A stretch of DNA of 64,000 nucleotides from Oleiphilus messinensis (GTDB lineage: Bacteria > Pseudomonadota > Gammaproteobacteria > Pseudomonadales > Oleiphilaceae): NCBI RefSeq assembly GCF_002162375.1, contig NZ_CP021425.1:2477501-2541500 (forward strand), given 5' to 3'. Below the pieces are notes generated by a model. That model ran no database searches and had not been told where the DNA came from. It saw only the letters and a list, made by a program, of their open reading frames with translations. Positions 1 through 64,000 of this stretch are shown here, one piece after another. Position 1 is the first letter of the stretch. Each line of letters opens with the position of its first letter. Position numbers and translations under genes: made by a program.

Positions 1-82
1 GACATTCTTTGTGTGTCTGCTTACGGTACTCAATATTGGTTTAACTGTTCTGAGTTTTTCAACCGACATCCCTAATTGAGGT

Positions 83-112
83 GATCTTAAGGATACGGTA
101 TTTCTTAAGATC
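83..112. other. Inverted repeat upstream of the MCP gene
   Basis: A perfect 9-bp inverted repeat, GATCTTAAG at 83-91 and CTTAAGATC at 104-112, has a 12-nt spacer and ends 19 bp before the MCP start. There is no T-tract after it, so it is not a standard terminator. It could be an operator or a 5'-leader hairpin. Its function is unknown. Confidence 0.4.
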
Positions 113-131
113 TGAACTAAAAGGCCTTTAA

Positions 132-1313
132 ATGTCTGAAAGTCTCGTTAAAAAGCTCGCGCCTGCGATTATTTTAACCCTTGTTGTCTTCATCGAAATC
201 GTTAATTCAATTCCTGTCTGGATCACGCTCTCTACGCTCGTTTTTACGTCTCTGTTCTGGGGGTGGAGGGTTTGCGTCGATCACAAAAATGCTGAAACGT
301 TGAGAGCGCAAGCCAATGAGACAGATTTGATGAAGGTAAAGCTCGATAAGTTGGAGTCGATTATCGAGGATTATGCAAATAGTGACAAAGCCATGCTCAA
401 CAATGATGTGGTAAAACTGCGTAATCTGGTATCGCAAAATATCGGTAAGTTAAGTGATAGCTTTACCGGACTGTCTGATAAATCCAGCCACCAACGGGAT
501 TTGTTGTTGTCGGTAGTGCGCCGCATCCAAGGAGAGGCAGACAAGGGGATTGAAGACAAGACGTTAACAGTCCGGGAGTTTGCGAGTGAGTTGGGTGAGA
601 TTATTGATCGCTACGTTGAACTATTGATCAGTGTGAGTGAAAAAAGTATTGAAACAGTTCATCAGATTCAGGATATGGTGACCCATTTTGACCGGATGTT
701 CAGCTTGTTGGGTGAAATCCGAACGATCGCGGATCAAACGAATCTGCTCGCGTTGAATGCTGCGATCGAAGCCGCTCGCGCAGGTGAAAGCGGACGGGGG
801 TTTGCAGTGGTGGCAGATGAGGTTCGCAAGCTTTCGCAAAACAGTAACGACCTTAATGATCAGATCATAGAGCGTGCCCAGGAGGCGAAGTCTGCCATTT
901 CGGGGGTTAAATCAATTGTTGGTGAAATGGCATCCCTTGATATGAATATGGCTATTAACGCCAAAAGTCATGTAGACAGCATGCTCGGAGAACTTGAGGA
1001 AGTGAATCATTTTATTGAGGAGTCAGTTAATGACTTGTCTGATATCACGGATCGGGTTAACTCGGATGTTTCAAATGCGGTTATTTCCCTGCAATTCGCA
1101 GACATCGTCGAGCAGTTGGCGGCTCAGCTGCAAACGAGGCTTAAGCCTGCGGCCGTTCAGTGGCCTGATCATTCCCTGCCATTGGTTGATCGCTTAGAAG
1201 CAATGAATGCAGCGCTGCTTCGCCTGGCAACAGAGGAAAAAAATGTTTCTGCGAATTCAAGTAGTAAAACACCTGAGGAAGAAGAATCAGCAGGTGAAAT
1301 ATCGCTTTTTTAG
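132..1313 (+). CDS. Methyl-accepting chemotaxis-type signalling protein
   Basis: The 393-residue protein has two hydrophobic segments near the N-terminus (about residues 10-28 and 30-45) and then a long helical cytoplasmic part. The conserved MCP hairpin tip ([20 protein letters not shown]) lies at about 195-220. There is no sizeable periplasmic sensor and no recognisable HAMP domain, so it probably senses an internal or membrane cue or acts as an adaptor. The start has an AAGG Shine-Dalgarno 8 nt upstream. It is followed after 34 bp by a STAS gene and then a REC-PP2C-kinase gene on the same strand, suggesting one operon. In that setting it may feed a partner-switching pathway rather than, or as well as, flagellar chemotaxis. 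The MCP family call is firm; the role is inferred. Confidence 0.88.
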
Positions 1314-1347
1314 CGGTTGAAATAATGCTTTTCATAAAGGAGGCACA

Positions 1348-1644
1348 ATGGCTATTAGCAAACGGGAAGTATCCACTGGAGAGCTGCACATATCCATAAG
1401 CGGGTTGTTTGATTTTAACAGCGTTCAGGAGTTTCGCAGTTGTTATGATCAATCGAACAAATACAAAAAGTATGTAATGGACATGTCGCAGGTTGATCAT
1501 ATCGACAGTTCTGCCCTTGGGATGCTGCTGAATATGAAAAAAACAGTGGGAGACGGGGTATCTATTCATATCCGGAATTGTAAACCCGGGATCAAAAAGA
1601 TTTTTATGATTTCCCGATTTGACAAAAAATTCACGTTTGATTGA
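1348..1644 (+). CDS. STAS-domain anti-sigma factor antagonist (HsbA/CrsA-like)
   Basis: This 98-residue single-domain STAS protein has the typical phosphorylation loop HIDSSALGML, with the candidate phospho-serine at Ser54 or Ser55 after Asp53. In partner-switching systems such a protein is phosphorylated by an RsbW-type kinase and dephosphorylated by a PP2C phosphatase, and its unphosphorylated form sequesters an anti-sigma factor (FlgM for HsbA in Pseudomonas; control of sigma-S for CrsA in Shewanella). The gene immediately downstream supplies both a kinase-like and a phosphatase domain. A strong AAAGGAGG precedes the ATG. The target of this protein cannot be read from the sequence. Confidence 0.87.
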   Translation: MAISKREVSTGELHISISGLFDFNSVQEFRSCYDQSNKYKKYVMDMSQVDHIDSSALGMLLNMKKTVGDGVSIHIRNCKPGIKKIFMISRFDKKFTFD

Positions 1645-1655
1645 GTTTTTCCGTT

Positions 1656-3329
1656 ATGAAGGTGCTTGTTGTTGACGATCAGCGTGCTAACCGGGAGCTG
1701 TTAACCTGGATTCTGGAAGATTATGGTCATGAGTCCACTGAAGCGGAAAATGGTCAGGAAGCGGTGGATAAGTTTATTGAGACCAAGCCGGATCTGGTGC
1801 TGCTTGATGTCATGATGCCCGTAATGGACGGGTACGAAGCCGCTCGCATCATCAAGAGCCACGCAGGGGATCAATACATCCCCATTATTTTCCTGACCGC
1901 AATGACAGATGATGATGCGTTAATTAAATGTTTAGAGGCGGGTGGCGATGACTTTTTATCCAAGCCGATAGATGAAGTGGTTCTTCAGGCAAAGATAAAA
2001 GCGCACACTCGAACTCAGGAATTAAATGAGCAGGTGCGGAAAAAGAACCAGGAACTGGTTTACCTGCACAATCGTATTCAGCGTGAACACGAAATGGGTG
2101 AGCACGTGCTCTCTAACGCGATGCGAGAGAACTTCTATGATGCACCGAATATCCGGCACTACATGTCGCCAATGTCAAAATTCAATGGTGATCTGTTTTT
2201 GGTGACAGCCAAGCCTTCCGGGGGGGTATACGGGCTATTGGGTGACTTTACCGGACATGGTTTGGCTGCATCGATTGGCGCTATTCCGGTATCTCAGACG
2301 TTTTTTGCCATGACCCAAAAAAACTTTCCAGCGAGTGAAATTGTTGCTGCGCTTAATTCTACACTCAGTCGGTTTCTGCCGGATCACATGTTCTGCGCAT
2401 TGACATTTTTCGAGTTAAATCATGCTGGTAGTCAATTAATTGTCTGGAGTGGTGGGTTGCCAGACTGTTATGTTATGCGGCCTGGGCAGGGCGTCGTGAA
2501 ACATATCGAGTCAAAGCATATGCCGTTAGGTGTGCTAGAACCCCATGAATTTGAAAGTGATGTGGAGATCGTTTCCCTTAAAGAGGGAGATCGAGTCATA
2601 CTTTATACCGATGGCATTATCGAAAGCTTAAACGAAGTGGGAGATATGTATGGCGTTGAACGCTTGCTCGAAATCATTAATCGCGGAAAAGAAGATATAC
2701 TCGGCGCTGTTCTAGATGATTTTCATCGTTTCAAAAAAGGCAAAGAGCAGGATGATGATATTTCTTTGATTGAGCTTACTGCCCAGAAACTACCTGCTTC
2801 GGCTGCGGCGGCCCAGGTGACCAATCGTCCGCCAATACCCTGGTCGTTGACAGTTGAACTGACACCTCAGGAGTTCAAAAGTATTGCTGACCCTGTCGAA
2901 CAGCTTGTGAGTATGCTCCCGAAATACTCACCTTTGATCGAGCACCGCGATGTTTTGCACACAATCATCAAAGAGTTATATTCAAACTCACTCGAGCATG
3001 GAATGTTGTCTCTCAATTCAGATATAAAAATGCAGGACGATGGCTTTGAGCTTTACTATCAGTTGAGAGGGGAGCGGCTTAGTGCACTTGATCAAGGGCG
3101 GATCGCTATACGATTGCACTATCAGCCACAAGAAAATGGAGATGAGATCTCGATAGAGGTGCAAGACTCAGGTTCAGGTTACGAAATTGCTGATATCAAA
3201 CACGGTGAATCTGAAGAGATGAATCATGGCCGCGGGTTAATGTTAATTCGTTCGTTATGTAAGTCTGTAGAGTTGTGTGATGAGGGGCGAATGGTTCGAG
3301 TGGTCTACAGTGCAGAGAGTAAGTTGTAG
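1656..3329 (+). CDS. Response regulator with PP2C phosphatase and HATPase domains (HsbR/CrsR-like)
   Basis: Three domains are visible: an N-terminal receiver (VVDDQ at the start, phospho-acceptor Asp51 in LLDVMMP), a SpoIIE/PP2C phosphatase (about 165-370, with GDFTGHG near 195-201 and LYTDG/DDIS metal-site motifs), and a C-terminal RsbW-like HATPase (about 400-557, N-box KELYSNSLEHG near 438 and HGRGL near 523). This is the architecture of HsbR and CrsR, which both phosphorylate and dephosphorylate a STAS partner. The ATG at 1656 gives the normal MKVLVVDD start; a TTG at 1641, overlapping the STAS stop codon, is the alternative. No strong ribosome-binding site is visible, so translational coupling to the STAS gene is likely. 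Confidence 0.85.
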   Translation: MKVLVVDDQRANRELLTWILEDYGHESTEAENGQEAVDKFIETKPDLVLLDVMMPVMDGYEAARIIKSHAGDQYIPIIFLTAMTDDDALIKCLEAGGDDFLSKPIDEVVLQAKIKAHTRTQELNEQVRKKNQELVYLHNRIQREHEMGEHVLSNAMRENFYDAPNIRHYMSPMSKFNGDLFLVTAKPSGGVYGLLGDFTGHGLAASIGAIPVSQTFFAMTQKNFPASEIVAALNSTLSRFLPDHMFCALTFFELNHAGSQLIVWSGGLPDCYVMRPGQGVVKHIESKHMPLGVLEPHEFESDVEIVSLKEGDRVILYTDGIIESLNEVGDMYGVERLLEIINRGKEDILGAVLDDFHRFKKGKEQDDDISLIELTAQKLPASAAAAQVTNRPPIPWSLTVELTPQEFKSIADPVEQLVSMLPKYSPLIEHRDVLHTIIKELYSNSLEHGMLSLNSDIKMQDDGFELYYQLRGERLSALDQGRIAIRLHYQPQENGDEISIEVQDSGSGYEIADIKHGESEEMNHGRGLMLIRSLCKSVELCDEGRMVRVVYSAESKL

Positions 3330-3435
3330 ATACTTTGCATTCCGCCTGTGATCAGAACTCGAATCTGCAGTAGTATCTACAATTTTCTAGGGCTTGTTTA
3401 TGTTGCTCTTCTAGCTTCTTGCTCGTGCTTAACAA

Positions 3436-3981
3436 TCACTTGCCATGAAAATGCAAGTAAATGTCAGTAACGGCATCGGGCAAATTTTCGGTGAACTGGT
3501 CAACCAAGTCTTCATTGCGACGAATGTCATCGAACTCTTCGTCTTCGAAAAGCTCTGAGAGAACCATAATTGGCAGTAATAAATCGGCGATTTTTGATTC
3601 ATCAGCTTCAATCCACTTTTCCTCATATGCGAGAAAGCCTTCAATGAAGCCTGCACACCAATGTCTGATGCTGAGCTCAAAAGATTCTTCATCATCGACT
3701 GGTAGTTCCACTGCATTTTCATTTTGCAATTCTGCAGCAATGCTCTGGTAAAGCTTCTGCATCAGTTGAAGGACACGTTCGGGGATAGGTGTATGGGCTG
3801 TCTGGCCTTCCTCGAACTCGCCAAATATCAAGTGTGTGACATCCGTGAGTTTTGGGTTAACCGGTCCTGCCACCAGTGCGCAGAGTAGACCGTGCAATCC
3901 GAAATAATCAAGAGTGACGTCACTCACTTCCTCTGAAAATAGAAAATCATCCAATTCGTTGAGTTCAATTTCGTTGAGCAT
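3436..3981 (-). CDS. UPF0149 family protein (YecA/YgfB-like)
   Basis: This acidic 181-residue protein matches the UPF0149 family by the N-terminal pattern LDDFLFSEE...GLHGLLCALVAGP and a central WCAGF segment. Family length is about 180-220 residues; there is no C-terminal SEC-C zinc motif as found in longer YecA members. The molecular function of the family is not well defined. It lies convergent to the three-gene signalling operon and about 200 bp downstream of rne on the same strand. It probably has its own promoter, because a 12-bp hairpin stands between the two genes. Confidence 0.8.
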   Translation of the reverse strand: MLNEIELNELDDFLFSEEVSDVTLDYFGLHGLLCALVAGPVNPKLTDVTHLIFGEFEEGQTAHTPIPERVLQLMQKLYQSIAAELQNENAVELPVDDEESFELSIRHWCAGFIEGFLAYEEKWIEADESKIADLLLPIMVLSELFEDEEFDDIRRNEDLVDQFTENLPDAVTDIYLHFHGK

Positions 3982-4097
3982 TTAAAAGTCCGATTCAGTT
4001 TGAGCGATAGAGTCTAGTTTAGGTGGTTATTGTGATCGTGAACAGCTTGCCAGTGCGATTGTCGTGAGCTCGTCAGGCGGTCGTGGAGGGGGCGATC

Positions 4098-4130
4098 ATA
4101 ACCGGAATGGCGAATGCACATTCCGGTTAT
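4098..4130. terminator. GC-rich perfect hairpin downstream of rne
   Basis: A 12-bp perfect inverted repeat (ATAACCGGAATG at 4098-4109, CATTCCGGTTAT at 4119-4130, 9-nt loop) lies 26 bp after the rne stop codon. A U-tract is missing on either strand, so it may act as a 3'-end stabiliser or a U-less terminator. Confidence 0.45.
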
Positions 4131-4155
4131 ATCGTGTTTGTGAATGATGTAAGCG

Positions 4156-7100
4156 TTATTCTGAGGCTGCCTTGGGCGCTGTTATCTCACTTTGATCAGG
4201 CGTGCTCTCGCCAGCAGTCGATTCCGTCGGCTGGGCTTCTGGTGTTTTTTCCTCCTGAGAGGCACTTTTAGTTGTGGATGCTGTTGCATCAGCGGTGCTT
4301 TGTGCTGCTTCAGCAGAGCCTTCTGCCTGTTTCGCTTCTTCTGCCGCTTTTTTTCTTGCTAGCCTTGGATCGTTGTGCGCACGTGATTTTCCGGGTGTAC
4401 CTCTGCGTCGGGGCCGTTTGGGTTTGGCCTCACTTTCAGCGGAATCCTCGGTTGTTGGTGTTTCGATTTTTGGCGCATCAGCAGTTGTATCATTTAACTT
4501 GGTTTCGGTTGTGTTGGAAGCTTCGGTTTCAGGGTGTTGAACTTGTGCATTATCCTGAGTGCTTTCGGCAACAGACTCTTCTGCGACTTGTTTTTTCTTG
4601 TCGTCAGACTTGTTAGAGGCAGTTTGTTCTTTTGTCTCAGTAGATGGCGGAGCGGTATTGCTCGTTTCTGATTCCGCACTTTTTGCCCAAGGATTTGCAT
4701 CGGTTTCTTCGCTTGCCTGGGGCTCCGGAGTCTCGGTAAATGCGGCTTCCAGTTTTTGTTGGGCTGCCGCTTTTTGTTCGGCAATTTTCGCTGCGTTCCA
4801 AGGGTTTATGAGTGTTTCATCTTCATGAATCGAGGGTGTCAACGCACTGGCAGAGGTTTGATCTGCTGTTGGTGCTTTGGTTGCTGAGTCTTCACTTGCG
4901 GTCGACGGTTCTGTGGTCGGTGAGGGCTCTTTATTCGCTGAAGGCTCTCGATTTGCTGAGGGCTCTTTATTTGCTGAGGGCTCCCGATTTGCTGAAGGCT
5001 CCCGATTTGCTGAAGGCTCTCGATTTGCTGAGGGCTCTTTATTCGCTGAGGGCTCTTTATTCGCTGAGGGCTCTCGATTTGCTGAAGGCTCTTTATTCGT
5101 CGAAGGCTCTTTGTCGCTGGCTGATCCTTGATTTGCTGGCGGCTCTTTGCCCGTCGATGACTCTCTACCCGCTGATGGCTCTTTACTTGCTGATGGCTCT
5201 TTGCCAGCTGGAGAACGACTGGGCGAGCGTGATGGTTTGTTTTGTGCCTGCTCGGTAGCTTGAGTGTCTGTCGCGCTTGTGTCTGTCGTGGCGCCGTCTT
5301 TTTCTCTGGAGCTGTTGTGTGATTTGCTGTTGGCGCCCTTGTCCGAGTTGCGTTCACGGTTGGATCTGTTGTTGCGCGTTGAGCGTGGTTTGCGGCCTTT
5401 GTTGTCATCAGAAGCGGTTTTCTGCTCTTGAGTGGTGGGCGCGGTATCTTTAGCAGTTTGTTGTGCCTGTTTATCTTGTTCCGGTATATCGGCGGCACTG
5501 CTTTGTTTTGCGCGCGAGCGTGGTGCTTCGGGCTTGTCCGGTGCTCCTTTTTGGCGGTCACGACGGGGCCGTTTACTATCGTCTGAAAAATCAGAGCTCA
5601 ATTGCTGACTATTGCGGTTTTGTTGAGGTTTATTTGAGTCTTGACGCTTATTTTGTGCGCTGCGGCCCTGTTGGTTATCGGCACCTTGCTTAGGTTTATT
5701 TTCCTGAGTGCGACGTTGCTTGGCTTGAGGAGCTTTGCGTTGTCCACGCTCTTGTTGGGTCGGGGTTGACTTGTCTTTACGTCGATCCGTGTCCTGACGG
5801 CGGCTATGTGAGCGTGCCTGGGACTCACTACTTGGGGTGCTGGTGGTAGGCGGACGAGCAGGTTCATTTGTTTGCGGCTCGGTGGTGCCGTCACTGAAAA
5901 TTGACTTCAATTTTGCTGATATTTTTTTCAGGAAACCTGTGCTTTCGGTTGTCGTAGGGGCTGGAGCCAGTGGTGTCAGCGTTTTAACTGCGGCTTCTTC
6001 CCGAACCCGATCTTTCTGGCGGTCAGAAACGGATGTATCGGTTTCGCCCTCAGAAGGTTTAATTGAATAGCTTACATCTGTATCGGTGCCACTTTCATCT
6101 TCCCGGATACGTACAACTTCGTATTGAGGTGTTTCCAGCAGGGAGGAAGGTATGATAAGGACCGAAACGCCTTGTTTTGTCTCGATTTCGCTGACCAGGG
6201 ATCGTTTTTCATTCAAAAGGAATGTTGCTACGGTAACTGGAACGATTGCTCGAACCTGGCCTGTTTTTTCCTTGGATGCCTCTTCATAGATTAATCGCAT
6301 GATTGAAAGTGCAAGAGATTCGATGCTGCGAATGGTTCCTTGACCAGAGCATCGTGGGCAAATTTCATTTCGGGTTTCTTCGAGTGAAGGGCGAAGTCTC
6401 TGGCGAGACATTTCCAGTAATCCGAAGCGTGATATTTTGCCAACCTGTACCCTTGCTCGGTCTAATTCCAGCGCCTGACGCATGCGATTTTCAACTTCGC
6501 GCTGGTTTTTGGCTGGGGTCATATCGATGAAGTCGATGACAATCAGTCCACCAATATCTCTCAAGCGTAATTGTCGGGCAATTTCTTCTGCCGCTTCAAT
6601 GTTGGTTTGTAGTGCGGTTTCTTCGATGTCTCCGCCCTTGGTTGCTCTGGCAGAGTTAATATCGATGGAAACCAATGCTTCCGTCGGGTCGATAACGATT
6701 GAGCCACCGGAAGGCAGCTTAACTTCTCGTTGAAAAGCGGTCTCGATTTGCGCTTCAATCTGATAACGGCTGAACAGCGGAATTTCATCCTGATACAGTT
6801 TGATTTTATTTTCGTAGGATGGCATCACGGATTGTACGAAGTTGAGCACATCTTCGAATATTTCCGGATTGTCGACCAGGACTTCACCAATGTCCTGGCG
6901 CAAATAGTCTCTGACAGCGCGAATGATAACATTGCTTTCCTGGTAGATCAGGAATGGTGCTGCGCGACTTCCGGATGCGTGGGTGATGGAATCCCAAAAC
7001 TGTTTCAGGTAGTCAAGATCCCATTGCAGTTCTTCCGTGGATCTGCCCACACCTGCAGTTCGTACGATCACGCCCATGTTTTTAGGCGTTTTCAAGCCGG

Positions 7101-7569
7101 ACATTGCCTCTTTTAATTGCGTGCGGTCTTCACCTTCAATTCTTCTGGAAATGCCGCCTGCTCGAGGGTTATTTGGCATCAGTACCAGGTACCGGCCAGC
7201 AAGGCTGATAAAGGTTGTAAGTGCGGCTCCTTTGTTGCCGCGCTCTTCTTTGTCGACCTGAATGATGATTTCCTGGCCTTCGGTTACGACATCTTTGATG
7301 TTGATTTTGCCGTTGATTTGCGAAGGTGGAGTAGTGAAATATTCTTTGGAAATTTCTTTCAGAGGAAGGAAGCCGTGACGTTCCGCGCCATAGTCAACGA
7401 AAGCGGCTTCAAGGCTGGGTTCGATTCGTGTAATTTTGCCTTTGTAAATGTTCGCTTTTTTGGTTTGACTGGTGCCTGATTCGATGTCCAGGTCGTACAG
7501 TTTTTGTCCATCTACTAATGCGACGCGCAGCTCTTCTTCATGAGTTGCGTTGATCAACATTCTTTTCAT
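4156..7569 (-). CDS. rne: Ribonuclease E
   Basis: RNase E, the essential endonuclease that starts mRNA decay and processes rRNA and tRNA precursors at the inner membrane. The start [18 protein letters not shown] is the family N-terminus, so I take the ATG at 7569 (1137 residues) rather than an ATG 30 bp upstream. The S1 domain ([19 protein letters not shown]), the catalytic DNase-I-like region ([18 protein letters not shown]) and the zinc-link CPRCSGQGT are intact in the first half. From about residue 500 the protein is low-complexity and rich in Q, R, K, S, T and P, as expected for the degradosome scaffold, and ends with a short arginine-rich patch ([12 protein letters not shown]...[10 protein letters not shown]). 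A hexapeptide array (EPSAN[K/R]) occupies part of the tail. It is divergent from rluC, as in Pseudomonas. Confidence 0.96.
4925..5104. repeat. 18-bp minisatellite inside rne (10 units)
   Basis: Ten consecutive 18-bp units begin with GGCTCT at 4925, 4943, 4961 and so on to 5087, and differ at a few positions. On the coding strand they encode EPSAN[K/R] hexads (one is EPSTNK). More diverged units (for example [18 protein letters not shown]) continue to about 5215. Because the unit is a multiple of three, copy-number change would keep the rne frame. Confidence 0.95.
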
Positions 7570-8293
7570 GTATTGTCTTTTTCCGAATATAGCGTACAAA
7601 AAAAGACGTAACAGTGTCTAAGTCACCCACTATGGCGTCGCGGTGGTATGCTGGTGTGTCGGTACCCAGCACCACGTTCACTGATGTTTCTCGATAGCGT
7701 CCGCAGTGTTCGTTAGCTATCCCAGCCTCGTGTTTCCCCGGCTTTGTAAGGCGGGGCAAAGTAAGCACTCATTGTTGGTGCAAGCAGTGTGCACATGAGC
7801 CATGTTTGGTCAGGCTTTCCGGGTCTTATGTCGCAATAATCAGACAGCCCCGAAGCGCAACCAGGTGAAATAATTCTGTGTCGTCTTTTTCAAATACGCG
7901 GTTTATTGTTATCTTCCCAAAGGTGGGAAGGCCTGTTAGTTTGTCGGAAACGCTCGTTGCTTGACCAGCTTTTCCTGCGTGTATCTCGCGCATAATGAAA
8001 CAATATTCATCTTCCGCCGACGATTAGCGTGACCTCGGTATTTATTCACGAGGCTTTTTGCTAGAATCAGGGCGAAGTACCGCTGTGTGCGAATATAACA
8101 GTATTTTTTTATAGCATCAATTTACGCTTACGTAAAAGATTTCTATTGGATGAGCATGTTGGTGCTTTTCTGCGCGATTAATTGGGTGTGTTGTTCAAAT
8201 ATTCGTGCTGATATGAGTTGGTCGCTGTTATATCTGGCACGCAAGAATCAGCTGGATGTGTACAAGGTTTTTCCATGAAAGTAGGTTTTTTGA
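7570..8293. promoter_or_regulatory. Divergent rne/rluC intergenic region with long rne leader
   Basis: This 724-bp region holds no convincing gene. On the minus strand a promoter at 8092-8120 would give rne a leader of roughly 515 nt. The leader contains a hairpin at 7913-7930 (CTTCCCA/TGGGAAG with a 4-nt loop) and a 5-bp hairpin at about 8034-8054 (CCTCG/CGAGG). Long structured leaders are known to mediate RNase E autoregulation in E. coli; extending this here is inference. The rluC promoter was not identified. Confidence 0.5.
8092..8120 (-). promoter_or_regulatory. Sigma-70-type promoter for rne
   Basis: Read on the minus strand: a -35 box TTGATG (8115-8120), a 17-bp spacer and a -10 box TATATT (8092-8097). 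Transcription would start near 8085 and run to rne at 7569. Confidence 0.6.
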
Positions 8294-9667
8294 TTGACTA
8301 AACGTAAAAAGAATCCCGGTGTTCGGTCCGGACGCCCCGGCCAGGGGGCGAAGACAGAAGGTGCGCAAGCTGCAAGCGCCAATCGCTCTCAGCATCCCAA
8401 GCAGCGTCGAGCTGGATCAGGTCGTAGAAATATTAGTGATGATCAGGCTAATCGCGAGGAAAGGGGGAATAGAGGCGAGAGGGGCGGTAGAGACGAAAGG
8501 GTGAGTAGGGGCAATAAAGTCCGCAGGAGTAACAAAAATAGCCGGAATAATAAAGATAGTCGGAATAATAAAGATAGCCGGAATGCCCCAAATTCCATTG
8601 GTCATTCGAAAGTACAGGTCAGGAGCGCTCTGACGGCTGAAACAGAGCAAAAGCAGGAGTCAAGCGCGTTTTCGAGTGTGAGACCGAATCAAGCGCATGA
8701 GGCTGAGCAATCCCAGGCGCCCAGAACGGCGGAAATTTTTGTGGCAACTGAAAATCAGGATGGTCAGCGTCTGGATAATTTTTTGCTGGGTTATCTCAAG
8801 GGTGTTCCCAAAACCCGAATTTACCGCATGATCCGGAAGGGAGAGGTTCGAGTTAATCGTTCCCGTTGCAAGCCTGAGCAAAAACTGTTAACTGGTGATC
8901 AGGTTCGTATTCCGCCCATCTCTGTCGCAGAAAAACTGGCACCCGCAGTACCAGGTAAGCCAGTGCTTGATCGTATCAAGGCCGCGATTATTTATGAGAG
9001 CCAGGATTTATTAGTGTTGAACAAGCCATCGGGTTTGGCTGTGCATGGCGGTAGCGGCCTGAGCTTTGGTGTCATTGAAGCGTTACGGGCGCTGTTTCCC
9101 GATATTCAAGGGCTGGAGTTGGTGCACAGGCTCGATCGGGATACTTCTGGATGTCTGATGGTGGCAAAAAACCGGAAGATGCTTCGTTGGCTCCATGAGC
9201 AGTTGCGGGGTGATGGTGTGCAGAAAATTTACCATGCGATGGTATTTGGACGCTGGGCTGCATCGAGAAGAATCGTTGAAGCGCCTTTGCGTAAGAATGA
9301 GTTGAAGTCCGGTGAGCGTGTGGTGCGTGTCAATGCGGAAGGTAAGCCGTCTGAAACCCATTATCGCGTGTTGTCCACAAACAAGCGCTACAGCCTGGTT
9401 GAGGCAAGACCAATTACGGGGCGTACGCATCAGATACGAGTCCATTGTACTCATGCCGGTTGTCCGATTTTAGGGGATGATAAGTATGTAAGTGAGAAGT
9501 ATGCAGATGACCCCTATACTGCCCGGCCGCCGCGGCTTATGCTCCATGCCTATGAGTTGAGAGTGCGAATGCCTGGGAAAACCTCACTGGCGATCTCTGC
9601 ACCCTACGATGAGCCGTTTGAAAATGTTGTGACAGCGCAATTTGGTAGTGGTGCTCATGGCCATTAA
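8294..9667 (+). CDS. rluC: 23S rRNA pseudouridine synthase RluC, with long basic N-terminal extension
   Basis: The C-terminal 300 residues match RluC, which makes pseudouridines 955, 2504 and 2580 of 23S rRNA (E. coli numbering). The S4 domain starts near residue 157 (GQRLDNFLLGYLKGVPKTRIYR), and the catalytic motif HRLDRDTSG carries Asp281, followed by GRTHQIRVH. The first 150 residues are unusual for the family: low-complexity, rich in R, G, N, K and S, with NNKDSR repeats. The only start that includes all of it is the TTG at 8294, directly after an in-frame stop; the first in-frame ATG lies inside the S4 domain. GTG codons near residues 129 or 150 could give a normal-length protein. The 3' end overlaps the next gene by 11 bp. 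Confidence 0.9.
   Translation: MTKRKKNPGVRSGRPGQGAKTEGAQAASANRSQHPKQRRAGSGRRNISDDQANREERGNRGERGGRDERVSRGNKVRRSNKNSRNNKDSRNNKDSRNAPNSIGHSKVQVRSALTAETEQKQESSAFSSVRPNQAHEAEQSQAPRTAEIFVATENQDGQRLDNFLLGYLKGVPKTRIYRMIRKGEVRVNRSRCKPEQKLLTGDQVRIPPISVAEKLAPAVPGKPVLDRIKAAIIYESQDLLVLNKPSGLAVHGGSGLSFGVIEALRALFPDIQGLELVHRLDRDTSGCLMVAKNRKMLRWLHEQLRGDGVQKIYHAMVFGRWAASRRIVEAPLRKNELKSGERVVRVNAEGKPSETHYRVLSTNKRYSLVEARPITGRTHQIRVHCTHAGCPILGDDKYVSEKYADDPYTARPPRLMLHAYELRVRMPGKTSLAISAPYDEPFENVVTAQFGSGAHGH
8528..8581. repeat. 18-bp tandem repeat in the 5' part of rluC
   Basis: Three 18-bp units (8528-8545, 8546-8563, 8564-8581) encode SNKNSR, NNKDSR and NNKDSR. The second and third units differ by one base. Like the rne array, the unit length keeps the reading frame. 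Confidence 0.85.
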
Positions 9668-10307
9668 GCTGATTATATTTGATTGGGATGGGACGCTGGT
9701 TGATTCGGTGCAGACAATTGTAGGCAGCTTACGCTCTGCAGCGGAGCGTCTCCAGCTTCCAGTGCTGTCTGATCAGGAATACAGTCATATTATTGGTTTG
9801 GGCATGCGGGAGGCGATTGATGCTCTGTACCCTGGTTTGAGTACATCGCAAGTGAATGATTATCGATCGGCCTATGCTGACGCATTTTTTGCGCAACCGA
9901 CAACCGAAAAGCACCTCTTTGAGGGGGTGGTTGAGGGGCTTAACGCGCTTGAACGGCGAGGCTATATGCTTGCTGTTGCGACTGGTAAAAGTCGGAATGG
10001 TTTGGACAAAGCCATGCAAAGTACCGGGTTAAGGCGGTACTTTCCGTGGCATCAGTGTGCGGATGAAACGGCGTCGAAACCGGATCCCCTAATGCTTAAC
10101 AATATTCTTGCGGGCGCGCAATGCTCGGTTTCGGATGCTGTCATGGTTGGTGATACGATCTATGATATGGAAATGGCCAGGCGTATCGGGATGACCGCGT
10201 TCGGGGTTGAGTATGGCGTGCATAGTGCGGATCAGCTGTTGGGGAGTGGTGCGCGGGTCACGTTTTCAGTGTTTTGTGAGCTGATAGATTCATTGCTGGT
10301 ACATTAG
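9657..10307 (+). CDS. HAD-superfamily hydrolase (phosphoglycolate phosphatase-like)
   Basis: This 216-residue HAD subfamily IA hydrolase has motif I DWDGTLVDS (Asp9 nucleophile, Asp11), a threonine in VATGKSR as motif II, KPDP as motif III and GDTIYDME as motif IV. An ATG at 9657 is chosen over a TTG at 9642 because MAIKLIIFDWDGT is the normal beginning. It overlaps the end of rluC by 11 bp, so the two are probably co-transcribed and translationally coupled. In Pseudomonas an equivalent hydrolase occupies the same place between rluC and sppA. The substrate is unknown; phosphoglycolate or another small phosphate ester is possible. Confidence 0.88.
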   Translation: MAIKLIIFDWDGTLVDSVQTIVGSLRSAAERLQLPVLSDQEYSHIIGLGMREAIDALYPGLSTSQVNDYRSAYADAFFAQPTTEKHLFEGVVEGLNALERRGYMLAVATGKSRNGLDKAMQSTGLRRYFPWHQCADETASKPDPLMLNNILAGAQCSVSDAVMVGDTIYDMEMARRIGMTAFGVEYGVHSADQLLGSGARVTFSVFCELIDSLLVH

Positions 10308-10397
10308 GGGGGGCGTTTCGGGTGGCTGGTAAGGTTTTTTGTCGCTTCTCGAGCGGAAATTAAATTTGGTTCATACAGCAATCTGTCCAGCTATGAT

Positions 10398-11543
10398 ATG
10401 GTTAAGAAAGATAAGTCAGGAAACAGTGGGTGTACTTTAATGACCGAGAATTCAAATAGGGAAAACGACCAGTGGAAGGAATCCCCTGTGGGGCAGGGGG
10501 AGCGTGAATCAGCTGGCCTGGCTGCTGGAAACGAGGTGGGTGATGTTGGCAAACGCCATGGTTATCAGGTTGAACGGCCGGGTTCTGTTGGGGTGAATCA
10601 ATCGGGGGACAAGAGTAAAGAGTGGAAATTGATTGAAAAACTGGTTTCCTCCGTCACCCAGGAGCAGCGGCGATCACGTCGATGGGGGATATTTTTTAAA
10701 TCACTGACATTTATCTATTTGTTTTTAATTCTGGGTGTTTATTTTGGTAACCTCCAGGATACGGCTAGCACGAATAGTGGATTGCACACAGCGTTGGTCG
10801 ATGTTCACGGGGTGATTGCTGAAGGCGAGGGTGCGAGTGCCGACACACTGGTGACAGGGTTGCGTCGAGCTTTCGACAGTAAAGGTACGCGGGGTGTGGT
10901 GTTACGGATTAATAGTCCAGGAGGGAGTCCGGTGCAGGCTGGCTATGTTTATGATGAGATCAAGCGTCTTAAATCATTGCATCCAAACGTTCCTGTTTAT
11001 GCTGTGATTTCCGATCTTGGTGCTTCCGGGGCCTACTATATTGCTGCGGCTGCGGATTATATCTATGCAGATAAAGCCAGTCTCGTTGGGTCTGTTGGTG
11101 TGACTGCTTCAGGATTCGGGTTTGTTGAGGTTATGGAGAAGCTGGGTGTTGAGCGCAGGCTCTACACGGCAGGGGAGCATAAGGCTTTTCTTGATCCATT
11201 TTCACCGCAAAAACAGGATGAAGTACAGTTCTGGGAGTCAGTTTTAAGCACCACCCATAACCAATTTATTGAGCAGGTCAAAAAAGGTCGGGGCGATAAG
11301 TTGGTTGATGATCCTAAGTTGTTTTCCGGGCTGGTTTGGAGTGGAGAGCAAGCGTTGGAATTGGGGCTCATTGATGGTTTGGGGTCTCCCGGTTATGTTG
11401 CGCGCGAGTTGATTGGCTATGAAGATGTGGTCGACTTTACGCCAAAGCCGGATCCATTTGAGCGTTTTACGAAAACGTTGGGCGCCTCGATTAGCAGTAC
11501 AGCAGTGCAGCTGCTGTTTCAAGGGCAGTTCGAGTTGCGTTAA
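10398..11543 (+). CDS. sppA: Signal peptide peptidase SppA (S49 family, short form)
   Basis: A membrane-anchored serine protease of family S49 that degrades cleaved signal peptides. It has an acidic or polar cytosolic N-terminus of about 95 residues, one transmembrane segment (about 98-117) and a single peptidase domain with the nucleophile Ser210 in DLGASGAYYIA. The length is that of the short, single-domain SppA found in Pseudomonas rather than the tandem-domain E. coli enzyme. Two ATG starts are possible: 10398 (381 residues) and 10440 (367 residues); neither has a clear ribosome-binding site. Confidence 0.9.
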   Translation: MVKKDKSGNSGCTLMTENSNRENDQWKESPVGQGERESAGLAAGNEVGDVGKRHGYQVERPGSVGVNQSGDKSKEWKLIEKLVSSVTQEQRRSRRWGIFFKSLTFIYLFLILGVYFGNLQDTASTNSGLHTALVDVHGVIAEGEGASADTLVTGLRRAFDSKGTRGVVLRINSPGGSPVQAGYVYDEIKRLKSLHPNVPVYAVISDLGASGAYYIAAAADYIYADKASLVGSVGVTASGFGFVEVMEKLGVERRLYTAGEHKAFLDPFSPQKQDEVQFWESVLSTTHNQFIEQVKKGRGDKLVDDPKLFSGLVWSGEQALELGLIDGLGSPGYVARELIGYEDVVDFTPKPDPFERFTKTLGASISSTAVQLLFQGQFELR

Positions 11544-11604
11544 GCTCTCTTCAAGCTGAGCCTCAAGTTGGTGGTAGCAAGAAGAGCTTTGGCTCTCGCA
11601 TTGC

Positions 11605-12219
11605 CTAGAGGTTTTTGAGGTTTGGGGTCACATAGTCCAGCGGGTCGATGCCCCAGTTTAGCAGGGTGTCGATAAGTGCCATTATTGGAAGCCCGATCAA
11701 GGTGTTATGATCTCTGCCTTGAAGTGCAGAAAATAGCCGAACCCCCAATCCTTCTGCTTTAAACGAACCGGCACAGTCAAATGGCTTTTCAAGTTCAAGG
11801 TACTGGATAATCTGGTTGGTAGAGAGTTGGCGGAAATGCACGGTAAAGGTCTCAATAATGCAGTTGGAGCGATTATTTGATTGGTCCTTGACGCATAAAG
11901 CTGTGTGGAAGTTGACGGTTTTCCCGCTAAAGTGCCTGAGTTGTCGGGTAGCGTTTTCCAGTGTTCCGGGTTTTCCCAGTATTTGGCCATCCGGTGACTC
12001 TGCTACCTGATCTGAGGCAATAATAATGCCTTCTGGGTGGCGCGCTGCGACGACTGTGCATTTTGCTTCTGCGAGCCTTACTGCGAGATCTTTTGCAGGT
12101 TCTTCTGGGAATGGAGTTTCATCTATTTCCGGTTTGTCTATTGAAAACGGTAGGCCGATGGTGCGTAATTGCTTTTGTCGATATACAGATGAAGAGGCGA
12201 GTACAAATTGGAGGGGCAT
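11605..12219 (-). CDS. Maf-family nucleotide pyrophosphatase (YceF-like)
   Basis: Maf/HAM1-fold nucleoside triphosphate pyrophosphatase. The N-terminal signature ASSSVYRQKQLRTIG, the PEIDETPFPEEP segment and IIASDQVAE are those of the YceF subgroup, reported to hydrolyse 7-methyl-GTP and so to clear modified nucleotides. It is 204 residues, a normal length. It is encoded opposite to its neighbours between sppA and yceD, which is also its usual place near yceD-rpmF in gammaproteobacteria. Confidence 0.9.
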   Translation of the reverse strand: MPLQFVLASSSVYRQKQLRTIGLPFSIDKPEIDETPFPEEPAKDLAVRLAEAKCTVVAARHPEGIIIASDQVAESPDGQILGKPGTLENATRQLRHFSGKTVNFHTALCVKDQSNNRSNCIIETFTVHFRQLSTNQIIQYLELEKPFDCAGSFKAEGLGVRLFSALQGRDHNTLIGLPIMALIDTLLNWGIDPLDYVTPNLKNL

Positions 12220-12367
12220 TTTCAGGTCCTGTAAGGCGATTCTCTCTCGGTATTAGACATGGAAGTGTATCGGTAAAAGCCAAAGTGGGATAGTGGCAAA
12301 AATTAATTTTGGTTTTTTCGATAAATATTTTGACAATTAGAGATGACGAAAATAGAATTGCGCGCTT

Positions 12368-12889
12368 ATGTCGAGTTGTGAATTACCCAAATTTGTAGAT
12401 CCTTATAAATTCGCCGATCAAGAAATATCAATTTCTGGCACTATCGCATTAGCTGTTATGCCTGAGTTGGTATCGGTTTTGGTGGGCAATGCTGGGGATG
12501 CTGTCGTTTCTGTGACTTTGAGGTTCCACAAAGATGATCAGGGGTACAGAGTGATCTCTGGAGCCGTGACTGCTAGTCTTTTAGTGGAATGTCAGCGTTG
12601 TTTGGGGCCTGTAGAGATTCAGGTTGGCTCGGACTTTGAGCTTGCCCTGCTCAGAACGGATGATCAAGCTGCGCAAATTCCGAGGAAGTATGATCCTCTG
12701 ATTGTTGAGGGCGATGAAGTTTCACTGGCCGAGGTGGTTCAGGAGGAGCTTCTCCTGGCAATGCCGCAGTTTTCGTATCATGAAGAGGCTTGTGGTGTGA
12801 AAATGCCACAACCTGAAAAGTTCGATGATCAGGCTAAGCAGAAGGATAATCCCTTTAGTGTTTTGGCTGGCATGAAAACAAAAAAATAG
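12368..12889 (+). CDS. yceD: YceD family protein (DUF177, 23S rRNA accumulation protein)
   Basis: This 173-residue DUF177 protein has the conserved cysteine pair region CQRCLGP and the acidic motif EGDEVSLAEVVQEELLLAMP near the C-terminus. The family is almost always next to rpmF and is linked to 23S rRNA accumulation or ribosome assembly. It precedes rpmF by about 100 bp, and the pair is likely co-transcribed with plsX. Confidence 0.9.
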   Translation: MSSCELPKFVDPYKFADQEISISGTIALAVMPELVSVLVGNAGDAVVSVTLRFHKDDQGYRVISGAVTASLLVECQRCLGPVEIQVGSDFELALLRTDDQAAQIPRKYDPLIVEGDEVSLAEVVQEELLLAMPQFSYHEEACGVKMPQPEKFDDQAKQKDNPFSVLAGMKTKK

Positions 12890-12992
12890 ATCGTGTTAAC
12901 GCGGTCTGGGTTTGATTGTCTCGAATTTACATATGTTTTTGAAATTAGATAATAGCTGCCGTGAGGCGCTATGGTTTGAGGAGTAATAGGTA

Positions 12993-13172
12993 ATGGCTGT
13001 TCAGCAGAATAGAAAAACCCGTTCCAAGCGTGATATGCGTCGTTCTCACGATGCGTTGACATCATCTGCATTGTCCGTGGATCCAACGACAGGTGAAACC
13101 CATCGTCGTCACCATGTTACACCTGATGGTTTTTATCGTGGCAAGCAAGTTATTGAGTCATCTGAAGACTAA
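12993..13172 (+). CDS. rpmF: 50S ribosomal protein L32
   Basis: A 59-residue protein starting [20 protein letters not shown], which is the family N-terminus, with the conserved central [14 protein letters not shown]. It is preceded by a GAGGAG Shine-Dalgarno about 12 nt upstream of the ATG. It lacks the zinc-binding cysteines of the C+ paralogue, so it is the zinc-independent form, as in E. coli. It sits between yceD and plsX in the standard order. Confidence 0.97.
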
Positions 13173-13269
13173 TTAGCTTCTCAAACTGAATCTGGTTTGT
13201 TAATGACGCTTCGACAATAGTTGTCGAGTTCATGCTTAGTCTTGTGATTTTCGGAGGAGCATCGGCTTC

Positions 13270-14286
13270 TTGGCTGAAAATATCACATTGGCATTAGATG
13301 CGATGAGTGGCGATCTTGGTGCTAAGGTCGTCGTTGAGGCTGCGTCAAAAGTGCTCAAAAAAGATAAAGCCCTTAGTGTGATTTTGGTTGGTAATCAGAA
13401 TCAACTCGGGGCTTTGTTGTTATCTCTACCTTCATCACTTCGAGACAGGGTTGCGTTAGCGCATGCAGACTCTGTTGTATCGATGTCTGATAAACCTGCT
13501 GTTGTGCTTCGGCGTAAGCAGGATTCTTCAATGTCTGTTGCTTTAAAATTGGTCCGGGATCGTGCTGCTCATGGTTGTGTTAGTGCCGGTAACACCGGAG
13601 CACTTATGGTCTTGAGTCGCTCTATTGTCAGGATGCTGCCTGGAATTGAACGACCTGCAATTTGCAAATATATTGATGCTTCACATCACCCCTTTTTGTT
13701 CCTAGATCTAGGTGCGAACCTGGTTTGCAGTGGCGAGCAATTGTATCAGTATGGCGTAATGGGTGGCTTGATGGCGAAGCTGGCGATGGATGTTTGCGAG
13801 CCCAGGATTGCGCTTTTAAACGTGGGGAGTGAGGATATTAAGGGGCCGGAGCAGGTCAAGCTGGCGGCAACAATGCTCAGTGATAATAAGGACTTGAGTT
13901 ATGTTGGATACGTTGAGGGGCATGAGCTGTTTTTTGGTAAAGCGGATGTTGTGGTTTGTGATGGGTTTGTGGGAAACATCGCTTTAAAAACAGCTGAAGG
14001 TGTTTTGCAACTTGTTCGTTATAAAGTGGATGACTTTCTTCATCAGCATCGTTTTCTTAAGTTTTTGGCCTATGTTTTGAAGCCATGGGTTCAGCCAATG
14101 TTGAGTCGTTTGAATCCTGAGTCACTTAATGGTGCAAGTTTGCTTGGATTGAATGGTGTGGTTGTCAAAAGCCACGGAGCTGCTGGTGTTTTTGCGTTTA
14201 GAAAGGCTATTGAGCAAGCTGCCCTCGAGGTTCGAGCTGGTGTGCCGCAGAAGATTAATGAACATTTGGATCAGTGGTTGATTTAA
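13270..14286 (+). CDS. plsX: Phosphate acyltransferase PlsX
   Basis: PlsX converts acyl-ACP to acyl-phosphate, the donor for PlsY in phospholipid synthesis. The 338-residue protein begins ENITLALDAMSGDLGAKV, matching the family, and contains SAGNTGALM, LDLGANL and VVCDGFVGNIALKTAEG. The start is a TTG at 13270 with a GGAGGAG ribosome-binding site upstream; no ATG fits the family N-terminus. It heads the fabD-fabG-acpP group. Confidence 0.95.
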   Translation: MAENITLALDAMSGDLGAKVVVEAASKVLKKDKALSVILVGNQNQLGALLLSLPSSLRDRVALAHADSVVSMSDKPAVVLRRKQDSSMSVALKLVRDRAAHGCVSAGNTGALMVLSRSIVRMLPGIERPAICKYIDASHHPFLFLDLGANLVCSGEQLYQYGVMGGLMAKLAMDVCEPRIALLNVGSEDIKGPEQVKLAATMLSDNKDLSYVGYVEGHELFFGKADVVVCDGFVGNIALKTAEGVLQLVRYKVDDFLHQHRFLKFLAYVLKPWVQPMLSRLNPESLNGASLLGLNGVVVKSHGAAGVFAFRKAIEQAALEVRAGVPQKINEHLDQWLI

Positions 14287-14344
14287 ATTGCCTGTTTTTT
14301 TCGGTATGGTGCACCGCTGTCAACTAAATTAGCAAAGTGTGTAT

Positions 14345-15286
14345 ATGATGAGCAGTATCTATGTATTTCCGGGTCAGGGTTCTCAGTCTGTGGGTATGCT
14401 GGCTGATTATATTGAGCAGTTTGCGGTTGTTCGGGAAACCGTTGAGCAGGCGTCGCAAGTATTGGGTTACGATATCGCGGAACTGATGTTAAATGGTCCG
14501 GAGGATAAGTTAAATCAAACGCAGGTAACACAGCCGGCTGTTCTGGTTGCGAGTGTCGCACTCTGGAGGGCAATTCAGGATAATTTGGGAGGGAGTGAAT
14601 TACCGCAGCCCTCATATATGGCGGGCCATAGTCTTGGAGAGTATTCGGCATTGGTTTGTTCGGGGGCGCTTGAGTTTGAGTCTGCTGTTGCCCTGGTTGC
14701 AGTTCGAGCGGGCTTGATGCAAGGCGCAGTTCCGGTCGGTGAGGGTGGTATGGCGGCCATTCTTGGGTTGCCTGATGATGAGGTGGTGAGCATTTGTGCT
14801 GAAATAACTGCCGACGCGAATCACGGTGTTATCGAAGCGGTTAACTTTAATTCTCCTGGGCAAGTCGTAATTGCGGGTAACCATGATCTGTTAGAAAGTG
14901 CCTGTGCAGCACTTAAAGCTGGAGGTGCTAAGCGGGCAGCGTTGCTCTCGGTAAGTGTTCCTGCTCATTCTTCATTGATGAAAACAGCCGCAGGCGAGTT
15001 TGAGCAGGCGTTGAACGAAGCGGAATTGAAAATGCCAAACCTGCCATTAATTCAAAATGTCACTGCGAGACCTGCACAGAATGTGGCAGAATTGAGAGCT
15101 AATCTGGTTCAGCAGCTGTTTTCCCCTGTCAAGTGGACTGATTCTGTTCGTTGGGCGGCTGAGCAAGGTGTGGATACAGTGGTTGAATGTGGTCCGGGAA
15201 AAGTCCTCTCCGGGTTAACCAAGCGCATTGATAAATCGTTGCAATCAGTTTCCTTGAGTCGGGCTGATAGCATTTTGAATACATAA
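14345..15286 (+). CDS. fabD: Malonyl-CoA:ACP transacylase
   Basis: FabD loads malonate onto ACP for type II fatty-acid synthesis. The protein begins with the family sequence SSIYVFPGQGSQSVGML and has the nucleophile motif GHSLGEYSALV (Ser96 from this start) and the C-terminal GPGKVLSGL. Starts at GTG 14339, ATG 14345 and ATG 14348 are all compatible; I chose the first ATG. It lies 58 bp after plsX and 35 bp before fabG. Confidence 0.95.
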   Translation: MMSSIYVFPGQGSQSVGMLADYIEQFAVVRETVEQASQVLGYDIAELMLNGPEDKLNQTQVTQPAVLVASVALWRAIQDNLGGSELPQPSYMAGHSLGEYSALVCSGALEFESAVALVAVRAGLMQGAVPVGEGGMAAILGLPDDEVVSICAEITADANHGVIEAVNFNSPGQVVIAGNHDLLESACAALKAGGAKRAALLSVSVPAHSSLMKTAAGEFEQALNEAELKMPNLPLIQNVTARPAQNVAELRANLVQQLFSPVKWTDSVRWAAEQGVDTVVECGPGKVLSGLTKRIDKSLQSVSLSRADSILNT

Positions 15287-15321
15287 GATAAGAATCTGAA
15301 CGTAGTTTTAAGGAGAACGTC

Positions 15322-16065
15322 ATGTCTTTGCAAGGAAAGGTTGTCTTAATAACTGGAGCCAGTCGAGGGATTGGTCAGGCGATAGCAAAAACCATGGCCA
15401 GTGGCGGGGCAACTGTTGTGGGTACCGCAACGACCGAGGCGGGTGCCTCTTCGATTTCCCACTATTTTGCCAAGTGGGGGTTGCCAGGTGATGGAATCGT
15501 CATGGATGTTGCCGACTCTTTTTCGGTCCAGCAAGGTGTCGAGCAGGTTAAGTCTGCGTATGGTGATCCACAAATCCTGATCAATAACGCAGGAATTACT
15601 GCTGATGATTTGATGTTGCGCATGAAAGAAGAGAAGTGGTTAGATGTAATTAATACCAACCTGAACTCCATCTACCGTACAACCAAAGCCGTAATGCGTG
15701 GCATGACGAAGGCGAAGTGGGGTCGAGTCGTAAATATAAGTTCTGTTGTGGCAGAAATGGGGAATGCGGGCCAGTGCAATTATTCTGCATCGAAAGCGGG
15801 TGTTGAAGGTTTTACACGCTCCCTGGCCAAGGAAATAGGGAGTCGGGGTATAACTGTTAATGCCGTTGCTCCCGGTTTTATCGAGACAGATATGACAAAG
15901 AAGTTATCGGAAAATCAGCGAGAAGAAATGTTTAACTTGATTCCTGCGCAGCGATTTGGCACCCCGGAAGAAGTTGCAGCGGTGGTTGGTTTTCTTGTGG
16001 GCGAAGAAGCCGGATTCGTTAATGGTGAAGTCATTCACGTTAACGGCGGCATGTATATGGGGTAA
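15322..16065 (+). CDS. fabG: 3-oxoacyl-ACP reductase FabG
   Basis: A short-chain dehydrogenase of 247 residues that reduces 3-oxoacyl-ACP with NADPH. The cofactor motif TGASRGIGQ is at 11-19, NNAG at 88-91, and the catalytic set is Ser141, Tyr154 and Lys158 (YSASKAG). The start has an AAGGAG site 8 nt upstream. It is placed between fabD and acpP as in other gammaproteobacteria. Confidence 0.96.
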   Translation: MSLQGKVVLITGASRGIGQAIAKTMASGGATVVGTATTEAGASSISHYFAKWGLPGDGIVMDVADSFSVQQGVEQVKSAYGDPQILINNAGITADDLMLRMKEEKWLDVINTNLNSIYRTTKAVMRGMTKAKWGRVVNISSVVAEMGNAGQCNYSASKAGVEGFTRSLAKEIGSRGITVNAVAPGFIETDMTKKLSENQREEMFNLIPAQRFGTPEEVAAVVGFLVGEEAGFVNGEVIHVNGGMYMG

Positions 16066-16202
16066 ATTTCGCCCAGAGCGTTCCATATTGCGCGAAATAG
16101 CGCTTGATATCGATGGTTGGGCGAAATTGATCTTGTCTACAATTATTGATTCATCTAGACTACCACGCCATGAGTGCTTGGTACATAAAAAGTGAGGAAA
16201 CT

Positions 16203-16436
16203 ATGAGTACAGTAGAAGAGCGCGTAAAGAAGATCGTTTGCGAGCAGCTCGGAGTGAAAGAGTCTGAAGTTCAAAACACATCGTCATTTGTGGAAGATTT
16301 GGGCGCCGATTCTCTGGATACCGTTGAGTTGGTTATGGCTCTGGAAGAGGAATTCGAAACCGAAATTCCTGACGAAGAGGCTGAAAAGCTGACTACTGTT
16401 CAAGACGCTATTGATTATATTATTTCTCATCTGTAA
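16203..16436 (+). CDS. acpP: Acyl carrier protein
   Basis: An acidic 77-residue carrier protein beginning [20 protein letters not shown]. The phosphopantetheine attachment site is Ser37 in [11 protein letters not shown] longer reading from 16146 adds residues that do not belong to the family; the ATG at 16203 is preceded by GAGGAAACT. It is followed by a strong terminator, so abundant acpP transcripts would end before fabF. Confidence 0.98.
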
Positions 16437-16465
16437 ATAATCAAAATTCAAATAGCCAAGCATCG

Positions 16466-16498
16466 AAGCCGTTCAAATGTGAATTTGAGCGGCTTTTT
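16466..16498 (+). terminator. Rho-independent terminator after acpP
   Basis: A 13-bp stem (AAGCCGTTCAAAT at 16466-16478 with ATTTGAGCGGCTT at 16483-16495, one G-U pair) has a GTGA loop and runs into TTTTT. It lies 30 bp after the acpP stop and 88 bp before fabF. Confidence 0.9.
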
Positions 16499-16586
16499 CA
16501 TATGTCTGTATCGGTTTTCATATAGACGTCATATTTCAGTGGCATAAACCCCTCATTTTGTTGAAAACACGAGAAAGGATCACATT

Positions 16587-17831
16587 ATGACAGCAAGAAG
16601 AGTCGTCGTTACAGGCTTGGGGGCGCTCACTCCGCTGGGTAACTCGGTAGACGCGCTCTGGTCAGCACTTGTCAATGGCAAGAGTGGGATCAGTTTGATT
16701 GAGTCATTTGACACGGAAAGCTTTAGTGTAAAAATTTGTGGTGCAGTGAAAGGTCTAGACAGCTCGGAGTATTTAAACCCGAAAGAAGCGCGAAAGCTTG
16801 ACCCATTTATTCAGTATGGATTGATTGCTGCAATTCAAGCTGTTCAGGATGCCGGTATTGCTGATTTAAGCGATGAAGAGAAGTTGAATGTCGGGGTGGC
16901 GATCGGAAGTGGAATTGGCGGTATAGGCACCATCGAGGCAAGCTGTAATATACTCGCCAGTAGCGGTCCTCGGAAGGTGTCTCCCTTTTTTGTGCCCGGT
17001 GCAGTTATCAACATGGTGTCGGGCAATCTCGCAATGCGCTATGGTTTTAAAGGGCCAAATATCGCGATGGCGACAGCTTGCACAACCGGGACGCATAGTA
17101 TTGGTTATGGGGCACGAACGATCGCCTATGGTGATGCAGATGTGATGTTGGCGGGTGGTTCTGAGGTAGCGACAACGCCGGTAGGTATTGCTGCATTTGC
17201 ATCCGCTCGAGCGTTGTCCCGTCGGAATGATGATCCGGAAGGTGCCAGTCGGCCTTGGGATCGGGGGCGTGACGGCTTTGTGCTGGGTGATGGCGCTGGT
17301 GTGGTCGTTTTGGAAGAATACGAACACGCCCGCAAACGAGGGGCAAATATTTATGGCGAGCTGGTTGGGTTCGGTATGAGTGATGACGCGTTCCATGTCA
17401 CGGCACCCCCTGAAAACGGGGAAGGCGCTCGTTTATCCATGGCGCGTGCTATCCAGGATGCGAACATTGCCCTTGAAGATATCCATTACATTAATGCCCA
17501 CGGCACCTCCACTCCAGCCGGAGATATTGCTGAGTGCAATGCCATAAAACGTCTGCTGGGTAGTGAGTTGGCCGCAACGGTTAATGTGTCTTCAACAAAG
17601 TCGATGACGGGGCATCTGATTGGCGCAGCGGGAGCCGTTGAGGCCATCGCGTCGTTGCTGGCGATGAAGCATAACGTCGTTCCGCCAACACTGAATCTTG
17701 AGGATCCCGATGAAGGGTGTGATCTTAATTTTACCCCTAATGTTGCGCAGGAAAGGCAAGTGGATGTTGCGTTAAGTAATTCATTTGGATTTGGTGGTAC
17801 AAATGGAACGCTGATATTCAGGCGAATATAA
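16587..17831 (+). CDS. fabF: 3-oxoacyl-ACP synthase II
   Basis: Beta-ketoacyl-ACP synthase II (KASII), which elongates acyl-ACP chains. All active-site residues are visible: Cys165 in ATACTTGTH, His305 in NAHGTSTP, Lys338 and His343 in [13 protein letters not shown], and the C-terminal GFGGTNGTL. The length of 414 residues is standard. A GAAAGGA site precedes the ATG. The stop codon lies inside the first copy of a 21-bp tandem duplication. Confidence 0.96.
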
Positions 17832-17856
17832 CTGCGATTCAGGCGAATATAACTGC
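17816..17856. repeat. 21-bp tandem duplication across the fabF stop codon
   Basis: The 20-mer ATTCAGGCGAATATAACTGC occurs at 17816-17835 and again at 17837-17856, separated by one base, so the unit is 21 bp. The first copy contains the end of fabF and its TAA. The FabF C-terminus itself is unaffected. Confidence 0.95.
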
Positions 17857-17926
17857 TTGGGGTTACAGTACTCATACGGATTCAGTCGATAGATTAAATT
17901 AAGATAATGGTCTGACGGGGGATGAT

Positions 17927-18751
17927 TTGACATCAAACACTTGGGTGGACGGACAATGGCAAGATGGTGTGCCGGTTACGGATCGGGGGTTTGCCTATGG
18001 TGATGGTCTATTCGAAACGGTATTGGTTAATAATGGCCGGTTGACGTTATGGCATTATCATTTAAAGCGGCTTGTCGAGGGGGCCAAGTGTTTGAAAATA
18101 CCCTTGCCGGATGAGGTTTCGGATACAGTGGCGTGTGTTGTTGCGGAGTATCTGGATGTTAATGTGACCGTTGGGCGCTCGTATGTTGTCAAAATTATCC
18201 TTACCAGGGGGGATGGCGGACGAGGCTATATGCCGCCAGTGGAATCAAGTAGTCGCCTTGTTATCAGCTTTCATTCGTTGCCGTCTGTGAGTTCCTCCGT
18301 TCGTCTAATGACAGCAAGTGTGCGGTTGTCGGCTGGGGGTGATTTCTCGGGAATAAAGCATATGAGTCGCTTAACTCAAGTGGTGGCGGCTCAGGAGGCA
18401 ATGATGTCTGGTTTTGATGATGCACTTATGCTGGATTGGCAGAACCGTGTGATTGAAACGACTAAAGCTAATCTTTTAGTGGTTCAGGGCGGTATTTTGG
18501 TGACGCCGGATTTGTCTGAATGTGGTGTTCGAGGTACGGCGCGGCAGTTTTTGCTTGAGTGTGGCGCGAGTGCTGGCCTAGCTGTTGCCGAGGTCCCGCT
18601 AACGGTGGACGAAATTATCGGTGCTGATGCCGTTGCGGTGGTAAATAGCGTAGCGGGGTTGTCGAAAGTCAGTGTCATTGGTCAGCAACAACTGAATGGC
18701 AATTTCGACTGGCAGCCGGTTGAATCTTTACTGCGCTCAGAGTTAGGTTAG
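17927..18751 (+). CDS. pabC: Aminodeoxychorismate lyase
   Basis: A class IV PLP enzyme that splits 4-amino-4-deoxychorismate into p-aminobenzoate and pyruvate for folate synthesis. It is 274 residues, with the N-terminal DRGFAYGDGLFETV, the PLP lysine Lys144 in SGIKHMSRLTQ, and TRGDGGRGYMPP. The start is a TTG at 17927 with a GGGGGA ribosome-binding site. It is followed by mltG after 2 bp, so the two are coupled. Confidence 0.92.
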   Translation: MTSNTWVDGQWQDGVPVTDRGFAYGDGLFETVLVNNGRLTLWHYHLKRLVEGAKCLKIPLPDEVSDTVACVVAEYLDVNVTVGRSYVVKIILTRGDGGRGYMPPVESSSRLVISFHSLPSVSSSVRLMTASVRLSAGGDFSGIKHMSRLTQVVAAQEAMMSGFDDALMLDWQNRVIETTKANLLVVQGGILVTPDLSECGVRGTARQFLLECGASAGLAVAEVPLTVDEIIGADAVAVVNSVAGLSKVSVIGQQQLNGNFDWQPVESLLRSELG

Positions 18752-18753
18752 TC

Positions 18754-19824
18754 ATGTTGTTTTCGGTTTGGGTTAAGCGTACATTGCTGGCCGTGGTGCT
18801 ATTGATTCTTGTCGTATTATTCTTAGTTGCCTATGGTCATCAGAGAATCCATGCGGAATTAAGCGGGGTGACTACACCGGTTACCTTTGAAGTCAGGCGG
18901 GGCGACACGCTTGGTAATGTGGCAGATCGTTTGCAATCTGCTGCTGTGCTTTCAGAATCAGGTGTGGTGTCAGACATAACGTTATACCGGCTGTATTCTC
19001 GATTCGGGCCTGATCAAGGCTATCTGAAGGCTGGGGAGTATACGATTCCGGTAGGGGTGACAATCCCTGGACTGGATCAGTTGCTAAAATCCGGGAGTGT
19101 GAATGCTTATCAGGTTACCTTCATAGAGGGTTGGACATTTACCGATGTTTTGAAAGCCCTGGAAAATCAGCCAAAGCTCGATCATCAGTTACAAGGCCTT
19201 GATACCGATGCGATACTCAAGGTGCTTGACCTTGAAATAAGTCACCCGGAAGGGTGGTTTTTTCCGGATACTTATCAGTACGTAAAGGGCGATAGTGATA
19301 TTCAGCTCTTGCGGGCTGCACATGCAAAAATGAAAGAAACTTTGATGGCAGCCTGGAATCAGCATTTAGCCTCCGGGCGAGAATTGCCGCTCAAGTCTCC
19401 ATACGAAACATTAATCCTGGCATCGATTGTCGAGAAAGAGACTGGGGCAAAAGGTGAGCGTGAAATAATTGCGGGTGTGTTTATCCGCAGATTGCTGAAG
19501 CGGATGAGGTTGCAAACGGATCCAACGGTTATTTATGGTATGGGTAAGGACTATCAGGGTAATATATCCCGTGCAGATTTGAGGCGGGTGACACCTTACA
19601 ATACCTATAAAATTAAAGGACTACCCCCAACACCCATCGCCATGCCTGGAAAAGCATCTATTCAGGCGGTACTTAATCCTGATGAATCCAACTATCTGTA
19701 CTTTGTTGCTAAAGGTGATGGCAGTCATCAATTTTCAGAAACATTGAAGGCGCATACGCGTGCCGTTAGAGAATATCAAATAGAGCGGCGCAAGCAAAAC
19801 TATCGCTCCGCTCCGCAGCAGTAG
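18754..19824 (+). CDS. mltG: Endolytic murein transglycosylase MltG
   Basis: A YceG-like lytic transglycosylase that cuts nascent peptidoglycan strands at the inner membrane. It has a single N-terminal transmembrane helix (about 9-27), a LysM-like segment (FEVRRGDTLGNVADRL) and the catalytic region IVEKETG at 225-231, followed by MRLQTDPTVIYGMG. The length is 356 residues, close to the family norm. It lies between pabC and tmk, its usual place. Confidence 0.94.
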   Translation: MLFSVWVKRTLLAVVLLILVVLFLVAYGHQRIHAELSGVTTPVTFEVRRGDTLGNVADRLQSAAVLSESGVVSDITLYRLYSRFGPDQGYLKAGEYTIPVGVTIPGLDQLLKSGSVNAYQVTFIEGWTFTDVLKALENQPKLDHQLQGLDTDAILKVLDLEISHPEGWFFPDTYQYVKGDSDIQLLRAAHAKMKETLMAAWNQHLASGRELPLKSPYETLILASIVEKETGAKGEREIIAGVFIRRLLKRMRLQTDPTVIYGMGKDYQGNISRADLRRVTPYNTYKIKGLPPTPIAMPGKASIQAVLNPDESNYLYFVAKGDGSHQFSETLKAHTRAVREYQIERRKQNYRSAPQQ

Positions 19825-19852
19825 TCTGCAGTTTAGGGGATTTCCATAAAAT

Positions 19853-20488
19853 ATGAAGTATGAAATAACACCCGGCAAATTTATCACGTTCGAAGGTGGT
19901 GAGGGCGTCGGTAAATCCACTAATATCCGTTTTGTTCAGGCATGGCTTGAAGCCCGTGGAATTGAGTGTCGTGTCACCCGTGAGCCAGGGGGGACCCCTT
20001 TGGCTGAGGATATTAGGTCGATTTTGCTGGCGGCTCGTGATGAGTCTGTCGATCCAATGGCAGAATTGCTATTGGTTTTTGCTGCACGTGCTCAGCATGT
20101 CAATCAGTTGATCAAGCCTGCATTGGAGGAGGGAACCTGGGTGTTGTGTGATCGATTTACAGATGCAACCTATGCCTATCAGGGGGCTGGCAGAGGCCTG
20201 GATCTGGAACAAATAGAGCAATTGGAAAATCTGGTACAAGGCGGATTTCGTCCGGATTGTACGGTAATACTTGATGCGCCGGTAGAGATCGGTATGTCGA
20301 GAGCGAAGAATCGAGGACAGTTAGATCGGTTTGAGCAAGAGCAGCGTGAGTTTTTCGAAAAAATACGTGGGTTTTATCGTGGGTTGGCCAACGCGGGCGG
20401 GCAGAGTCGGTATGCTCTCGTGGATGCCAGTGTTGATCTGGAGAGCGTGCAGGAGCAATTGTCTGTAATATTGCAGCGCCTTGTTTAG
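19853..20488 (+). CDS. tmk: Thymidylate kinase
   Basis: dTMP kinase, 211 residues, with the P-loop FEGGEGVGKST (13-23), the DR(F/Y) motif VLCDRFTDATYAYQGAGRG and the TREPGGTPLAE segment. It ends the plsX-to-tmk run. In Pseudomonas the run continues with holB, a pilZ gene and tatD; here the next gene is acnB in the opposite direction, only 65 bp away. Confidence 0.96.
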   Translation: MKYEITPGKFITFEGGEGVGKSTNIRFVQAWLEARGIECRVTREPGGTPLAEDIRSILLAARDESVDPMAELLLVFAARAQHVNQLIKPALEEGTWVLCDRFTDATYAYQGAGRGLDLEQIEQLENLVQGGFRPDCTVILDAPVEIGMSRAKNRGQLDRFEQEQREFFEKIRGFYRGLANAGGQSRYALVDASVDLESVQEQLSVILQRLV

Positions 20489-20514
20489 TATTTTTAACAA
20501 GCGGTTGATTCAAA

Positions 20515-20540
20515 TAAAAAAGCCCCCGAAAACGGGGGCT
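20515..20540 (-). terminator. Rho-independent terminator of acnB
   Basis: AGCCCCCG (20521-20528) pairs with CGGGGGCT (20533-20540) across an AAAA loop. The A-run at about 20516-20521 becomes a U-tract on the minus strand, so it terminates acnB. On the plus strand it forms the same hairpin behind tmk but lacks a U-tract. Confidence 0.9.
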
Positions 20541-20553
20541 TGATCGGTCAAGC

Positions 20554-23142
20554 TTAAGCGGACTGATCAGCAGACTCTGCTGCCTTCTGGTACGCTTCCA
20601 TCTTGTCGAAGTTCAGGTAACGATAGATTTCGCCAGACATGTTATTAAGGTCTTTAGCGAACTCCATGTACTCTTCTTTCGAAGGCAGTTTACCCAATAT
20701 TGCACCGACAGAGGCCAGCTCTGCAGAAGTCAGGTAAACATTTGCGCCGTCACCTAAACGGTTCGGGAAATTACGGGTAGAGGTAGACAGAACTGTGCTT
20801 TGTGGTGCAACACGAGCCTGGTTACCCATGCACAGAGAGCAGCCTGGCATCTCTGTACGAACACCGCTTTTGCCGAAGGTGTTGTAGTAGCCTTCTTCCA
20901 TCAGCTGTGCTGCATCCATTTTGGTTGGTGGTGCAACCCAGAAACGGGTTTTCAAAGCGTCTTTGTTTTGTTCAAGCAGTTTACCGGCGGCACGGAAGTG
21001 ACCAATGTTGGTCATACAAGAACCCACGAAGACTTCATCGACTTTGTTGCCAGCAACTTCAGACAGCACTTTTGCGTCGTCTGGATCGTTCGGGCAGCAT
21101 ACGATTGGTTCGTTGATGTCAGCCAGGTCGATTTCGATTACTGCGGCGTAATCTGCGTCAGCGTCTGCTCGCATTTGACTTGGGTTGGCCAGCCATTCTT
21201 CCATTGCCTGGGCGCGACGCTCTAATGTGCGTGGGTCGCCATAACCTTCAGCAATCATCCAGCGTAGCATAACAATGTTGGAGCGCAGGTATTCTGAAAC
21301 GGAATCGTCAGACAGGGTGATTGTACAGCCTGCTGCAGAGCGTTCTGCAGATGCGTCAGACAATTCAAATGCCTGTTCTACGGTCAGGTGGTCCAGACCT
21401 TCGATTTCGAGAACCCGTCCTGAGAAGATGTTCTTCTTGCCTTTCTTCTCAACCGTCAGCAAGCCTTGCTTGATGGCATACAGTGGAATGGCGTGAACCA
21501 GGTCACGCAGGGTGATGCCAGGTTGCATTTCACCTTTGAAGCGAACCAGTACCGATTCAGGCATATCCAGTGGCATTACACCGGTTGCTGCCGCGAAAGC
21601 CACCAAGCCTGATCCTGCAGGGAAAGAAATGCCCAGAGGGAAGCGAGTGTGAGAATCGCCACCGGTACCAACGGTATCTGGAAGCAACATGCGGTTCAGC
21701 CAGGAGTGAATTACGCCGTCACCAGGACGCAATGAAACACCACCACGGGTCATGATGAAATCAGGCAGGGAGTGTTGCATTTCAACGTCAACTGGCTTTG
21801 GATACGCTGCTGTGTGACAGAAGGATTGCATAACCAGATCTGCAGAGAAGCCCAGGCATGCCAAATCTTTCAGTTCATCACGGGTCATTGGACCGGTGGT
21901 GTCCTGCGATCCGACGGTAGTCATTTTCGGTTCGCAGTATTGGCCGGGGCGTACGCCATCTACGCCACATGCTTTACCGACCATTTTTTGTGCCAGGGTA
22001 AAGCCTTTGTCGCTTGCTTCCGGATCAACAGGGCGGCGGAAAATTTCGGATGGTTCCAGGCCTAAAGCAGTACGTGCTTTGTCGGTCAAGCCACGACCAA
22101 TGATCAGGTTGATCCGGCCGCCAGCCTGAACTTCATCCAGGATTACATCAGATTTGAATCCGAACTCGGACAGCACATCACCGGACTCGGATAGAATTTT
22201 GCCGTCATATGGACGAATCTCGATGATATCACCCATGTTAAGCTCATCAACAGGCGCTTCAAATACCAGTGCGCCGGCATCTTCCATGGTGTTAAAGAAG
22301 ATCGGTGCAACTTTGCCACCGATACAAATACCGCCACCACGTTTGTTTGGAACGCCAGGAATGTCATCGCCGAAGAACCACAGAACGGAGTTCGTGGCAG
22401 ACTTACGTGATGAGCCGGTGCCAACAACGTCACCAACGAATGCAACTTGAATGCCTTTGGCCTTGATCTCGTCGATTTGCGCCATTGGGCCAGTTACGCC
22501 AGGCTCTTCAGGGTTCAGTCCTTCCCGAGCCATTTTGTAAGCTGCGCGTGCGTGCAGTGGGATATCCGGTCTGGACCACGCATCTGGAGCAGGGGACAGG
22601 TCATCAGTGTTGGTTTCACCGGTTACTTTGAAAACGGCTACTTTGATGCTTTCTGCAACTTTAGGGCGTTGAGTAAACCATTCTGCATCGGCCCAGGATT
22701 GCATTACTGCTTTCGCATGTTCATTGCCCGCTTTTGCTTTCTCTTCAACATCGTGAAATGCATCGAACATCAAAAGGGTTGTTTTCAATTGCTCGCCTGC
22801 CAGGCTGCCCAATGTTGCATCATCCAGCAAGCTGACCAGTGTTTCGATGTTGTAACCACCGTGCATCAGACCCAGCAACTCAACCGCTTTTTCTTTGCTG
22901 ACCAGTGGTGAGTTCGCTTCGCCCTTGGCGATTGCAGACAGGAAACCCGCTTTTACGTAAGCGGCTTCGTCAACTCCTGGTGGCACGCGGTTAGCCAAAA
23001 GATCCAGCAGCGTCTCTTCTTCACCTGCTGGTGGTGCTTTCAGCAACTCGACCAACCCATTTACTTGTTCAGCGTTCAATGGCTTGGGAGGTACTCCCGA
23101 AGCCGCGCGTTCTTCTACGTGTTTGCGATAAGCATCTAGCAC
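20554..23142 (-). CDS. acnB: Aconitate hydratase B
   Basis: The main TCA-cycle aconitase (citrate to isocitrate; also 2-methylaconitate hydration), cytosolic, with a [4Fe-4S] cluster. The whole sequence follows E. coli AcnB, including [44 protein letters not shown], a cysteine in [11 protein letters not shown], and the cluster cysteines in [12 protein letters not shown]. The frame is open 33 codons further upstream, but the family N-terminus is [12 protein letters not shown]; a GTG at 23142 with a GAGGG site 7 nt away gives 862 residues, the usual length. It is divergent from miaE. Confidence 0.96.
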
Positions 23143-23380
23143 GATAAAACCCTCATCAATCAGTATAAGCTCCCCTTTTGAGGGAGATTTGGTAGCCATA
23201 CCAAAATTTAAGCCGGCGTATTTTAGGGTAAATGACGCCAAAAGTTAAGGTCTGGCACAGGTTCTCGTTATTGTATACTGGATAACGATGACTGCAAGCG
23301 TTGTGATATCAGGGAAATTTGAGGGTGTTCAAACCTTTTCTGAAGTGGGCGTTGGCTTTTGATTGCGGTATACTGCGCCC

Positions 23381-23394
23381 CCTCAGCGCTGAGG
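23381..23394. promoter_or_regulatory. 14-bp perfect palindrome upstream of miaE
   Basis: CCTCAGCGCTGAGG is a perfect palindrome 60 bp before the miaE ATG. It lies just downstream of a TATACT hexamer (23369-23374) that could be a -10 box, so it would cover the first transcribed bases. It may be an operator; no regulator is known to me for this sequence. Confidence 0.35.
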
Positions 23395-23453
23395 TGTGTT
23401 CCGGGTTGGGGATGTTTTAGAGAAAACCGTCTTAAGAAGTGAGTGTTGTATTT

Positions 23454-24083
23454 ATGGTCGATTTGACAGAAATAAAAGCGTTTCTGGCGTGTGAAACACC
23501 CGCTAAATGGGTGGAGAACGCGCTAGCTAATCAGCCTCTCATGCTTATTGATCACGCTCATTGTGAAAAAAAGGCAGCGTCTACGGCGCTTAATTTAATG
23601 TATCGCTACGTTGATAAGCCGGATTTGTTGAATAAAATGTCAAGACTCGCTCGTGAAGAATTGCGTCACTTTGAGCAGGTGCTGGCGATTATGCAAAAAC
23701 GGGGGATAGCCTACGACCATTTGTCTCCAGCACGCTATGCTGGTGGTTTGCGAGCCCATTGTCGGACAAGTGATCCCGGGAAATTGATTGATACACTGAT
23801 CGTTGGGGCCTTTATTGAGGCGCGCTCCTGCGAGCGGTTCGCCTGTGTTGCACCGTTCCTGGATCATGAGTTGCAGCAGTTTTACATGTCTTTGCTAAAG
23901 TCCGAGTCCAGGCATTTCAAAGACTACCTGAAGTTGGCTTCAAAGTATTCGGATGAACCCATAAACGAGCGCGTTGCATTTTTTGCGGAGGCGGAAGCCC
24001 GTCTTATTCTGGATTCTGATGATGAGTTTCGTTTCCACAGTGGCCCGGTCAAAACTGATGCCATACAACCTGAAGCGGTTTGA
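23454..24083 (+). CDS. miaE: tRNA-(ms2io6A)-hydroxylase MiaE
   Basis: A non-haem diiron monooxygenase that hydroxylates 2-methylthio-N6-isopentenyl-adenosine at position 37 of tRNAs reading U-starting codons. It is 209 residues from the ATG at 23454, with two ExxH iron motifs (REELRHFEQV and KSESRHFKDY) and further glutamates in HCEKKAAS and IEARSCERF. A GTG at 23439 is an alternative start. The reaction needs O2, so the modification reports on oxygen supply, which fits a genome with cbb3 oxidase. Confidence 0.92.
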   Translation: MVDLTEIKAFLACETPAKWVENALANQPLMLIDHAHCEKKAASTALNLMYRYVDKPDLLNKMSRLAREELRHFEQVLAIMQKRGIAYDHLSPARYAGGLRAHCRTSDPGKLIDTLIVGAFIEARSCERFACVAPFLDHELQQFYMSLLKSESRHFKDYLKLASKYSDEPINERVAFFAEAEARLILDSDDEFRFHSGPVKTDAIQPEAV

Positions 24084-24190
24084 TGAGATTGGATAAAATT
24101 GTAAGCCTGCAGCGATACGCAGCACTGTAAGGGTGCCAGATGATGTATCGCTGTCAGGGGTTGCGGTGAGCTTGAAAGTGTTTCGCCGAT

Positions 24191-24925
24191 TTAAAGCTTT
24201 ATCGGCTCATGCAGAAGCTGATACTCACCGTTTTCGAGCCAGCGCAAGTACCACAGACTGTTTTCCCAATCACCCAAAACGATACGTTTGGCAGGCTGGC
24301 TGAGAATTGTCAGGTCGTGGATCTTCGGCCGATGAGTGTGGCCTTGAATCAGGTATTGAGCCTGGTGATGGGTCATCACGCTTTCTACTTCTGCTTCAGT
24401 TACATCCATAATCTCGTTCGATTTGGACGAGTTCTGAGCTTGGCTGAGTTGGCGCATTTGTTTGGCTACGAGTTTCCGCTCGTCTAGTGATCGGGCCAGA
24501 AATGCGGCTTGGGATACCGGTGTCCGAACCGTTTTGCGGAAGTGCATATACCCTGTATCCCGTGTGCAAAGACTGTCACCATGCATTAATAGCACCGGGG
24601 TGCCGTAGAGCGAAATGACGGCTTCCTCGGGTAGCAGCTCCATTCCTGAGCGTGTTGCATAGTCTTGCTGTAGCAGGAAATCCCGGTTTCCATGTTGGAA
24701 GTAAATGGTGGTGCCGGAATTTTTGAGTGCCAGGAGTTGCTCGGCAATGGTGTTCTGGAGTGGGGTATGCTCATCATCGCCAATCCAGGCCTCAAAAAGG
24801 TCTCCCAAGATGTAGAGCCGATCCGCATTGTGACATTTGTGTTCAAGAAACGAGATAAACGCGTCCGTAATCTCCGGGCGCGTTTCCTCAAGATGTAGAT
24901 CTGATATGAATACTGTGCAACTCAT
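24191..24925 (-). CDS. lpxH: UDP-2,3-diacylglucosamine diphosphatase LpxH
   Basis: A Mn-dependent metallophosphoesterase that makes lipid X in lipid A synthesis, at the inner membrane. Motifs are FISDLHLEE, ILGDLFEAWIGDD, QHGNRDFLL, LMHGDSLCTRD and IQGHTHRP. The start MSCTVFISDLH at 24925 matches the family; upstream in-frame codons read back into ppiB. It is 244 residues and begins 4 bp after the ppiB stop, so ppiB-lpxH is an operon as in Pseudomonas. Confidence 0.95.
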   Translation of the reverse strand: MSCTVFISDLHLEETRPEITDAFISFLEHKCHNADRLYILGDLFEAWIGDDEHTPLQNTIAEQLLALKNSGTTIYFQHGNRDFLLQQDYATRSGMELLPEEAVISLYGTPVLLMHGDSLCTRDTGYMHFRKTVRTPVSQAAFLARSLDERKLVAKQMRQLSQAQNSSKSNEIMDVTEAEVESVMTHHQAQYLIQGHTHRPKIHDLTILSQPAKRIVLGDWENSLWYLRWLENGEYQLLHEPIKL

Positions 24926-24929
24926 GCTG

Positions 24930-25424
24930 TTATTCAATAATCTCGGCAGTCTCGATAATAACGTCTTCAACGGGGACATCTTGATGGCCGGCGCGCATCG
25001 TGGTTGAAACTTCCTTGATTTTGTTTACAACGTCCAGGCCATCTACGACTTCGCCAAAAACTGCATAGCCCCAGCCTTCAACGGTTTCGGCTGTGAAATC
25101 AAGAAATCCGTTGTCCGCGACGTTAATGAAAAACTGTGCGCTGGCTGAGTGTGGATCCATTGTGCGCGCCATTGCGACCGTGCCAATTTTGTTGCTTAAT
25201 CCATTTTTGGCCTCATTCTGGATCGGCTCCCGCGTTTTCTTGGGAGACATGCCAGGCTCAAACCCGCCGCCTTGAATCATGAAATTTTTAATAACCCGGT
25301 GAAATATCAAACCGTTGTAGTAGCCTTCTTTGACGTAGGTTTCGAAGTTTGCTGCTGTAACGGGCGCTTTTTCATGGTCAAGTTTAAGGGTGATTTCACC
25401 CATGTTGGTTTTGAGTTTAATCAT
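24930..25424 (-). CDS. ppiB: Peptidyl-prolyl cis-trans isomerase B (cyclophilin)
   Basis: Cytosolic cyclophilin of 164 residues with no signal peptide. Conserved active-site segments are [31 protein letters not shown] and [16 protein letters not shown]. It is the first gene of the ppiB-lpxH operon and is divergent from glnS, the same arrangement as in Pseudomonas. Confidence 0.96.
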
Positions 25425-25602
25425 TCAGATTGGTCCATTTTTGTGCCATTAATTCAGTGTACCGGTAAGTCGGGACAGGGTTTCATCCGGTATTGTATTA
25501 AAACCTCAAAAGAAATACATATTTTATCGTTCTTAAGTGAGGAATTTTTTTTCTCAGCATTTATAATGCGGTGTTTCATTCTTCGGGTTTACAGAAAAGG
25601 TT

Positions 25603-27288
25603 ATGGCAGACAAAGAACTAAAAACCAGTGGTCATTTTATTAAGCAAATTATCGATAAGGATGTGGCGAACGGAAAACACGATGGCAATGTTTGTACCCG
25701 ATTCCCGCCAGAGCCAAATGGCTTTCTTCATATCGGGCATGCAAAGTCAATTTGCCTCAATTTTGGTTTGGTGCAGGCTTATGAGGGTGGCGTTTGCAAT
25801 CTTCGATTTGATGACACTAACCCGGAGAAAGAAGAGCAGGTCTATATCGATGCAATTCAGGATGATGTGAAATGGCTCGGCTACCAGTGGAATGGTCCGG
25901 TTCGTCATGCTTCAGCCTATTTTGATGAGTTATACAACTATGCGTTGGAGCTGATCAGGTCTGGCAAAGCTTATGTCTGTAGTTTGTCACCAGAGGAGGC
26001 CAGACAAAGTCGTGGCAGTCTCACTGAACCAGGAATCGATAGTCCATATCGTGATCGGTCGGTAGAAGAAAATCTGGACTTGCTCGAGCGGATGAAGAAT
26101 GGGGAGTTCCCCGATGGCGCTCACGCCTTGAGAGCGAAAATCGATATGGCTTCCCCGAACCTTAACATGCGAGATCCGATACTGTATCGCATTCGTAATG
26201 TGGAGCATCATCAAACCGGGAATAAATGGTGCATTTATCCGATGTACGATTTTACCCATCCGATTTCTGATGCTTTGGAGGGGATTACCCATTCACTTTG
26301 TACTTTGGAGTTTGAAGATCATCGCCCATTGTACGACTGGGTGCTGGATAACATCACGATTTCGTGTCACCCGCAGCAGATTGAATTTGCCCGGTTAAAC
26401 TTGAATTACACGGTCACCAGTAAGCGCAAGCTCAAAAAACTGGTTGATGATGGGGTTGTTGCCGGGTGGGATGATCCTCGAATGCCAACCATCGCTGGAA
26501 TGCGCAGGCGTGGGTTTACCCCGGAATCAATCCGGAACTTCTGTGAGTCGGTTGGTATCACCCGTAGTGAGGGTGTCGTGGATGTTGCCATGCTTGAGCA
26601 TGCGATCCGGGATGACCTGAATAATCGTGCGCCAAGAGCAATGTGTGTGCTTAATCCGATCAAGTTGACGCTGCGTAACTATCCCGAAGATAAAATTGAA
26701 TCGCTGGAGGTGCCCGTGCATCCCCAGATCGAGGAAATGGGCAAGCGGGCCGTTTATTGGAGCAGGAATCTGTTGATTGATGCGGATGATTTTGCTATCG
26801 AAGCGCCCAAAAAATGGAAGCGTTTAGCGCCTGATTTTGCGGTCCGACTCCGGGGGGGCTATGTTGTCACCTGTAAGGAGTTTGTGACAAATGATGAAGG
26901 GGAAGTGATTGAAGTCATCGCAGAGTTTGATCCGGAGACCCTTGGTAAAAATCCTGAAGGTTACAAGGCGAAAGGGGTGATCCACTGGGTGTGTCAGGAG
27001 AAGAACACGCCGGTCGAGGTGCGATTGTATGATCGACTGTTCAATGTGCCCAGCCCCGATGGTAAAGGTGTGGAGGACTTCACTCAGAATATAAACCCTG
27101 AGTCGCTCACCGTTTTGTCGGGTGCAGTAGGTGAATATTCATTGTCGGATAAAAACTCGGATCTTCCCTACCAATTTGAGCGCGAAGGTTATTTTTATCG
27201 AGACGACAAGTCAGAATCGAACGGTAAGCTGGTTTTCAATCGAACCGTTACGCTTCGGGACTCCTGGTCAAAGATAGAAGGCAAGTAA
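25603..27288 (+). CDS. glnS: Glutaminyl-tRNA synthetase
   Basis: A class I aminoacyl-tRNA synthetase of 561 residues. The HIGH motif is [15 protein letters not shown] and the KMSKS-equivalent is VTSKRKL. The anticodon-binding beta-barrels fill the C-terminal third. An AAAGG site precedes the ATG. It is followed by cysS after about 60 bp, consistent with shared transcription. Confidence 0.97.
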
Positions 27289-27351
27289 TATAGCGACTAT
27301 ATCCTCATCGATTGGTGGGGATTATCAAATATCCATTAACTTAGTGAGAGA

Positions 27352-28737
27352 GTGAGAGTGATCGAGTTATACAACAGTCTTAGCCAACAGAAAGAGATCT
27401 TTAAGCCAATGGTTGAAGGCAAGGTCAAAATGTATGTCTGTGGAATGACTGTTTACGACTACTGTCACATCGGTCACGCTCGGGTTATGGTGGTGTTTGA
27501 TATGATATCCCGCTATCTTCGGGAACGGGGTTATGATGTTTCTTATGTGCGTAATATTACAGATGTGGACGACAAGATTTTTGCGCGAGCCGCAGAAAAT
27601 GGAGAAAGTTTTACTGAGTTGACCGAGCGCTTTATCGGTGCAATGCATGAGGATGAGCGTGCATTGGGAGTGTTGCCGCCTACCTCGGAACCCCGGGCAA
27701 CGGCTCATATGCAGCAGATCGTCGACATGATTTCGGTGTTAATGGAGAAGGGCGTAGCCTATCAGGCTGATAATGGCGATGTTTATTTCAATATTGCGCA
27801 GTTTCCGACTTATGGCAAGCTAAGTAAGCGAAAAGTGGAGGAATTGCTGGCCGGTGCCCGGGTTAGTGTTGAGGATTTGAAGCGAGATCCTTTGGACTTT
27901 GTATTATGGAAGTCGGCAAAGCCGGGTGAGGCGAGTTGGACATCGCCATGGGGTGAGGGGCGTCCAGGTTGGCATATCGAGTGTTCTGCGATGTCGACTC
28001 ATTGTCTTGGTAATACCTTTGATATTCATGGAGGAGGCCCGGATCTTAAGTTTCCTCATCATGAAAACGAAATAGCACAGTCCGAAGCAGCAACTGGTGA
28101 GCACTTTGTGAATTACTGGATGCATGCGGGAGCGGTTCGGGTTAATAAGGAAAAAATGTCCAAATCTCTTGGGAATTTTTTCACAATTCGTGAAGTGTTG
28201 GCGCAATACCAGCCTGAAGTTGTGCGTTTTTTTCTGCTGGGCAGTCATTACCGCAGTCAGGTTGATTATTCTGAGGACAGTTTGCAGGAAGCAAAAGCTG
28301 CGCTTGACCGCTTTTATCATGGGTTGCGAGGTGTTGCCACGGAATCTGAGTATGATTCTGCTTACGTCAACCGTTTTTATGGGGCCATGGATGATGACTT
28401 CAATACGCCGGAAGCAATTGCTGTACTTCATGAGTTGGTTAAAGATCTGAATAATGCCAAGAAAGAGCAGGGTGAACATGCTGTTTGTTTGGCCGCAACA
28501 CTCAAATTTTTAGGTGGGATTCTGGGGCTGTTTGAAACCGACCCTGAAGTCTATTTGCAGTCCGGGGCGGGATCCTCGGATATTTCAGCTGAAGAAATAG
28601 AGGCTTTCATCGCTAAGCGGGCTCAGGCGAGACTCGATAAAAATTGGGCTGAATCTGATCGAATCCGGGATGCGTTGAAAGAAAAAGGGATTACTTTAGA
28701 TGATTCCCGCGACGGCACCACCTGGCGGCGCGGATAG
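27352..28737 (+). CDS. cysS: Cysteinyl-tRNA synthetase
   Basis: A class I synthetase of 461 residues with the zinc and HIGH region [18 protein letters not shown], further zinc ligands in [10 protein letters not shown] and the KMSKS motif [10 protein letters not shown]. The start is GTG at 27352 or GTG at 27358; there is no suitable ATG. A bidirectional terminator follows. Confidence 0.96.
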
Positions 28738-28758
28738 GTCTGCGCACTGTAATATGAA

Positions 28759-28790
28759 ATAAAAAAGAAGCCTTGTTGCTTCTTTTTTAT
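28759..28790. terminator. Bidirectional terminator between cysS and folD
   Basis: AAAAAAGAAGC and GCTTCTTTTTT form a symmetrical hairpin with a 6-nt loop (28761-28788). It has a U-run on both strands, so it can end cysS (plus) and folD (minus). Confidence 0.88.
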
Positions 28791-28848
28791 TGTCTGGCGC
28801 TTTGAGTCTGGTTTTTTGTTTTATTTTGGCGTGATTGGCTGCACTGGG

Positions 28849-29700
28849 CTAATCATGCAGTTCTGCAGCTTGAAGTGTATTTTGCATCAGTGTTGCAACG
28901 GTCATTGGGCCTACTCCGCCTGGGACTGGGGTAATCCAGCTGGCTTTGTTTTTGGCCACTTCAAATTCGACATCACCTGTCAACTTTCCGTTCTCCAGGC
29001 GATTTATGCCTACATCGATGACTATCGCACCCGGCTTGATCCAGTCGCCTTTTACCAGTGCGGGAATGCCAACACCGACAACCAGAATGTCTGCCTGTGC
29101 TACTTTTGTGGCCAAGTCTTGGGTGAATTTGTGTGTAACTGTAACGGTTGCGCCTGCAAGTAATAGCTCAAGTGCCATCGGGCGTCCAACAATGTTTGAA
29201 GCGCCGACGATCACTGCGTCTTTGCCTTTAACTTCGAGTCCAGTGTGATGTAATAGCGTCATAACACCCTTTGGGGTGCAAGGGCGGAGCAGTGGCATAC
29301 GTTGCGCCAGGCGGCCTACATTAAATGGGTGGAAACCATCCACATCCTTGTTTGGAGCAATTCTTTCCAAAATAGCATTGGCATCAAGGTGCGCAGGAAG
29401 TGGTAGCTGTACGAGAATGCCGTCGATGGTGTCATCCTGGTTCAGATCATCAATGATCGCTTCAAGTTCAGGCTGTGTAATGTCTTCTGCACGTTCAATA
29501 TTTTTTGAAATAAAGCCGGTATCTTTACAGGCATTTATTTTGTTGCGGACATAAACAGAAGATGCAGGATCGTTGCCAATTAAAACGACTGCAAGGCCTG
29601 GGGCTCGTTGGCCCTTTTCGAGTCGAGCTTGCACTGCTTTGCCGATATCTTCACGTATGGATCGTGCAATGGCGTTACCATCAATGAGTTGTGCTGTCAT
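28849..29700 (-). CDS. folD: Methylenetetrahydrofolate dehydrogenase/cyclohydrolase FolD
   Basis: A bifunctional one-carbon enzyme (5,10-methylene-THF to 10-formyl-THF), 283 residues. Signatures are [14 protein letters not shown] (with the catalytic lysine region), [26 protein letters not shown] (NADP site) and the C-terminal [13 protein letters not shown]. It faces cysS and is divergent from the tRNA cluster. Confidence 0.96.
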
Positions 29701-30128
29701 AGTGTTATGTACGCGGTTCTCTGAGTTCTGAATGGGAAATATGAAAAGTGGCTATTTTCGCATTAATGTTAGCCAATAAAAAGCAAAATTCCCCGGCTGG
29801 AGCTAAAGCTGTGGTTGAAGCAAGGTATTCTGGTGTTCCGCAATTGTGGTTGCCTGTCGGTATGTATCTAATCATCCCGGTTGTATTTGTTAGTTTTGAT
29901 AGTGTTTGACGGGGTAGAAATAGTGTTTGCCGGCATACTGATAATTGATGTATCGGGTGATCGGGTCGGATTTTTGCGATAAAAAGCAGTATTTGGTGAA
30001 AATAAAAGCGATTTGGTGCCAGTGTGGACGAAATTTTAATTAAGTTGTAAAAAAGCTGATATAACAGTTGACGAGAGTGAAAACGATCAGTATTATTCGC
30101 GCCATCTTTGCTGAGACGCACAAGTTGT
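29701..30128. other. folD/tRNA intergenic region
   Basis: This 428-bp divergent spacer holds the tRNA promoter at its right end. I see no credible protein gene; an open frame on the minus strand (29705-30121) has low-complexity composition and no family features. Confidence 0.5.
30068..30096 (+). promoter_or_regulatory. Sigma-70 promoter of the tRNA cluster
   Basis: The -35 box TTGACG (30068-30073), a 17-bp spacer and the -10 box TATTAT (30091-30096) are followed by the GC-rich stretch CGCGCC. GC-rich discriminators are typical of stringently controlled stable-RNA promoters. The first tRNA starts 33 bp downstream. Confidence 0.8.
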
Positions 30129-30205
30129 CGGGGTATAGCGCAGTCTGGTAGCGCGCCTGCTTTGGGAGCAGGATGTCGGGAGTTCGAATCTCTCTACCCC
30201 GACCA
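30129..30205 (+). tRNA. tRNA-Pro (anticodon UGG)
   Basis: A 77-nt cloverleaf: acceptor CGGGGTA pairs with TACCCCG, followed by ACCA. The anticodon loop is TTTGGGA (anticodon TGG) and the T-loop is TTCGAAT. The CCA end is encoded. First of four tRNAs in one likely transcript. Confidence 0.97.
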
Positions 30206-30227
30206 ATCTATTCGAGCAAGGGTGCGA

Positions 30228-30304
<77 letters not shown>

Positions 30305-30378
30305 TATTTAGCGCATTCTGGTTGGTTTCGATGCTTGTTGTAAGTCTTTATAGGCGGTTTTAAGTAAAGTGTTTTTGT

Positions 30379-30455
30379 GGTGGGCGTAGCTCAGTTGGTA
30401 GAGCCCAGGATTGTGACTCCTGTGGTCGAGGGTTCGATCCCCTTCGTCCACCCCA
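30379..30455 (+). tRNA. tRNA-His (anticodon GUG)
   Basis: A 77-nt cloverleaf including the extra 5' G(-1) opposite C73, the hallmark of tRNA-His. Acceptor GTGGGCG pairs with CGTCCAC with one G-U pair; the anticodon loop is TTGTGAC (GTG). CCA is encoded. Confidence 0.97.
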
Positions 30456-30592
30456 ATTTTTCCTCTCGTGTTTGGCATACTCTCTGTTTCAGATCATTTG
30501 TATCGTCAGAGGTTGGGAGCAGTCAAATATGAACCTCAAGCGCACTCGGTAACGGAACGAGTGTTCGAGTTGGGGAGTTCAAAAAGGTATAT

Positions 30593-30677
30593 GCGAAAGT
30601 GGCGGAACTGGTAGACGCGCTGGATTTAGGTTCCAGTGGGGCAACCCGTGAGAGTTCGAGTCTCTCCTTTCGTACCA
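30593..30677 (+). tRNA. tRNA-Leu (anticodon UAG)
   Basis: An 85-nt class II tRNA with a long variable arm (TGGGGCAACCCG). Acceptor GCGAAAG pairs with CTTTCGT (G1-U72), then ACCA. The anticodon loop is TTTAGGT (TAG), reading CUN codons. Confidence 0.96.
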
Positions 30678-30806
30678 TGTCTTATGCTGCTCACAAATTT
30701 CTCAAATTTTTATCTCTTAAAGCTTGCGATCTTTTGAGTAGGCTCTTACCATTTTGTGCCCCGAGTTTTTGTAAGGTAAGTTAAAGAATATTTTTGAGGA
30801 CATCCC

Positions 30807-32144
30807 ATGCAAGTTTCAATCGAAGCGACCTCCAATATCGAACGTAAAATGACAATTGGAGTGCCTTCCAGCCAAGTCGAACAAGAAGTAGAAAAAAGGT
30901 TGCAACGAACGGCAAGAACTGTTCGTCTGAATGGTTTTAGGCCCGGTAAAGTTCCAATGAATGTAGTGCGTCGTCGCTTCGGTGATGATGTTCGCCAAGA
31001 AGTTTTGGGTGAGGTAATGCGCAATGCTTATGTAGAGGCATTGGAGCAAGAAAAAATTAATCCTGCTGGTTATCCCCAATTCGAAGCGAAACAACTGGAA
31101 TCTGGTCAGGATTTAGAGTTTGTTGCGACGTTTGAAGTTTATCCTGAAATCGAGTTGGCCGATTTGAGTGCTATTGCTGTAGAAAAGCAGGTTGCTGAAA
31201 TTGCTGATGCTGACGTTGATAACATGCTGGATGTGCTGCAGAATCAAAGTGCTACTTTCGAGGAAGTGTCTCGTAAATCCAAGGACGGTGATGTTCTGAC
31301 TTTGGATTACAAGGGGATTATCGATGGTGAGGCATTCGAAGGCGGCACGGCTGAAGAATCCAAGATTACCCTGGGTAAAGGTCAGATGATTCCTGGCTTT
31401 GAAGATGGCCTGGTTGGTATGGGAGCAGGTGATGAAGGGGCGCTTGAGCTTTCGTTCCCGGATGATTACCACGCAGAAAACCTTGCTGGCAAAGCGGTCA
31501 CTTTTGAAGTGAAAGTGCACAAAGTTGAAGAGCCTGTTCTGCCGGAACTGAATGCAGAATTCTTCGAAAAGTACGGTGTCAAAGATGTTGATGAGGCTGG
31601 ATTCAAAGCTGAAATCAAGAAAAACATGGAGCGCGAACTCAAGCAAGCGACCCGTAACAAGGTTAAGCAGAGTGTTGTTGACCAATTAATCGCGACGAAT
31701 GAGTTTGCCGTACCGGCCTCATTGATTGATTCTGAAGTGGATCGTATGCGCCAGGATGCATTCCGCCAATTCGGTGGTGGTATGGGGGGCAATATGAAAG
31801 CTTCAGATTTGCCGGCTGAGTTGTTCAAGGGGCAGGCGGAAAACCGAGTGAAAACAGGGTTGCTGTTCAATGAATTGATTGCCAAAAATGAGCTTAAGGT
31901 AGATGAATCACTGGTTGACGCTCGAATCGAAGAGATGGCTGCGACCTATGAAGATCCGAGTGAAGTCATTGCATGGTATAAGTCAAATCCTGATCAACGC
32001 TCGCAAATTGAGGGTGTGGTGTTGGAAGACATGGTTATTGACTTTGTGCTTGAAAACGCGCAAGTTACTGAGAACACAGTAAGTTATGAAGAAGCTGTCA
32101 AGCCACCATCTCAAGCGCCTCAGGCTGCAAAAGAGTCTGAATAA
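30807..32144 (+). CDS. tig: Trigger factor
   Basis: A ribosome-bound chaperone with peptidyl-prolyl isomerase activity, 445 residues. The N-terminal ribosome-binding domain has the signature GFRPGKVPMNVV; the FKBP-type domain is at about 160-245 (GDVLTLDYKGIIDGEAFEGG); the rest is the helical cradle. A TTGAGGAC site precedes the ATG. It is followed by its own terminator before clpP. Confidence 0.97.
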   Translation: MQVSIEATSNIERKMTIGVPSSQVEQEVEKRLQRTARTVRLNGFRPGKVPMNVVRRRFGDDVRQEVLGEVMRNAYVEALEQEKINPAGYPQFEAKQLESGQDLEFVATFEVYPEIELADLSAIAVEKQVAEIADADVDNMLDVLQNQSATFEEVSRKSKDGDVLTLDYKGIIDGEAFEGGTAEESKITLGKGQMIPGFEDGLVGMGAGDEGALELSFPDDYHAENLAGKAVTFEVKVHKVEEPVLPELNAEFFEKYGVKDVDEAGFKAEIKKNMERELKQATRNKVKQSVVDQLIATNEFAVPASLIDSEVDRMRQDAFRQFGGGMGGNMKASDLPAELFKGQAENRVKTGLLFNELIAKNELKVDESLVDARIEEMAATYEDPSEVIAWYKSNPDQRSQIEGVVLEDMVIDFVLENAQVTENTVSYEEAVKPPSQAPQAAKESE

Positions 32145-32167
32145 GCTCTGCAGATAGTCTACACTTG

Positions 32168-32197
32168 AAAACAGCCGGAACATTTTCCGGCTGTTTT
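32168..32197 (+). terminator. Rho-independent terminator after tig
   Basis: A 13-bp stem AAAACAGCCGGAA / TTCCGGCTGTTTT (32168-32180 and 32185-32197) with a CATT loop and a terminal T-run. It separates tig from clpP. Confidence 0.9.
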
Positions 32198-32279
32198 GCG
32201 TTTAGCGTTGTAATTTGTAATCATGGTGGCTTGTACGAATTGCCATGGTGGCATTTTCATTGAGGAGAGATTTGTAATT

Positions 32280-32936
32280 ATGGCCATTAAAAATCACATG
32301 GGTTCGGTAGGCGCCATCTCACAAGGAACCGACATTACCGCTTCTGGTCTTATACCGATGGTGATCGAGCAAACAGCTCGCGGAGAACGGTCATTCGATA
32401 TCTATTCCCGTCTTTTGAAAGAGCGGGTGATTTTCATGGTAGGTCAAGTGGAAGACCACATGGCGAACCTGATTGTGGCTCAGTTATTGTTTCTGGAATC
32501 CGAAAATCCTGATAAAGATATTCATTTGTATATTAATTCCCCTGGTGGTTCAGTGACGGCGGGTTTGTCGATATACGATACCATGCAGTTTATAAAGCCT
32601 GATGTTTCGACAATGTGTATCGGGCAGGCTGCAAGTATGGGGGCATTATTGCTCGCCGGTGGGGCTGCTGGTAAACGTTATTGCTTGCCACACTCTCGTA
32701 TGATGATTCATCAGCCTTTAGGTGGTTTCCAGGGTCAGGCAACAGATATTGAGATTCATACTAAAGAAATTTTGACTATTCGTGATAAGCTGAACAAAAT
32801 ACTGTCTAGCCACACGGGTCAGAGCATCGATACGATTGCTAAAGATACTGACCGTGATAATTTTATGAACGGTGAAACCGCCGTTGAATATGGATTGATT
32901 GATGCCGTACTTGATAAACGCGGCAATAATAATTAA
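32280..32936 (+). CDS. clpP: ATP-dependent Clp protease proteolytic subunit
   Basis: The ClpP serine protease that forms a tetradecamer with ClpX or ClpA. Catalytic residues are Ser119 in [11 protein letters not shown] and His144 in MIHQPLGG, with the aspartate in the following helix region. The ATG at 32280, with a GAGGAGA site, is preferred over an in-frame start at 32223 that adds an unrelated cysteine-rich stretch. It is 218 residues before propeptide removal. Confidence 0.97.
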
Positions 32937-32952
32937 TACTTAGTGAGAGAAT

Positions 32953-32996
32953 AAAAAAGATTGGCGTTGGGTTTTCTTCCCCGCCAGTCGTTTTTT
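32953..32996 (+). terminator. Terminator-like attenuator between clpP and clpX
   Basis: GATTGGCG (32959-32966) can pair with CGCCAGTC (32982-32989), with an inner GGG/CCC helix and a flanking A-run opposite TTTTTT (32991-32996). The U-run ends right before the clpX ribosome-binding site, so it may cut read-through and set the ClpP:ClpX ratio. Confidence 0.65.
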
Positions 32997-33009
32997 AAGA
33001 GGTAAGCTA

Positions 33010-34293
33010 ATGTCTGACGGAAAAAACGGTAAAGGCGAAGATAACGGAAAGTTGCTTTACTGTTCGTTTTGTGGAAAAAGCCAGCATGAAGTCAGAAAAT
33101 TGATTGCAGGCCCCTCAGTGTTTATTTGCGATGAGTGTGTTGATTTATGTAACGACATCATTCGTGAAGAGATTCATGAGAACAGCACGGAAGAGAGTAG
33201 TGATAGACTGCCCACACCTCGGGAGATTAAAGAGACTCTCGACGAATATGTCATCGGGCAGGAAAGAGCGAAGATCGTATTGTCTGTCGCTGTTTATAAT
33301 CACTATAAACGTTTGCGATATGATGACAAGAAAACAGAAATAGAGCTGGGTAAGAGTAATATCCTCCTCATTGGTCCTACGGGGAGTGGTAAAACACTGC
33401 TTGCAGAGACACTGGCTCGATTGCTGAACGTACCCTTTACAATTGCGGACGCAACTACACTCACGGAAGCCGGGTATGTGGGGGAGGATGTCGAAAACAT
33501 CATTCAGAAGCTTTTGCAAAAGTGTGACTATGATGTCGAGAAAGCGCAGCGTGGCATTGTCTACATTGATGAGATAGACAAGATCTCTCGTAAGTCAGAC
33601 AATCCTTCGATTACCCGGGACGTGTCTGGTGAAGGTGTGCAGCAGGCACTGTTGAAGTTAATTGAAGGTACAATTGCATCAGTGCCTCCTCAAGGTGGTC
33701 GCAAACATCCACAGCAAGAGTTTTTGCAGGTCGATACGGCAAATATATTGTTTATCTGTGGTGGTGCATTTGCCGGTTTGGATAAGGTTATTCGAGACCG
33801 CTCTGAGAAGAGTAGTATCGGTTTTGCCGCGACCGTGAAGAGCAAAGAAGATTCGAAAAGCGTTGGTGCTACCCTTAAAGAGGTGGAAACCGAGGATCTA
33901 GTAAAATACGGTCTGATTCCGGAATTCGTGGGGCGGCTGCCAGTTGTTGCGACCCTGGATGAATTGGATCAGGATGCCCTCATTCAAATTTTGACAGAGC
34001 CCAAAAACTCCCTCACCAAACAGTATCAAAAGCTTTTTGAAATGGAAGGTGTGGAGATTGATTTCCGCGAAGACGCATTGCGCGCAGTGGCAACCAAGGC
34101 TATGGAGCGTAAAACAGGTGCTCGAGGATTGCGGTCTATCTTGGAGGCCGTATTGCTTGAGACTATGTATCACATTCCTTCAGAAGATAACGTGTCAAAA
34201 GTTGTTATTGACCAGACAGTTATCAATGGAGAGTCTGATCCTATCAAGATATACGAAAGCACAGATCAGCCAAAAGCTGTACCTGAAGATTGA
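33010..34293 (+). CDS. clpX: ATP-dependent Clp protease ATP-binding subunit ClpX
   Basis: A AAA+ unfoldase of 427 residues that feeds ClpP. The N-terminal C4 zinc domain (YCSFCGK...[10 protein letters not shown]) is followed by Walker A GPTGSGKT, Walker B VYIDEIDK, the pore loop GYVGED and the sensor-2 region GARGLRSI. The ATG follows AAGAGGTAAG closely. A strong terminator closes the clpP-clpX unit. Confidence 0.97.
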
Positions 34294-34324
34294 TTGTCAT
34301 GTGCTCATTTCATAGCTAGTCTTT

Positions 34325-34351
34325 AAAAAAGAACCTTCGGGTTCTTTTTTT
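34325..34351 (+). terminator. Rho-independent terminator after clpX
   Basis: AAAAAAGAACC and GGTTCTTTTTT form a hairpin closed by a stable TTCG tetraloop, followed by further T residues. Confidence 0.92.
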
Positions 34352-34392
34352 GTTTTTACAGACCCTGGCACCTCCCTAATTTACGTTTCAGA

Positions 34393-34420
34393 CTTGTAAT
34401 TAAAAAAACTTGCCCCATTA
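34393..34420 (+). promoter_or_regulatory. Sigma-32 (heat-shock) type promoter of lon
   Basis: CTTGTAA (34393-34399), a 13-bp spacer, then CCCCATTA (34413-34420). This is close to the heat-shock consensus CTTGAAA-N13/15-CCCCATNT and lies about 115 bp before the lon start. Lon is a known heat-shock gene. Confidence 0.7.
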
Positions 34421-34533
34421 ATTACAACAGACCCATAATTAAGAAGCCTTCAAGCATATTGATGGTTTCCAAAAGAACTCTATTACACTGAATGGCTTTG
34501 CCCAAAAGGATAAAGCCCATCGAGGTAACCTAT

Positions 34534-36963
34534 ATGACGATTGAGAAAAATACGGAAGCTTTAACCGATCAAGAAATGCCGATGCTTCCATTGCGGGACG
34601 TCGTTGTCTTTCCGCATATGGTGATCCCGTTATTTGTGGGGAGATCGAAATCGATTAAAGCCCTGGATTTGGCGATGGAGTCATCAAAAGAAATCGTTTT
34701 GGTTGCTCAAAAAGATGCGGCAGAAGAAGATCCCGGAGTTAAAGACATCTACACCGTAGGCACTGTGGCGACTATTTTACAATTGCTGAAGCTACCAGAT
34801 GGAACGGTGAAGGTTCTGGTTGAAGGTGGGAAGCGTGTTCAAATAGACGAGATCACCGACGGTGAGTATCTCCGGGCCGTCGTAAGCGAAATCCCAGAGA
34901 AACCGGTGTCCGAGTCAGATAATGATGCCTTGGTGCGTACGCTGTCCTCCGAGTTTGAGAAATATGGAAAAGTAAGTAAAAAGGTGCCGGTTGAAATTAT
35001 CAAGTCGCTCAGCGGAATAGAAGATGTAGTCCGCCTAGTGGATACAATCGCGGCACACCTTGAACTGAAAATTTCAGACAAGCAGGAATTGCTTGAAGAA
35101 TTTAGCGTTGCAGAAAGAGTCGATATGCTCTTGGGCCGAATTGAAGGCGAAATGGATCTTATCCAGGTCGAGCGCCGTATTCGTGGTCGCGTGAAAAAGC
35201 AAATGGAAAAAAGTCAGAGAGAGTATTATCTCAATGAGCAGATGAAAGCCATCCAGAAGGAAATGGGGGCTTTGGGTGATAATGCCAGCGAGTTTGAGGA
35301 GATAGAAAACAAGATTGTCTCCAGCGGTATGCCCGAAGAAGCTAAGACAAAAGCTGACAATGAGCTGAACAAGCTTAAGATGATGTCTCCCATGTCGGCT
35401 GAAGCGACGGTTGTTCGAGGTTACATTGAATGGCTGACCAACCTCCCATGGAAAAAACGCAGCAAAGTTCGTCATGATATTGATAAAGCTCGAGAAATTC
35501 TGGAAGAGGATCATTTCGGGCTGGAAGAGGTTAAAGAGCGAATACTTGAGTTTCTTGCGGTACAAAGCCGAGTTAAAAAACTAAAAGGCCCGGTCTTGTG
35601 TCTCGTGGGGCCACCTGGTGTTGGTAAAACGTCTCTGGGGCAGTCTATTGCCCGGGCGACTAACCGTAAGTACACACGAATGGCCTTAGGGGGTGTTCGG
35701 GATGAAGCTGAAATCAGAGGGCATCGACGCACCTATATTGGTTCCATGCCGGGGAAGCTGATTCAAAAAATGTCAAAGGTTGGTGTTAAGAATCCGCTCT
35801 TCCTGTTAGATGAAATTGACAAAATGGGCATGGATCACCGTGGAGATCCTGCATCCGCGCTACTTGAAGTGCTGGATCCCGAGCAAAACCACACATTTAG
35901 CGACCATTATCTGGAAGTGGATTACGATCTTTCGGACGTCATGTTTGTGTGTACATCAAACTCGATGAATATTCCACCTGCGCTGCAAGATCGCATGGAG
36001 ATTATCCGTATTCCCGGTTATACCGAAGATGAAAAGGTTAAAATTTCTGAACGGTACCTGATCCCCAAACAGTTTCAGCAGAATGGGTTGAAAAAATCTG
36101 AATTGGTGATTTCCGAAGCCGCGATTCGGGATTTGATCCGTTTTTACACCAAAGAGGCTGGAGTTCGCGGGTTGGAGCGAGAAATCGCTAAAGTTTGCCG
36201 CAAAGTGGTGAAACAAAATCTTCTAGCCAAGAAAAACGGAAAAATTGAAATTGGTCCGGATGTTCTGGAGGATTACTCCGGAGTGCGCAAGTTCAATTAT
36301 GGTGTCGCGGAACAGGAGGATCGCGTTGGTCAGGTAACAGGGTTGGCCTGGACCCAGGTGGGAGGCGAGTTATTGACCATTGAATGTGCTGCAGTGAATG
36401 GTAAAGGCAAAGTAATCAAAACCGGGTCCCTGGGTGATGTTATGCAGGAGTCTATCCAGGCGGCGATGACCGTTGTTAGAAGTCGCAGCGCAATGTTAGG
36501 GCTCGAAGATGACTTCCATGAGAAAAGTGATATTCACATTCATGTGCCGGAAGGGGCAACGCCCAAAGATGGCCCAAGTGCTGGTATTGCCATGTGCACT
36601 GCGTTAGTCTCATCGTTTACGGGAGTTCCGGTTCGAAAGGATGTTGCAATGACGGGTGAGATTACCCTAAGAGGGCAAGTTCTGGCGATAGGTGGACTCA
36701 AAGAGAAGCTGCTTGCCGCGCATCGGGGCGGGATTAAAACAGTATTGATTCCGGATGACAATCAAAAAGATTTGAAAGAAATTCCGGAAAATATAAAGGA
36801 ATCCCTAGAGATCGTTCCTGTTAAATGGATTGATGAGGTATTGGATCTCGCTCTGGTTTATATGCCTAAAGGTGGCAAAGATGCAGAAGGTGCACAAAAA
36901 AAACACAGTTCAAGCAAGTCTGAGGACACAAATGACGTTAATGACAGAATAAACACACATTAA
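34534..36963 (+). CDS. lon: ATP-dependent protease Lon
   Basis: A homo-oligomeric AAA+ serine protease that removes damaged and regulatory proteins. The N-terminal LON domain begins [21 protein letters not shown]; Walker A is [11 protein letters not shown]; Walker [10 protein letters not shown]; the catalytic serine is in DGPSAGIAM and the lysine in the segment [15 protein letters not shown]. The ATG at 34534 with a GAGGT site is chosen over one at 34492, giving 809 residues. The last 35 residues are a polar tail ([20 protein letters not shown]...). Confidence 0.97.
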
Positions 36964-36976
36964 TGCACTTCATGTC

Positions 36977-37006
36977 TTGACACATCTTTTGCTGTGTTGG
37001 TATAAC
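36977..37006 (+). promoter_or_regulatory. Sigma-70 promoter of hupB
   Basis: TTGACA (36977-36982), 18-bp spacer, TATAAC (37001-37006). It would produce a leader of about 165 nt before hupB. Confidence 0.7.
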
Positions 37007-37177
37007 GGTACCCGTCTTCAAGCCCCGAATTTAAAGGGTTTGAGAGGATAATAAGTTCCGGTTTAGTCTGGACGATTAATAAATCGGAACTAAAATAAAA
37101 GCTCTTTTGTACAAAATTTCTGTGATCAATGTCGTTGGGAGTTTTGTAAGTGAATCTAAAAATCTAAGGGGTTTAGT

Positions 37178-37450
37178 GTGAATAAATCTGAGTTAATTGA
37201 TGCGATCGCAGCATCAGCAGATATTTCCAAAGCTGCTGCAGGACGTGCTCTCGATTCCATGGTGTCTTCTATTACAGATGCGCTGAAAGAAGGTGATCAG
37301 GTTACGTTAATCGGTTTTGGAACTTTTGCTGTTAAGAAACGCGCTGCTCGTACCGGTCGAAACCCACAAACTGGTGCAGAAATCAAGATCGCTGAAGCGA
37401 ACGTACCGAGCTTTAAAGCAGGTAAAGCGTTGAAAGACGCGGTTAATTGA
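37178..37450 (+). CDS. hupB: DNA-binding protein HU-beta
   Basis: A 90-residue nucleoid protein of the HU/IHF fold: [21 protein letters not shown] at the start, [21 protein letters not shown] for the DNA-binding arm, and [14 protein letters not shown] at the end. The start codon is GTG at 37178 with an AAGGGG site. Its place after lon is conserved. Confidence 0.97.
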
Positions 37451-37562
37451 TAAATTTATAAAGCGATCCTCACTTGTTTTAACTTTTTCGATATCTGTTC
37501 CGGGGCAGTACTAGACAAAGTTAATGCTGGAGAAGAAAGCTATAAGTCGGAATCTCGGCTGG

Positions 37563-37589
37563 GGCGCATTGTCAAAAATGCGCCTTTTT
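37563..37589 (+). terminator. Rho-independent terminator after hupB
   Basis: GGCGCATT (37563-37570) pairs with AATGCGCC (37577-37584) around a 6-nt loop, followed by TTTTT. It lies about 110 bp after the hupB stop and before ppiD. Confidence 0.88.
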
Positions 37590-37667
37590 CATTTCAGTCA
37601 GTTTTTAAATTAAACATTGTTTCTCATGACTCTACAGTAATACTGAGAACGTTTAGGCGGAACTAAA

Positions 37668-39557
37668 ATGCTTCAAGATATAAGGGATAATGCCCAAGGT
37701 ACCATTGCAAAAGTCATTGTGGGGTTGATCGTAATTACTTTTGCGCTATTTGGGGTCGAGTCGATAGTCGGTGGTCTGGGTGGCGAGCCCGAAGTGGCGA
37801 CAGTCAATGGTGAGGAAATTACCGAAGTTGAGTTTAACCGTGCTGTAGAGTTGGATCGCAGACAGATACTCAGTCGAATGGGAGAGAACGCAGACCCGAA
37901 CTTGATTGATGAGCAAGGACTTAAAAAACGCGTTTTAGAGCGTCTGATTGAGGAAGCGGTTCTGCTGCAGTATGCAGATGAGCGAAATATGGATATTTCC
38001 GATGTGCAGATTAAAGCTGAAATTCAGAAAATGCCGGACTTTCAGGTAGACGGTAAATTTTCAAATGAACGATTTTTGAGTGCAATCCGGTCCCTTGGGA
38101 TGACCACGAACGACTTCGTTTTATGGTTGAAAAAGCGCTTTCTATTGGCACAACAGAATAGTTCCATAGTTCAGAGTTCTTTTTATACTCAATCAGAATT
38201 GCAACAGATTCTGAATATAGACCGACAGTCCCGGGATGTTGCGTTGGTTCTGATAAAAGCGGATGAGGCCGGTGATTTAGTTGAGGTTACTGACTCAGAA
38301 ATAAACGCATTTTACGAAGAAAATAAAGAACGTTACAAAACCCCTGAGCAACTGTCCATTGATTACGTTTTATTAGATCGTAATGCTTTACTTGATGAGA
38401 TCCAAATATCGGATGAAGAATTACAGACTCGATTTCAGGAAAGTCGTGACTCCATGGTGAAATCAGAAGAACGTAAATCCTCTCATATATTGATCGAGGT
38501 GTCCGATAATCGTGATGAGTCGGAAGCGGAGAAAGTTGCACAGGATGTCAAGAGTCAGCTGGATGATGGGGCTTCGTTCGAGTCGCTTGTTGAGCAATAT
38601 TCTGATGATTTAGGATCCAAGTCGGATGCTGGAAATCTTGGTTTTGCCAAGCGGGGAGACCTGGTACCTGAGTATGAGGATGTTTTGTTTTCCATGTCCA
38701 GCCCGGGCATGATCTCCAGTCCGGTTAAATCAGAGTACGGATACCACATTATCAGGTTGGATGAAGTTGGAGAGGCCTCCTTGCCTGAGTTTGAGGAGGT
38801 TGCGGAGCAACTTACTTTAAGTTTGAAACTGGAAAAAATCGATAAAGTTTACGCGGAGAAAAGCGAGAAGTTAGCTGACATCAGTTACGCTGCAGCAAAC
38901 CTGGATGAACCCTCCAAAGAGTTGGCTATACCGGTTCAAAAGGCGACGCTGACCCGTTCCAATAATGAAGTTCCCGAGTTTGATCACCCTAAATTGATTA
39001 ATTCTGCATTCTCTAAAGAGGTTCTGGAGGAAGGTTACAATAGTAAGTTGATCGAATTAAGCAAGGATAAGGCGGTGGTGATTCACGTAAATCAGCATCA
39101 ACCCGAATCCTATCAAAGCCTTGAAGAGATTCGCCCCGAAATCGAGGCGGATTTAAAGGTTGCCAAGCGTGCAAAATACGTTCTGGAAAAAGGGCGAACC
39201 CTGGTTAAAGCCTTATCTGAAGGTCAGTCTTTACAAGCGGTTGAAGGGTATACAGAGTTGAGTTGGGATGTTAAGTCTGACGTTCAGCGCAATAGTGTAG
39301 CCTTGCCTCCTGTCGTTGTTGAAAAGCTCTTCGCACTGAAGCAACCCGCTGAAGGATCTTCAACATTTGGCGGGATTCAGTTGAAAAATGGTGACTTTTA
39401 TGCAATTCGTATCGATGCGATTAATTCTACAGCAGCAGATGTGTCCGAAACTGATAAGTCGCAATTGGCGAGATTGTTGGGACAGCAACTGGGGAATCAG
39501 GATTTCGAGTTGTTGAAGGAGATAATGGTAAACACCGCAGAGATTGAAAAAATATAG
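37668..39557 (+). CDS. ppiD: Peptidyl-prolyl cis-trans isomerase D (SurA N-domain, parvulin)
   Basis: An inner-membrane-anchored periplasmic folding factor, 629 residues. One transmembrane helix (about 14-33) is followed by a SurA-like chaperone domain (VATVNGEEITEVEFNRAV onward) and a parvulin domain at about 265-360 (SSHILIEV, GFAKRGDLVPEYEDVLFSM, SEYGYHIIRL). The C-terminal region is poorly conserved in the family. It follows hupB as in E. coli and Pseudomonas. Confidence 0.95.
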   Translation: MLQDIRDNAQGTIAKVIVGLIVITFALFGVESIVGGLGGEPEVATVNGEEITEVEFNRAVELDRRQILSRMGENADPNLIDEQGLKKRVLERLIEEAVLLQYADERNMDISDVQIKAEIQKMPDFQVDGKFSNERFLSAIRSLGMTTNDFVLWLKKRFLLAQQNSSIVQSSFYTQSELQQILNIDRQSRDVALVLIKADEAGDLVEVTDSEINAFYEENKERYKTPEQLSIDYVLLDRNALLDEIQISDEELQTRFQESRDSMVKSEERKSSHILIEVSDNRDESEAEKVAQDVKSQLDDGASFESLVEQYSDDLGSKSDAGNLGFAKRGDLVPEYEDVLFSMSSPGMISSPVKSEYGYHIIRLDEVGEASLPEFEEVAEQLTLSLKLEKIDKVYAEKSEKLADISYAAANLDEPSKELAIPVQKATLTRSNNEVPEFDHPKLINSAFSKEVLEEGYNSKLIELSKDKAVVIHVNQHQPESYQSLEEIRPEIEADLKVAKRAKYVLEKGRTLVKALSEGQSLQAVEGYTELSWDVKSDVQRNSVALPPVVVEKLFALKQPAEGSSTFGGIQLKNGDFYAIRIDAINSTAADVSETDKSQLARLLGQQLGNQDFELLKEIMVNTAEIEKI

Positions 39558-39611
39558 GTTATATATCCGGTTATTATCTTCGCACGGATTACCGAACCAC
39601 CAGGAAACGCG

Positions 39612-39633
39612 CCCGGCTATGCCGGGTTTTTTT
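39612..39633 (+). terminator. Rho-independent terminator after ppiD
   Basis: CCCGGC (39612-39617) and GCCGGG (39621-39626) with a TAT loop are followed by seven T residues. Confidence 0.92.
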
Positions 39634-40147
39634 ATGTCAGTGATTAGTGCTCAGTGTACGTGTGTAGTGAGTCAAAACGTTGATATCGCGGTTCCTAATG
39701 TGAACATTGCCACACTAATTTGTGTACTGGTTATCTTTAAAATAAGGTTAAATCCTGTATCTTTATATTACAGTGAGTTACATGAAAGTTGTGCCAAATA
39801 ATAATAGTCAGTAGTGCTTGATGATTTTCAACGGAAAGGATTTTGAGTCGGAAATTGTCAGTATTTTTGATCGATAGTGTGATTGCAAATACAGTCAATG
39901 ACGTACTAAATAGACATAGTGTGTTAATCGAAGTATGTCATAAAGCTATCGTAATTGCTTCGGCAAGGTGCTTTCTCGAGTAAGATCAGGTGGGAGTTCG
40001 GTGTAGGTATATTTCCGTCACCTTGTTGATCTCGGCTCACATGAATAATTTCTTCTATACTACTCTGTTATCTTGTTCAAATTGCAGTTCGTGCAGGATG
40101 TTTTGCGCCCAGCAGAAATTTGAGTAGTTACGTTGTTAACAGAGTAG
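39634..40147. other. Intergenic region before the envelope cluster
   Basis: This 514-bp stretch is AT-rich compared with the flanking genes. I find no open frame with a ribosome-binding site or recognisable product on either strand and no clear stem-loop. It presumably carries the promoter of the four-gene envelope cluster that follows; no single promoter stands out. Confidence 0.5.
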
Positions 40148-41023
40148 GTGAGCGTGCCAAATCAATATCAAGTTTGGCATGCTTTCAATAAGATTGGGAA
40201 GGATTGGCTATCCATGATTTTAGTCTTGGCAGGTTCGATAATTGCTTTTTCCATGGTTCATGAGGCCACAGAAGTCACGCCATTTAAACCGGGCGAAGTT
40301 GTCCACGAAGTCACGCATCGCAAAGGTACCGACGAGCTTGCGTACGTACAGGTCAGGTCTAAAGTAGAACCTGCGGTTATGCAGAAATACAGGAATATTG
40401 TTCGACAGGCTTATGATTACAGCTGCGGGTCAGCAGCGTTGACTACAGTGTTGGAGCACTATTTGGGGCGTCGCTTTGAAGAACGCCAGGTTATGGAAGG
40501 GTTGCTCCATTATGGAGAGAGTGAGCGGATCGTTGAGCGACGAGGTTTCTCAATGCTCGATATGAAGCGGTTGGTAACAGCGTTAGGCTACCCCGCAGGG
40601 GGCTTTAGAGCTGAACTTGAGGATTTAATAGCCCTCGATCACCCAGCAATTGTTCCAATTCATTATGCTGGCTTCAAGCACTTTGTTGTTGTGCGGACGG
40701 TTAAGGATGGCCGGGTTTTCATCGCAGACCCTTCAATGGGGAACATTTCCTTTACGCTTGAAGGGTTCAAGCAGAAATGGGATCAAAATGTTCTATTCGT
40801 CGTATTTCCGGGGGACACCAAGCCCGTCGATGGTTTGGAGCTTCGGGAGGAGGATATGCGTTTTATTGATGATCAGACTTTATCCATGTTGGCCTTCCGT
40901 GAGTATCCTCAATTCACTATTCCGTTACAAAATCGTATTCAGAATGAGCTGGAGCGTCAGAAAGACAACGCGGACGGCTCGGTTAATAATACCCGTAAGC
41001 AATTGCATTATCACCGAAAGTAG
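40148..41023 (+). CDS. Membrane-anchored C39 peptidase-like protein (FapD-like)
   Basis: A 291-residue protein with one N-terminal hydrophobic segment (about 21-37) and a papain-like C39 domain at about 75-220, predicted periplasmic. The catalytic triad is visible: Cys93 in AYDYSCGSAALTT, His178 in GFKHFVVV and Asp194 in ADPSMGN. Short C39 domains without an ABC transporter occur in the Fap functional-amyloid operon (FapD), where the enzyme is needed for export through FapF. The next gene encodes a FapF-like barrel, which strengthens the comparison. The C-terminal 60 residues are outside the domain and unassigned. The start is a GTG at 40148 with a weak ribosome-binding site; an internal ATG near 40214 would cut the anchor. 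The substrate is unknown. Confidence 0.8.
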   Translation: MSVPNQYQVWHAFNKIGKDWLSMILVLAGSIIAFSMVHEATEVTPFKPGEVVHEVTHRKGTDELAYVQVRSKVEPAVMQKYRNIVRQAYDYSCGSAALTTVLEHYLGRRFEERQVMEGLLHYGESERIVERRGFSMLDMKRLVTALGYPAGGFRAELEDLIALDHPAIVPIHYAGFKHFVVVRTVKDGRVFIADPSMGNISFTLEGFKQKWDQNVLFVVFPGDTKPVDGLELREEDMRFIDDQTLSMLAFREYPQFTIPLQNRIQNELERQKDNADGSVNNTRKQLHYHRK

Positions 41024-41122
41024 CGATCTTGAAGTACTCAATTTTGGAGCCAATTGGCGGAATATAAATTTTCAGTCGGAAAGTCCTTTAGGATCCGAAT
41101 ATAAGTAAAAAAGGAAATCAGA

Positions 41123-42136
41123 ATGAATCGTTGGGTAGTACCGTGTATCGTCTTTTGTTCTTCAACCCTTGTCTTCACACCGACTTGGGCAGAAGAACCC
41201 ACCAGTGTTGACAAGGCTCGGGAAGCCTTGACCAAACAGGAGGGTGATACGGATTCCGCTCAGCAATTGGAAGAAGTTTTCCAGGCCGCTGAAAAGAACT
41301 ATTCGTTGATTAAGAAAGGGAACATATCATTATCCTTCTCTTCAGACTACAGCTACTTTGGTGATCAGCGATTAGATATCCAAATTGTAAACAGTTCGGT
41401 ACGCAACCTGAATATCGTACCATCCGCGACGCACACGTTCACTAACAGTTTCTCTGTCGATTATGGTCTGCTGAGTAATGTTACTGTGGGGGCCAGAATT
41501 CCGTTAGTCGTGAAATATGATACCCAGAAAGAAGTCGATACCATGAATATGGGGGACGTTTCACTCTCTCTGAAATGGCAGCCTTTGGAATATACACCGG
41601 GTAAAATCTCAAGCACGGTTTTTACTTCGCTGGGAACCAAAACAGGCGTGAGTCCCTATGAAATAGATACTAATAATGATTTATCGACTGGAAGCGGTAA
41701 TTATTCGCTTTCAACCGGTTTAAGTTTGTCCAAAGTACTTGATCCCGTTGTGGTGTATGGATCATCCTCTGTTTCCTACGGCATGCCGATTACCGGGTTG
41801 AATCAAGTTCGTGGTGGTCGTTTGCTTACCAAGGTCAGTCCTGGTTTTAGTGCCTCTTTTTCGGGTGGTTTTTCATACTCTCTCTCTTATGATATTTCAT
41901 TGAGTGCTTCAATTCAGATGTCTTACTCTGATGAAACAACACTGACTTTCTCTGATGGTACCCAGGCAGTATCCCAGGATCAGATTAGTAGTGTGATGAA
42001 TTTTTCTTTGGGAACTCGTGTCAGCGAGAAGACAATTGTGAACACCAATGTGGGCTTTGGTCTAACGGAAGATTCTCCGGATGTTATTCTCGGTTTTTCT
42101 CTCCCTATCAACATTGCGGGTTTGAAAGAGCAATAG
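41123..42136 (+). CDS. Outer-membrane beta-barrel with N-terminal helical segment (FapF-like)
   Basis: The protein has 337 residues. A signal peptide ends near residue 23 (TPTWA-EE); residues 27-64 are a charged, probably coiled-coil segment (QQLEEVFQAAEKNYSL); the remainder alternates polar and hydrophobic residues as in a porin-like barrel (for example GNISLSFSSDYSYFG, VTVGARIPLVVKY). FapF, the outer-membrane exporter of Pseudomonas amyloid, has the same order: signal, helical N-terminal region, then a 12-stranded barrel. It follows the C39 gene by about 100 bp with an AAGGAA site. The last residue is not aromatic. I regard FapF-likeness as probable but unproven; a generic OM transporter is the alternative. 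Confidence 0.68.
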   Translation: MNRWVVPCIVFCSSTLVFTPTWAEEPTSVDKAREALTKQEGDTDSAQQLEEVFQAAEKNYSLIKKGNISLSFSSDYSYFGDQRLDIQIVNSSVRNLNIVPSATHTFTNSFSVDYGLLSNVTVGARIPLVVKYDTQKEVDTMNMGDVSLSLKWQPLEYTPGKISSTVFTSLGTKTGVSPYEIDTNNDLSTGSGNYSLSTGLSLSKVLDPVVVYGSSSVSYGMPITGLNQVRGGRLLTKVSPGFSASFSGGFSYSLSYDISLSASIQMSYSDETTLTFSDGTQAVSQDQISSVMNFSLGTRVSEKTIVNTNVGFGLTEDSPDVILGFSLPINIAGLKEQ

Positions 42137-42178
42137 TGGATGCTGTTGGAGTCGGAGAACTCAAAAAGAGAGTTACTA

Positions 42179-43774
42179 ATGAGAATTATATTTAATAAGC
42201 TTGCTTTTATTGTCCTGGCATTGAGCTATAGCGTGATTGGTCACGGTCAGTTGACCCAGAACCTCGCAATTGATATGCAGGCGTTGTCCCTCGGGAACGC
42301 AGTAACTGCAGATCCAAATGGTTTGATGGCGATACATTATAATCCTGCGGGTCTAACCCATTACAAAGGACGCAATTTCCAGGTTAATTTGCTCAGCGCT
42401 TACATAGATATCGATGCAGATTTCATCGCCCCTCCCGGTTATGAGATTTTTGGTATAGATGGTGTTGAGAATGATCCGGTTGCAAATTCACACAGCCATG
42501 TAAACCGTCTTGCGATTTATGTTCCAGGGTTAGGGCTGCAAAAGCTGCCTCCTGGACCCGCGCTTGCACCTTCTACGGCATTTAGTGTGAATTCGCCTGG
42601 CTCAAAGTTGACGTTTGGTAATGCGTTTTACCTGCCGATGTTTGCCGGATTCTATCGAAAACCAACTGATCCGGGTAGATATCAGCCTTTGGCGGCGGCA
42701 CTTCAGCGTATTACCTATCTTTCCCCGACAGTTGCATATGAAGTCAATGATGAGTGGTCTGTCGGTCTGGGTGTGCACTTTTCTTATTTTGCACTCGCAG
42801 CGGAGCAATATATGCGCGCTCCCAACATGATGCTGGGGATGGCTGAGATTCTGCAGGATGCATTTAACTGTGAGAGTGGTGATGAACCACTTGCTCCGTT
42901 CATTACGCTCTGTGGTGGTAACGTCGGTCCTTTTGATGATATTGGTGTATTGTCATTGGAGTTGGATCAGTCTCTGTCACCTACCTATGCTGCAGGTGTC
43001 TTATGGGAGCCGAATGATTGGTTCCGTTGGGGGGCGAGTTACACCAGTGATGCAGATATGCATCTGAACGGGACTTATGAGTTAAATTACACAGAAGACT
43101 TCTCGGGTTTTTGGCGGCGTTTTAATGGTTCGATTATCGGATCTATCACGTCTGCAATTTTAAGCTTACCATCCGGCGCGCCTCGGGAGGCGGGTAACGT
43201 AACCATGAAACTTACGTATCCGCAGCATTTTCAAACGGGCATCAGTGTGAAGGTTCACCCTTTGTTAACCGTTAATATTGATGTTGGCTGGACTGATTAT
43301 AAAAAGTGGGATGCCTTTAACTTCCAGTTTGATCGAAATCTCGAATTTCTCGGCGCTGCACGAATCCTTTCTCCGCAAAATGCGACTTCTAATACGTTGA
43401 GCCTGCCGCAAGGTATGGTTGATGTTTGGAATTGGGCATTTGGGTTTGAGTTGCATGCATCAAGTCGTCTGGACTTGCGCGCTGGTGTTGAAATTCGTGA
43501 CTCGGTTATACCAAATGATCAGCGCAACCTGATGGCCCCTTTTGGTGGTGCCAACTTGTATAGTGTTGGTATGGGCTACCGCTGGTCCAGGGATGCCGAT
43601 ATCAGCATGTCGCTAAGTTACATTCACTCAGTTGAGAATATCCCTGCAGATACAAGTTGTAATATCAACTGCGACGCGATCGATAATATTGTTTACAACC
43701 CTTATGCTGGCCTGGATGTTAAAACTTCTCTCAGAGCGGTTTTGGCTGGTTTAACCTTCCGTACCCGGTTCTAA
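42179..43774 (+). CDS. OmpP1/FadL-family outer-membrane protein
   Basis: A 531-residue outer-membrane protein with a signal peptide (MRIIFNKLAFIVLALSYSVIGHG) and the FadL-type N-terminus (AIDMQALSLGNAVTADPNGLMAIHYNPAGLT), where mature FadL proteins carry the NPAG turn. Many amphipathic strands follow, and it ends TFRTRF with the terminal phenylalanine expected for BAM-dependent insertion. It contains an unusual cysteine pair region (NCESGDEP...LCGG and SCNINCDA) that could form disulfides. The ATG at 42179 with AAGAGAG is preferred to one at 42140. FadL relatives import long-chain fatty acids or other hydrophobic compounds; the ligand here is unknown. Confidence 0.82.
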   Translation: MRIIFNKLAFIVLALSYSVIGHGQLTQNLAIDMQALSLGNAVTADPNGLMAIHYNPAGLTHYKGRNFQVNLLSAYIDIDADFIAPPGYEIFGIDGVENDPVANSHSHVNRLAIYVPGLGLQKLPPGPALAPSTAFSVNSPGSKLTFGNAFYLPMFAGFYRKPTDPGRYQPLAAALQRITYLSPTVAYEVNDEWSVGLGVHFSYFALAAEQYMRAPNMMLGMAEILQDAFNCESGDEPLAPFITLCGGNVGPFDDIGVLSLELDQSLSPTYAAGVLWEPNDWFRWGASYTSDADMHLNGTYELNYTEDFSGFWRRFNGSIIGSITSAILSLPSGAPREAGNVTMKLTYPQHFQTGISVKVHPLLTVNIDVGWTDYKKWDAFNFQFDRNLEFLGAARILSPQNATSNTLSLPQGMVDVWNWAFGFELHASSRLDLRAGVEIRDSVIPNDQRNLMAPFGGANLYSVGMGYRWSRDADISMSLSYIHSVENIPADTSCNINCDAIDNIVYNPYAGLDVKTSLRAVLAGLTFRTRF

Positions 43775-43836
43775 GTTCGCTTTATCTGGGCTAAAATCGG
43801 GTTTATTAGCATAGGTAGTAGGTACTCACTTCCCAT

Positions 43837-43864
43837 AAGGTATTCCGCGAGGAGTACCTTTTTT
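43837..43864 (+). terminator. Terminator/attenuator before the MalM-like gene
   Basis: AAGGTATTCC (43837-43846) pairs with GGAGTACCTT (43851-43860) with a GCGA tetraloop and a T-run that ends 19 bp before the next ATG. A second upstream segment, AGGTACTC (43820-43827), can compete for the same right arm. Confidence 0.75.
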
Positions 43865-43882
43865 CTCTTCCAGGATAGGCTA

Positions 43883-45016
43883 ATGCGATTTTTAATTTTA
43901 ATCATGTTGTCCGTGTCTTTGCCTGTTAATGCTGCTGAAAAATACCGGACGTGGATTGATAGTGATGGTAATGTTCAAATGCAAAAAATACAGGAAGAGC
44001 GCAATCCATTCTTGCCTGAAGGTGTGACCTTTGAACCCGAAGATGTGGTTCGTAAAAATAACAATCAGGCGGCCACAGGAAAGTCGGATGCGGAGGTGAA
44101 CTCTGGGGAGAGTGCTCGCACTCCTTCTGCAGATCCAGTGAAGAGCGATACAATAGTGAATAAACCGCTCCCCGGTCTGGCTAATCCTGAGAATACTTCT
44201 TCTGGCGACGCCCCTCGGATTCGATCTGATCTGGATATTACGGTTGTTGATGAAAGTGAGTTTGTGGATGGTGACGAGCTTGCGCGACGTGGCTATATTC
44301 GTGATGAAAATGAAGTGCCCACTTATGTTTGGCGTGATGCAGAAGGGCGTTTGCAGAATTCTCCGTATGTTCCCAACCCTGATCAGAAACAATCAAATGG
44401 TAGCCAGGCCTCAGTGAGTGAAGAGTTAGTCACACCTGCTATCCAATACTTTGTCGTTCCTGGTTACGATGCTGTGGTCGCTCAAGGCGCTAGCCATTTT
44501 TCGCCAGACATGCTTAAGGTTGGCGATTTTGTCACTTTCCAAAAGCAGTGTTGTGAGTCTCTGGACAAGGAGTATATTCAATCGCTTTCGTCAGAACGGG
44601 AAATTTTGGTCGAGATTGATGATCGCTCAAATGATTTTAATTTTCCCAGTGGTCAGAGTCGTTATGAACTGGTGAAAATAGACGAAGCTGGATTAAATAC
44701 AAATCCGCTCGTTCGCATGCGTACGTTTGATCAAAAGGGGCTATTCTACCCTACCATAATAATGTTAGGTCGAAGCTTTGAACCACTTAGGATGATTGTT
44801 TACCCTAAGCTGGATTATCACCCCGAAACCTGGAATCGTTACGGTTATATGGAGAGTTTATTCAAAGTTAATTATATGAATGGCGAGAAGTATATCCTGG
44901 TGTTTTCCCGTCGGAATGAACAGATCTATAATGAGGCCGTTCCTGATAAAAAAGGTCGTCAGAAACAATTGGCATTGACGGATCAAGGCGAATTTGAATT
45001 CAAGCTTTTGAAATGA
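43883..45016 (+). CDS. Periplasmic protein with DUF4124-like segments and MalM-like C-terminus
   Basis: A 377-residue exported protein: signal peptide MRFLILIMLSVSLPVNAAEK, then a DUF4124-like motif (YRTWIDSDGNVQ), a low-complexity linker (about 60-115), a second similar motif (VPTYVWRDAEGRLQNSPYVP) and a C-terminal domain from about 185 with features of the MalM family (NFPSGQSRYELVKI, PTIIMLGRSFEPLRMI, KYILVFSRR). MalM itself is a periplasmic protein of unclear function in the maltose operon. There is no maltose gene nearby. It is the last gene of the envelope cluster, behind an attenuator, and its 3' end overlaps the opposite-strand DnaJ-related gene by 34 bp. Confidence 0.7.
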   Translation: MRFLILIMLSVSLPVNAAEKYRTWIDSDGNVQMQKIQEERNPFLPEGVTFEPEDVVRKNNNQAATGKSDAEVNSGESARTPSADPVKSDTIVNKPLPGLANPENTSSGDAPRIRSDLDITVVDESEFVDGDELARRGYIRDENEVPTYVWRDAEGRLQNSPYVPNPDQKQSNGSQASVSEELVTPAIQYFVVPGYDAVVAQGASHFSPDMLKVGDFVTFQKQCCESLDKEYIQSLSSEREILVEIDDRSNDFNFPSGQSRYELVKIDEAGLNTNPLVRMRTFDQKGLFYPTIIMLGRSFEPLRMIVYPKLDYHPETWNRYGYMESLFKVNYMNGEKYILVFSRRNEQIYNEAVPDKKGRQKQLALTDQGEFEFKLLK

Positions 45017-45633
45017 ACTCTGAGTACTTGCATCGCTTCATTCAATTTCTGAGACTGTTTTAGAGAGCCACCCCGATCAGGGTGGTGTTCCATTGCCATT
45101 TGTTTATATGTTCTCTTAATGACTTTATAGCCTTTCTCGTTGTACTGAATATCCTTGGGGTTCAAGCCAAGGGTCTCCAGTGCTGCAACAATGTGGTCAC
45201 TACGAATGACCCTGCGCCAAAATGACTGGAGCATTTCATCCAGATCTTCCTCTGTTGTCCTGTATAAATTATCGGTATCCAGATAGAACTGTCGCAGCGG
45301 TATGTTTTCCAATTCTTGCGAGAGTTCATTGTTGTGCTTTTTGCAATCGTGAGGTCTTAAATGGATTTGCAAGGGCGAAATGATGAGAGTCGTTGATGCC
45401 ATCGAATCAGAAAGCTCCCTTTGCCAGCAATAAAGCTTGTGGAACAGGGCGAAATGAATCGGGAAGAGTGCGCCTGGGGACTTAAAGTTGAGAAGTTCCG
45501 GGAAAGGGTACTTCTCCTTATCGATATCTTTCAGGATTTCGAACTCAGAAATACCGCAGGGGGCTGACTGTATTTTTTTTTGGATGCTGCTCCATAAAAC
45601 TTGGGGCATTATCTCGTCAATAAGCTTAAACAT
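44983..45633 (-). CDS. DnaJ-related protein with C-terminal J-domain
   Basis: A 216-residue protein with an N-terminal DNAJ-related region (PCGISEFEILKDIDKEKYPFP, LFPIHFALFHKLY, LRQFYLDTDNL) and a C-terminal J-domain with the intact HPD motif at 184-186 (AMEHHPDRGG). The family is common in gammaproteobacteria; its Hsp70 partner and client are unknown. It is convergent with the MalM-like gene and the 3' ends overlap by 34 bp. Confidence 0.85.
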   Translation of the reverse strand: MFKLIDEIMPQVLWSSIQKKIQSAPCGISEFEILKDIDKEKYPFPELLNFKSPGALFPIHFALFHKLYCWQRELSDSMASTTLIISPLQIHLRPHDCKKHNNELSQELENIPLRQFYLDTDNLYRTTEEDLDEMLQSFWRRVIRSDHIVAALETLGLNPKDIQYNEKGYKVIKRTYKQMAMEHHPDRGGSLKQSQKLNEAMQVLRVHFKSLNSNSP

Positions 45634-45728
45634 GTCGCAAGCGTGGCATTAAATAAGTGTGAGATCAAGTGTGAGTAACCTAGGCTTGAATTTATCTGCC
45701 AGCTGCCAATTTTTGATACTTGTCTAAG

Positions 45729-45757
45729 AAAAGCAAAAGCAAAAGCAAAAGCAAAAG
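45729..45757. repeat. Hexanucleotide tandem repeat AAAAGC
   Basis: Four full AAAAGC units plus a partial one lie in the 200-bp spacer between the DnaJ-related and TetR genes, 95 bp upstream of the DnaJ-related start. It is non-coding. Copy-number change could alter promoter spacing; this is speculative. Confidence 0.9.
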
Positions 45758-45834
45758 TAGAAAAAGTGGTTCATTGAATCATGCAAACCACTTTAACTAC
45801 AGTAAGGCCGGAACGGCGTTAGTGCCTGGGAAAA

Positions 45835-46440
45835 CTAGCTGTTATCTGGCAAGGCACTGACTCCGCCTAAAAACAGCTTTGTGGCGAAGTGGGCTGCCTG
45901 TTTAGGTTCGCCTCCTCGATCAGCGAGCCTGAAGCCGAGCTCATAGCCAACACCATTGAAGGATGCCGAAATATAGTCAACATTGATGTCAGGTAGCTGG
46001 CCATCAGCAATAGCGTTTTTGATGTCATTTTCAAATGTTTCAAGCGCTTTGCCAAATATGCCGCTGGAGTAGATCTCCTGAACGATCTTGTCGTTTGCAT
46101 GCACTAGCTTGTAGACCTCGGGGTCTTCTTCGATAGTGGTAAAAATAGCGAGATAAGCACTGTTAATTCGAGACTCCAGCTCAGGAGCTGTACCTCTCAA
46201 GTTAGCCAGATGCTCATTAAGCCTACCCATATAGTCATCGATTAAGGCAGAAAATATGGATCTTTTGTCTGGAAAGTAATTGTAAAAGGTTCCAGAGGCT
46301 AAACCGGTTCTACGGATAATGTCCCGCACGGTCACCTTGTCGAAACCGGCTTCGCTGAAACACTCCCGGGCAGCAGTCATAATCGCTCTTTGATTATTTT
46401 GCCTGTTTAACTCTCTTTTCCCTAATTTTGCGGTATTCAT
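45835..46440 (-). CDS. TetR-family transcriptional regulator
   Basis: A 201-residue one-component regulator. The N-terminal helix-turn-helix is clear (AARECFSEAGFDKVTVRDIIRRTGLASGTFYNYF in outline, residues about 23-56). The C-terminal ligand domain is not assigned; an approach to AcrR-type or fatty-acid regulators is possible. It is divergent from ttcA, but ttcA is a housekeeping gene, so its target may be itself or elsewhere. Confidence 0.88.
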   Translation of the reverse strand: MNTAKLGKRELNRQNNQRAIMTAARECFSEAGFDKVTVRDIIRRTGLASGTFYNYFPDKRSIFSALIDDYMGRLNEHLANLRGTAPELESRINSAYLAIFTTIEEDPEVYKLVHANDKIVQEIYSSGIFGKALETFENDIKNAIADGQLPDINVDYISASFNGVGYELGFRLADRGGEPKQAAHFATKLFLGGVSALPDNS

Positions 46441-46611
46441 GACGTGTCCTTACTGTCTTCCATCTTCATCCACTATTATAGCCAGTTTGTTGATAAATAA
46501 CGAATAGTGAACGCGGAAATAGTTCAATATTTTCAGAAACATGACAATCCATTGGTGAGCTTTTTCCTGAGATTGTTTATAATTGCCGTTTTTTCACACA
46601 GTGTGGTAACT

Positions 46612-47460
46612 ATGGAATTGCTTTCCGAGCCAAAGGGTAAAGATCGAGTCGAAGTGAATAAGCTGCAGAAACTGCTCCGTAGAGAAGTTGGCAGGGCGAT
46701 AGCTGATTTCAAGATGATAGAAGAAGGCGATCGGGTGATGTGTTGTCTCAGTGGTGGCAAGGACTCTTACACCATGCTTGAGATTCTCTCCAATTTGAAG
46801 GCTCACGCACCTATACATTTTGAGTTGTTTGCGGTGAATCTGGATCAGAAGCAACCCGGTTTTCCGGAACACGTTTTGCCTGAGTACCTGGCGAGCATCG
46901 GTGTTGAGTATTATGTTATAGAGCGCGATACCTATAGCATCGTTAAGGATAAGGTTCCTGAAGGCAAAACCACTTGCGGTCTTTGTTCGCGGTTACGCCG
47001 TGGTATTTTGTACGATGTGGCTCAAGATAAAGGTGCTACGAAAATTGCTTTGGGACACCATCGCGATGACATTCTGGAAACTTTGTTCCTTAATATGTTT
47101 CACGGTGGAAAAATGAAGGCGATGCCCCCAAAATTGAAGAGTGACGATGGTCGAAATGTCTTGATTCGTCCTTTGGCATATTGCCGTGAAAAGGATATCG
47201 AGCGATTCGCGAAATACAAACAGTATCCAATTATTCCCTGTAATTTGTGTGGTTCCCAAGAAAATCTTCAGCGTAAGATGATCAAGGACATGTTCCAGGA
47301 TTGGGATCGACGTTATCCCGGGCGTCTCGAAAATATGTTCCGGTCAATGCAGAATGTGGTTCCTTCTCATATGGCGGATATCAATTTATTTGATTTCGAG
47401 AGCCTTGCACCCGCTGAGCCAATTGAAGCATTTGAAAAGCTGGATGTGATTAATCTGTAA
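46612..47460 (+). CDS. ttcA: tRNA 2-thiocytidine(32) synthetase TtcA
   Basis: A PP-loop ATPase with an Fe-S cluster that thiolates cytidine 32 of some tRNAs. The PP-loop is SGGKDS (47-52) and the cluster cysteines are Cys122 and Cys125 (TCGLC) with Cys210 or Cys213 (PCNLC). Starting at ATG 46612 gives 282 residues and the usual N-terminus ([25 protein letters not shown]); the frame is open 35 codons further upstream, but those residues are hydrophobic and not conserved. TtcA is often FNR-linked in other genomes. Confidence 0.94.
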
Positions 47461-47470
47461 TTTGCTGCAT

Positions 47471-48016
47471 TCATTCCAGGGTGATTAATGAATAATAGGG
47501 GATTTCGAGTTGTTGAATTCGCTTCGCCCCATCTTCTCCATAATTCACGATGCTCGCAAAATCTGTCACTTCGGCTTTATTTCGGGTTATGAGCGCCGAC
47601 GCGACCCGCAGTGTTTCACCGCTGTATACGAGATCATCAAATAGCAATACCCGGCTTTCCTCGGGTATTGCACCCTCAGGTAGTGATAACGTGCGTTGTT
47701 CTCGAACCTGTTCATGAAACCAACGACCGGGTTTATCGAATGCCAAGCCGGGACTGAAATTGTTCTTCCGGATGATAACAAGAGGTATGGCTAAGCTATA
47801 GGCGATCAGTGATGCTACGGGTAAGCCGCTGGTTTCAATGCTGACAATATGAGTATGTTGCTGGTTCAGAAATTGTTGCGTCAGGGTATCCGCAACCATA
47901 TGCATGGCCTGGGGAGAGCCATAAATTGGGCTAAGGTCAATGTATATTTTACCCTTTTCAGGCCAGTGGTGATGAAGTTTAATCAGTGAGCGTATGAGGT
48001 ATTCATCGGTAATCAT
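47471..48016 (-). CDS. Phosphoribosyltransferase-domain protein
   Basis: A 181-residue type I PRTase-fold protein. The PRPP-binding motif is VLLFDDLVYSGETL (about 123-136) and the substrate loop region is VSIETSGLPVASLIAYSL. It resembles orotate or adenine phosphoribosyltransferases but does not match PyrE or Apt closely enough to name. It is convergent with ttcA with only 10 bp between stops and lies downstream of hemN on the same strand. Confidence 0.75.
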   Translation of the reverse strand: MITDEYLIRSLIKLHHHWPEKGKIYIDLSPIYGSPQAMHMVADTLTQQFLNQQHTHIVSIETSGLPVASLIAYSLAIPLVIIRKNNFSPGLAFDKPGRWFHEQVREQRTLSLPEGAIPEESRVLLFDDLVYSGETLRVASALITRNKAEVTDFASIVNYGEDGAKRIQQLEIPYYSLITLE

Positions 48017-48106
48017 CCTTCACCTGCCTTCGCGCAATTTTTGCTGTCTATCGGAGTCTTCATCTTAACGATAGTACAAAATATAGGCGATTTACAGCTT
48101 TACGTC

Positions 48107-48130
48107 CCCTCTGAGATTACCCTCAGAGGG
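48107..48130 (-). terminator. GC-rich hairpin after hemN
   Basis: CCCTCTGAG (48107-48115) and CTCAGAGGG (48122-48130) form a perfect 9-bp stem with a 6-nt loop, 12 bp past the hemN stop. There is no U-tract, so termination would be weak or Rho-assisted. Confidence 0.5.
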
Positions 48131-48142
48131 CAGAGTCTGAAC

Positions 48143-49594
48143 TTAGATGATTCTTGAAAAACCAGTGGTAATGTTGTCTTGCGGTATATAGGCATCGAAA
48201 ACCTGACACACTGCCCGGATTAACAACCTGCCAGCTGGCTCAATCGTGATCTTCTCTGGTGTGGCAGTTAAGAGCCCATCTTTTTCCATACTTTGTAATC
48301 GTTTCAGTTCAGAACTGAAATATTCTGAAAAAACGATGTTGTTCTGTTGTTCAAATTTTTGAATATCAACATTGAAATGACAAATCAACTGCATGATTAA
48401 ATTACGACGGATCGAGTCATCTGTAGTCATCCATACGCCGCGCTTAACCGGAAGTTCTTGTTGGTCAATTGTAGTTAAATAGGTGTCCAGGTCGTGATGA
48501 TTCTGGTAGTAGCAGTTACCAATCTGACTGATTGCTGAAACGCCCATGCTGACCAGGTCACAATGGCTATGGGTTGTGTACCCTTGAAAATTCCGGTGTA
48601 GTTTACCTTGATCCTGTGCTATGGAAAGTTCATCATCCGGTTTCGCGAAATGATCCATGCCAATGTAGCGGTAACCGGCAGAGGTCAGGGTCCGGATCGT
48701 ATTCTCAAGAATAATCAGTTTTTCCGCCGGAGCAGGGAGGTCTTGTTCCTGAATTCTGCGTTGCGGCATGAACTTGGAGGGCATGTGTGCGTAATTAAAA
48801 ACAGACAAGCGGTCCGGGGACATTTCAATTACACGCTCAAGCGTCTCTTGAAATGTATCCCTTGTTTGCAAGGGGAGGCCATAAATTAAATCAATATTGA
48901 TGGATTTAAAGCCCAAGTCACGCCCATATTTCAGGATTTCACGGGTTTCCACTTCACTTTGAATTCTGTTTACGGCTTTTTGAACTGCGGGGTTAAAGTC
49001 CTGGACTCCGAGACTGATTCGATTGAATCCGATGTCTCTGAGTGTTTCTAAAATTGAACCATTGGCTTCTCGAGGATCAATTTCGATTGAATAATCCTGT
49101 GATCCATCATTGATAAGATTGAAGTGTTCATTAAGGCATGCCATCAAATCCCGCATTTGAGCTTGGGTGATGAAGGTTGGCGTACCGCCGCCCCAATGCA
49201 GTTGTTCTACTGGCCGATTGCCAGAATAAAGCTCCGCTTGCTGAGCAATGTCCTGGTAGAGGCGGTCAAGATAAGGTTGGGATTTTTCCCGCCGTTTGGT
49301 GATGACTTTATTGCAGGCGCAGTAGTAACAGATATGGGCACAAAACGGGATGTGAACATACAGAGAAATCGGGTCATCAGCGTGTTGGGTATATTGGGCT
49401 GCCCGGGTACAATCACTGACATTGAAGCCCTCGGTAAACTGAATCGCCGTTGGGTAGGATGTATAGCGTGGACCGGACAAATTGTAACGTTTGATCAGCT
49501 CATCATCCCATTCCCAGCCTTTTTGCAGAAGTTCAGTTCGGGATTTGAGCGGGATAATATTAGAGTCATTATGTGTTTCGGTAATTTGTGCCAT
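48143..49594 (-). CDS. hemN: Oxygen-independent coproporphyrinogen III oxidase
   Basis: A radical-SAM enzyme that makes protoporphyrinogen IX precursors without O2. The cluster motif is CAHICYYCAC (Cys85, Cys89, Cys92, with Cys94), followed by HWGGGTPTF and GLPLQT. At 483 residues it has an N-terminal extension of about 20 residues relative to E. coli HemN. A palindromic FNR/ANR-type site lies 62-75 bp upstream, and the gene is next to the cbb3 oxidase block, whose haems it would supply at low oxygen. Confidence 0.95.
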   Translation of the reverse strand: MAQITETHNDSNIIPLKSRTELLQKGWEWDDELIKRYNLSGPRYTSYPTAIQFTEGFNVSDCTRAAQYTQHADDPISLYVHIPFCAHICYYCACNKVITKRREKSQPYLDRLYQDIAQQAELYSGNRPVEQLHWGGGTPTFITQAQMRDLMACLNEHFNLINDGSQDYSIEIDPREANGSILETLRDIGFNRISLGVQDFNPAVQKAVNRIQSEVETREILKYGRDLGFKSINIDLIYGLPLQTRDTFQETLERVIEMSPDRLSVFNYAHMPSKFMPQRRIQEQDLPAPAEKLIILENTIRTLTSAGYRYIGMDHFAKPDDELSIAQDQGKLHRNFQGYTTHSHCDLVSMGVSAISQIGNCYYQNHHDLDTYLTTIDQQELPVKRGVWMTTDDSIRRNLIMQLICHFNVDIQKFEQQNNIVFSEYFSSELKRLQSMEKDGLLTATPEKITIEPAGRLLIRAVCQVFDAYIPQDNITTGFSRII

Positions 49595-49655
49595 AACGCA
49601 GTTGTCCGGATAATTGTCTTAATGTTTTAATCCTATCTCAGTTGGATGTTTTCGC

Positions 49656-49669
49656 TTTGACGGATGTCA
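49656..49669. promoter_or_regulatory. FNR/ANR-type binding site upstream of hemN
   Basis: TTGACGGATGTCAA is a perfect palindrome with the form TTGAC-N4-GTCAA, a common variant of the FNR/ANR box TTGAT-N4-ATCAA. Its centre is about 68 bp upstream of the hemN ATG, compatible with a -41.5 activator site. Confidence 0.7.
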
Positions 49670-49721
49670 ATATCGAGATGAATGGTCAGACAATTATCGA
49701 TGAGCAACAGGCACTAATTTG

Positions 49722-50408
49722 TTAGAAAAATTTGGTGTAGGGGATGGGCAAGGTCCAAAGACCCAGCCCGATCAAAATCAATCCCATTAGTTGACTGAAA
49801 TGGGGGTGGGCTTTTAGTTTGTTTAATTGTTGTGCAAACAGTCCTGTGCCGATCACCGCAGGTAATGTTCCTAAGCCAAAACAGAGCATCACGCCTGAGG
49901 CTTGCCAGGGTGAGGCTTGCGCGCTTGCGTAAATCAATGTGCTGTACACCAGCCCGCAAGGCAACCATCCCCAAATGCTGCCTAAAAGCAGTGTTTGAAG
50001 TGCTGTTTTGGGCGGAAATACCCGTTTCCCGAATGGTTCCAGGTGTTGCCATATCAAGCTGCCAGCCTTTTCCAGCTTGAGTAATCCAAGCCAGATACGG
50101 GCGACGTATAACCCCATGCAGATCAACATCGTTCCAGCTAAAATACGCAACCACTGTAACGACTCGGCCCATATTGTCACCGAGGAATAAGTGACAATGC
50201 CGACCAGGAGACCCATTGCGCCATAGCTAAGCAAGCGTCCAGTATTGTAAAGAAGAAGGGTCTGGATTTGCCGTGCGGTATAACCCTCTCCGCTTTTTAT
50301 ACTGAGGCTGAGAGCACTTGAGATACCACCACACATGGCGATGCAATGGCTCGCCCCCATCAGGCCAATCAAAAGTGCGGCGAAATAGGGATAATCAAAA
50401 CTGTTCAT
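49722..50408 (-). CDS. Sulfite exporter TauE/SafE-like (DsbD_2) membrane protein of the cco cluster
   Basis: A 228-residue inner-membrane protein with about six transmembrane helices. The N-terminus has the conserved GASHCIAMCGGISSA motif, and a second conserved segment is GSIWGWLPCGLVYS. Members of this family commonly sit at the end of ccoGHIS and are thought to take part in copper or redox steps of cytochrome oxidase assembly; this is not proven. It overlaps ccoS by 4 bp, showing translational coupling. Confidence 0.83.
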   Translation of the reverse strand: MNSFDYPYFAALLIGLMGASHCIAMCGGISSALSLSIKSGEGYTARQIQTLLLYNTGRLLSYGAMGLLVGIVTYSSVTIWAESLQWLRILAGTMLICMGLYVARIWLGLLKLEKAGSLIWQHLEPFGKRVFPPKTALQTLLLGSIWGWLPCGLVYSTLIYASAQASPWQASGVMLCFGLGTLPAVIGTGLFAQQLNKLKAHPHFSQLMGLILIGLGLWTLPIPYTKFF

Positions 50409-50656
50409 CTTTCTGTGTGTGTGGATGTGTCAGGTGAGAGCCCGGAGTTTGTAGATTCGTTGTTTGGAGTACTCTGTTGTGGTTTGGCTGGTTTCGCGGA
50501 GTCTGGAATCATATGCTCGTCATCATCGAATAGAATCTGATGCGCTGGACCCTCCAGGTCGTCGAACTGCCCGGATCTGATAGCCCAGCCAAAAAACCAG
50601 ATTGCGACAGCGATAATAGTCAGTGAAATCGGGATGAGAACGTATAGTATTTCCAT
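50405..50656 (-). CDS. ccoS: cbb3-type oxidase assembly protein CcoS
   Basis: A small membrane protein, 83 residues, with one transmembrane helix and the family signature FFGWAIRSGQFDDLEGPAHQ followed by ILFDDD. CcoS is needed for cofactor insertion into cbb3 oxidase. The C-terminal 35 residues are a polar, variable tail. It starts 3 bp after ccoI. Confidence 0.94.
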   Translation of the reverse strand: MEILYVLIPISLTIIAVAIWFFGWAIRSGQFDDLEGPAHQILFDDDEHMIPDSAKPAKPQQSTPNNESTNSGLSPDTSTHTER

Positions 50657-50659
50657 GAC

Positions 50660-53194
50660 CTACCTTTTAACTCTGAGTGCATTGATAACCACAATCAGTG
50701 AGCTGAGTGACATGCCAAGCGCTGCGAGATAGGGTGGAATCATCCCCATAACAGCCATCGGCAATGCAAGAATGTTGTATGAAAGTGCCCAAGCCAGATT
50801 CTGGGAGATAATTTGCTGGCTTTTCCGCGAGACATGAATGCTCTGCTCAAGGCAGGCCAGGTCATTGTTCATTAAAATGGAGTCGGCGTTAACTTTGGTG
50901 AAGTCTCGGGCATTTCCCATTGCGACAGAAACGTTAGCACCGGCCATCACGGGCACATCATTTATCCCGTCCCCAACCATGGTGACAATGTTATGTTCAG
51001 ACTGAAGCGCTTTTAGGAAGTTCAATTTGTCTTCCGGGCTAGCTTCTGCTTTGTAATTCTCGATACCCAATTGATCGGCTAAAGGCTGAACGACTTCGAG
51101 TCGATCACCGCTTAGAATATATGTTTTTATTCTTTGTGTATGGAGAGCGCGAATGACTGGGACAGCATCTTTTCTAATGTTGTCATCAAGAAAAATTGTT
51201 GCGAGGAACTCCTTTTCCGATGCCAGATACACCTCGATCAGGTGTGATGCTGACTCATCTGACTGATCATTTTTTGTCGCAGCAGATGGGTGCCAATCAG
51301 AAATGAAGCGCTGGTTACCAATCCTGTAGCGGGTGCTCTGGTAAACGCCTTCAACACCCTGACCGTTTACAATTTGCACTTGTGAAGCTGGATGTTTCCC
51401 GAATGTCCTGAAAACGGATGCGATAGGGTGGTTAGAATGTCGCTCCAGTGCACCAACGACATCCAGTATCTCTGTGTCCGTAACTCCATTTTCCCAGGTC
51501 TTGATTTTTTTCAGGGTGAGCTTGCCTTCAGTTAAGGTTCCTGTTTTATCGAGGACGATATGGTTGGTTTTTGCGAGCGTCTCAATTGCATGTCCCTTCA
51601 CAATCAAGAGCCCGATTTCTCTCAGTTTATCTGTTGCGGCCGTCAGTGTCGTCGGGGTGGCCAGAGACAGTGCACAGGGGCATGTTATCACCAGAACAGA
51701 GAGTGTAATTGCGAATGCGTGATCCGGGTCGTTTAAACCCCAGTAAACTGCCACAGCTGTTGCTACCAGAAGTACGCCCGCGACAAAATAGCTGGCAATT
51801 TTGTCTGCTTGCCGTGCGAGAGGGGGTTTATGCTGGAGTGCATCCTGTAGAATATCGAGGATGGCAGAAATTCGGCTGTGGTTTGCTTCCTTGCTTGCGC
51901 AAATGGAAATGGTTTGTTCGACGTTGATGGTGCCGGCCAGTACTGTGTCCCCAGCTTTTTTGCTAACTGGAATGAACTCACCGGTTAAGGCTGATTCATC
52001 GAAGCTGCTACTTCCTTCTGAAACCGTGCCATCACAGGGGGCGGTGTCACCTTGCTTGATGTGTAAAATGTCACCAATTTTAACTTCCTTGGCAGCGATT
52101 ACGTGCTCTGTGCCATCAGGGGCAATACGGGTTGCGGAGGTAGGAAGCAATTGCTGCAGTTTGCGAATTCCAAGTGTGCTTTTGAATCGGGTACGCATTT
52201 CGAAAAAGCGGCCCAAAAGCAGAAAAAATGTAAACATACAGACTGAATCAAAATAGACTTCCGCCCCCCCAAATAGTGTAACCCAGGCACTTGCTAGGTA
52301 TGCACAGCCGATCGCGAGGGAAACCGGGACATCCATTGTCAGGTGGCGGGTTTTAAGGTCTCGCAAAGCCGCTTCGAAAAACGGTTTTGCTGAATACAGG
52401 ACTACCGGTGTGGCAACCAACAGGCTAACCCAGCGGAACAGAATGAGAAACTCCTCGGAAATGCCGCTCAATGCACCGACGTAGAGCGGGATGGCGAGCA
52501 TCATATTCTGCATGGTACCGATGCCGGCTACACCAAGGCGGAATATGGCTTGTTTTTGTTGTTTTTGTTGCAGTTCATCGATTTCGTTGGCTTGATAAGG
52601 CTTGGCGCTGTAGCCGATGCCGTGAATGGCAATCAGTAGATCACTGAACCGAGTCAACTCCGGGTTCCATATAGCTGTTGCGATTTGGGTGCTGTGATTA
52701 ATCTTGAACTGGACTACGCCATTCTGCTGATTTAGATGCTGTTCCAGAAGCCACACGCAGGCTGCACAGGTGATGCCCTCAACATAGATACGAGTCTTGA
52801 CGCATTTGGTGAATTCGCCGTCTATACGTTCCTCAACGATTTCTGTAAATTCCTTACTGATATCCTCCCGATCATATAAATGGAGTTCTTCTTTTTTGTG
52901 GGTTTCGAGCAGCTCGGGCTTGGTGAGTTTTTCGTTCCGGTATTGGTAAAATGCGGTAAGGCCAGTACCCAGAATTGTTTCAGCGACCGCTTGACAGCCC
53001 AGACAACAGAATCGAAGTTGCTTGCCATCATGTTCAGTTTTCAGATTCAGGTCATCTGGAATCGGCAACTGGCAATGATAGCAGGTTAGATCCTTTTCGC
53101 TGGTTGGAGTCTGGCTGTCTTCCGGGCGCATGCCCGCTGCCTCGGGACCTGACATTTTATCCTGCGGAGAAGCTGGAGTTACCTGCATAGACAA
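50660..53194 (-). CDS. ccoI: Copper-transporting P1B-type ATPase CcoI (FixI)
   Basis: A heavy-metal P-type ATPase of 844 residues that provides copper for the cbb3 oxidase. The N-terminal metal-binding domain has cysteines at 38, 41, 63, 64 and 67 (CYHC, FCCLGC). An HMA domain follows with CAAC at 143-146. The membrane metal motif is CPCALSL and the phosphorylation motif DKTGTLTEG, with GDGINDVP in the hinge. It belongs to the CopA2/FixI branch. It is in the ccoGHIS unit, 12 bp after ccoH. Confidence 0.95.
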   Translation of the reverse strand: MSMQVTPASPQDKMSGPEAAGMRPEDSQTPTSEKDLTCYHCQLPIPDDLNLKTEHDGKQLRFCCLGCQAVAETILGTGLTAFYQYRNEKLTKPELLETHKKEELHLYDREDISKEFTEIVEERIDGEFTKCVKTRIYVEGITCAACVWLLEQHLNQQNGVVQFKINHSTQIATAIWNPELTRFSDLLIAIHGIGYSAKPYQANEIDELQQKQQKQAIFRLGVAGIGTMQNMMLAIPLYVGALSGISEEFLILFRWVSLLVATPVVLYSAKPFFEAALRDLKTRHLTMDVPVSLAIGCAYLASAWVTLFGGAEVYFDSVCMFTFFLLLGRFFEMRTRFKSTLGIRKLQQLLPTSATRIAPDGTEHVIAAKEVKIGDILHIKQGDTAPCDGTVSEGSSSFDESALTGEFIPVSKKAGDTVLAGTINVEQTISICASKEANHSRISAILDILQDALQHKPPLARQADKIASYFVAGVLLVATAVAVYWGLNDPDHAFAITLSVLVITCPCALSLATPTTLTAATDKLREIGLLIVKGHAIETLAKTNHIVLDKTGTLTEGKLTLKKIKTWENGVTDTEILDVVGALERHSNHPIASVFRTFGKHPASQVQIVNGQGVEGVYQSTRYRIGNQRFISDWHPSAATKNDQSDESASHLIEVYLASEKEFLATIFLDDNIRKDAVPVIRALHTQRIKTYILSGDRLEVVQPLADQLGIENYKAEASPEDKLNFLKALQSEHNIVTMVGDGINDVPVMAGANVSVAMGNARDFTKVNADSILMNNDLACLEQSIHVSRKSQQIISQNLAWALSYNILALPMAVMGMIPPYLAALGMSLSSLIVVINALRVKR

Positions 53195-53206
53195 TTCGAT
53201 TGGAGA

Positions 53207-53719
53207 TTATTGAAATTGACTGACCAGTACAACTGGTGTGTCAGAAGGAAACGCGATTACACCTTTCAATTGCCATCCACCGGCTTCAGAAGTCAGTGTG
53301 ATATAGCGTTTACCCTCGAATTTTTCCGGAATTTCAGCAATAAATGTTTGCTTGTCAAGCGGCAACAAGGTGGTGCGATAATCGAGCTTGGCCAGAGTCG
53401 GGTGCTCAAGCGACAAGGCAATGTCGGAATATTGCTCAGGTGGCATTTCCATAAGATGGACTTGAATCTCATTAATACCGCTATCGCTCGATACTTTTGC
53501 CTGGATGCCCAATTCCGCTGCTTTCATATCCTTGGAGATGTTCATGTTTATTGCCAGGCCATCTTTGTAGTATTCATCGTTGACCAACTCGTTCTGACTG
53601 GTCAGGGCGAAGTAAATCATGAACATGCTGTAAACGATCGAAGCAAATGGTATGCCGATCAGGAACCAGGGCCAAAACTGTTTGTACCAAGGACGGGGAG
53701 CGTTACTGCTGGATGTCAT
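53207..53719 (-). CDS. ccoH: cbb3 oxidase assembly protein CcoH (FixH)
   Basis: A 170-residue protein with one N-terminal transmembrane helix (about 14-35: FWPWFLIGIPFASIVYSMFM) and a periplasmic FixH domain. The segment LVNDEYYKDGLAINMN is characteristic. CcoH stays bound to the mature oxidase in some bacteria. It lies between ccoG and ccoI. Confidence 0.92.
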   Translation of the reverse strand: MTSSSNAPRPWYKQFWPWFLIGIPFASIVYSMFMIYFALTSQNELVNDEYYKDGLAINMNISKDMKAAELGIQAKVSSDSGINEIQVHLMEMPPEQYSDIALSLEHPTLAKLDYRTTLLPLDKQTFIAEIPEKFEGKRYITLTSEAGGWQLKGVIAFPSDTPVVLVSQFQ

Positions 53720-53848
53720 TTAAAAAACCGATTTCGAGTTGGATGGTCAGGTGTTAAGTTACTGTTTGCCTGTTTATGATACCACTTGTGGGGCAAACCC
53801 GTGAGCTTTTCATGATGAACGGCCTGTAACAATTAACAGGCCTCCCAT

Positions 53849-55333
53849 TTAAAGCAATGGGGGTGGGCCAAGGAAGCGGCTGTCCGAATCTGCAACGGTG
53901 TCAGGATTATCGACTGCGGTGGCATAGAATGTGATTTCATGACTGGTTGATTTCAGGTTTGCCGGGTCGGTTTCAACGCTAATAGGCACTGATGCCACTT
54001 CACCAGATTGAATGGTAACTCGGGTTGTGGTGGAGATAAAACCACCAGGAAGTCCTTCAACTGTGACATCAAATTCGCGCAGAGTATCGGCCATATTGAC
54101 GATTTTGAGCGTATAAGTGTTTTCAATAAAGCCCTTGGGAGTGGTGTAGTAAAGTGCACCCCGATCCCGAATTACGTCCAGCTCCAGCGGTATGCGAGTC
54201 GCGATGGAGTAGACGACGGCGAGAACCATAAGCACCAAAGCCGTCAGATAGCCGATGGATTTTGGGCGCACCAAGTGACTTTCGCTACCTTCAAGCGCTT
54301 TTTCGGTCGCGTAGCTGATCAGCCCACGTGGATAGTTCATTTTGTCCATGATCTGATCGCAGGCATCGACACAGAGTGCGCAGCCAATGCATTCGTACTG
54401 GAGGCCGTCGCGTATATCTATTCCGGTCGGGCAAACCTGTACGCACATTCCACAGTCCACACAATGTCCCAGTCCACTGCTCACGGGATCCGCGCTCTTT
54501 TTACGCTTTCCTCGTGGCTCCCCCCGCTGGTAGTCATAGCTCACGGTGAGTGTATCCTGATCGAACATTACGGACTGGAAGCGTGCATAGGGGCACATGT
54601 ACAAACAGACTTGCTCCCGCATCCAGCCTGCATTAATGTAAGTTGCCAGGGTAAAAAAGGCGATCCAGAAATAGGCCCAACCGCTGCTTACTGTAAACGT
54701 AAACAGGTCGGGAACCAGCTCTCGAATCGGATAAAAGTAGCCTACAAATGTTAAGCCTGTTGCAAGCGCTACGAACAGCCATGCCCCATGTTTGAGGGAT
54801 TTCTTCAACAACTTGTTTGTGGAGTTAGGCGCTTTGTCCAACTTAATTCGTTGGTTTCGACTACCTTCGATGCGTTCTTCAATCCACATGAAAACGAAAG
54901 TCCAAGCGGTTTGAGGGCAGGTGTAACCACACCACATTCGGCCAAAGAGTGTCGTGATAAAAAATAGACCAAAGGCGCATATGATAAGGAGCCAGGAGAG
55001 TAAGATAAAATCCTGAGGCCAGAAGGTGGTGCCAAACAAATGAAATTTTCGTTCTGGTAAATCAAAATGAATCAATGGCTGGCCGTTGACATTAATCCAG
55101 CAAAGCAGGAAATAACTGCCCATAAGCAGCCAAAGCGAGATACTGCGGATTCTTTGGAAGAAACCTTGAATTTCTTTTACGTAAATCTTCTTCCGACTGG
55201 CATAGAGCTCAATCGTTTGTGGTTTTGGGGGCGTATCTGCAGATAGCCCGGCTTGATTGGAGTCTGTTATGTCTTGTGTCGGTATTTTTGTTACCGAAGA
55301 CACATTTTCTGAGTTAGAAGCATTGTTGGACAT
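53849..55333 (-). CDS. ccoG: Cytochrome c oxidase accessory protein CcoG (FixG/RdxA)
   Basis: An Fe-S membrane protein of 494 residues that reduces Cu(II) for cbb3 assembly. Several transmembrane helices are followed by two [4Fe-4S] motifs (CVDCGMCVQVCPTGID and CIGCALCVDACDQIM) and a C-terminal Ig-like domain. The motif GRMWCGYTCPQTAW is conserved. I place the start at ATG 55333 (MSNNASNSEN); an in-frame ATG 72 bp upstream lies within the hairpin-bearing spacer. Confidence 0.94.
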   Translation of the reverse strand: MSNNASNSENVSSVTKIPTQDITDSNQAGLSADTPPKPQTIELYASRKKIYVKEIQGFFQRIRSISLWLLMGSYFLLCWINVNGQPLIHFDLPERKFHLFGTTFWPQDFILLSWLLIICAFGLFFITTLFGRMWCGYTCPQTAWTFVFMWIEERIEGSRNQRIKLDKAPNSTNKLLKKSLKHGAWLFVALATGLTFVGYFYPIRELVPDLFTFTVSSGWAYFWIAFFTLATYINAGWMREQVCLYMCPYARFQSVMFDQDTLTVSYDYQRGEPRGKRKKSADPVSSGLGHCVDCGMCVQVCPTGIDIRDGLQYECIGCALCVDACDQIMDKMNYPRGLISYATEKALEGSESHLVRPKSIGYLTALVLMVLAVVYSIATRIPLELDVIRDRGALYYTTPKGFIENTYTLKIVNMADTLREFDVTVEGLPGGFISTTTRVTIQSGEVASVPISVETDPANLKSTSHEITFYATAVDNPDTVADSDSRFLGPPPLL

Positions 55334-55391
55334 AATTAAGCACTTCCTGAATCGACATAGCAATTGATCGGTATTGCTATAGCGACTCTGT

Positions 55392-55418
55392 CGGGCAATG
55401 CGCACGCCGCATTGCCCG
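55392..55418 (-). terminator. Strong hairpin between ccoP and ccoG
   Basis: CGGGCAATGCG (55392-55402) and CGCATTGCCCG (55408-55418) form a perfect 11-bp stem with a 5-nt loop. There is no U-tract. A second inverted repeat, ATAGCAAT/ATTGCTAT, is at 55357-55380. The pair may lower read-through from ccoNOQP into ccoGHIS. Confidence 0.6.
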
Positions 55419-55444
55419 CAGAATTGCGTGGAAAAGTCCGGCTT

Positions 55445-56350
55445 TTACTTGTTGGACAGGCTGTAGATATACGCTGCCAAAATGTGAACTTTGTCTTCTC
55501 CGAGCAAGTCTTTGTGTGCAGGCATCACACCAGCACGGCCATGTTCGATCGTATATTTGATCTGGCGTGCTGTGCCACCGTAGAGCCAAACACCATCTGT
55601 CAGATTCGGTGCTCCCAAAGCCTGGTTTCCTTTGGCATCCGGGCCATGACACGCAGCACATGCCTGCTGAAACATTTGTCCGCCTCGTTCGGCTGATGCA
55701 GAATCGTCTGATCGATCACTAAAGGAAAGAATATAATTAACGACATCGAGCAGTTCGGCTTCAGTCATATCAGGCTTCAGTCCTTTTGCAGGCATGTTGC
55801 CATTTCGACCAACCAAGATGGTTTCTTTGATTTTGTCGGGAGAGCCGCCATACAACCAGTCATTATCAGTCAAATTTGGAAAGCCGAAACTTCCGCGGGC
55901 TGTTGAGCCATGACATAAGGAGCAGTTGTTTGCAAACAAACGCTGGCCAATCTGAATGGCTTCCGGATTCTTCGAAAGCTCTGCGATTGGCGTGGTGCTG
56001 TGCTTGGCAAATATAGGACCAAATTTTTCTGTCGCTTCTTGAACTTCCCGCTCATGTTGATTCGCGGAGCTCCAGCCCAATATCCCCTGGAAGTTACCGA
56101 GGGTCGGGTACAGAACGCAATAAGCGAGCGCGAAAATGATGGTGGAAATAAACATATAAAACCACCATTTAGGTAATGGGTTGTCCAGTTCTTCGATGCC
56201 ATCGAAGGTATGGCCCATTGTTTTTTCAGTTTCTGTATCAGTCGTTTGACTTTTGCGTGTAGCGTAAAGTAGCCACCAGGACCCAAAAATGCTTCCCAGT
56301 ACAATTACACTTATCCACAAGCTCCAGAAGGTACTTAAATCTTCACTCAT
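55445..56350 (-). CDS. ccoP: cbb3 oxidase dihaem subunit CcoP
   Basis: A membrane-anchored dihaem cytochrome c of 301 residues. Two N-terminal hydrophobic segments (about 9-29 and 64-82) are followed by two haem motifs, CSLCH (143-147) and CAACH (231-235), with distal methionines in GNMPAKG and GVMPAHK. It passes electrons from soluble cytochrome c to CcoO. It overlaps ccoQ by 8 bp. Confidence 0.96.
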   Translation of the reverse strand: MSEDLSTFWSLWISVIVLGSIFGSWWLLYATRKSQTTDTETEKTMGHTFDGIEELDNPLPKWWFYMFISTIIFALAYCVLYPTLGNFQGILGWSSANQHEREVQEATEKFGPIFAKHSTTPIAELSKNPEAIQIGQRLFANNCSLCHGSTARGSFGFPNLTDNDWLYGGSPDKIKETILVGRNGNMPAKGLKPDMTEAELLDVVNYILSFSDRSDDSASAERGGQMFQQACAACHGPDAKGNQALGAPNLTDGVWLYGGTARQIKYTIEHGRAGVMPAHKDLLGEDKVHILAAYIYSLSNK

Positions 56351-56528
56351 GGTCTTTCTTCTCCGAATTTTTCAGGGTACGAGCGTCAATGTCGTCATCA
56401 TCAAATGGTAGATTCGATGCCTCATCAAATTGTGATTTGCGTCGAGAGCTATAGGCCCACAAACAAACACCGATGAATGCAATCATGACCAGTATTGTTG
56501 ATATGCCTCGTACAGTATTAATATCCAT
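56343..56528 (-). CDS. ccoQ: cbb3 oxidase subunit CcoQ
   Basis: A 61-residue single-span membrane protein with hydrophobic segment ISTILVMIAFIGVCLWAYS and an acidic tail with NLPFDDDD, as in the family. It stabilises the oxidase complex. It overlaps ccoP and lies 5 bp after ccoO. Confidence 0.92.
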   Translation of the reverse strand: MDINTVRGISTILVMIAFIGVCLWAYSSRRKSQFDEASNLPFDDDDIDARTLKNSEKKDHE

Positions 56529-56533
56529 TGCGA

Positions 56534-57142
56534 TTACCGCTTGGTTGGCAAAATGGTACCCAGTTGCTGCAGGTAGGCAACCAGCGCGTCAATTTCTTTG
56601 TGTCCTTCAACTGCTGCAGATGCACCGGCAATATCTTCATCAGTATACGGGACGCCAACTTTTCGTAATGCTTCCATCTTTTTCGGTGTTAATTTATGGT
56701 CAACCTTGTCTTTAAACAGCCAAGGATAAGATGGCATGATGGACTCTGGTACTACGTTACGTGGGTTGTAAAGGTGAGCACGGTGCCAATCGTCACTGTA
56801 GCGCCCACCAACACGAGCCAGGTCCGGACCAGTACGCTTGGAACCCCACAGGAATGGGTGTTCGTAAACGTGTTCGCCCGCCACTGTGTAGTGACCATAA
56901 CGCTCTGTTTCCGCTCGGAAAGGACGGATCATCTGGGTGTGGCACACGTGACAGCCTTCCCGAATGTAGATGTCCCGACCTTCCAGTTGAATCGCGTTCA
57001 GTGGCTTGAGGCCTGCAATTGGTTCATTTAGTTTTTTCGAGAAAAACAATGGAACGATTTCAACCAATCCACCAAAGCTGATTGCCACGATGGTCAGAAT
57101 GATCATCAGGCCAAGGTTCTTTTCAACTATTTCATGATTCAT
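56534..57142 (-). CDS. ccoO: cbb3 oxidase monohaem subunit CcoO
   Basis: A 202-residue cytochrome c with one N-terminal transmembrane helix and one haem motif CHVCH (64-68). The conserved [13 protein letters not shown] and [10 protein letters not shown] segments (axial methionine region) are intact. It accepts electrons from CcoP and passes them to CcoN. Confidence 0.96.
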
Positions 57143-57154
57143 TTTATATACTCC

Positions 57155-58582
57155 TTATGCTGTCTGAGGCACGTTGTCCATAGCGACAGCATCTTTCTGT
57201 TTTACTGTCAGATAGACATTAACTGCCATAATCAGCATACCGAGCAGGAAGATCGCACCACCGATTACACGGACAAAGTAACCTTGATGACTGGCTTCTA
57301 CTGACTCAACAAAGCTGTAGGTTAGGGTTCCGTCGGTATTGACCGCTCGCCACATCAAGCCTTGCATAATACCGTTTACCCACATTGAGGCGATGTACAA
57401 TACGGTACCGATTGTAGCCAGCCAGAAGTGCAGGTTGATCATTGCAGTGCTGTACATGCTGCGCAGACCAAACAGTTTTGGAATCAGGTGATACATGGAG
57501 CCAATAGAAATCATGGCAACCCAACCCAGCGCGCCGGAGTGTACGTGGCCCACTGTCCAGTCCGTGTTGTGAGACAGTGCGTTTACGGTTTTGATTGACA
57601 TCATCGGGCCTTCAAAAGTGGACATGCCGTAGAAGGACAGAGAAACAACCAGGAATCGCAGAATTGGATCAGTACGGAGTTTATGCCATGCGCCGGATAG
57701 CGTCATCATACCGTTGATCATGCCGCCCCAGGACGGTGCCAGCAGAATCAGTGACATGACCATACCAGCGCTTTGCGCCCAGTCAGGTAATGCGCTGTAG
57801 TGTAAGTGGTGTGCGCCAGCCCATACGTAAATGGAAATCAAAGCCCAGAAGTGGACAATAGACAGGCGGTAAGAGTATACCGGACGGCCCGCTTGTTTCG
57901 GGACGAAGTAATACATCATGCCCAGGAAGCCTGCCGTCAGGAAGAAGCCAACCGCATTATGACCGTACCACCATTGAATCATCGCATCAATCGTACCCGC
58001 ATAGATGGAGTAGGACTTCCACATGGTTACTGGAATTTCCATATTATTGCCAAGGTGTAGAATGGCAACCATGATAATGAAGGCACCCAGGAACCAGTTA
58101 GCGACGTAGATATGTTTGGTCTTGCGACGCATGATTGTGCCGAAGAAAACGACAGCGTATGAAACCCAGACCAATGTAATGGCAATGTCAATTGGCCATT
58201 CCAGTTCAGCGTATTCTTTAGCTGAGGTGAAGCCCATTGGCAGCGTAATTGCTGCGGCTACGATGACTGCTTGCCAGCCCCAGAAGGTGAATGACGCGAG
58301 AGTATCCGAGAATAAACGCGCTTGTGACGTACGTTGTACGATGTAATACGATGTAGCAAATAATGCACTACCGCCAAACGCAAATATTACTGCATTAGTG
58401 TGTAAGGGGCGAAGGCGACCGAAGCTTAACCATGCTGTATCAAAGTTAAGCTGTGGCCAAACAAGCTGTGCGGCGATAAACACCCCTGCAGCCATGCCAA
58501 CAATTCCCCACACAACAGTCATAATGGCAAATTGTCTTACCACCTTATAGTTGTATGTAGTATTGTCGTTTCCTGTGCTCAT
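57155..58582 (-). CDS. ccoN: cbb3 oxidase catalytic subunit CcoN
   Basis: The haem-copper oxidase subunit I, 475 residues with about 12 transmembrane helices, which reduces O2 with high affinity and pumps protons. Conserved regions include [38 protein letters not shown] (CuB histidine and cross-linked tyrosine region), [15 protein letters not shown] and [13 protein letters not shown]. The ATG at 58582 ([13 protein letters not shown]) fits the family; an upstream in-frame start adds 15 residues. It is the first gene of ccoNOQP, downstream of a candidate FNR/ANR site. Confidence 0.97.
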
Positions 58583-58889
58583 AATGATTACCAATGGATT
58601 TCTAGTTAATAGTTTTTGCGGGCGCAAGTATCCGAAAATGAAGGTGGGTTTTCAATGACTCATATCAAGTAAATCTCTCTTGATAACGCTATGTTATTGT
58701 AAAGTAAAGGAAATGCGTACTAAAAAAAATACCGGGAAATCATCGTTTTCAATCATATTTTGGCCTTGAGCGTTCGACTTTGAATGTTTGGTTGAAATAT
58801 AGACAATTTCGGTAGGGTTGAGTTTAGCTCAAGGTGTGCAATTTTAAAGCGGTCGATGAAGTTGACCAAGTCAGTATTCAAGGGGTGCT
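58583..58889. other. ccoN/hydrolase divergent intergenic region
   Basis: A 307-bp spacer holding the ccoN control region (candidate FNR/ANR site at 58655-58668). A 5-bp inverted repeat TTGAG/CTCAA lies at about 58819-58833. No additional gene is seen. Confidence 0.5.
58655..58668 (-). promoter_or_regulatory. Candidate FNR/ANR site upstream of ccoN
   Basis: On the minus strand the sequence is TTGATATGAGTCAT, one mismatch from TTGAT-N4-GTCAA. Its centre is about 80 bp before the ccoN ATG. It overlaps one arm of an inverted repeat TATCAAG-N9-CTTGATA (58663-58685). cbb3 operons are classical FNR/ANR targets. Confidence 0.5.
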
Positions 58890-59552
58890 ATGATCACGAA
58901 AATCGGGGAGTTGGAGGTTATTGTTCAGGGGAAATCAGACTTATGCCTGATATTAGCGCATGGTGCTGGAGCGCCCATGGATAGTGAATTTATGAATACG
59001 ATCTCTATGAACCTTGCGACGGAGGGCATCAAGGTAGTTCGCTTTGAGTTTCCTTACATGCAAAAGAGGCGTATTACCGGAAAGAAGTCCCCTCCAGATC
59101 GCCAGCCGAAACTACTTGAAGCATGGCGAGAGGTTATTAATTCATTTTCGGTAGAGCGCAATTTGTTTATTGGTGGTAAATCCATGGGCGGACGAATGGC
59201 GACGGTATTAGCCGCTGGGCAGGAGCCATCGCCGATTACGGACCGCATTGGTGGGGTTGTGTGTATGGGGTACCCTTTTCACCCCCCGGGCAAGCCGGAA
59301 AAATTGAGAGTCGATCACTTTTCCGAGATGACTAAACCAGTGCTGATATTACAGGGGGATCGGGATCCTTTTGGTCGGTATCGGGAGGCTCTGGACTTTA
59401 GTTTGCCAGACCAAATCCGGTTAGAGCGAGTGGTGGATGGTAATCATGACTGGCAACCACTCAAGAAGTCTTCGGTCAGTTGGGCTGATAATATGATGAT
59501 TTCGGCACGCTGTGTTGCAGAGTTCATGAAAAGCCAAAGTTCACATCGGTAA
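58890..59552 (+). CDS. Alpha/beta-hydrolase of the KANL3/Tex30-like family
   Basis: A 220-residue hydrolase. It has [12 protein letters not shown] near the N-terminus, the nucleophile Ser98 in [10 protein letters not shown], an acid residue in [11 protein letters not shown] (Asp157 or Asp159) and His186 in DGNHDWQP. The family is widespread in bacteria without a fixed substrate. The 3' end overlaps the opposing MCP gene by 12 bp. Confidence 0.85.
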
Positions 59553-61055
59553 TGATAATTTTTCAATTTGCGCTGAATGATTTTCCTGCCATTCTGCTAA
59601 AGTCGTCTCAATTGAAACATCAGATTCACTTGCAAATATGCTGTCGTGAAATGCGTGGTCGGAGGTGTTGAGACAGGGGGTGTTCGGGACTTGTAAGGGG
59701 GCACAGACTACATCTATGGGGTGGCTTAGTGTTTCTAAGGGGGAGCTTAGTGCTTGCAGGCTCAGATGATGTTGTTTATCAGCGTTGTTTACCGTTGCGA
59801 TTGAGGTCTGTGTAGCGTGCGCGAGTTGCATGAGACTGGAAATCGTCGCGGTGATTGTTTCGGTGACTTGCTGTGTTTTTGACGCGAGAGTGCGAACTTC
59901 ATCGGAAACGACTGCGAATCCGCGTCCATGATCTCCGGCGCGAGCCGCTTCAATGGCTGCATTCAGCGCAAGCAAGTTAGTCTGGTCTGCTATTTCATCA
60001 ATTTCTTTGATCAGGTCGCCAATAGATTCTGCTTGTTGTACTAACGGGGTGGTGTATTGTTGTGCTTGCTCGATAATTGCGGTTGTTTCTTTAGCTTCAG
60101 TTTGGCAAGTGGTTAGGTTAATTCTTAGTGTCTCGTAGATTGCTCTGACCTGTTCTCTATGATCCTCTTTTTCGTTTTCTGCAGCGAAAATTTTTTCACA
60201 CAACTTATCCTGTTCTGTTTTTAGTTGTTGTTGGCTCTTGTAGTGCTCAATAATCACATTATGTAGTGCAGGTAGCTCGGAGAGATGTGCCTGGATGTCT
60301 GAGGTGACTCTGTCGAGTCGCTCTGAGCGTTCATTGCTTTCTGATTGCAGCATGGCGATTTGAAACTGGGCAATATCGAGCGCAGCGTATAATCGTCCGG
60401 TATCTGAGTTTTTTCCGGATGCCAGGTAAGCGCTCAAAGGATCATTTATCAAAGAGTGGGCTTTTTTCATCAAAATCCTGGGTTCACGAATAAGGTGTTG
60501 CGTGAACAGGGCCCCCATAATCAGTGTGGTTCCGAATGCGCTTGCATAAGCCCATGCTGGAGGTAAAAAGCTGACCAGTAACGTTGCGATGAGTGCAACC
60601 GTCGAGAATAGAGCGATACCGGTAACGAGGTGTGGAAGCTTGTAGTGTCCGGGGAGTGTTCTGCCTGGTTTTTTGCGCTGTATCGGGTAGGCGACTTTGG
60701 CGCGTATGATTTGTTGATCGTCGGCTGGAATGGCGCGCATTTCGATCTGGTTTGGCTTAAATTTACTGTTAGAAATGAGTGCCTGCAGCCAAATTTCCCC
60801 ACCATTGGCTGGCTGGAAGGGTAGTATTCCGAACCAGCAGGCATCGGGCTCCTGTAAATTTCGGCAGACACTATCTTTCAATATTTCTGGGAATGGCGGT
60901 TTGAACAGGCTTTGTAGGCTATTGCAGCCTAAGGGTTTTAGTATTAGATCGAAATTGGTGTTAGCGCTAATGAGTTGATTAGAGCAATCAAAGGAAGCGG
61001 AGTAAAATTCAGGGTCTGCATTGCATTGAGCCTTTTGGTTTCCTGTACTGACCAC
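59541..61055 (-). CDS. PAS-like methyl-accepting chemotaxis protein
   Basis: A 504-residue protein. The first 120 residues resemble a PAS-type input domain ([18 protein letters not shown]...[17 protein letters not shown]...EIWLQALI), followed by two transmembrane segments (about 143-165 and 168-186) and a cytoplasmic signalling domain with the hairpin tip [20 protein letters not shown]. This is an Aer-like layout, suggesting energy or redox sensing. The start is a GTG at 61055. A cysteine-rich linker follows the tip ([15 protein letters not shown]). No che genes are nearby. Confidence 0.86.
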
Positions 61056-61112
61056 AATCAGAACCCCAAGTTTAGCGGTATTGGAAAAGCTATAGGTTAT
61101 AGAAAAGCATAG

Positions 61113-62822
61113 TTAAGCCTGCTGATATACACAAACTTGATTACGACCATTCTCTTTAGCCCGATACAGTGCCTGGTCAGCATTCTGAACAACTTTGTCG
61201 GCGAGGGCTTCGATTTCCATTTTTTGCATCTGGTTGTGCTTCAGGGTGAAAACGCCAATGCTAACGGTTAGGGTATCTTCTACACCGTTTGCCTGGAATG
61301 GTGTTGATTGAACTTGATCCACGATAGATTGCGCAATGGCTTGAGCTCCAATCGGTGTCGTGTTTGGTAAAATTATGGCGAATTCCTCCCCACCATACCG
61401 GGCAAGAAAGTCTTTTGGCCGGTGTAACTTAAGTCGGGTTTGTTGCGCGATGAATTTTAGTGCTTCGTCGCCCACTTGATGTCCGTATCGATCATTGAAC
61501 GATTTGAAGTGATCCACATCCATAAACAATAAACTGAGCGGCTCCTTTTCCCGGCGGGCAGACCGGACCTCTTCCTCAAGCGTGTTATTAAATGATCGTC
61601 GATTGGCGATTTGAGTTAGCTCATCATGACTGCTTAGTTTTTCAAGACGTTTGTTCAGGCGTGATAAATCCTGCATTGCTATCGTTAATTGCTCGGTCTT
61701 GGCGGCAACCTGGTCTCGTAGTTGCTGGCTGGCACCCTGTTCCATGGTGAGAAGTTTCTCTGTGTAGAATTTCATCTGTTGAGCGAGTGCGAAATTCAGA
61801 AATAAAATTTGGGTCACAATGCCGATTTGCATAATGAATTCATTGGCGTAGTAATCGGCAATAAAGCCGAATGATGCCAACGCGAAAAGCAAGGCTGAGA
61901 AAAAGAATAATGTCCAGGCTGTCAGGAAATATCGAACGACATTGTCACCTGTTTGTAATTGAGTAAAACCTGTAATGTAAACGCATAATATAATTGAAAT
62001 CGTAATCGCTGAATTGATTTTCACTGCATTGGCATAAGGCACGGTGAAAGCAATGACCAGAGCGATAATACTGACGGTGATCAGCGTATTGAAGGTTCTA
62101 TGTAATCTTATGCTTCGAGTGTTCTGGAGTAGAAAAGATCTGCTGAACAATGCGATCGCCAATCCCAGATTTGCGATAAAAACGGGAATGGAAAGATTGC
62201 TTAGGTGTGGCGCATTTGGCCAAAAATATTGAAAAGACAGACCACTCATGGCAATCATAAAGAGTAGGAGTGCTGTCAGATAGTAGGCATTCAGGAAGAA
62301 AGACTTGTTTTTGATTGATACAAAAATCAATGCGTTATAAAAAATCATTGCCAGCAAAATACCGTAAAACCCGCCTTGGGTAAGCGAGAGGTGGTTTGTT
62401 TTTGCGATAAGGTCGCCGGCGTTGTGCAGAGAAATATTTGCGTTAATGGATCCGCTGGATTTTATTTTCAGATAAAAATGCTTTATTTCGTTCCGAGCAA
62501 AATGAATCGGAAAGATAAAGTGTCGATAATCTATTGCACGATTAGCGAATGGATGAGTATCTCCGACAGTCATGCCTTCTGTGGTTTCGGCAGGGCTGCT
62601 GCCGAGTGCTTTCCCTCCGTTAGAGGATTCTAAGAATAGAGTGATGTCATCCAGTAAGGGATAATCGACTAAAAGATACCACTCTGCATTGTGGGGGTCT
62701 TGATTGATTGCACTAAATGTCAGCCAATATGTTGAGTCGGTATGTTGAAACGTCGCTTGACCATCTCGTAGCGGGCTGAATTGGCCGATCGCATGAAGCG
62801 ATTTTATTTCATTCAGGCCCAA
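61113..62822 (-). CDS. 7TMR-DISM diguanylate cyclase, 5' end displaced by a frameshift
   Basis: The frame encodes a 7TMR-DISM extracellular domain (about 20-150), seven transmembrane helices (about 155-365), a coiled coil and a GGDEF domain with active site GGEEF (about 477-481) preceded by an intact inhibitory I-site (RPKD five residues before). It should make c-di-GMP. The only start in this frame before the stops is a TTG at 62822 and leaves no signal peptide. The missing leader is encoded just upstream in another frame (62894-63079); a 14-bp tandem duplication at 62893-62920 accounts exactly for the shift. The gene is thus either inactive, phase-variable, or affected by an assembly error. 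Confidence 0.85.
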   Translation of the reverse strand: MGLNEIKSLHAIGQFSPLRDGQATFQHTDSTYWLTFSAINQDPHNAEWYLLVDYPLLDDITLFLESSNGGKALGSSPAETTEGMTVGDTHPFANRAIDYRHFIFPIHFARNEIKHFYLKIKSSGSINANISLHNAGDLIAKTNHLSLTQGGFYGILLAMIFYNALIFVSIKNKSFFLNAYYLTALLLFMIAMSGLSFQYFWPNAPHLSNLSIPVFIANLGLAIALFSRSFLLQNTRSIRLHRTFNTLITVSIIALVIAFTVPYANAVKINSAITISIILCVYITGFTQLQTGDNVVRYFLTAWTLFFFSALLFALASFGFIADYYANEFIMQIGIVTQILFLNFALAQQMKFYTEKLLTMEQGASQQLRDQVAAKTEQLTIAMQDLSRLNKRLEKLSSHDELTQIANRRSFNNTLEEEVRSARREKEPLSLLFMDVDHFKSFNDRYGHQVGDEALKFIAQQTRLKLHRPKDFLARYGGEEFAIILPNTTPIGAQAIAQSIVDQVQSTPFQANGVEDTLTVSIGVFTLKHNQMQKMEIEALADKVVQNADQALYRAKENGRNQVCVYQQA

Positions 62823-62892
62823 GTGTGACGTTGTATCCTCAAAAAACTGAATTGCATCTGACAGGGAGTGCTGTTGTAGAGATTTGTTTATC

Positions 62893-62920
62893 GCTACTGG
62901 TTCCTGGCTACTGGTTCCTG
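62893..62920. repeat. 14-bp tandem duplication breaking the diguanylate cyclase frame
   Basis: GCTACTGGTTCCTG occurs at 62893-62906 and again at 62907-62920 with no gap. Fourteen is not a multiple of three. Removing one copy puts the upstream signal-peptide frame and the cyclase frame in register with no stop between them. Confidence 0.97.
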
Positions 62921-63079
62921 ACTACTGTAGGTGTGCCCGCTCAGCAGAATCAGGAGATAGAGGAGGCGGGCAAATGCTGAATATTCTTTATTTAGCCTGC
63001 AGTTGCTCTGGAGTTTGTCTCGAGGGATTTTTGTTATCCAGCGCAATGTGACATCCTCTGTAGGCGCAAATGAAGACAT
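62894..63079 (-). pseudogene. Detached N-terminus (signal peptide) of the 7TMR-DISM cyclase
   Basis: The frame reads ...NKEYSAFARLLYLLILLSGHTYSSQEPVA and then stops within the 14-bp repeat. It looks like a signal peptide with a basic N-region and cleavage near SGHTYS. If one repeat copy is deleted the sequence continues INKSLQQHSLSDAIQFFED, which leads into the DISM domain. The true initiation codon is unclear: the ATG at 63079 has no ribosome-binding site. Confidence 0.75.
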
Positions 63080-63144
63080 TTTAGAGGGGGCAGCAGAAAC
63101 GACGTTTTTCAGTGTCCCCTAATTCGCAGTAAAGCTGTTAGAAG

Positions 63145-63429
63145 TTAAGATAGCTCAAGCACGGTGACGTGTTCTTCTTTGTCCATCATTGGCCGGAGTT
63201 GATCAAGCATCGCTTTTCGTTCATCTGATTGAGACCATCGTTGCCAGTCTTGAACACTTCTCCAGGTTGATAATATCACTCGATGATTTGGGTCAAATGC
63301 GTTTTTCAATGATTCTCCCGAGACAAAACCGCTTGCCTGAACGGCAAGTTGAATGGTCTTGCGGGCGGTTTCTTCATAGGGTATTTCTAATGTGTCAGCG
63401 ATATGTCTTTCAATTATCACTCTGATCAT
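63145..63429 (-). CDS. Small antibiotic biosynthesis monooxygenase (ABM)-fold protein
   Basis: A 94-residue dimeric ferredoxin-like fold protein of the ABM family: MIRVIIERHIA at the start, SGFVSGESLKN, and the central RVILSTWRSVQDWQRWSQSDER. Such proteins may be small oxygenases or haem-degrading enzymes, but the family is broad and no function can be assigned. It stands alone with its own spacers. Confidence 0.82.
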   Translation of the reverse strand: MIRVIIERHIADTLEIPYEETARKTIQLAVQASGFVSGESLKNAFDPNHRVILSTWRSVQDWQRWSQSDERKAMLDQLRPMMDKEEHVTVLELS

Positions 63430-63621
63430 GGGCCTGCCTTATTGTTCTAGGTTTTAGTATGTTAATATTAGCACATTCACATGGAAGGCTTGTTCTGTGA
63501 AGTAACCGTAAAGATATTATCAAGTAACGCTGGGAAGGGGCAGGAATACTCTGCAGGTTTCTGCGAATCTCGGATCATGATAATGAGCGTAATTAATTTA
63601 CCTGCCTGAGTGTATTAATCT

Positions 63622-63864
63622 ATGTCAAATGATATTCCTGATGGCCTTGTCATTCTCGATGTCAAAGGCTTGTTTTGCCCGGAACCCGTCATGATGCTGC
63701 ATAATAAAGTAGATGAGATTGATGTGGGGGACACAGTTCAAATTATCGCGACAGATCCATCAACCAAGCGCGATATTCCTCGTTTTTGTAATTTTCTGGG
63801 TCACGAACTGGTCCAGCAGTATGAAGAAGATTCCTGCTACATCTATATTGTCCGCAAAGGCTGA
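63622..63864 (+). CDS. tusA: TusA-family sulfurtransferase
   Basis: An 80-residue protein with the SirA/TusA signature CPEPVMMLHNKVDEIDVGD, where Cys19 is the persulfide-carrying residue. TusA relays sulfur from IscS to TusBCD-TusE for 2-thiouridine in tRNA and has further roles in sulfur metabolism. The start is ATG 63622. The protein could be a TusA paralogue; the short length and motif make the family firm. Confidence 0.9.
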   Translation: MSNDIPDGLVILDVKGLFCPEPVMMLHNKVDEIDVGDTVQIIATDPSTKRDIPRFCNFLGHELVQQYEEDSCYIYIVRKG

Positions 63865-63878
63865 CTATACAAAACTGA

Positions 63879-64000
63879 CTACAAGCGCGTGGCCGGGTGT
63901 GTTGATATACGCTCGATAAATTCGTCCGGGCCGATTTCTCCTTGAATACGAAGACTTTTTATCTCCTGTCCGGAATGGTCAAAAAACAAAATAGCGGGTG
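63879..64000 (-). CDS. 3' end of a thioredoxin-like gene (partial)
   Basis: The last 39 codons of a gene that continues beyond the right edge. The residues begin PAILFFDHSGQEIKSLRIQG, followed by GEIGPDEFIERI: the cis-proline, central strand (ILFFD), and final helix pattern of a thioredoxin fold. The active-site cysteines would be upstream, outside the window. It converges on tusA with 14 bp between stops. Confidence 0.65.
   Translation of the reverse strand, partial: PAILFFDHSGQEIKSLRIQGEIGPDEFIERISTHPATRL

Follow-up and report, generated by a model that had tools for sequence, protein, structure and literature searches.

A filBCDE gene block of Oleiphilus messinensis as the probable machinery for post-Sec export of dispersed, leader-bearing proteins

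Four consecutive genes of Oleiphilus messinensis lie in the 64,000-nucleotide stretch of chromosomal DNA that was analysed here (the window). Judged by their sequence matches, they form the filBCDE part of an operon that is annotated as a "putative pilus" and has been little studied, and are not a Fap remnant. We consider it likely that the block is the machinery of post-Sec export for a family of substrates encoded elsewhere in the genome, FilB cutting the leader of these proteins and FilC exporting them.

Results

The run of four genes reported in the first-pass annotation was recovered, with all open reading frames (ORFs) on the + strand. They comprise filB (40148-41023), encoding a C39 cysteine peptidase anchored by a hydrophobic N-terminus, filC (41123-42136), encoding a FapF-like outer-membrane barrel, filD (42140-43774), encoding a FadL-type outer-membrane protein, and filE (43883-45016), encoding a protein, probably periplasmic, whose C-terminal domain is MalM-like. 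The first three are assigned by NCBIfam matches, with scores below the curated cut-offs (FilB 280/475, FilC 345/630 and FilD 518/970 bits); the fourth, for which the NCBIfam scan of the block matched no FilE model, occupies the FilE place. No filF lipoprotein gene adjoins filBCDE in O. messinensis, and the 593-base gap 5' of filB, read by eye, holds no leader-bearing ORF of at least 20 aa. A terminator-like hairpin with a T-run is found between ppiD and filB (39611-39627, + strand); the region has five such hairpins against a mean of 5.2 in shuffled sequences, i.e. no excess.

FilB matches Peptidase_C39 in Pfam (E 1.5e-19) and both FilB (E 1.9e-83) and FapD (E 6.8e-36) in NCBIfam. Its Gln87, Cys93, His178 and Asp194 align with Gln15, Cys21, His99 and an Asp of PCAT1, in agreement with the triad Cys93/His178/Asp194 noted earlier. 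These residues are invariant in every FilB row that covers them (Gln and Cys 54/54, His and Asp 56/56) and are kept in 22/22 FapD-like rows as well. The predicted signature of an active C39 peptidase, Cys/His/Asp plus the oxyanion Gln, is present. Since residue 23 of the annotated ORF is the Met where most relatives begin, filB probably starts at 40214. The N-terminal anchor was judged by eye, and the catalytic domain is probably periplasmic.

FilC matches no Pfam family above cut-off. In NCBIfam it matches FilC (E 6.6e-103) and, in its barrel part only, FapF (E 2.6e-12); among PDB sequences it matches FapF 5o67 (E 2.3e-10). The AlphaFold model, made from an alignment of 11 sequences (mean pLDDT 64.5), is a barrel with most blocks at pLDDT 68-87 and N-terminal helices below 50; the N-terminus is conserved and probably helical. 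In a Foldseek search against the PDB, the 18 best matches of the model are all FapF chains (5e-13), followed by the COG4313 channel 4rl8 (9e-6). The expected structural match to FapF, a 12-stranded trimeric barrel with plug helix and coiled coil, was obtained for the barrel; confidence is low in the N-terminal helices, where a plug would be sought.

Concerning the remaining two genes, the earlier assignment of a FadL-type outer-membrane protein is upheld by the Toluene_X/FadL (E 2.7e-64) and NCBIfam FilD (E 2.3e-155) profiles; PorV_fam also matches FilD weakly, close to the N-terminus (residues 41-86, E 9.4e-6). FilE had been called MalM-like. Its own MalM match (E 3e-5) falls just under the Pfam cut-off, DUF4124 gives 0.049 and FilE_C is not matched. 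Among five proteins at the filE position in relatives, MalM is found in two (2.5e-26 and 9.5e-13), FilE_C in two and only DUF4124 in one. A model of FilE (mean pLDDT 56.7) resembles a collagen-binding domain and other beta-rich folds, with no functional hint.

A FadL-type FilD and a COG4313 channel as the next fold match of FilC could suggest that the two proteins take up or move hydrophobic small molecules or lipids, with a regulatory C39 protein. However, FapF chains fit FilC far better than does this channel, and the block closely co-occurs with a signal-peptide-bearing protein family, as detailed below; we regard such a role as very improbable and keep to protein export.

Gene order was compared in 39 regions, one from each other genome with a strong FilC match (E up to 1e-45, a threshold chosen once the gap between 7e-46 and 1e-25 had become apparent). 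The four genes had been expected to co-occur in relatives, and the order B-C-D-E is present in 33/39 regions, as well as in the 10 loci from which the profiles were built, in one of which a contig end cuts filB. Matches to a FilE profile of the window type adjoin B-C-D in 33/39. Going by these regions, the C39/barrel pair is almost always accompanied by the FadL-type and FilE genes. The proposal that this pair is homologous to FapD/FapF and combined with other proteins is borne out by the profile matches, the FapF fold and the conserved neighbours.

Away from filBCDE, the genome of O. messinensis encodes 21 proteins of 98 to 789 aa with widely different mature parts, in which a Sec-type signal, judged by eye and with a simple script, precedes a 16-residue segment with Gly-Gln at its end (in one case Gly-Lys). 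Read by eye, the position just before this segment holds Ala in 19 of the 21 and Ser or Gly in the other two, which fits a signal-peptidase site. Pfam DUF6160 has this segment as its core; the genome holds 20 DUF6160 matches (16 over cut-off), and the FilA profile matches seven of these proteins, below its cut-off. As the DUF6160 model covers both the signal peptide and the leader, weak matches to it are essentially the leader itself. To the remark that no amyloid subunit gene is visible in the window it should be added that likely cargo exists elsewhere, in the form of these dispersed proteins.

The leader has a fixed spacing. In 59 non-redundant leaders, position -12 is L/M/I in 97%, -7 is L/M in 99%, -4 is V/T/A/I/M in 92%, -2 is Gly in 58, and -1 is Gln in 93% and Gly in one; the best-fitting Gly was chosen per ORF, which favours the pattern, and one row (L125 at 11442) is misplaced, its real leader having Ala at -2. 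This describes a putative propeptide of 15-16 residues with L at -12, an acidic residue at -10, L/M at -7, V/T/A at -4, G at -2 and Q at -1. The leader script found 18/21 leader proteins of O. messinensis, with one false match among 201 ORFs; 5/29 matches in the 39 fil regions and 1/14 in a set of seven regions look spurious. When compared beyond residue +10 (n=18; three of the 21 are absent, and one of 19 automatic matches, a TPP-enzyme-like ORF, was dropped as false), the proteins form two groups with seven members each and four singles, and BLAST shows no similarity from one of these sets to another. The leader is thus their shared element. No relatives of the substrates were found in viral contigs.

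In relatives, leader-protein genes can lie near the block: a DUF6160 gene is located in the same region upstream of filB in 19/39 (21/39 counting two further leader proteins), and in three loci that were read completely it immediately precedes filB. In other families, a DUF6160-type gene lies within 2 kb upstream of filB.

Across 293 genomes of the order, strong FilC and DUF6160 occur together in 38, strong FilC only in two, DUF6160 only in one and neither in 252. The exceptions are G058 (89% complete) and G145 (65% complete), with strong FilC, and G057, with a single DUF6160 match (E 5.6e-5). In a second family of 61 genomes, FilB and DUF6160 are both present in 30, FilB only in one (G336), DUF6160 only in three (G322, G323 and G326, of 200-300 contigs) and neither in 27; one genus of this family has four genomes with both and two with neither. 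DUF6160 is absent from 12/12 genomes with only weak, probably Fap-type FilC matches, and 14 control genomes gave no match to FilC or DUF6160.

A relict or variant fap operon that lost its amyloid genes would account for the matches to FapD and FapF. These, however, score 123.6/330 and 46.3/700 bits, far below the Fap cut-offs, and the FilB and FilC profiles score far higher. Moreover, in addition to the fil block a weaker, probably Fap-type pair exists in some relatives, and in 20 regions with weaker pairs or other distant C39 matches the leader script selected 2/839 ORFs, both of which look spurious by eye. A fap relict, already disfavoured, is hardly tenable. A complete fap operon elsewhere in the genome had been named as a point to check; a profile search of the whole O. 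messinensis genome at E up to 0.001 returned no second FilB or FilC match, and hence no second FapD/FapF-like pair. In other genomes the same profiles do pick up weaker, probably Fap-type genes.

Discussion

We propose that each substrate is synthesised with a Sec signal and, behind it, a propeptide of double-glycine type, and that Sec and signal peptidase bring it to the periplasm. There FilB, anchored in the inner membrane with the catalytic domain on the periplasmic side, would bind the leader and cut after Gly-Gln. The mature protein, starting e.g. Ala-Gly-Ile or Ala-Phe-Ile, would then pass through the FapF-like barrel FilC, and FilD and FilE may receive or anchor it at the outer membrane.

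The predicted cleavage site is not canonical. A C39 leader is given as L(-12)xxxE(-8)L(-7)xxxxG(-2)G(-1), with specificity from -4, in PMC6959990. The leaders described here have L at -12, L at -7, a hydrophobic residue at -4 and G at -2, and mostly have Gln instead of G (or A) at -1. As the peptidase cleft is described there as narrow at -1, the cut could lie elsewhere (e.g. behind the conserved Gly at +2), or the leader may serve for binding alone. A conserved domain family moreover begins with this leader, whose conservation by itself is no proof of processing. FilB might then be a leader-binding chaperone or docking receptor, or cut another target such as a part of the machine, with export through FilC but no Gly-Gln processing. 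Some C39-like domains only bind, and the target of FapD is called undetermined in PMC5557850 (2017) and PMC6173800 (2018). On the other hand, the catalytic residues are invariant as set out above, in FilB as in FapD-like proteins, and in Fap a Cys-to-Ala mutant is reported to abolish FapC secretion (PMC5557850). We consider it unlikely that FilB does not process the substrates at Gly-Gln, and favour leader cleavage. It also counts against the proposal that FilB has a conserved Lys in the place of Ile59, a groove residue of PCAT1. Lys140 and Met/Leu136 of FilB are largely common to FapD-like proteins, in whose regions no such leader is seen, and therefore cannot explain a FilB-specific one; at position 214, FilB differs from FapD-like proteins.

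The database names ("putative pilus system", "type III pili") imply that the operon builds a pilus or fibre with FilA-like proteins as subunits, which would be compatible with export through FilC. A profile of seven substrates, however, had no match in the PDB, and FilF was not matched in the O. messinensis genome in a weak test with one distant query from another genome. The size range and the differing mature parts of the leader proteins fit a general route better than one fibre, and we regard a pilus as possible but doubtful. Whether export by filBCDE extends to a general, unnamed secretion route of several families of the order is, in our estimate, evenly balanced; a Sec signal and a transferable 15-16-residue double-glycine-like leader would then address many otherwise unrelated proteins, encoded genome-wide, to a single pair of periplasmic C39 peptidase and FapF-type barrel. 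If filBCDE exports the leader proteins as proposed, a "putative pilus" annotation and DUF6160, a domain of unknown function, would become machine and cargo, the cargo would be predictable in any genome with filBCDE, and the leader would serve as a tag that addresses proteins to the cell surface in these bacteria.

Among known systems, type IX secretion is comparable in concept only: FilD is a member of the wider FadL superfamily, and its best PorV_fam stretch covers no more than about 46 residues. C39 peptidase-containing ABC transporters (PCAT1, LahT) share the catalytic residues and leader positions -12, -7, -4 and -2; in contrast, the O. messinensis block is without an ABC transporter, and its candidate leaders lie behind a Sec-type signal and have Gln at -1 and an acidic -10 instead of Glu at -8. 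With the fil operon filABCDEF (NCBIfam FilA-FilD, Pfam FilE_C), the block shares the families and the B-C-D-E order, and FilA-type proteins with the same leader are present in the genome. It differs in that filA has multiplied and lies scattered away from the block, in the lack of a FilF match to one distant query and in the scores under the curated cut-offs. The Fap system of Pseudomonas likewise combines a periplasmic C39 peptidase with a FapF-type barrel. Unlike Fap, the block has two additional steady genes, FadL-type and filE; FilB has an N-terminal anchor whereas FapD has a Sec signal peptide; and the candidate substrates carry a double-glycine-like leader, whereas Fap proteins are said in PMC5557850 to lack canonical C39 sites. 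A docking paper of 2023 speaks of FapC modification by FapD (PMC10638192). Neighbouring fapD and fapF homologues are reported in five further phyla (PMC6173800), where the same leader could be sought. A homologous peptidase together with proteins bearing a recognisable C39-type leader makes the question of the FapD target directly testable.

Results

The filBCDE block and its gene order in relatives

In the source genome of the window (6.38 Mb, single contig) a block of four plus-strand genes stands behind genes named lon, hupB and ppiD by eye. The first gene, filB (40148-41023), matches the NCBIfam model FilB with an E-value of 1.9e-83 and FapD with 6.8e-36; the second, filC (41123-42136), matches FilC (6.6e-103) and FapF (2.6e-12); the third, filD (42140-43774), matches FilD (2.3e-155); and the fourth, filE (43883-45016), shows a weak MalM match. 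The first-pass annotation had read the first two genes as a FapD/FapF-like pair. Both Fap profiles do match, but much more weakly than FilB and FilC, and judged from these profiles the block therefore is filBCDE of an operon named a putative pilus system by NCBI. None of the three matched NCBIfam models (FilB, FilC, FilD) reached its curated cut-off with the window proteins; in one other family, 11 genomes out of 61 reach the FilB cut-off. A DnaJ-related gene on the minus strand (44983-45633) shares 34 bases with the 3' end of filE. Four tRNA genes in a row (Pro, Arg, His, Leu) lie at 30129-30677 of the window.

Public relatives of filC were found at ten loci, in Hahella, Hahellaceae and Oleiphilaceae records and in unclassified proteobacterial bins. 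All show B-C-D-E, with filB cut in one, and together with the window they served to build profiles for B, C, D and E. One region around a strong FilC gene (profile match with E up to 1e-45; weaker matches are probably Fap-type) was searched in each of 39 other genomes having such a gene. The order B-C-D-E is kept in 33 of the 39 regions, so that the four genes grouped at first pass indeed co-occur in relatives. Of the six exceptions, two showed no match for E (L107, L125), three, all from one family, have B and C alone (L139-L141), and the last is truncated where its contig ends (L142). D and E are far apart in two of the 33 (L135, L136); in L135 the space between them carries a gene (4523-7384) for a 953-aa protein whose N-terminus resembles a signal peptide.

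FilB, FilC and FilE

Most relatives of FilB begin at the residue equivalent to Met23 here, and filB therefore probably starts at 40214, not at the GTG at 40148. Read from Met23, the sequence opens with one hydrophobic anchor segment, after which comes the C39 domain. Gln87, Cys93, His178 and Asp194 align with Gln15, Cys21, His99 and an Asp of PCAT1 and are invariant in the FilB rows reaching them (Gln and Cys 54/54, His and Asp 56/56), which confirms the previously proposed triad Cys93/His178/Asp194. The same positions are invariant in 22 of 22 FapD-like rows.

The AlphaFold model of FilC, built on 11 sequences, has a modest mean pLDDT of 64.5, and its N-terminal helices, the would-be plug and coiled coil, fall below 50. 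FapF chains fill the first 18 places among its PDB matches (TM-scores 0.44-0.49 by query), the next being a COG4313 channel. FapF is thus the best structural match of the barrel, and the model supports a FapF-type fold, this support covering the fold and not a FapF-like plug. By eye, FilE and its relatives contain a similar short segment of the type Y-x-x-W-x-D-x-x-G twice, in FilE of the window near residues 21-29 and 148-155; the DUF4124-like part of FilE may therefore be duplicated.

Candidate cargo proteins and their leader

A whole-genome search gave no FilA profile match within the window and eight matching places elsewhere, none above the cut-off; these matches are seven proteins with the Pfam domain DUF6160. 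The DUF6160 profile itself has 20 matches in the genome (16 above the cut-off), and an additional leader protein without Pfam match is encoded beside DUF6160 genes (7006-8304 of L148, a region of this genome, as are L146 and L147). These 21 proteins are spread over ten places, often in tandem. By eye, all have a signal peptide and then 16 residues, the leader, to Gly-Gln (Gly-Lys in one); the residue before the leader is Ala in 19, else Ser or Gly, which fits a signal-peptidase site. Eight have an Ile/Val-Tyr-Gly-His C-terminus and a mature part devoid of Cys, and six end in Gly-Leu-Phe. A comparison of 18 of the 21 beyond residue +10 gave two similarity groups with seven members each, plus four singles.

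In L148 (3818-14156) six leader proteins lie close together, five of them ending in Gly-Leu-Phe, with a transposase-like ORF (by eye) between two. L146 (3307-7376) holds three leader genes in tandem, encoding 362, 196 and 789 aa; other genomes repeat the pairing of DUF6160 ORFs of about 800 aa beside one of about 220 aa. In L147 a protein encoded between two leader proteins (4241-5263) has a variant leader carrying Ala at -2 (by eye).

Among 59 non-redundant leaders from many genomes, in a register whose choice by the script favours the pattern, the residues, counted from the presumed cut, are L/M/I at -12 (97%), D/E at -10 (98%), L/M at -7 (99%), V/T/A/I/M at -4 (92%), Gly at -2 (58/59) and Gln at -1 (93%). 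True Gly-Gly occurs in one relative's protein (L065).

The script for signal peptide plus leader was run on the ORFs of several region sets. Across the 39 fil regions it matched 29 of 1739 ORFs, five of these matches being spurious; seven regions from a FilB-rich family gave 14 of 226 (one spurious), and the regions picked for the DUF6160 genes of the source genome 19 of 201 (one spurious). As a control, twenty regions that hold either probably Fap-type pairs or some other distant C39 match gave 2 of 839; the window (1/132) and the ten loci (1/321) gave one match each, both spurious by eye.

Co-occurrence of the fil block and DUF6160

Within the order, 293 genomes were compared: 40 have strong FilC, 39 have DUF6160 and 38 have both (Fisher p 4e-44, which ignores relatedness); strong FilB is found in 38, all with strong FilC. 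DUF6160 occurs in none of the 12 genomes having only weak FilC matches. Neither FilC nor DUF6160 is present in G019 and G146, two genomes from the same family as the window; G019 has a weak FilB-like match. A second family, with repeated absence, comprises 61 genomes: FilB and DUF6160 are both present in 30 and both absent in 27, FilB is alone in one and DUF6160 in three, all three many-contig assemblies. One genus within this family has four genomes with both and two with neither. Fourteen control genomes gave no FilC and no DUF6160 match, and FilB matches in two.

A DUF6160 gene accompanies the block in 19 of the 39 regions, or 21 counting two more leader proteins. In the FilB-rich family, three loci show the order DUF6160 (one to three genes), filB, filC, filD, filE and, in filF position, a long lipoprotein-like gene. 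In G058, where DUF6160 was undetected, a protein beside filB has the same kind of leader without DUF6160 match; in this stretch (L141, 8157-12039) the block shows only filB and filC, and the divergent neighbour gene encodes this repetitive leader protein.

Discussion

The simplest account of these sequence data is that Sec would carry the leader proteins across and signal peptidase make the first cut, that FilB would recognise and remove the 16-residue leader in the periplasm, and that the processed protein would pass through FilC. The anchor and intact active site of FilB fit this route, as do the length of the leader and its place directly after the signal. The exact cut is uncertain, given the unusual Gln at -1. 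FilD and FilE accompany the pair almost constantly, and our guess is that they could act as outer-membrane receiver or anchor.

Titles and abstract starts of the papers found on DUF6160 and the fil gene names, on FapD with C39 since 2019, and on double-glycine leaders with C39 and Sec contained no link between DUF6160 proteins and a C39 peptidase. For the Fap system, one source describes Fap proteins as lacking canonical C39 sites and the FapD target as unclear (PMC5557850), and a 2023 docking paper mentions a FapC modification by FapD (PMC10638192). Leaders of C39 transporters, according to PMC6959990, follow L(-12)xxxE(-8)L(-7)xxxxG(-2)G(-1); residues -12 and -7 join the peptidase in a hydrophobic knot, while specificity comes from -4.
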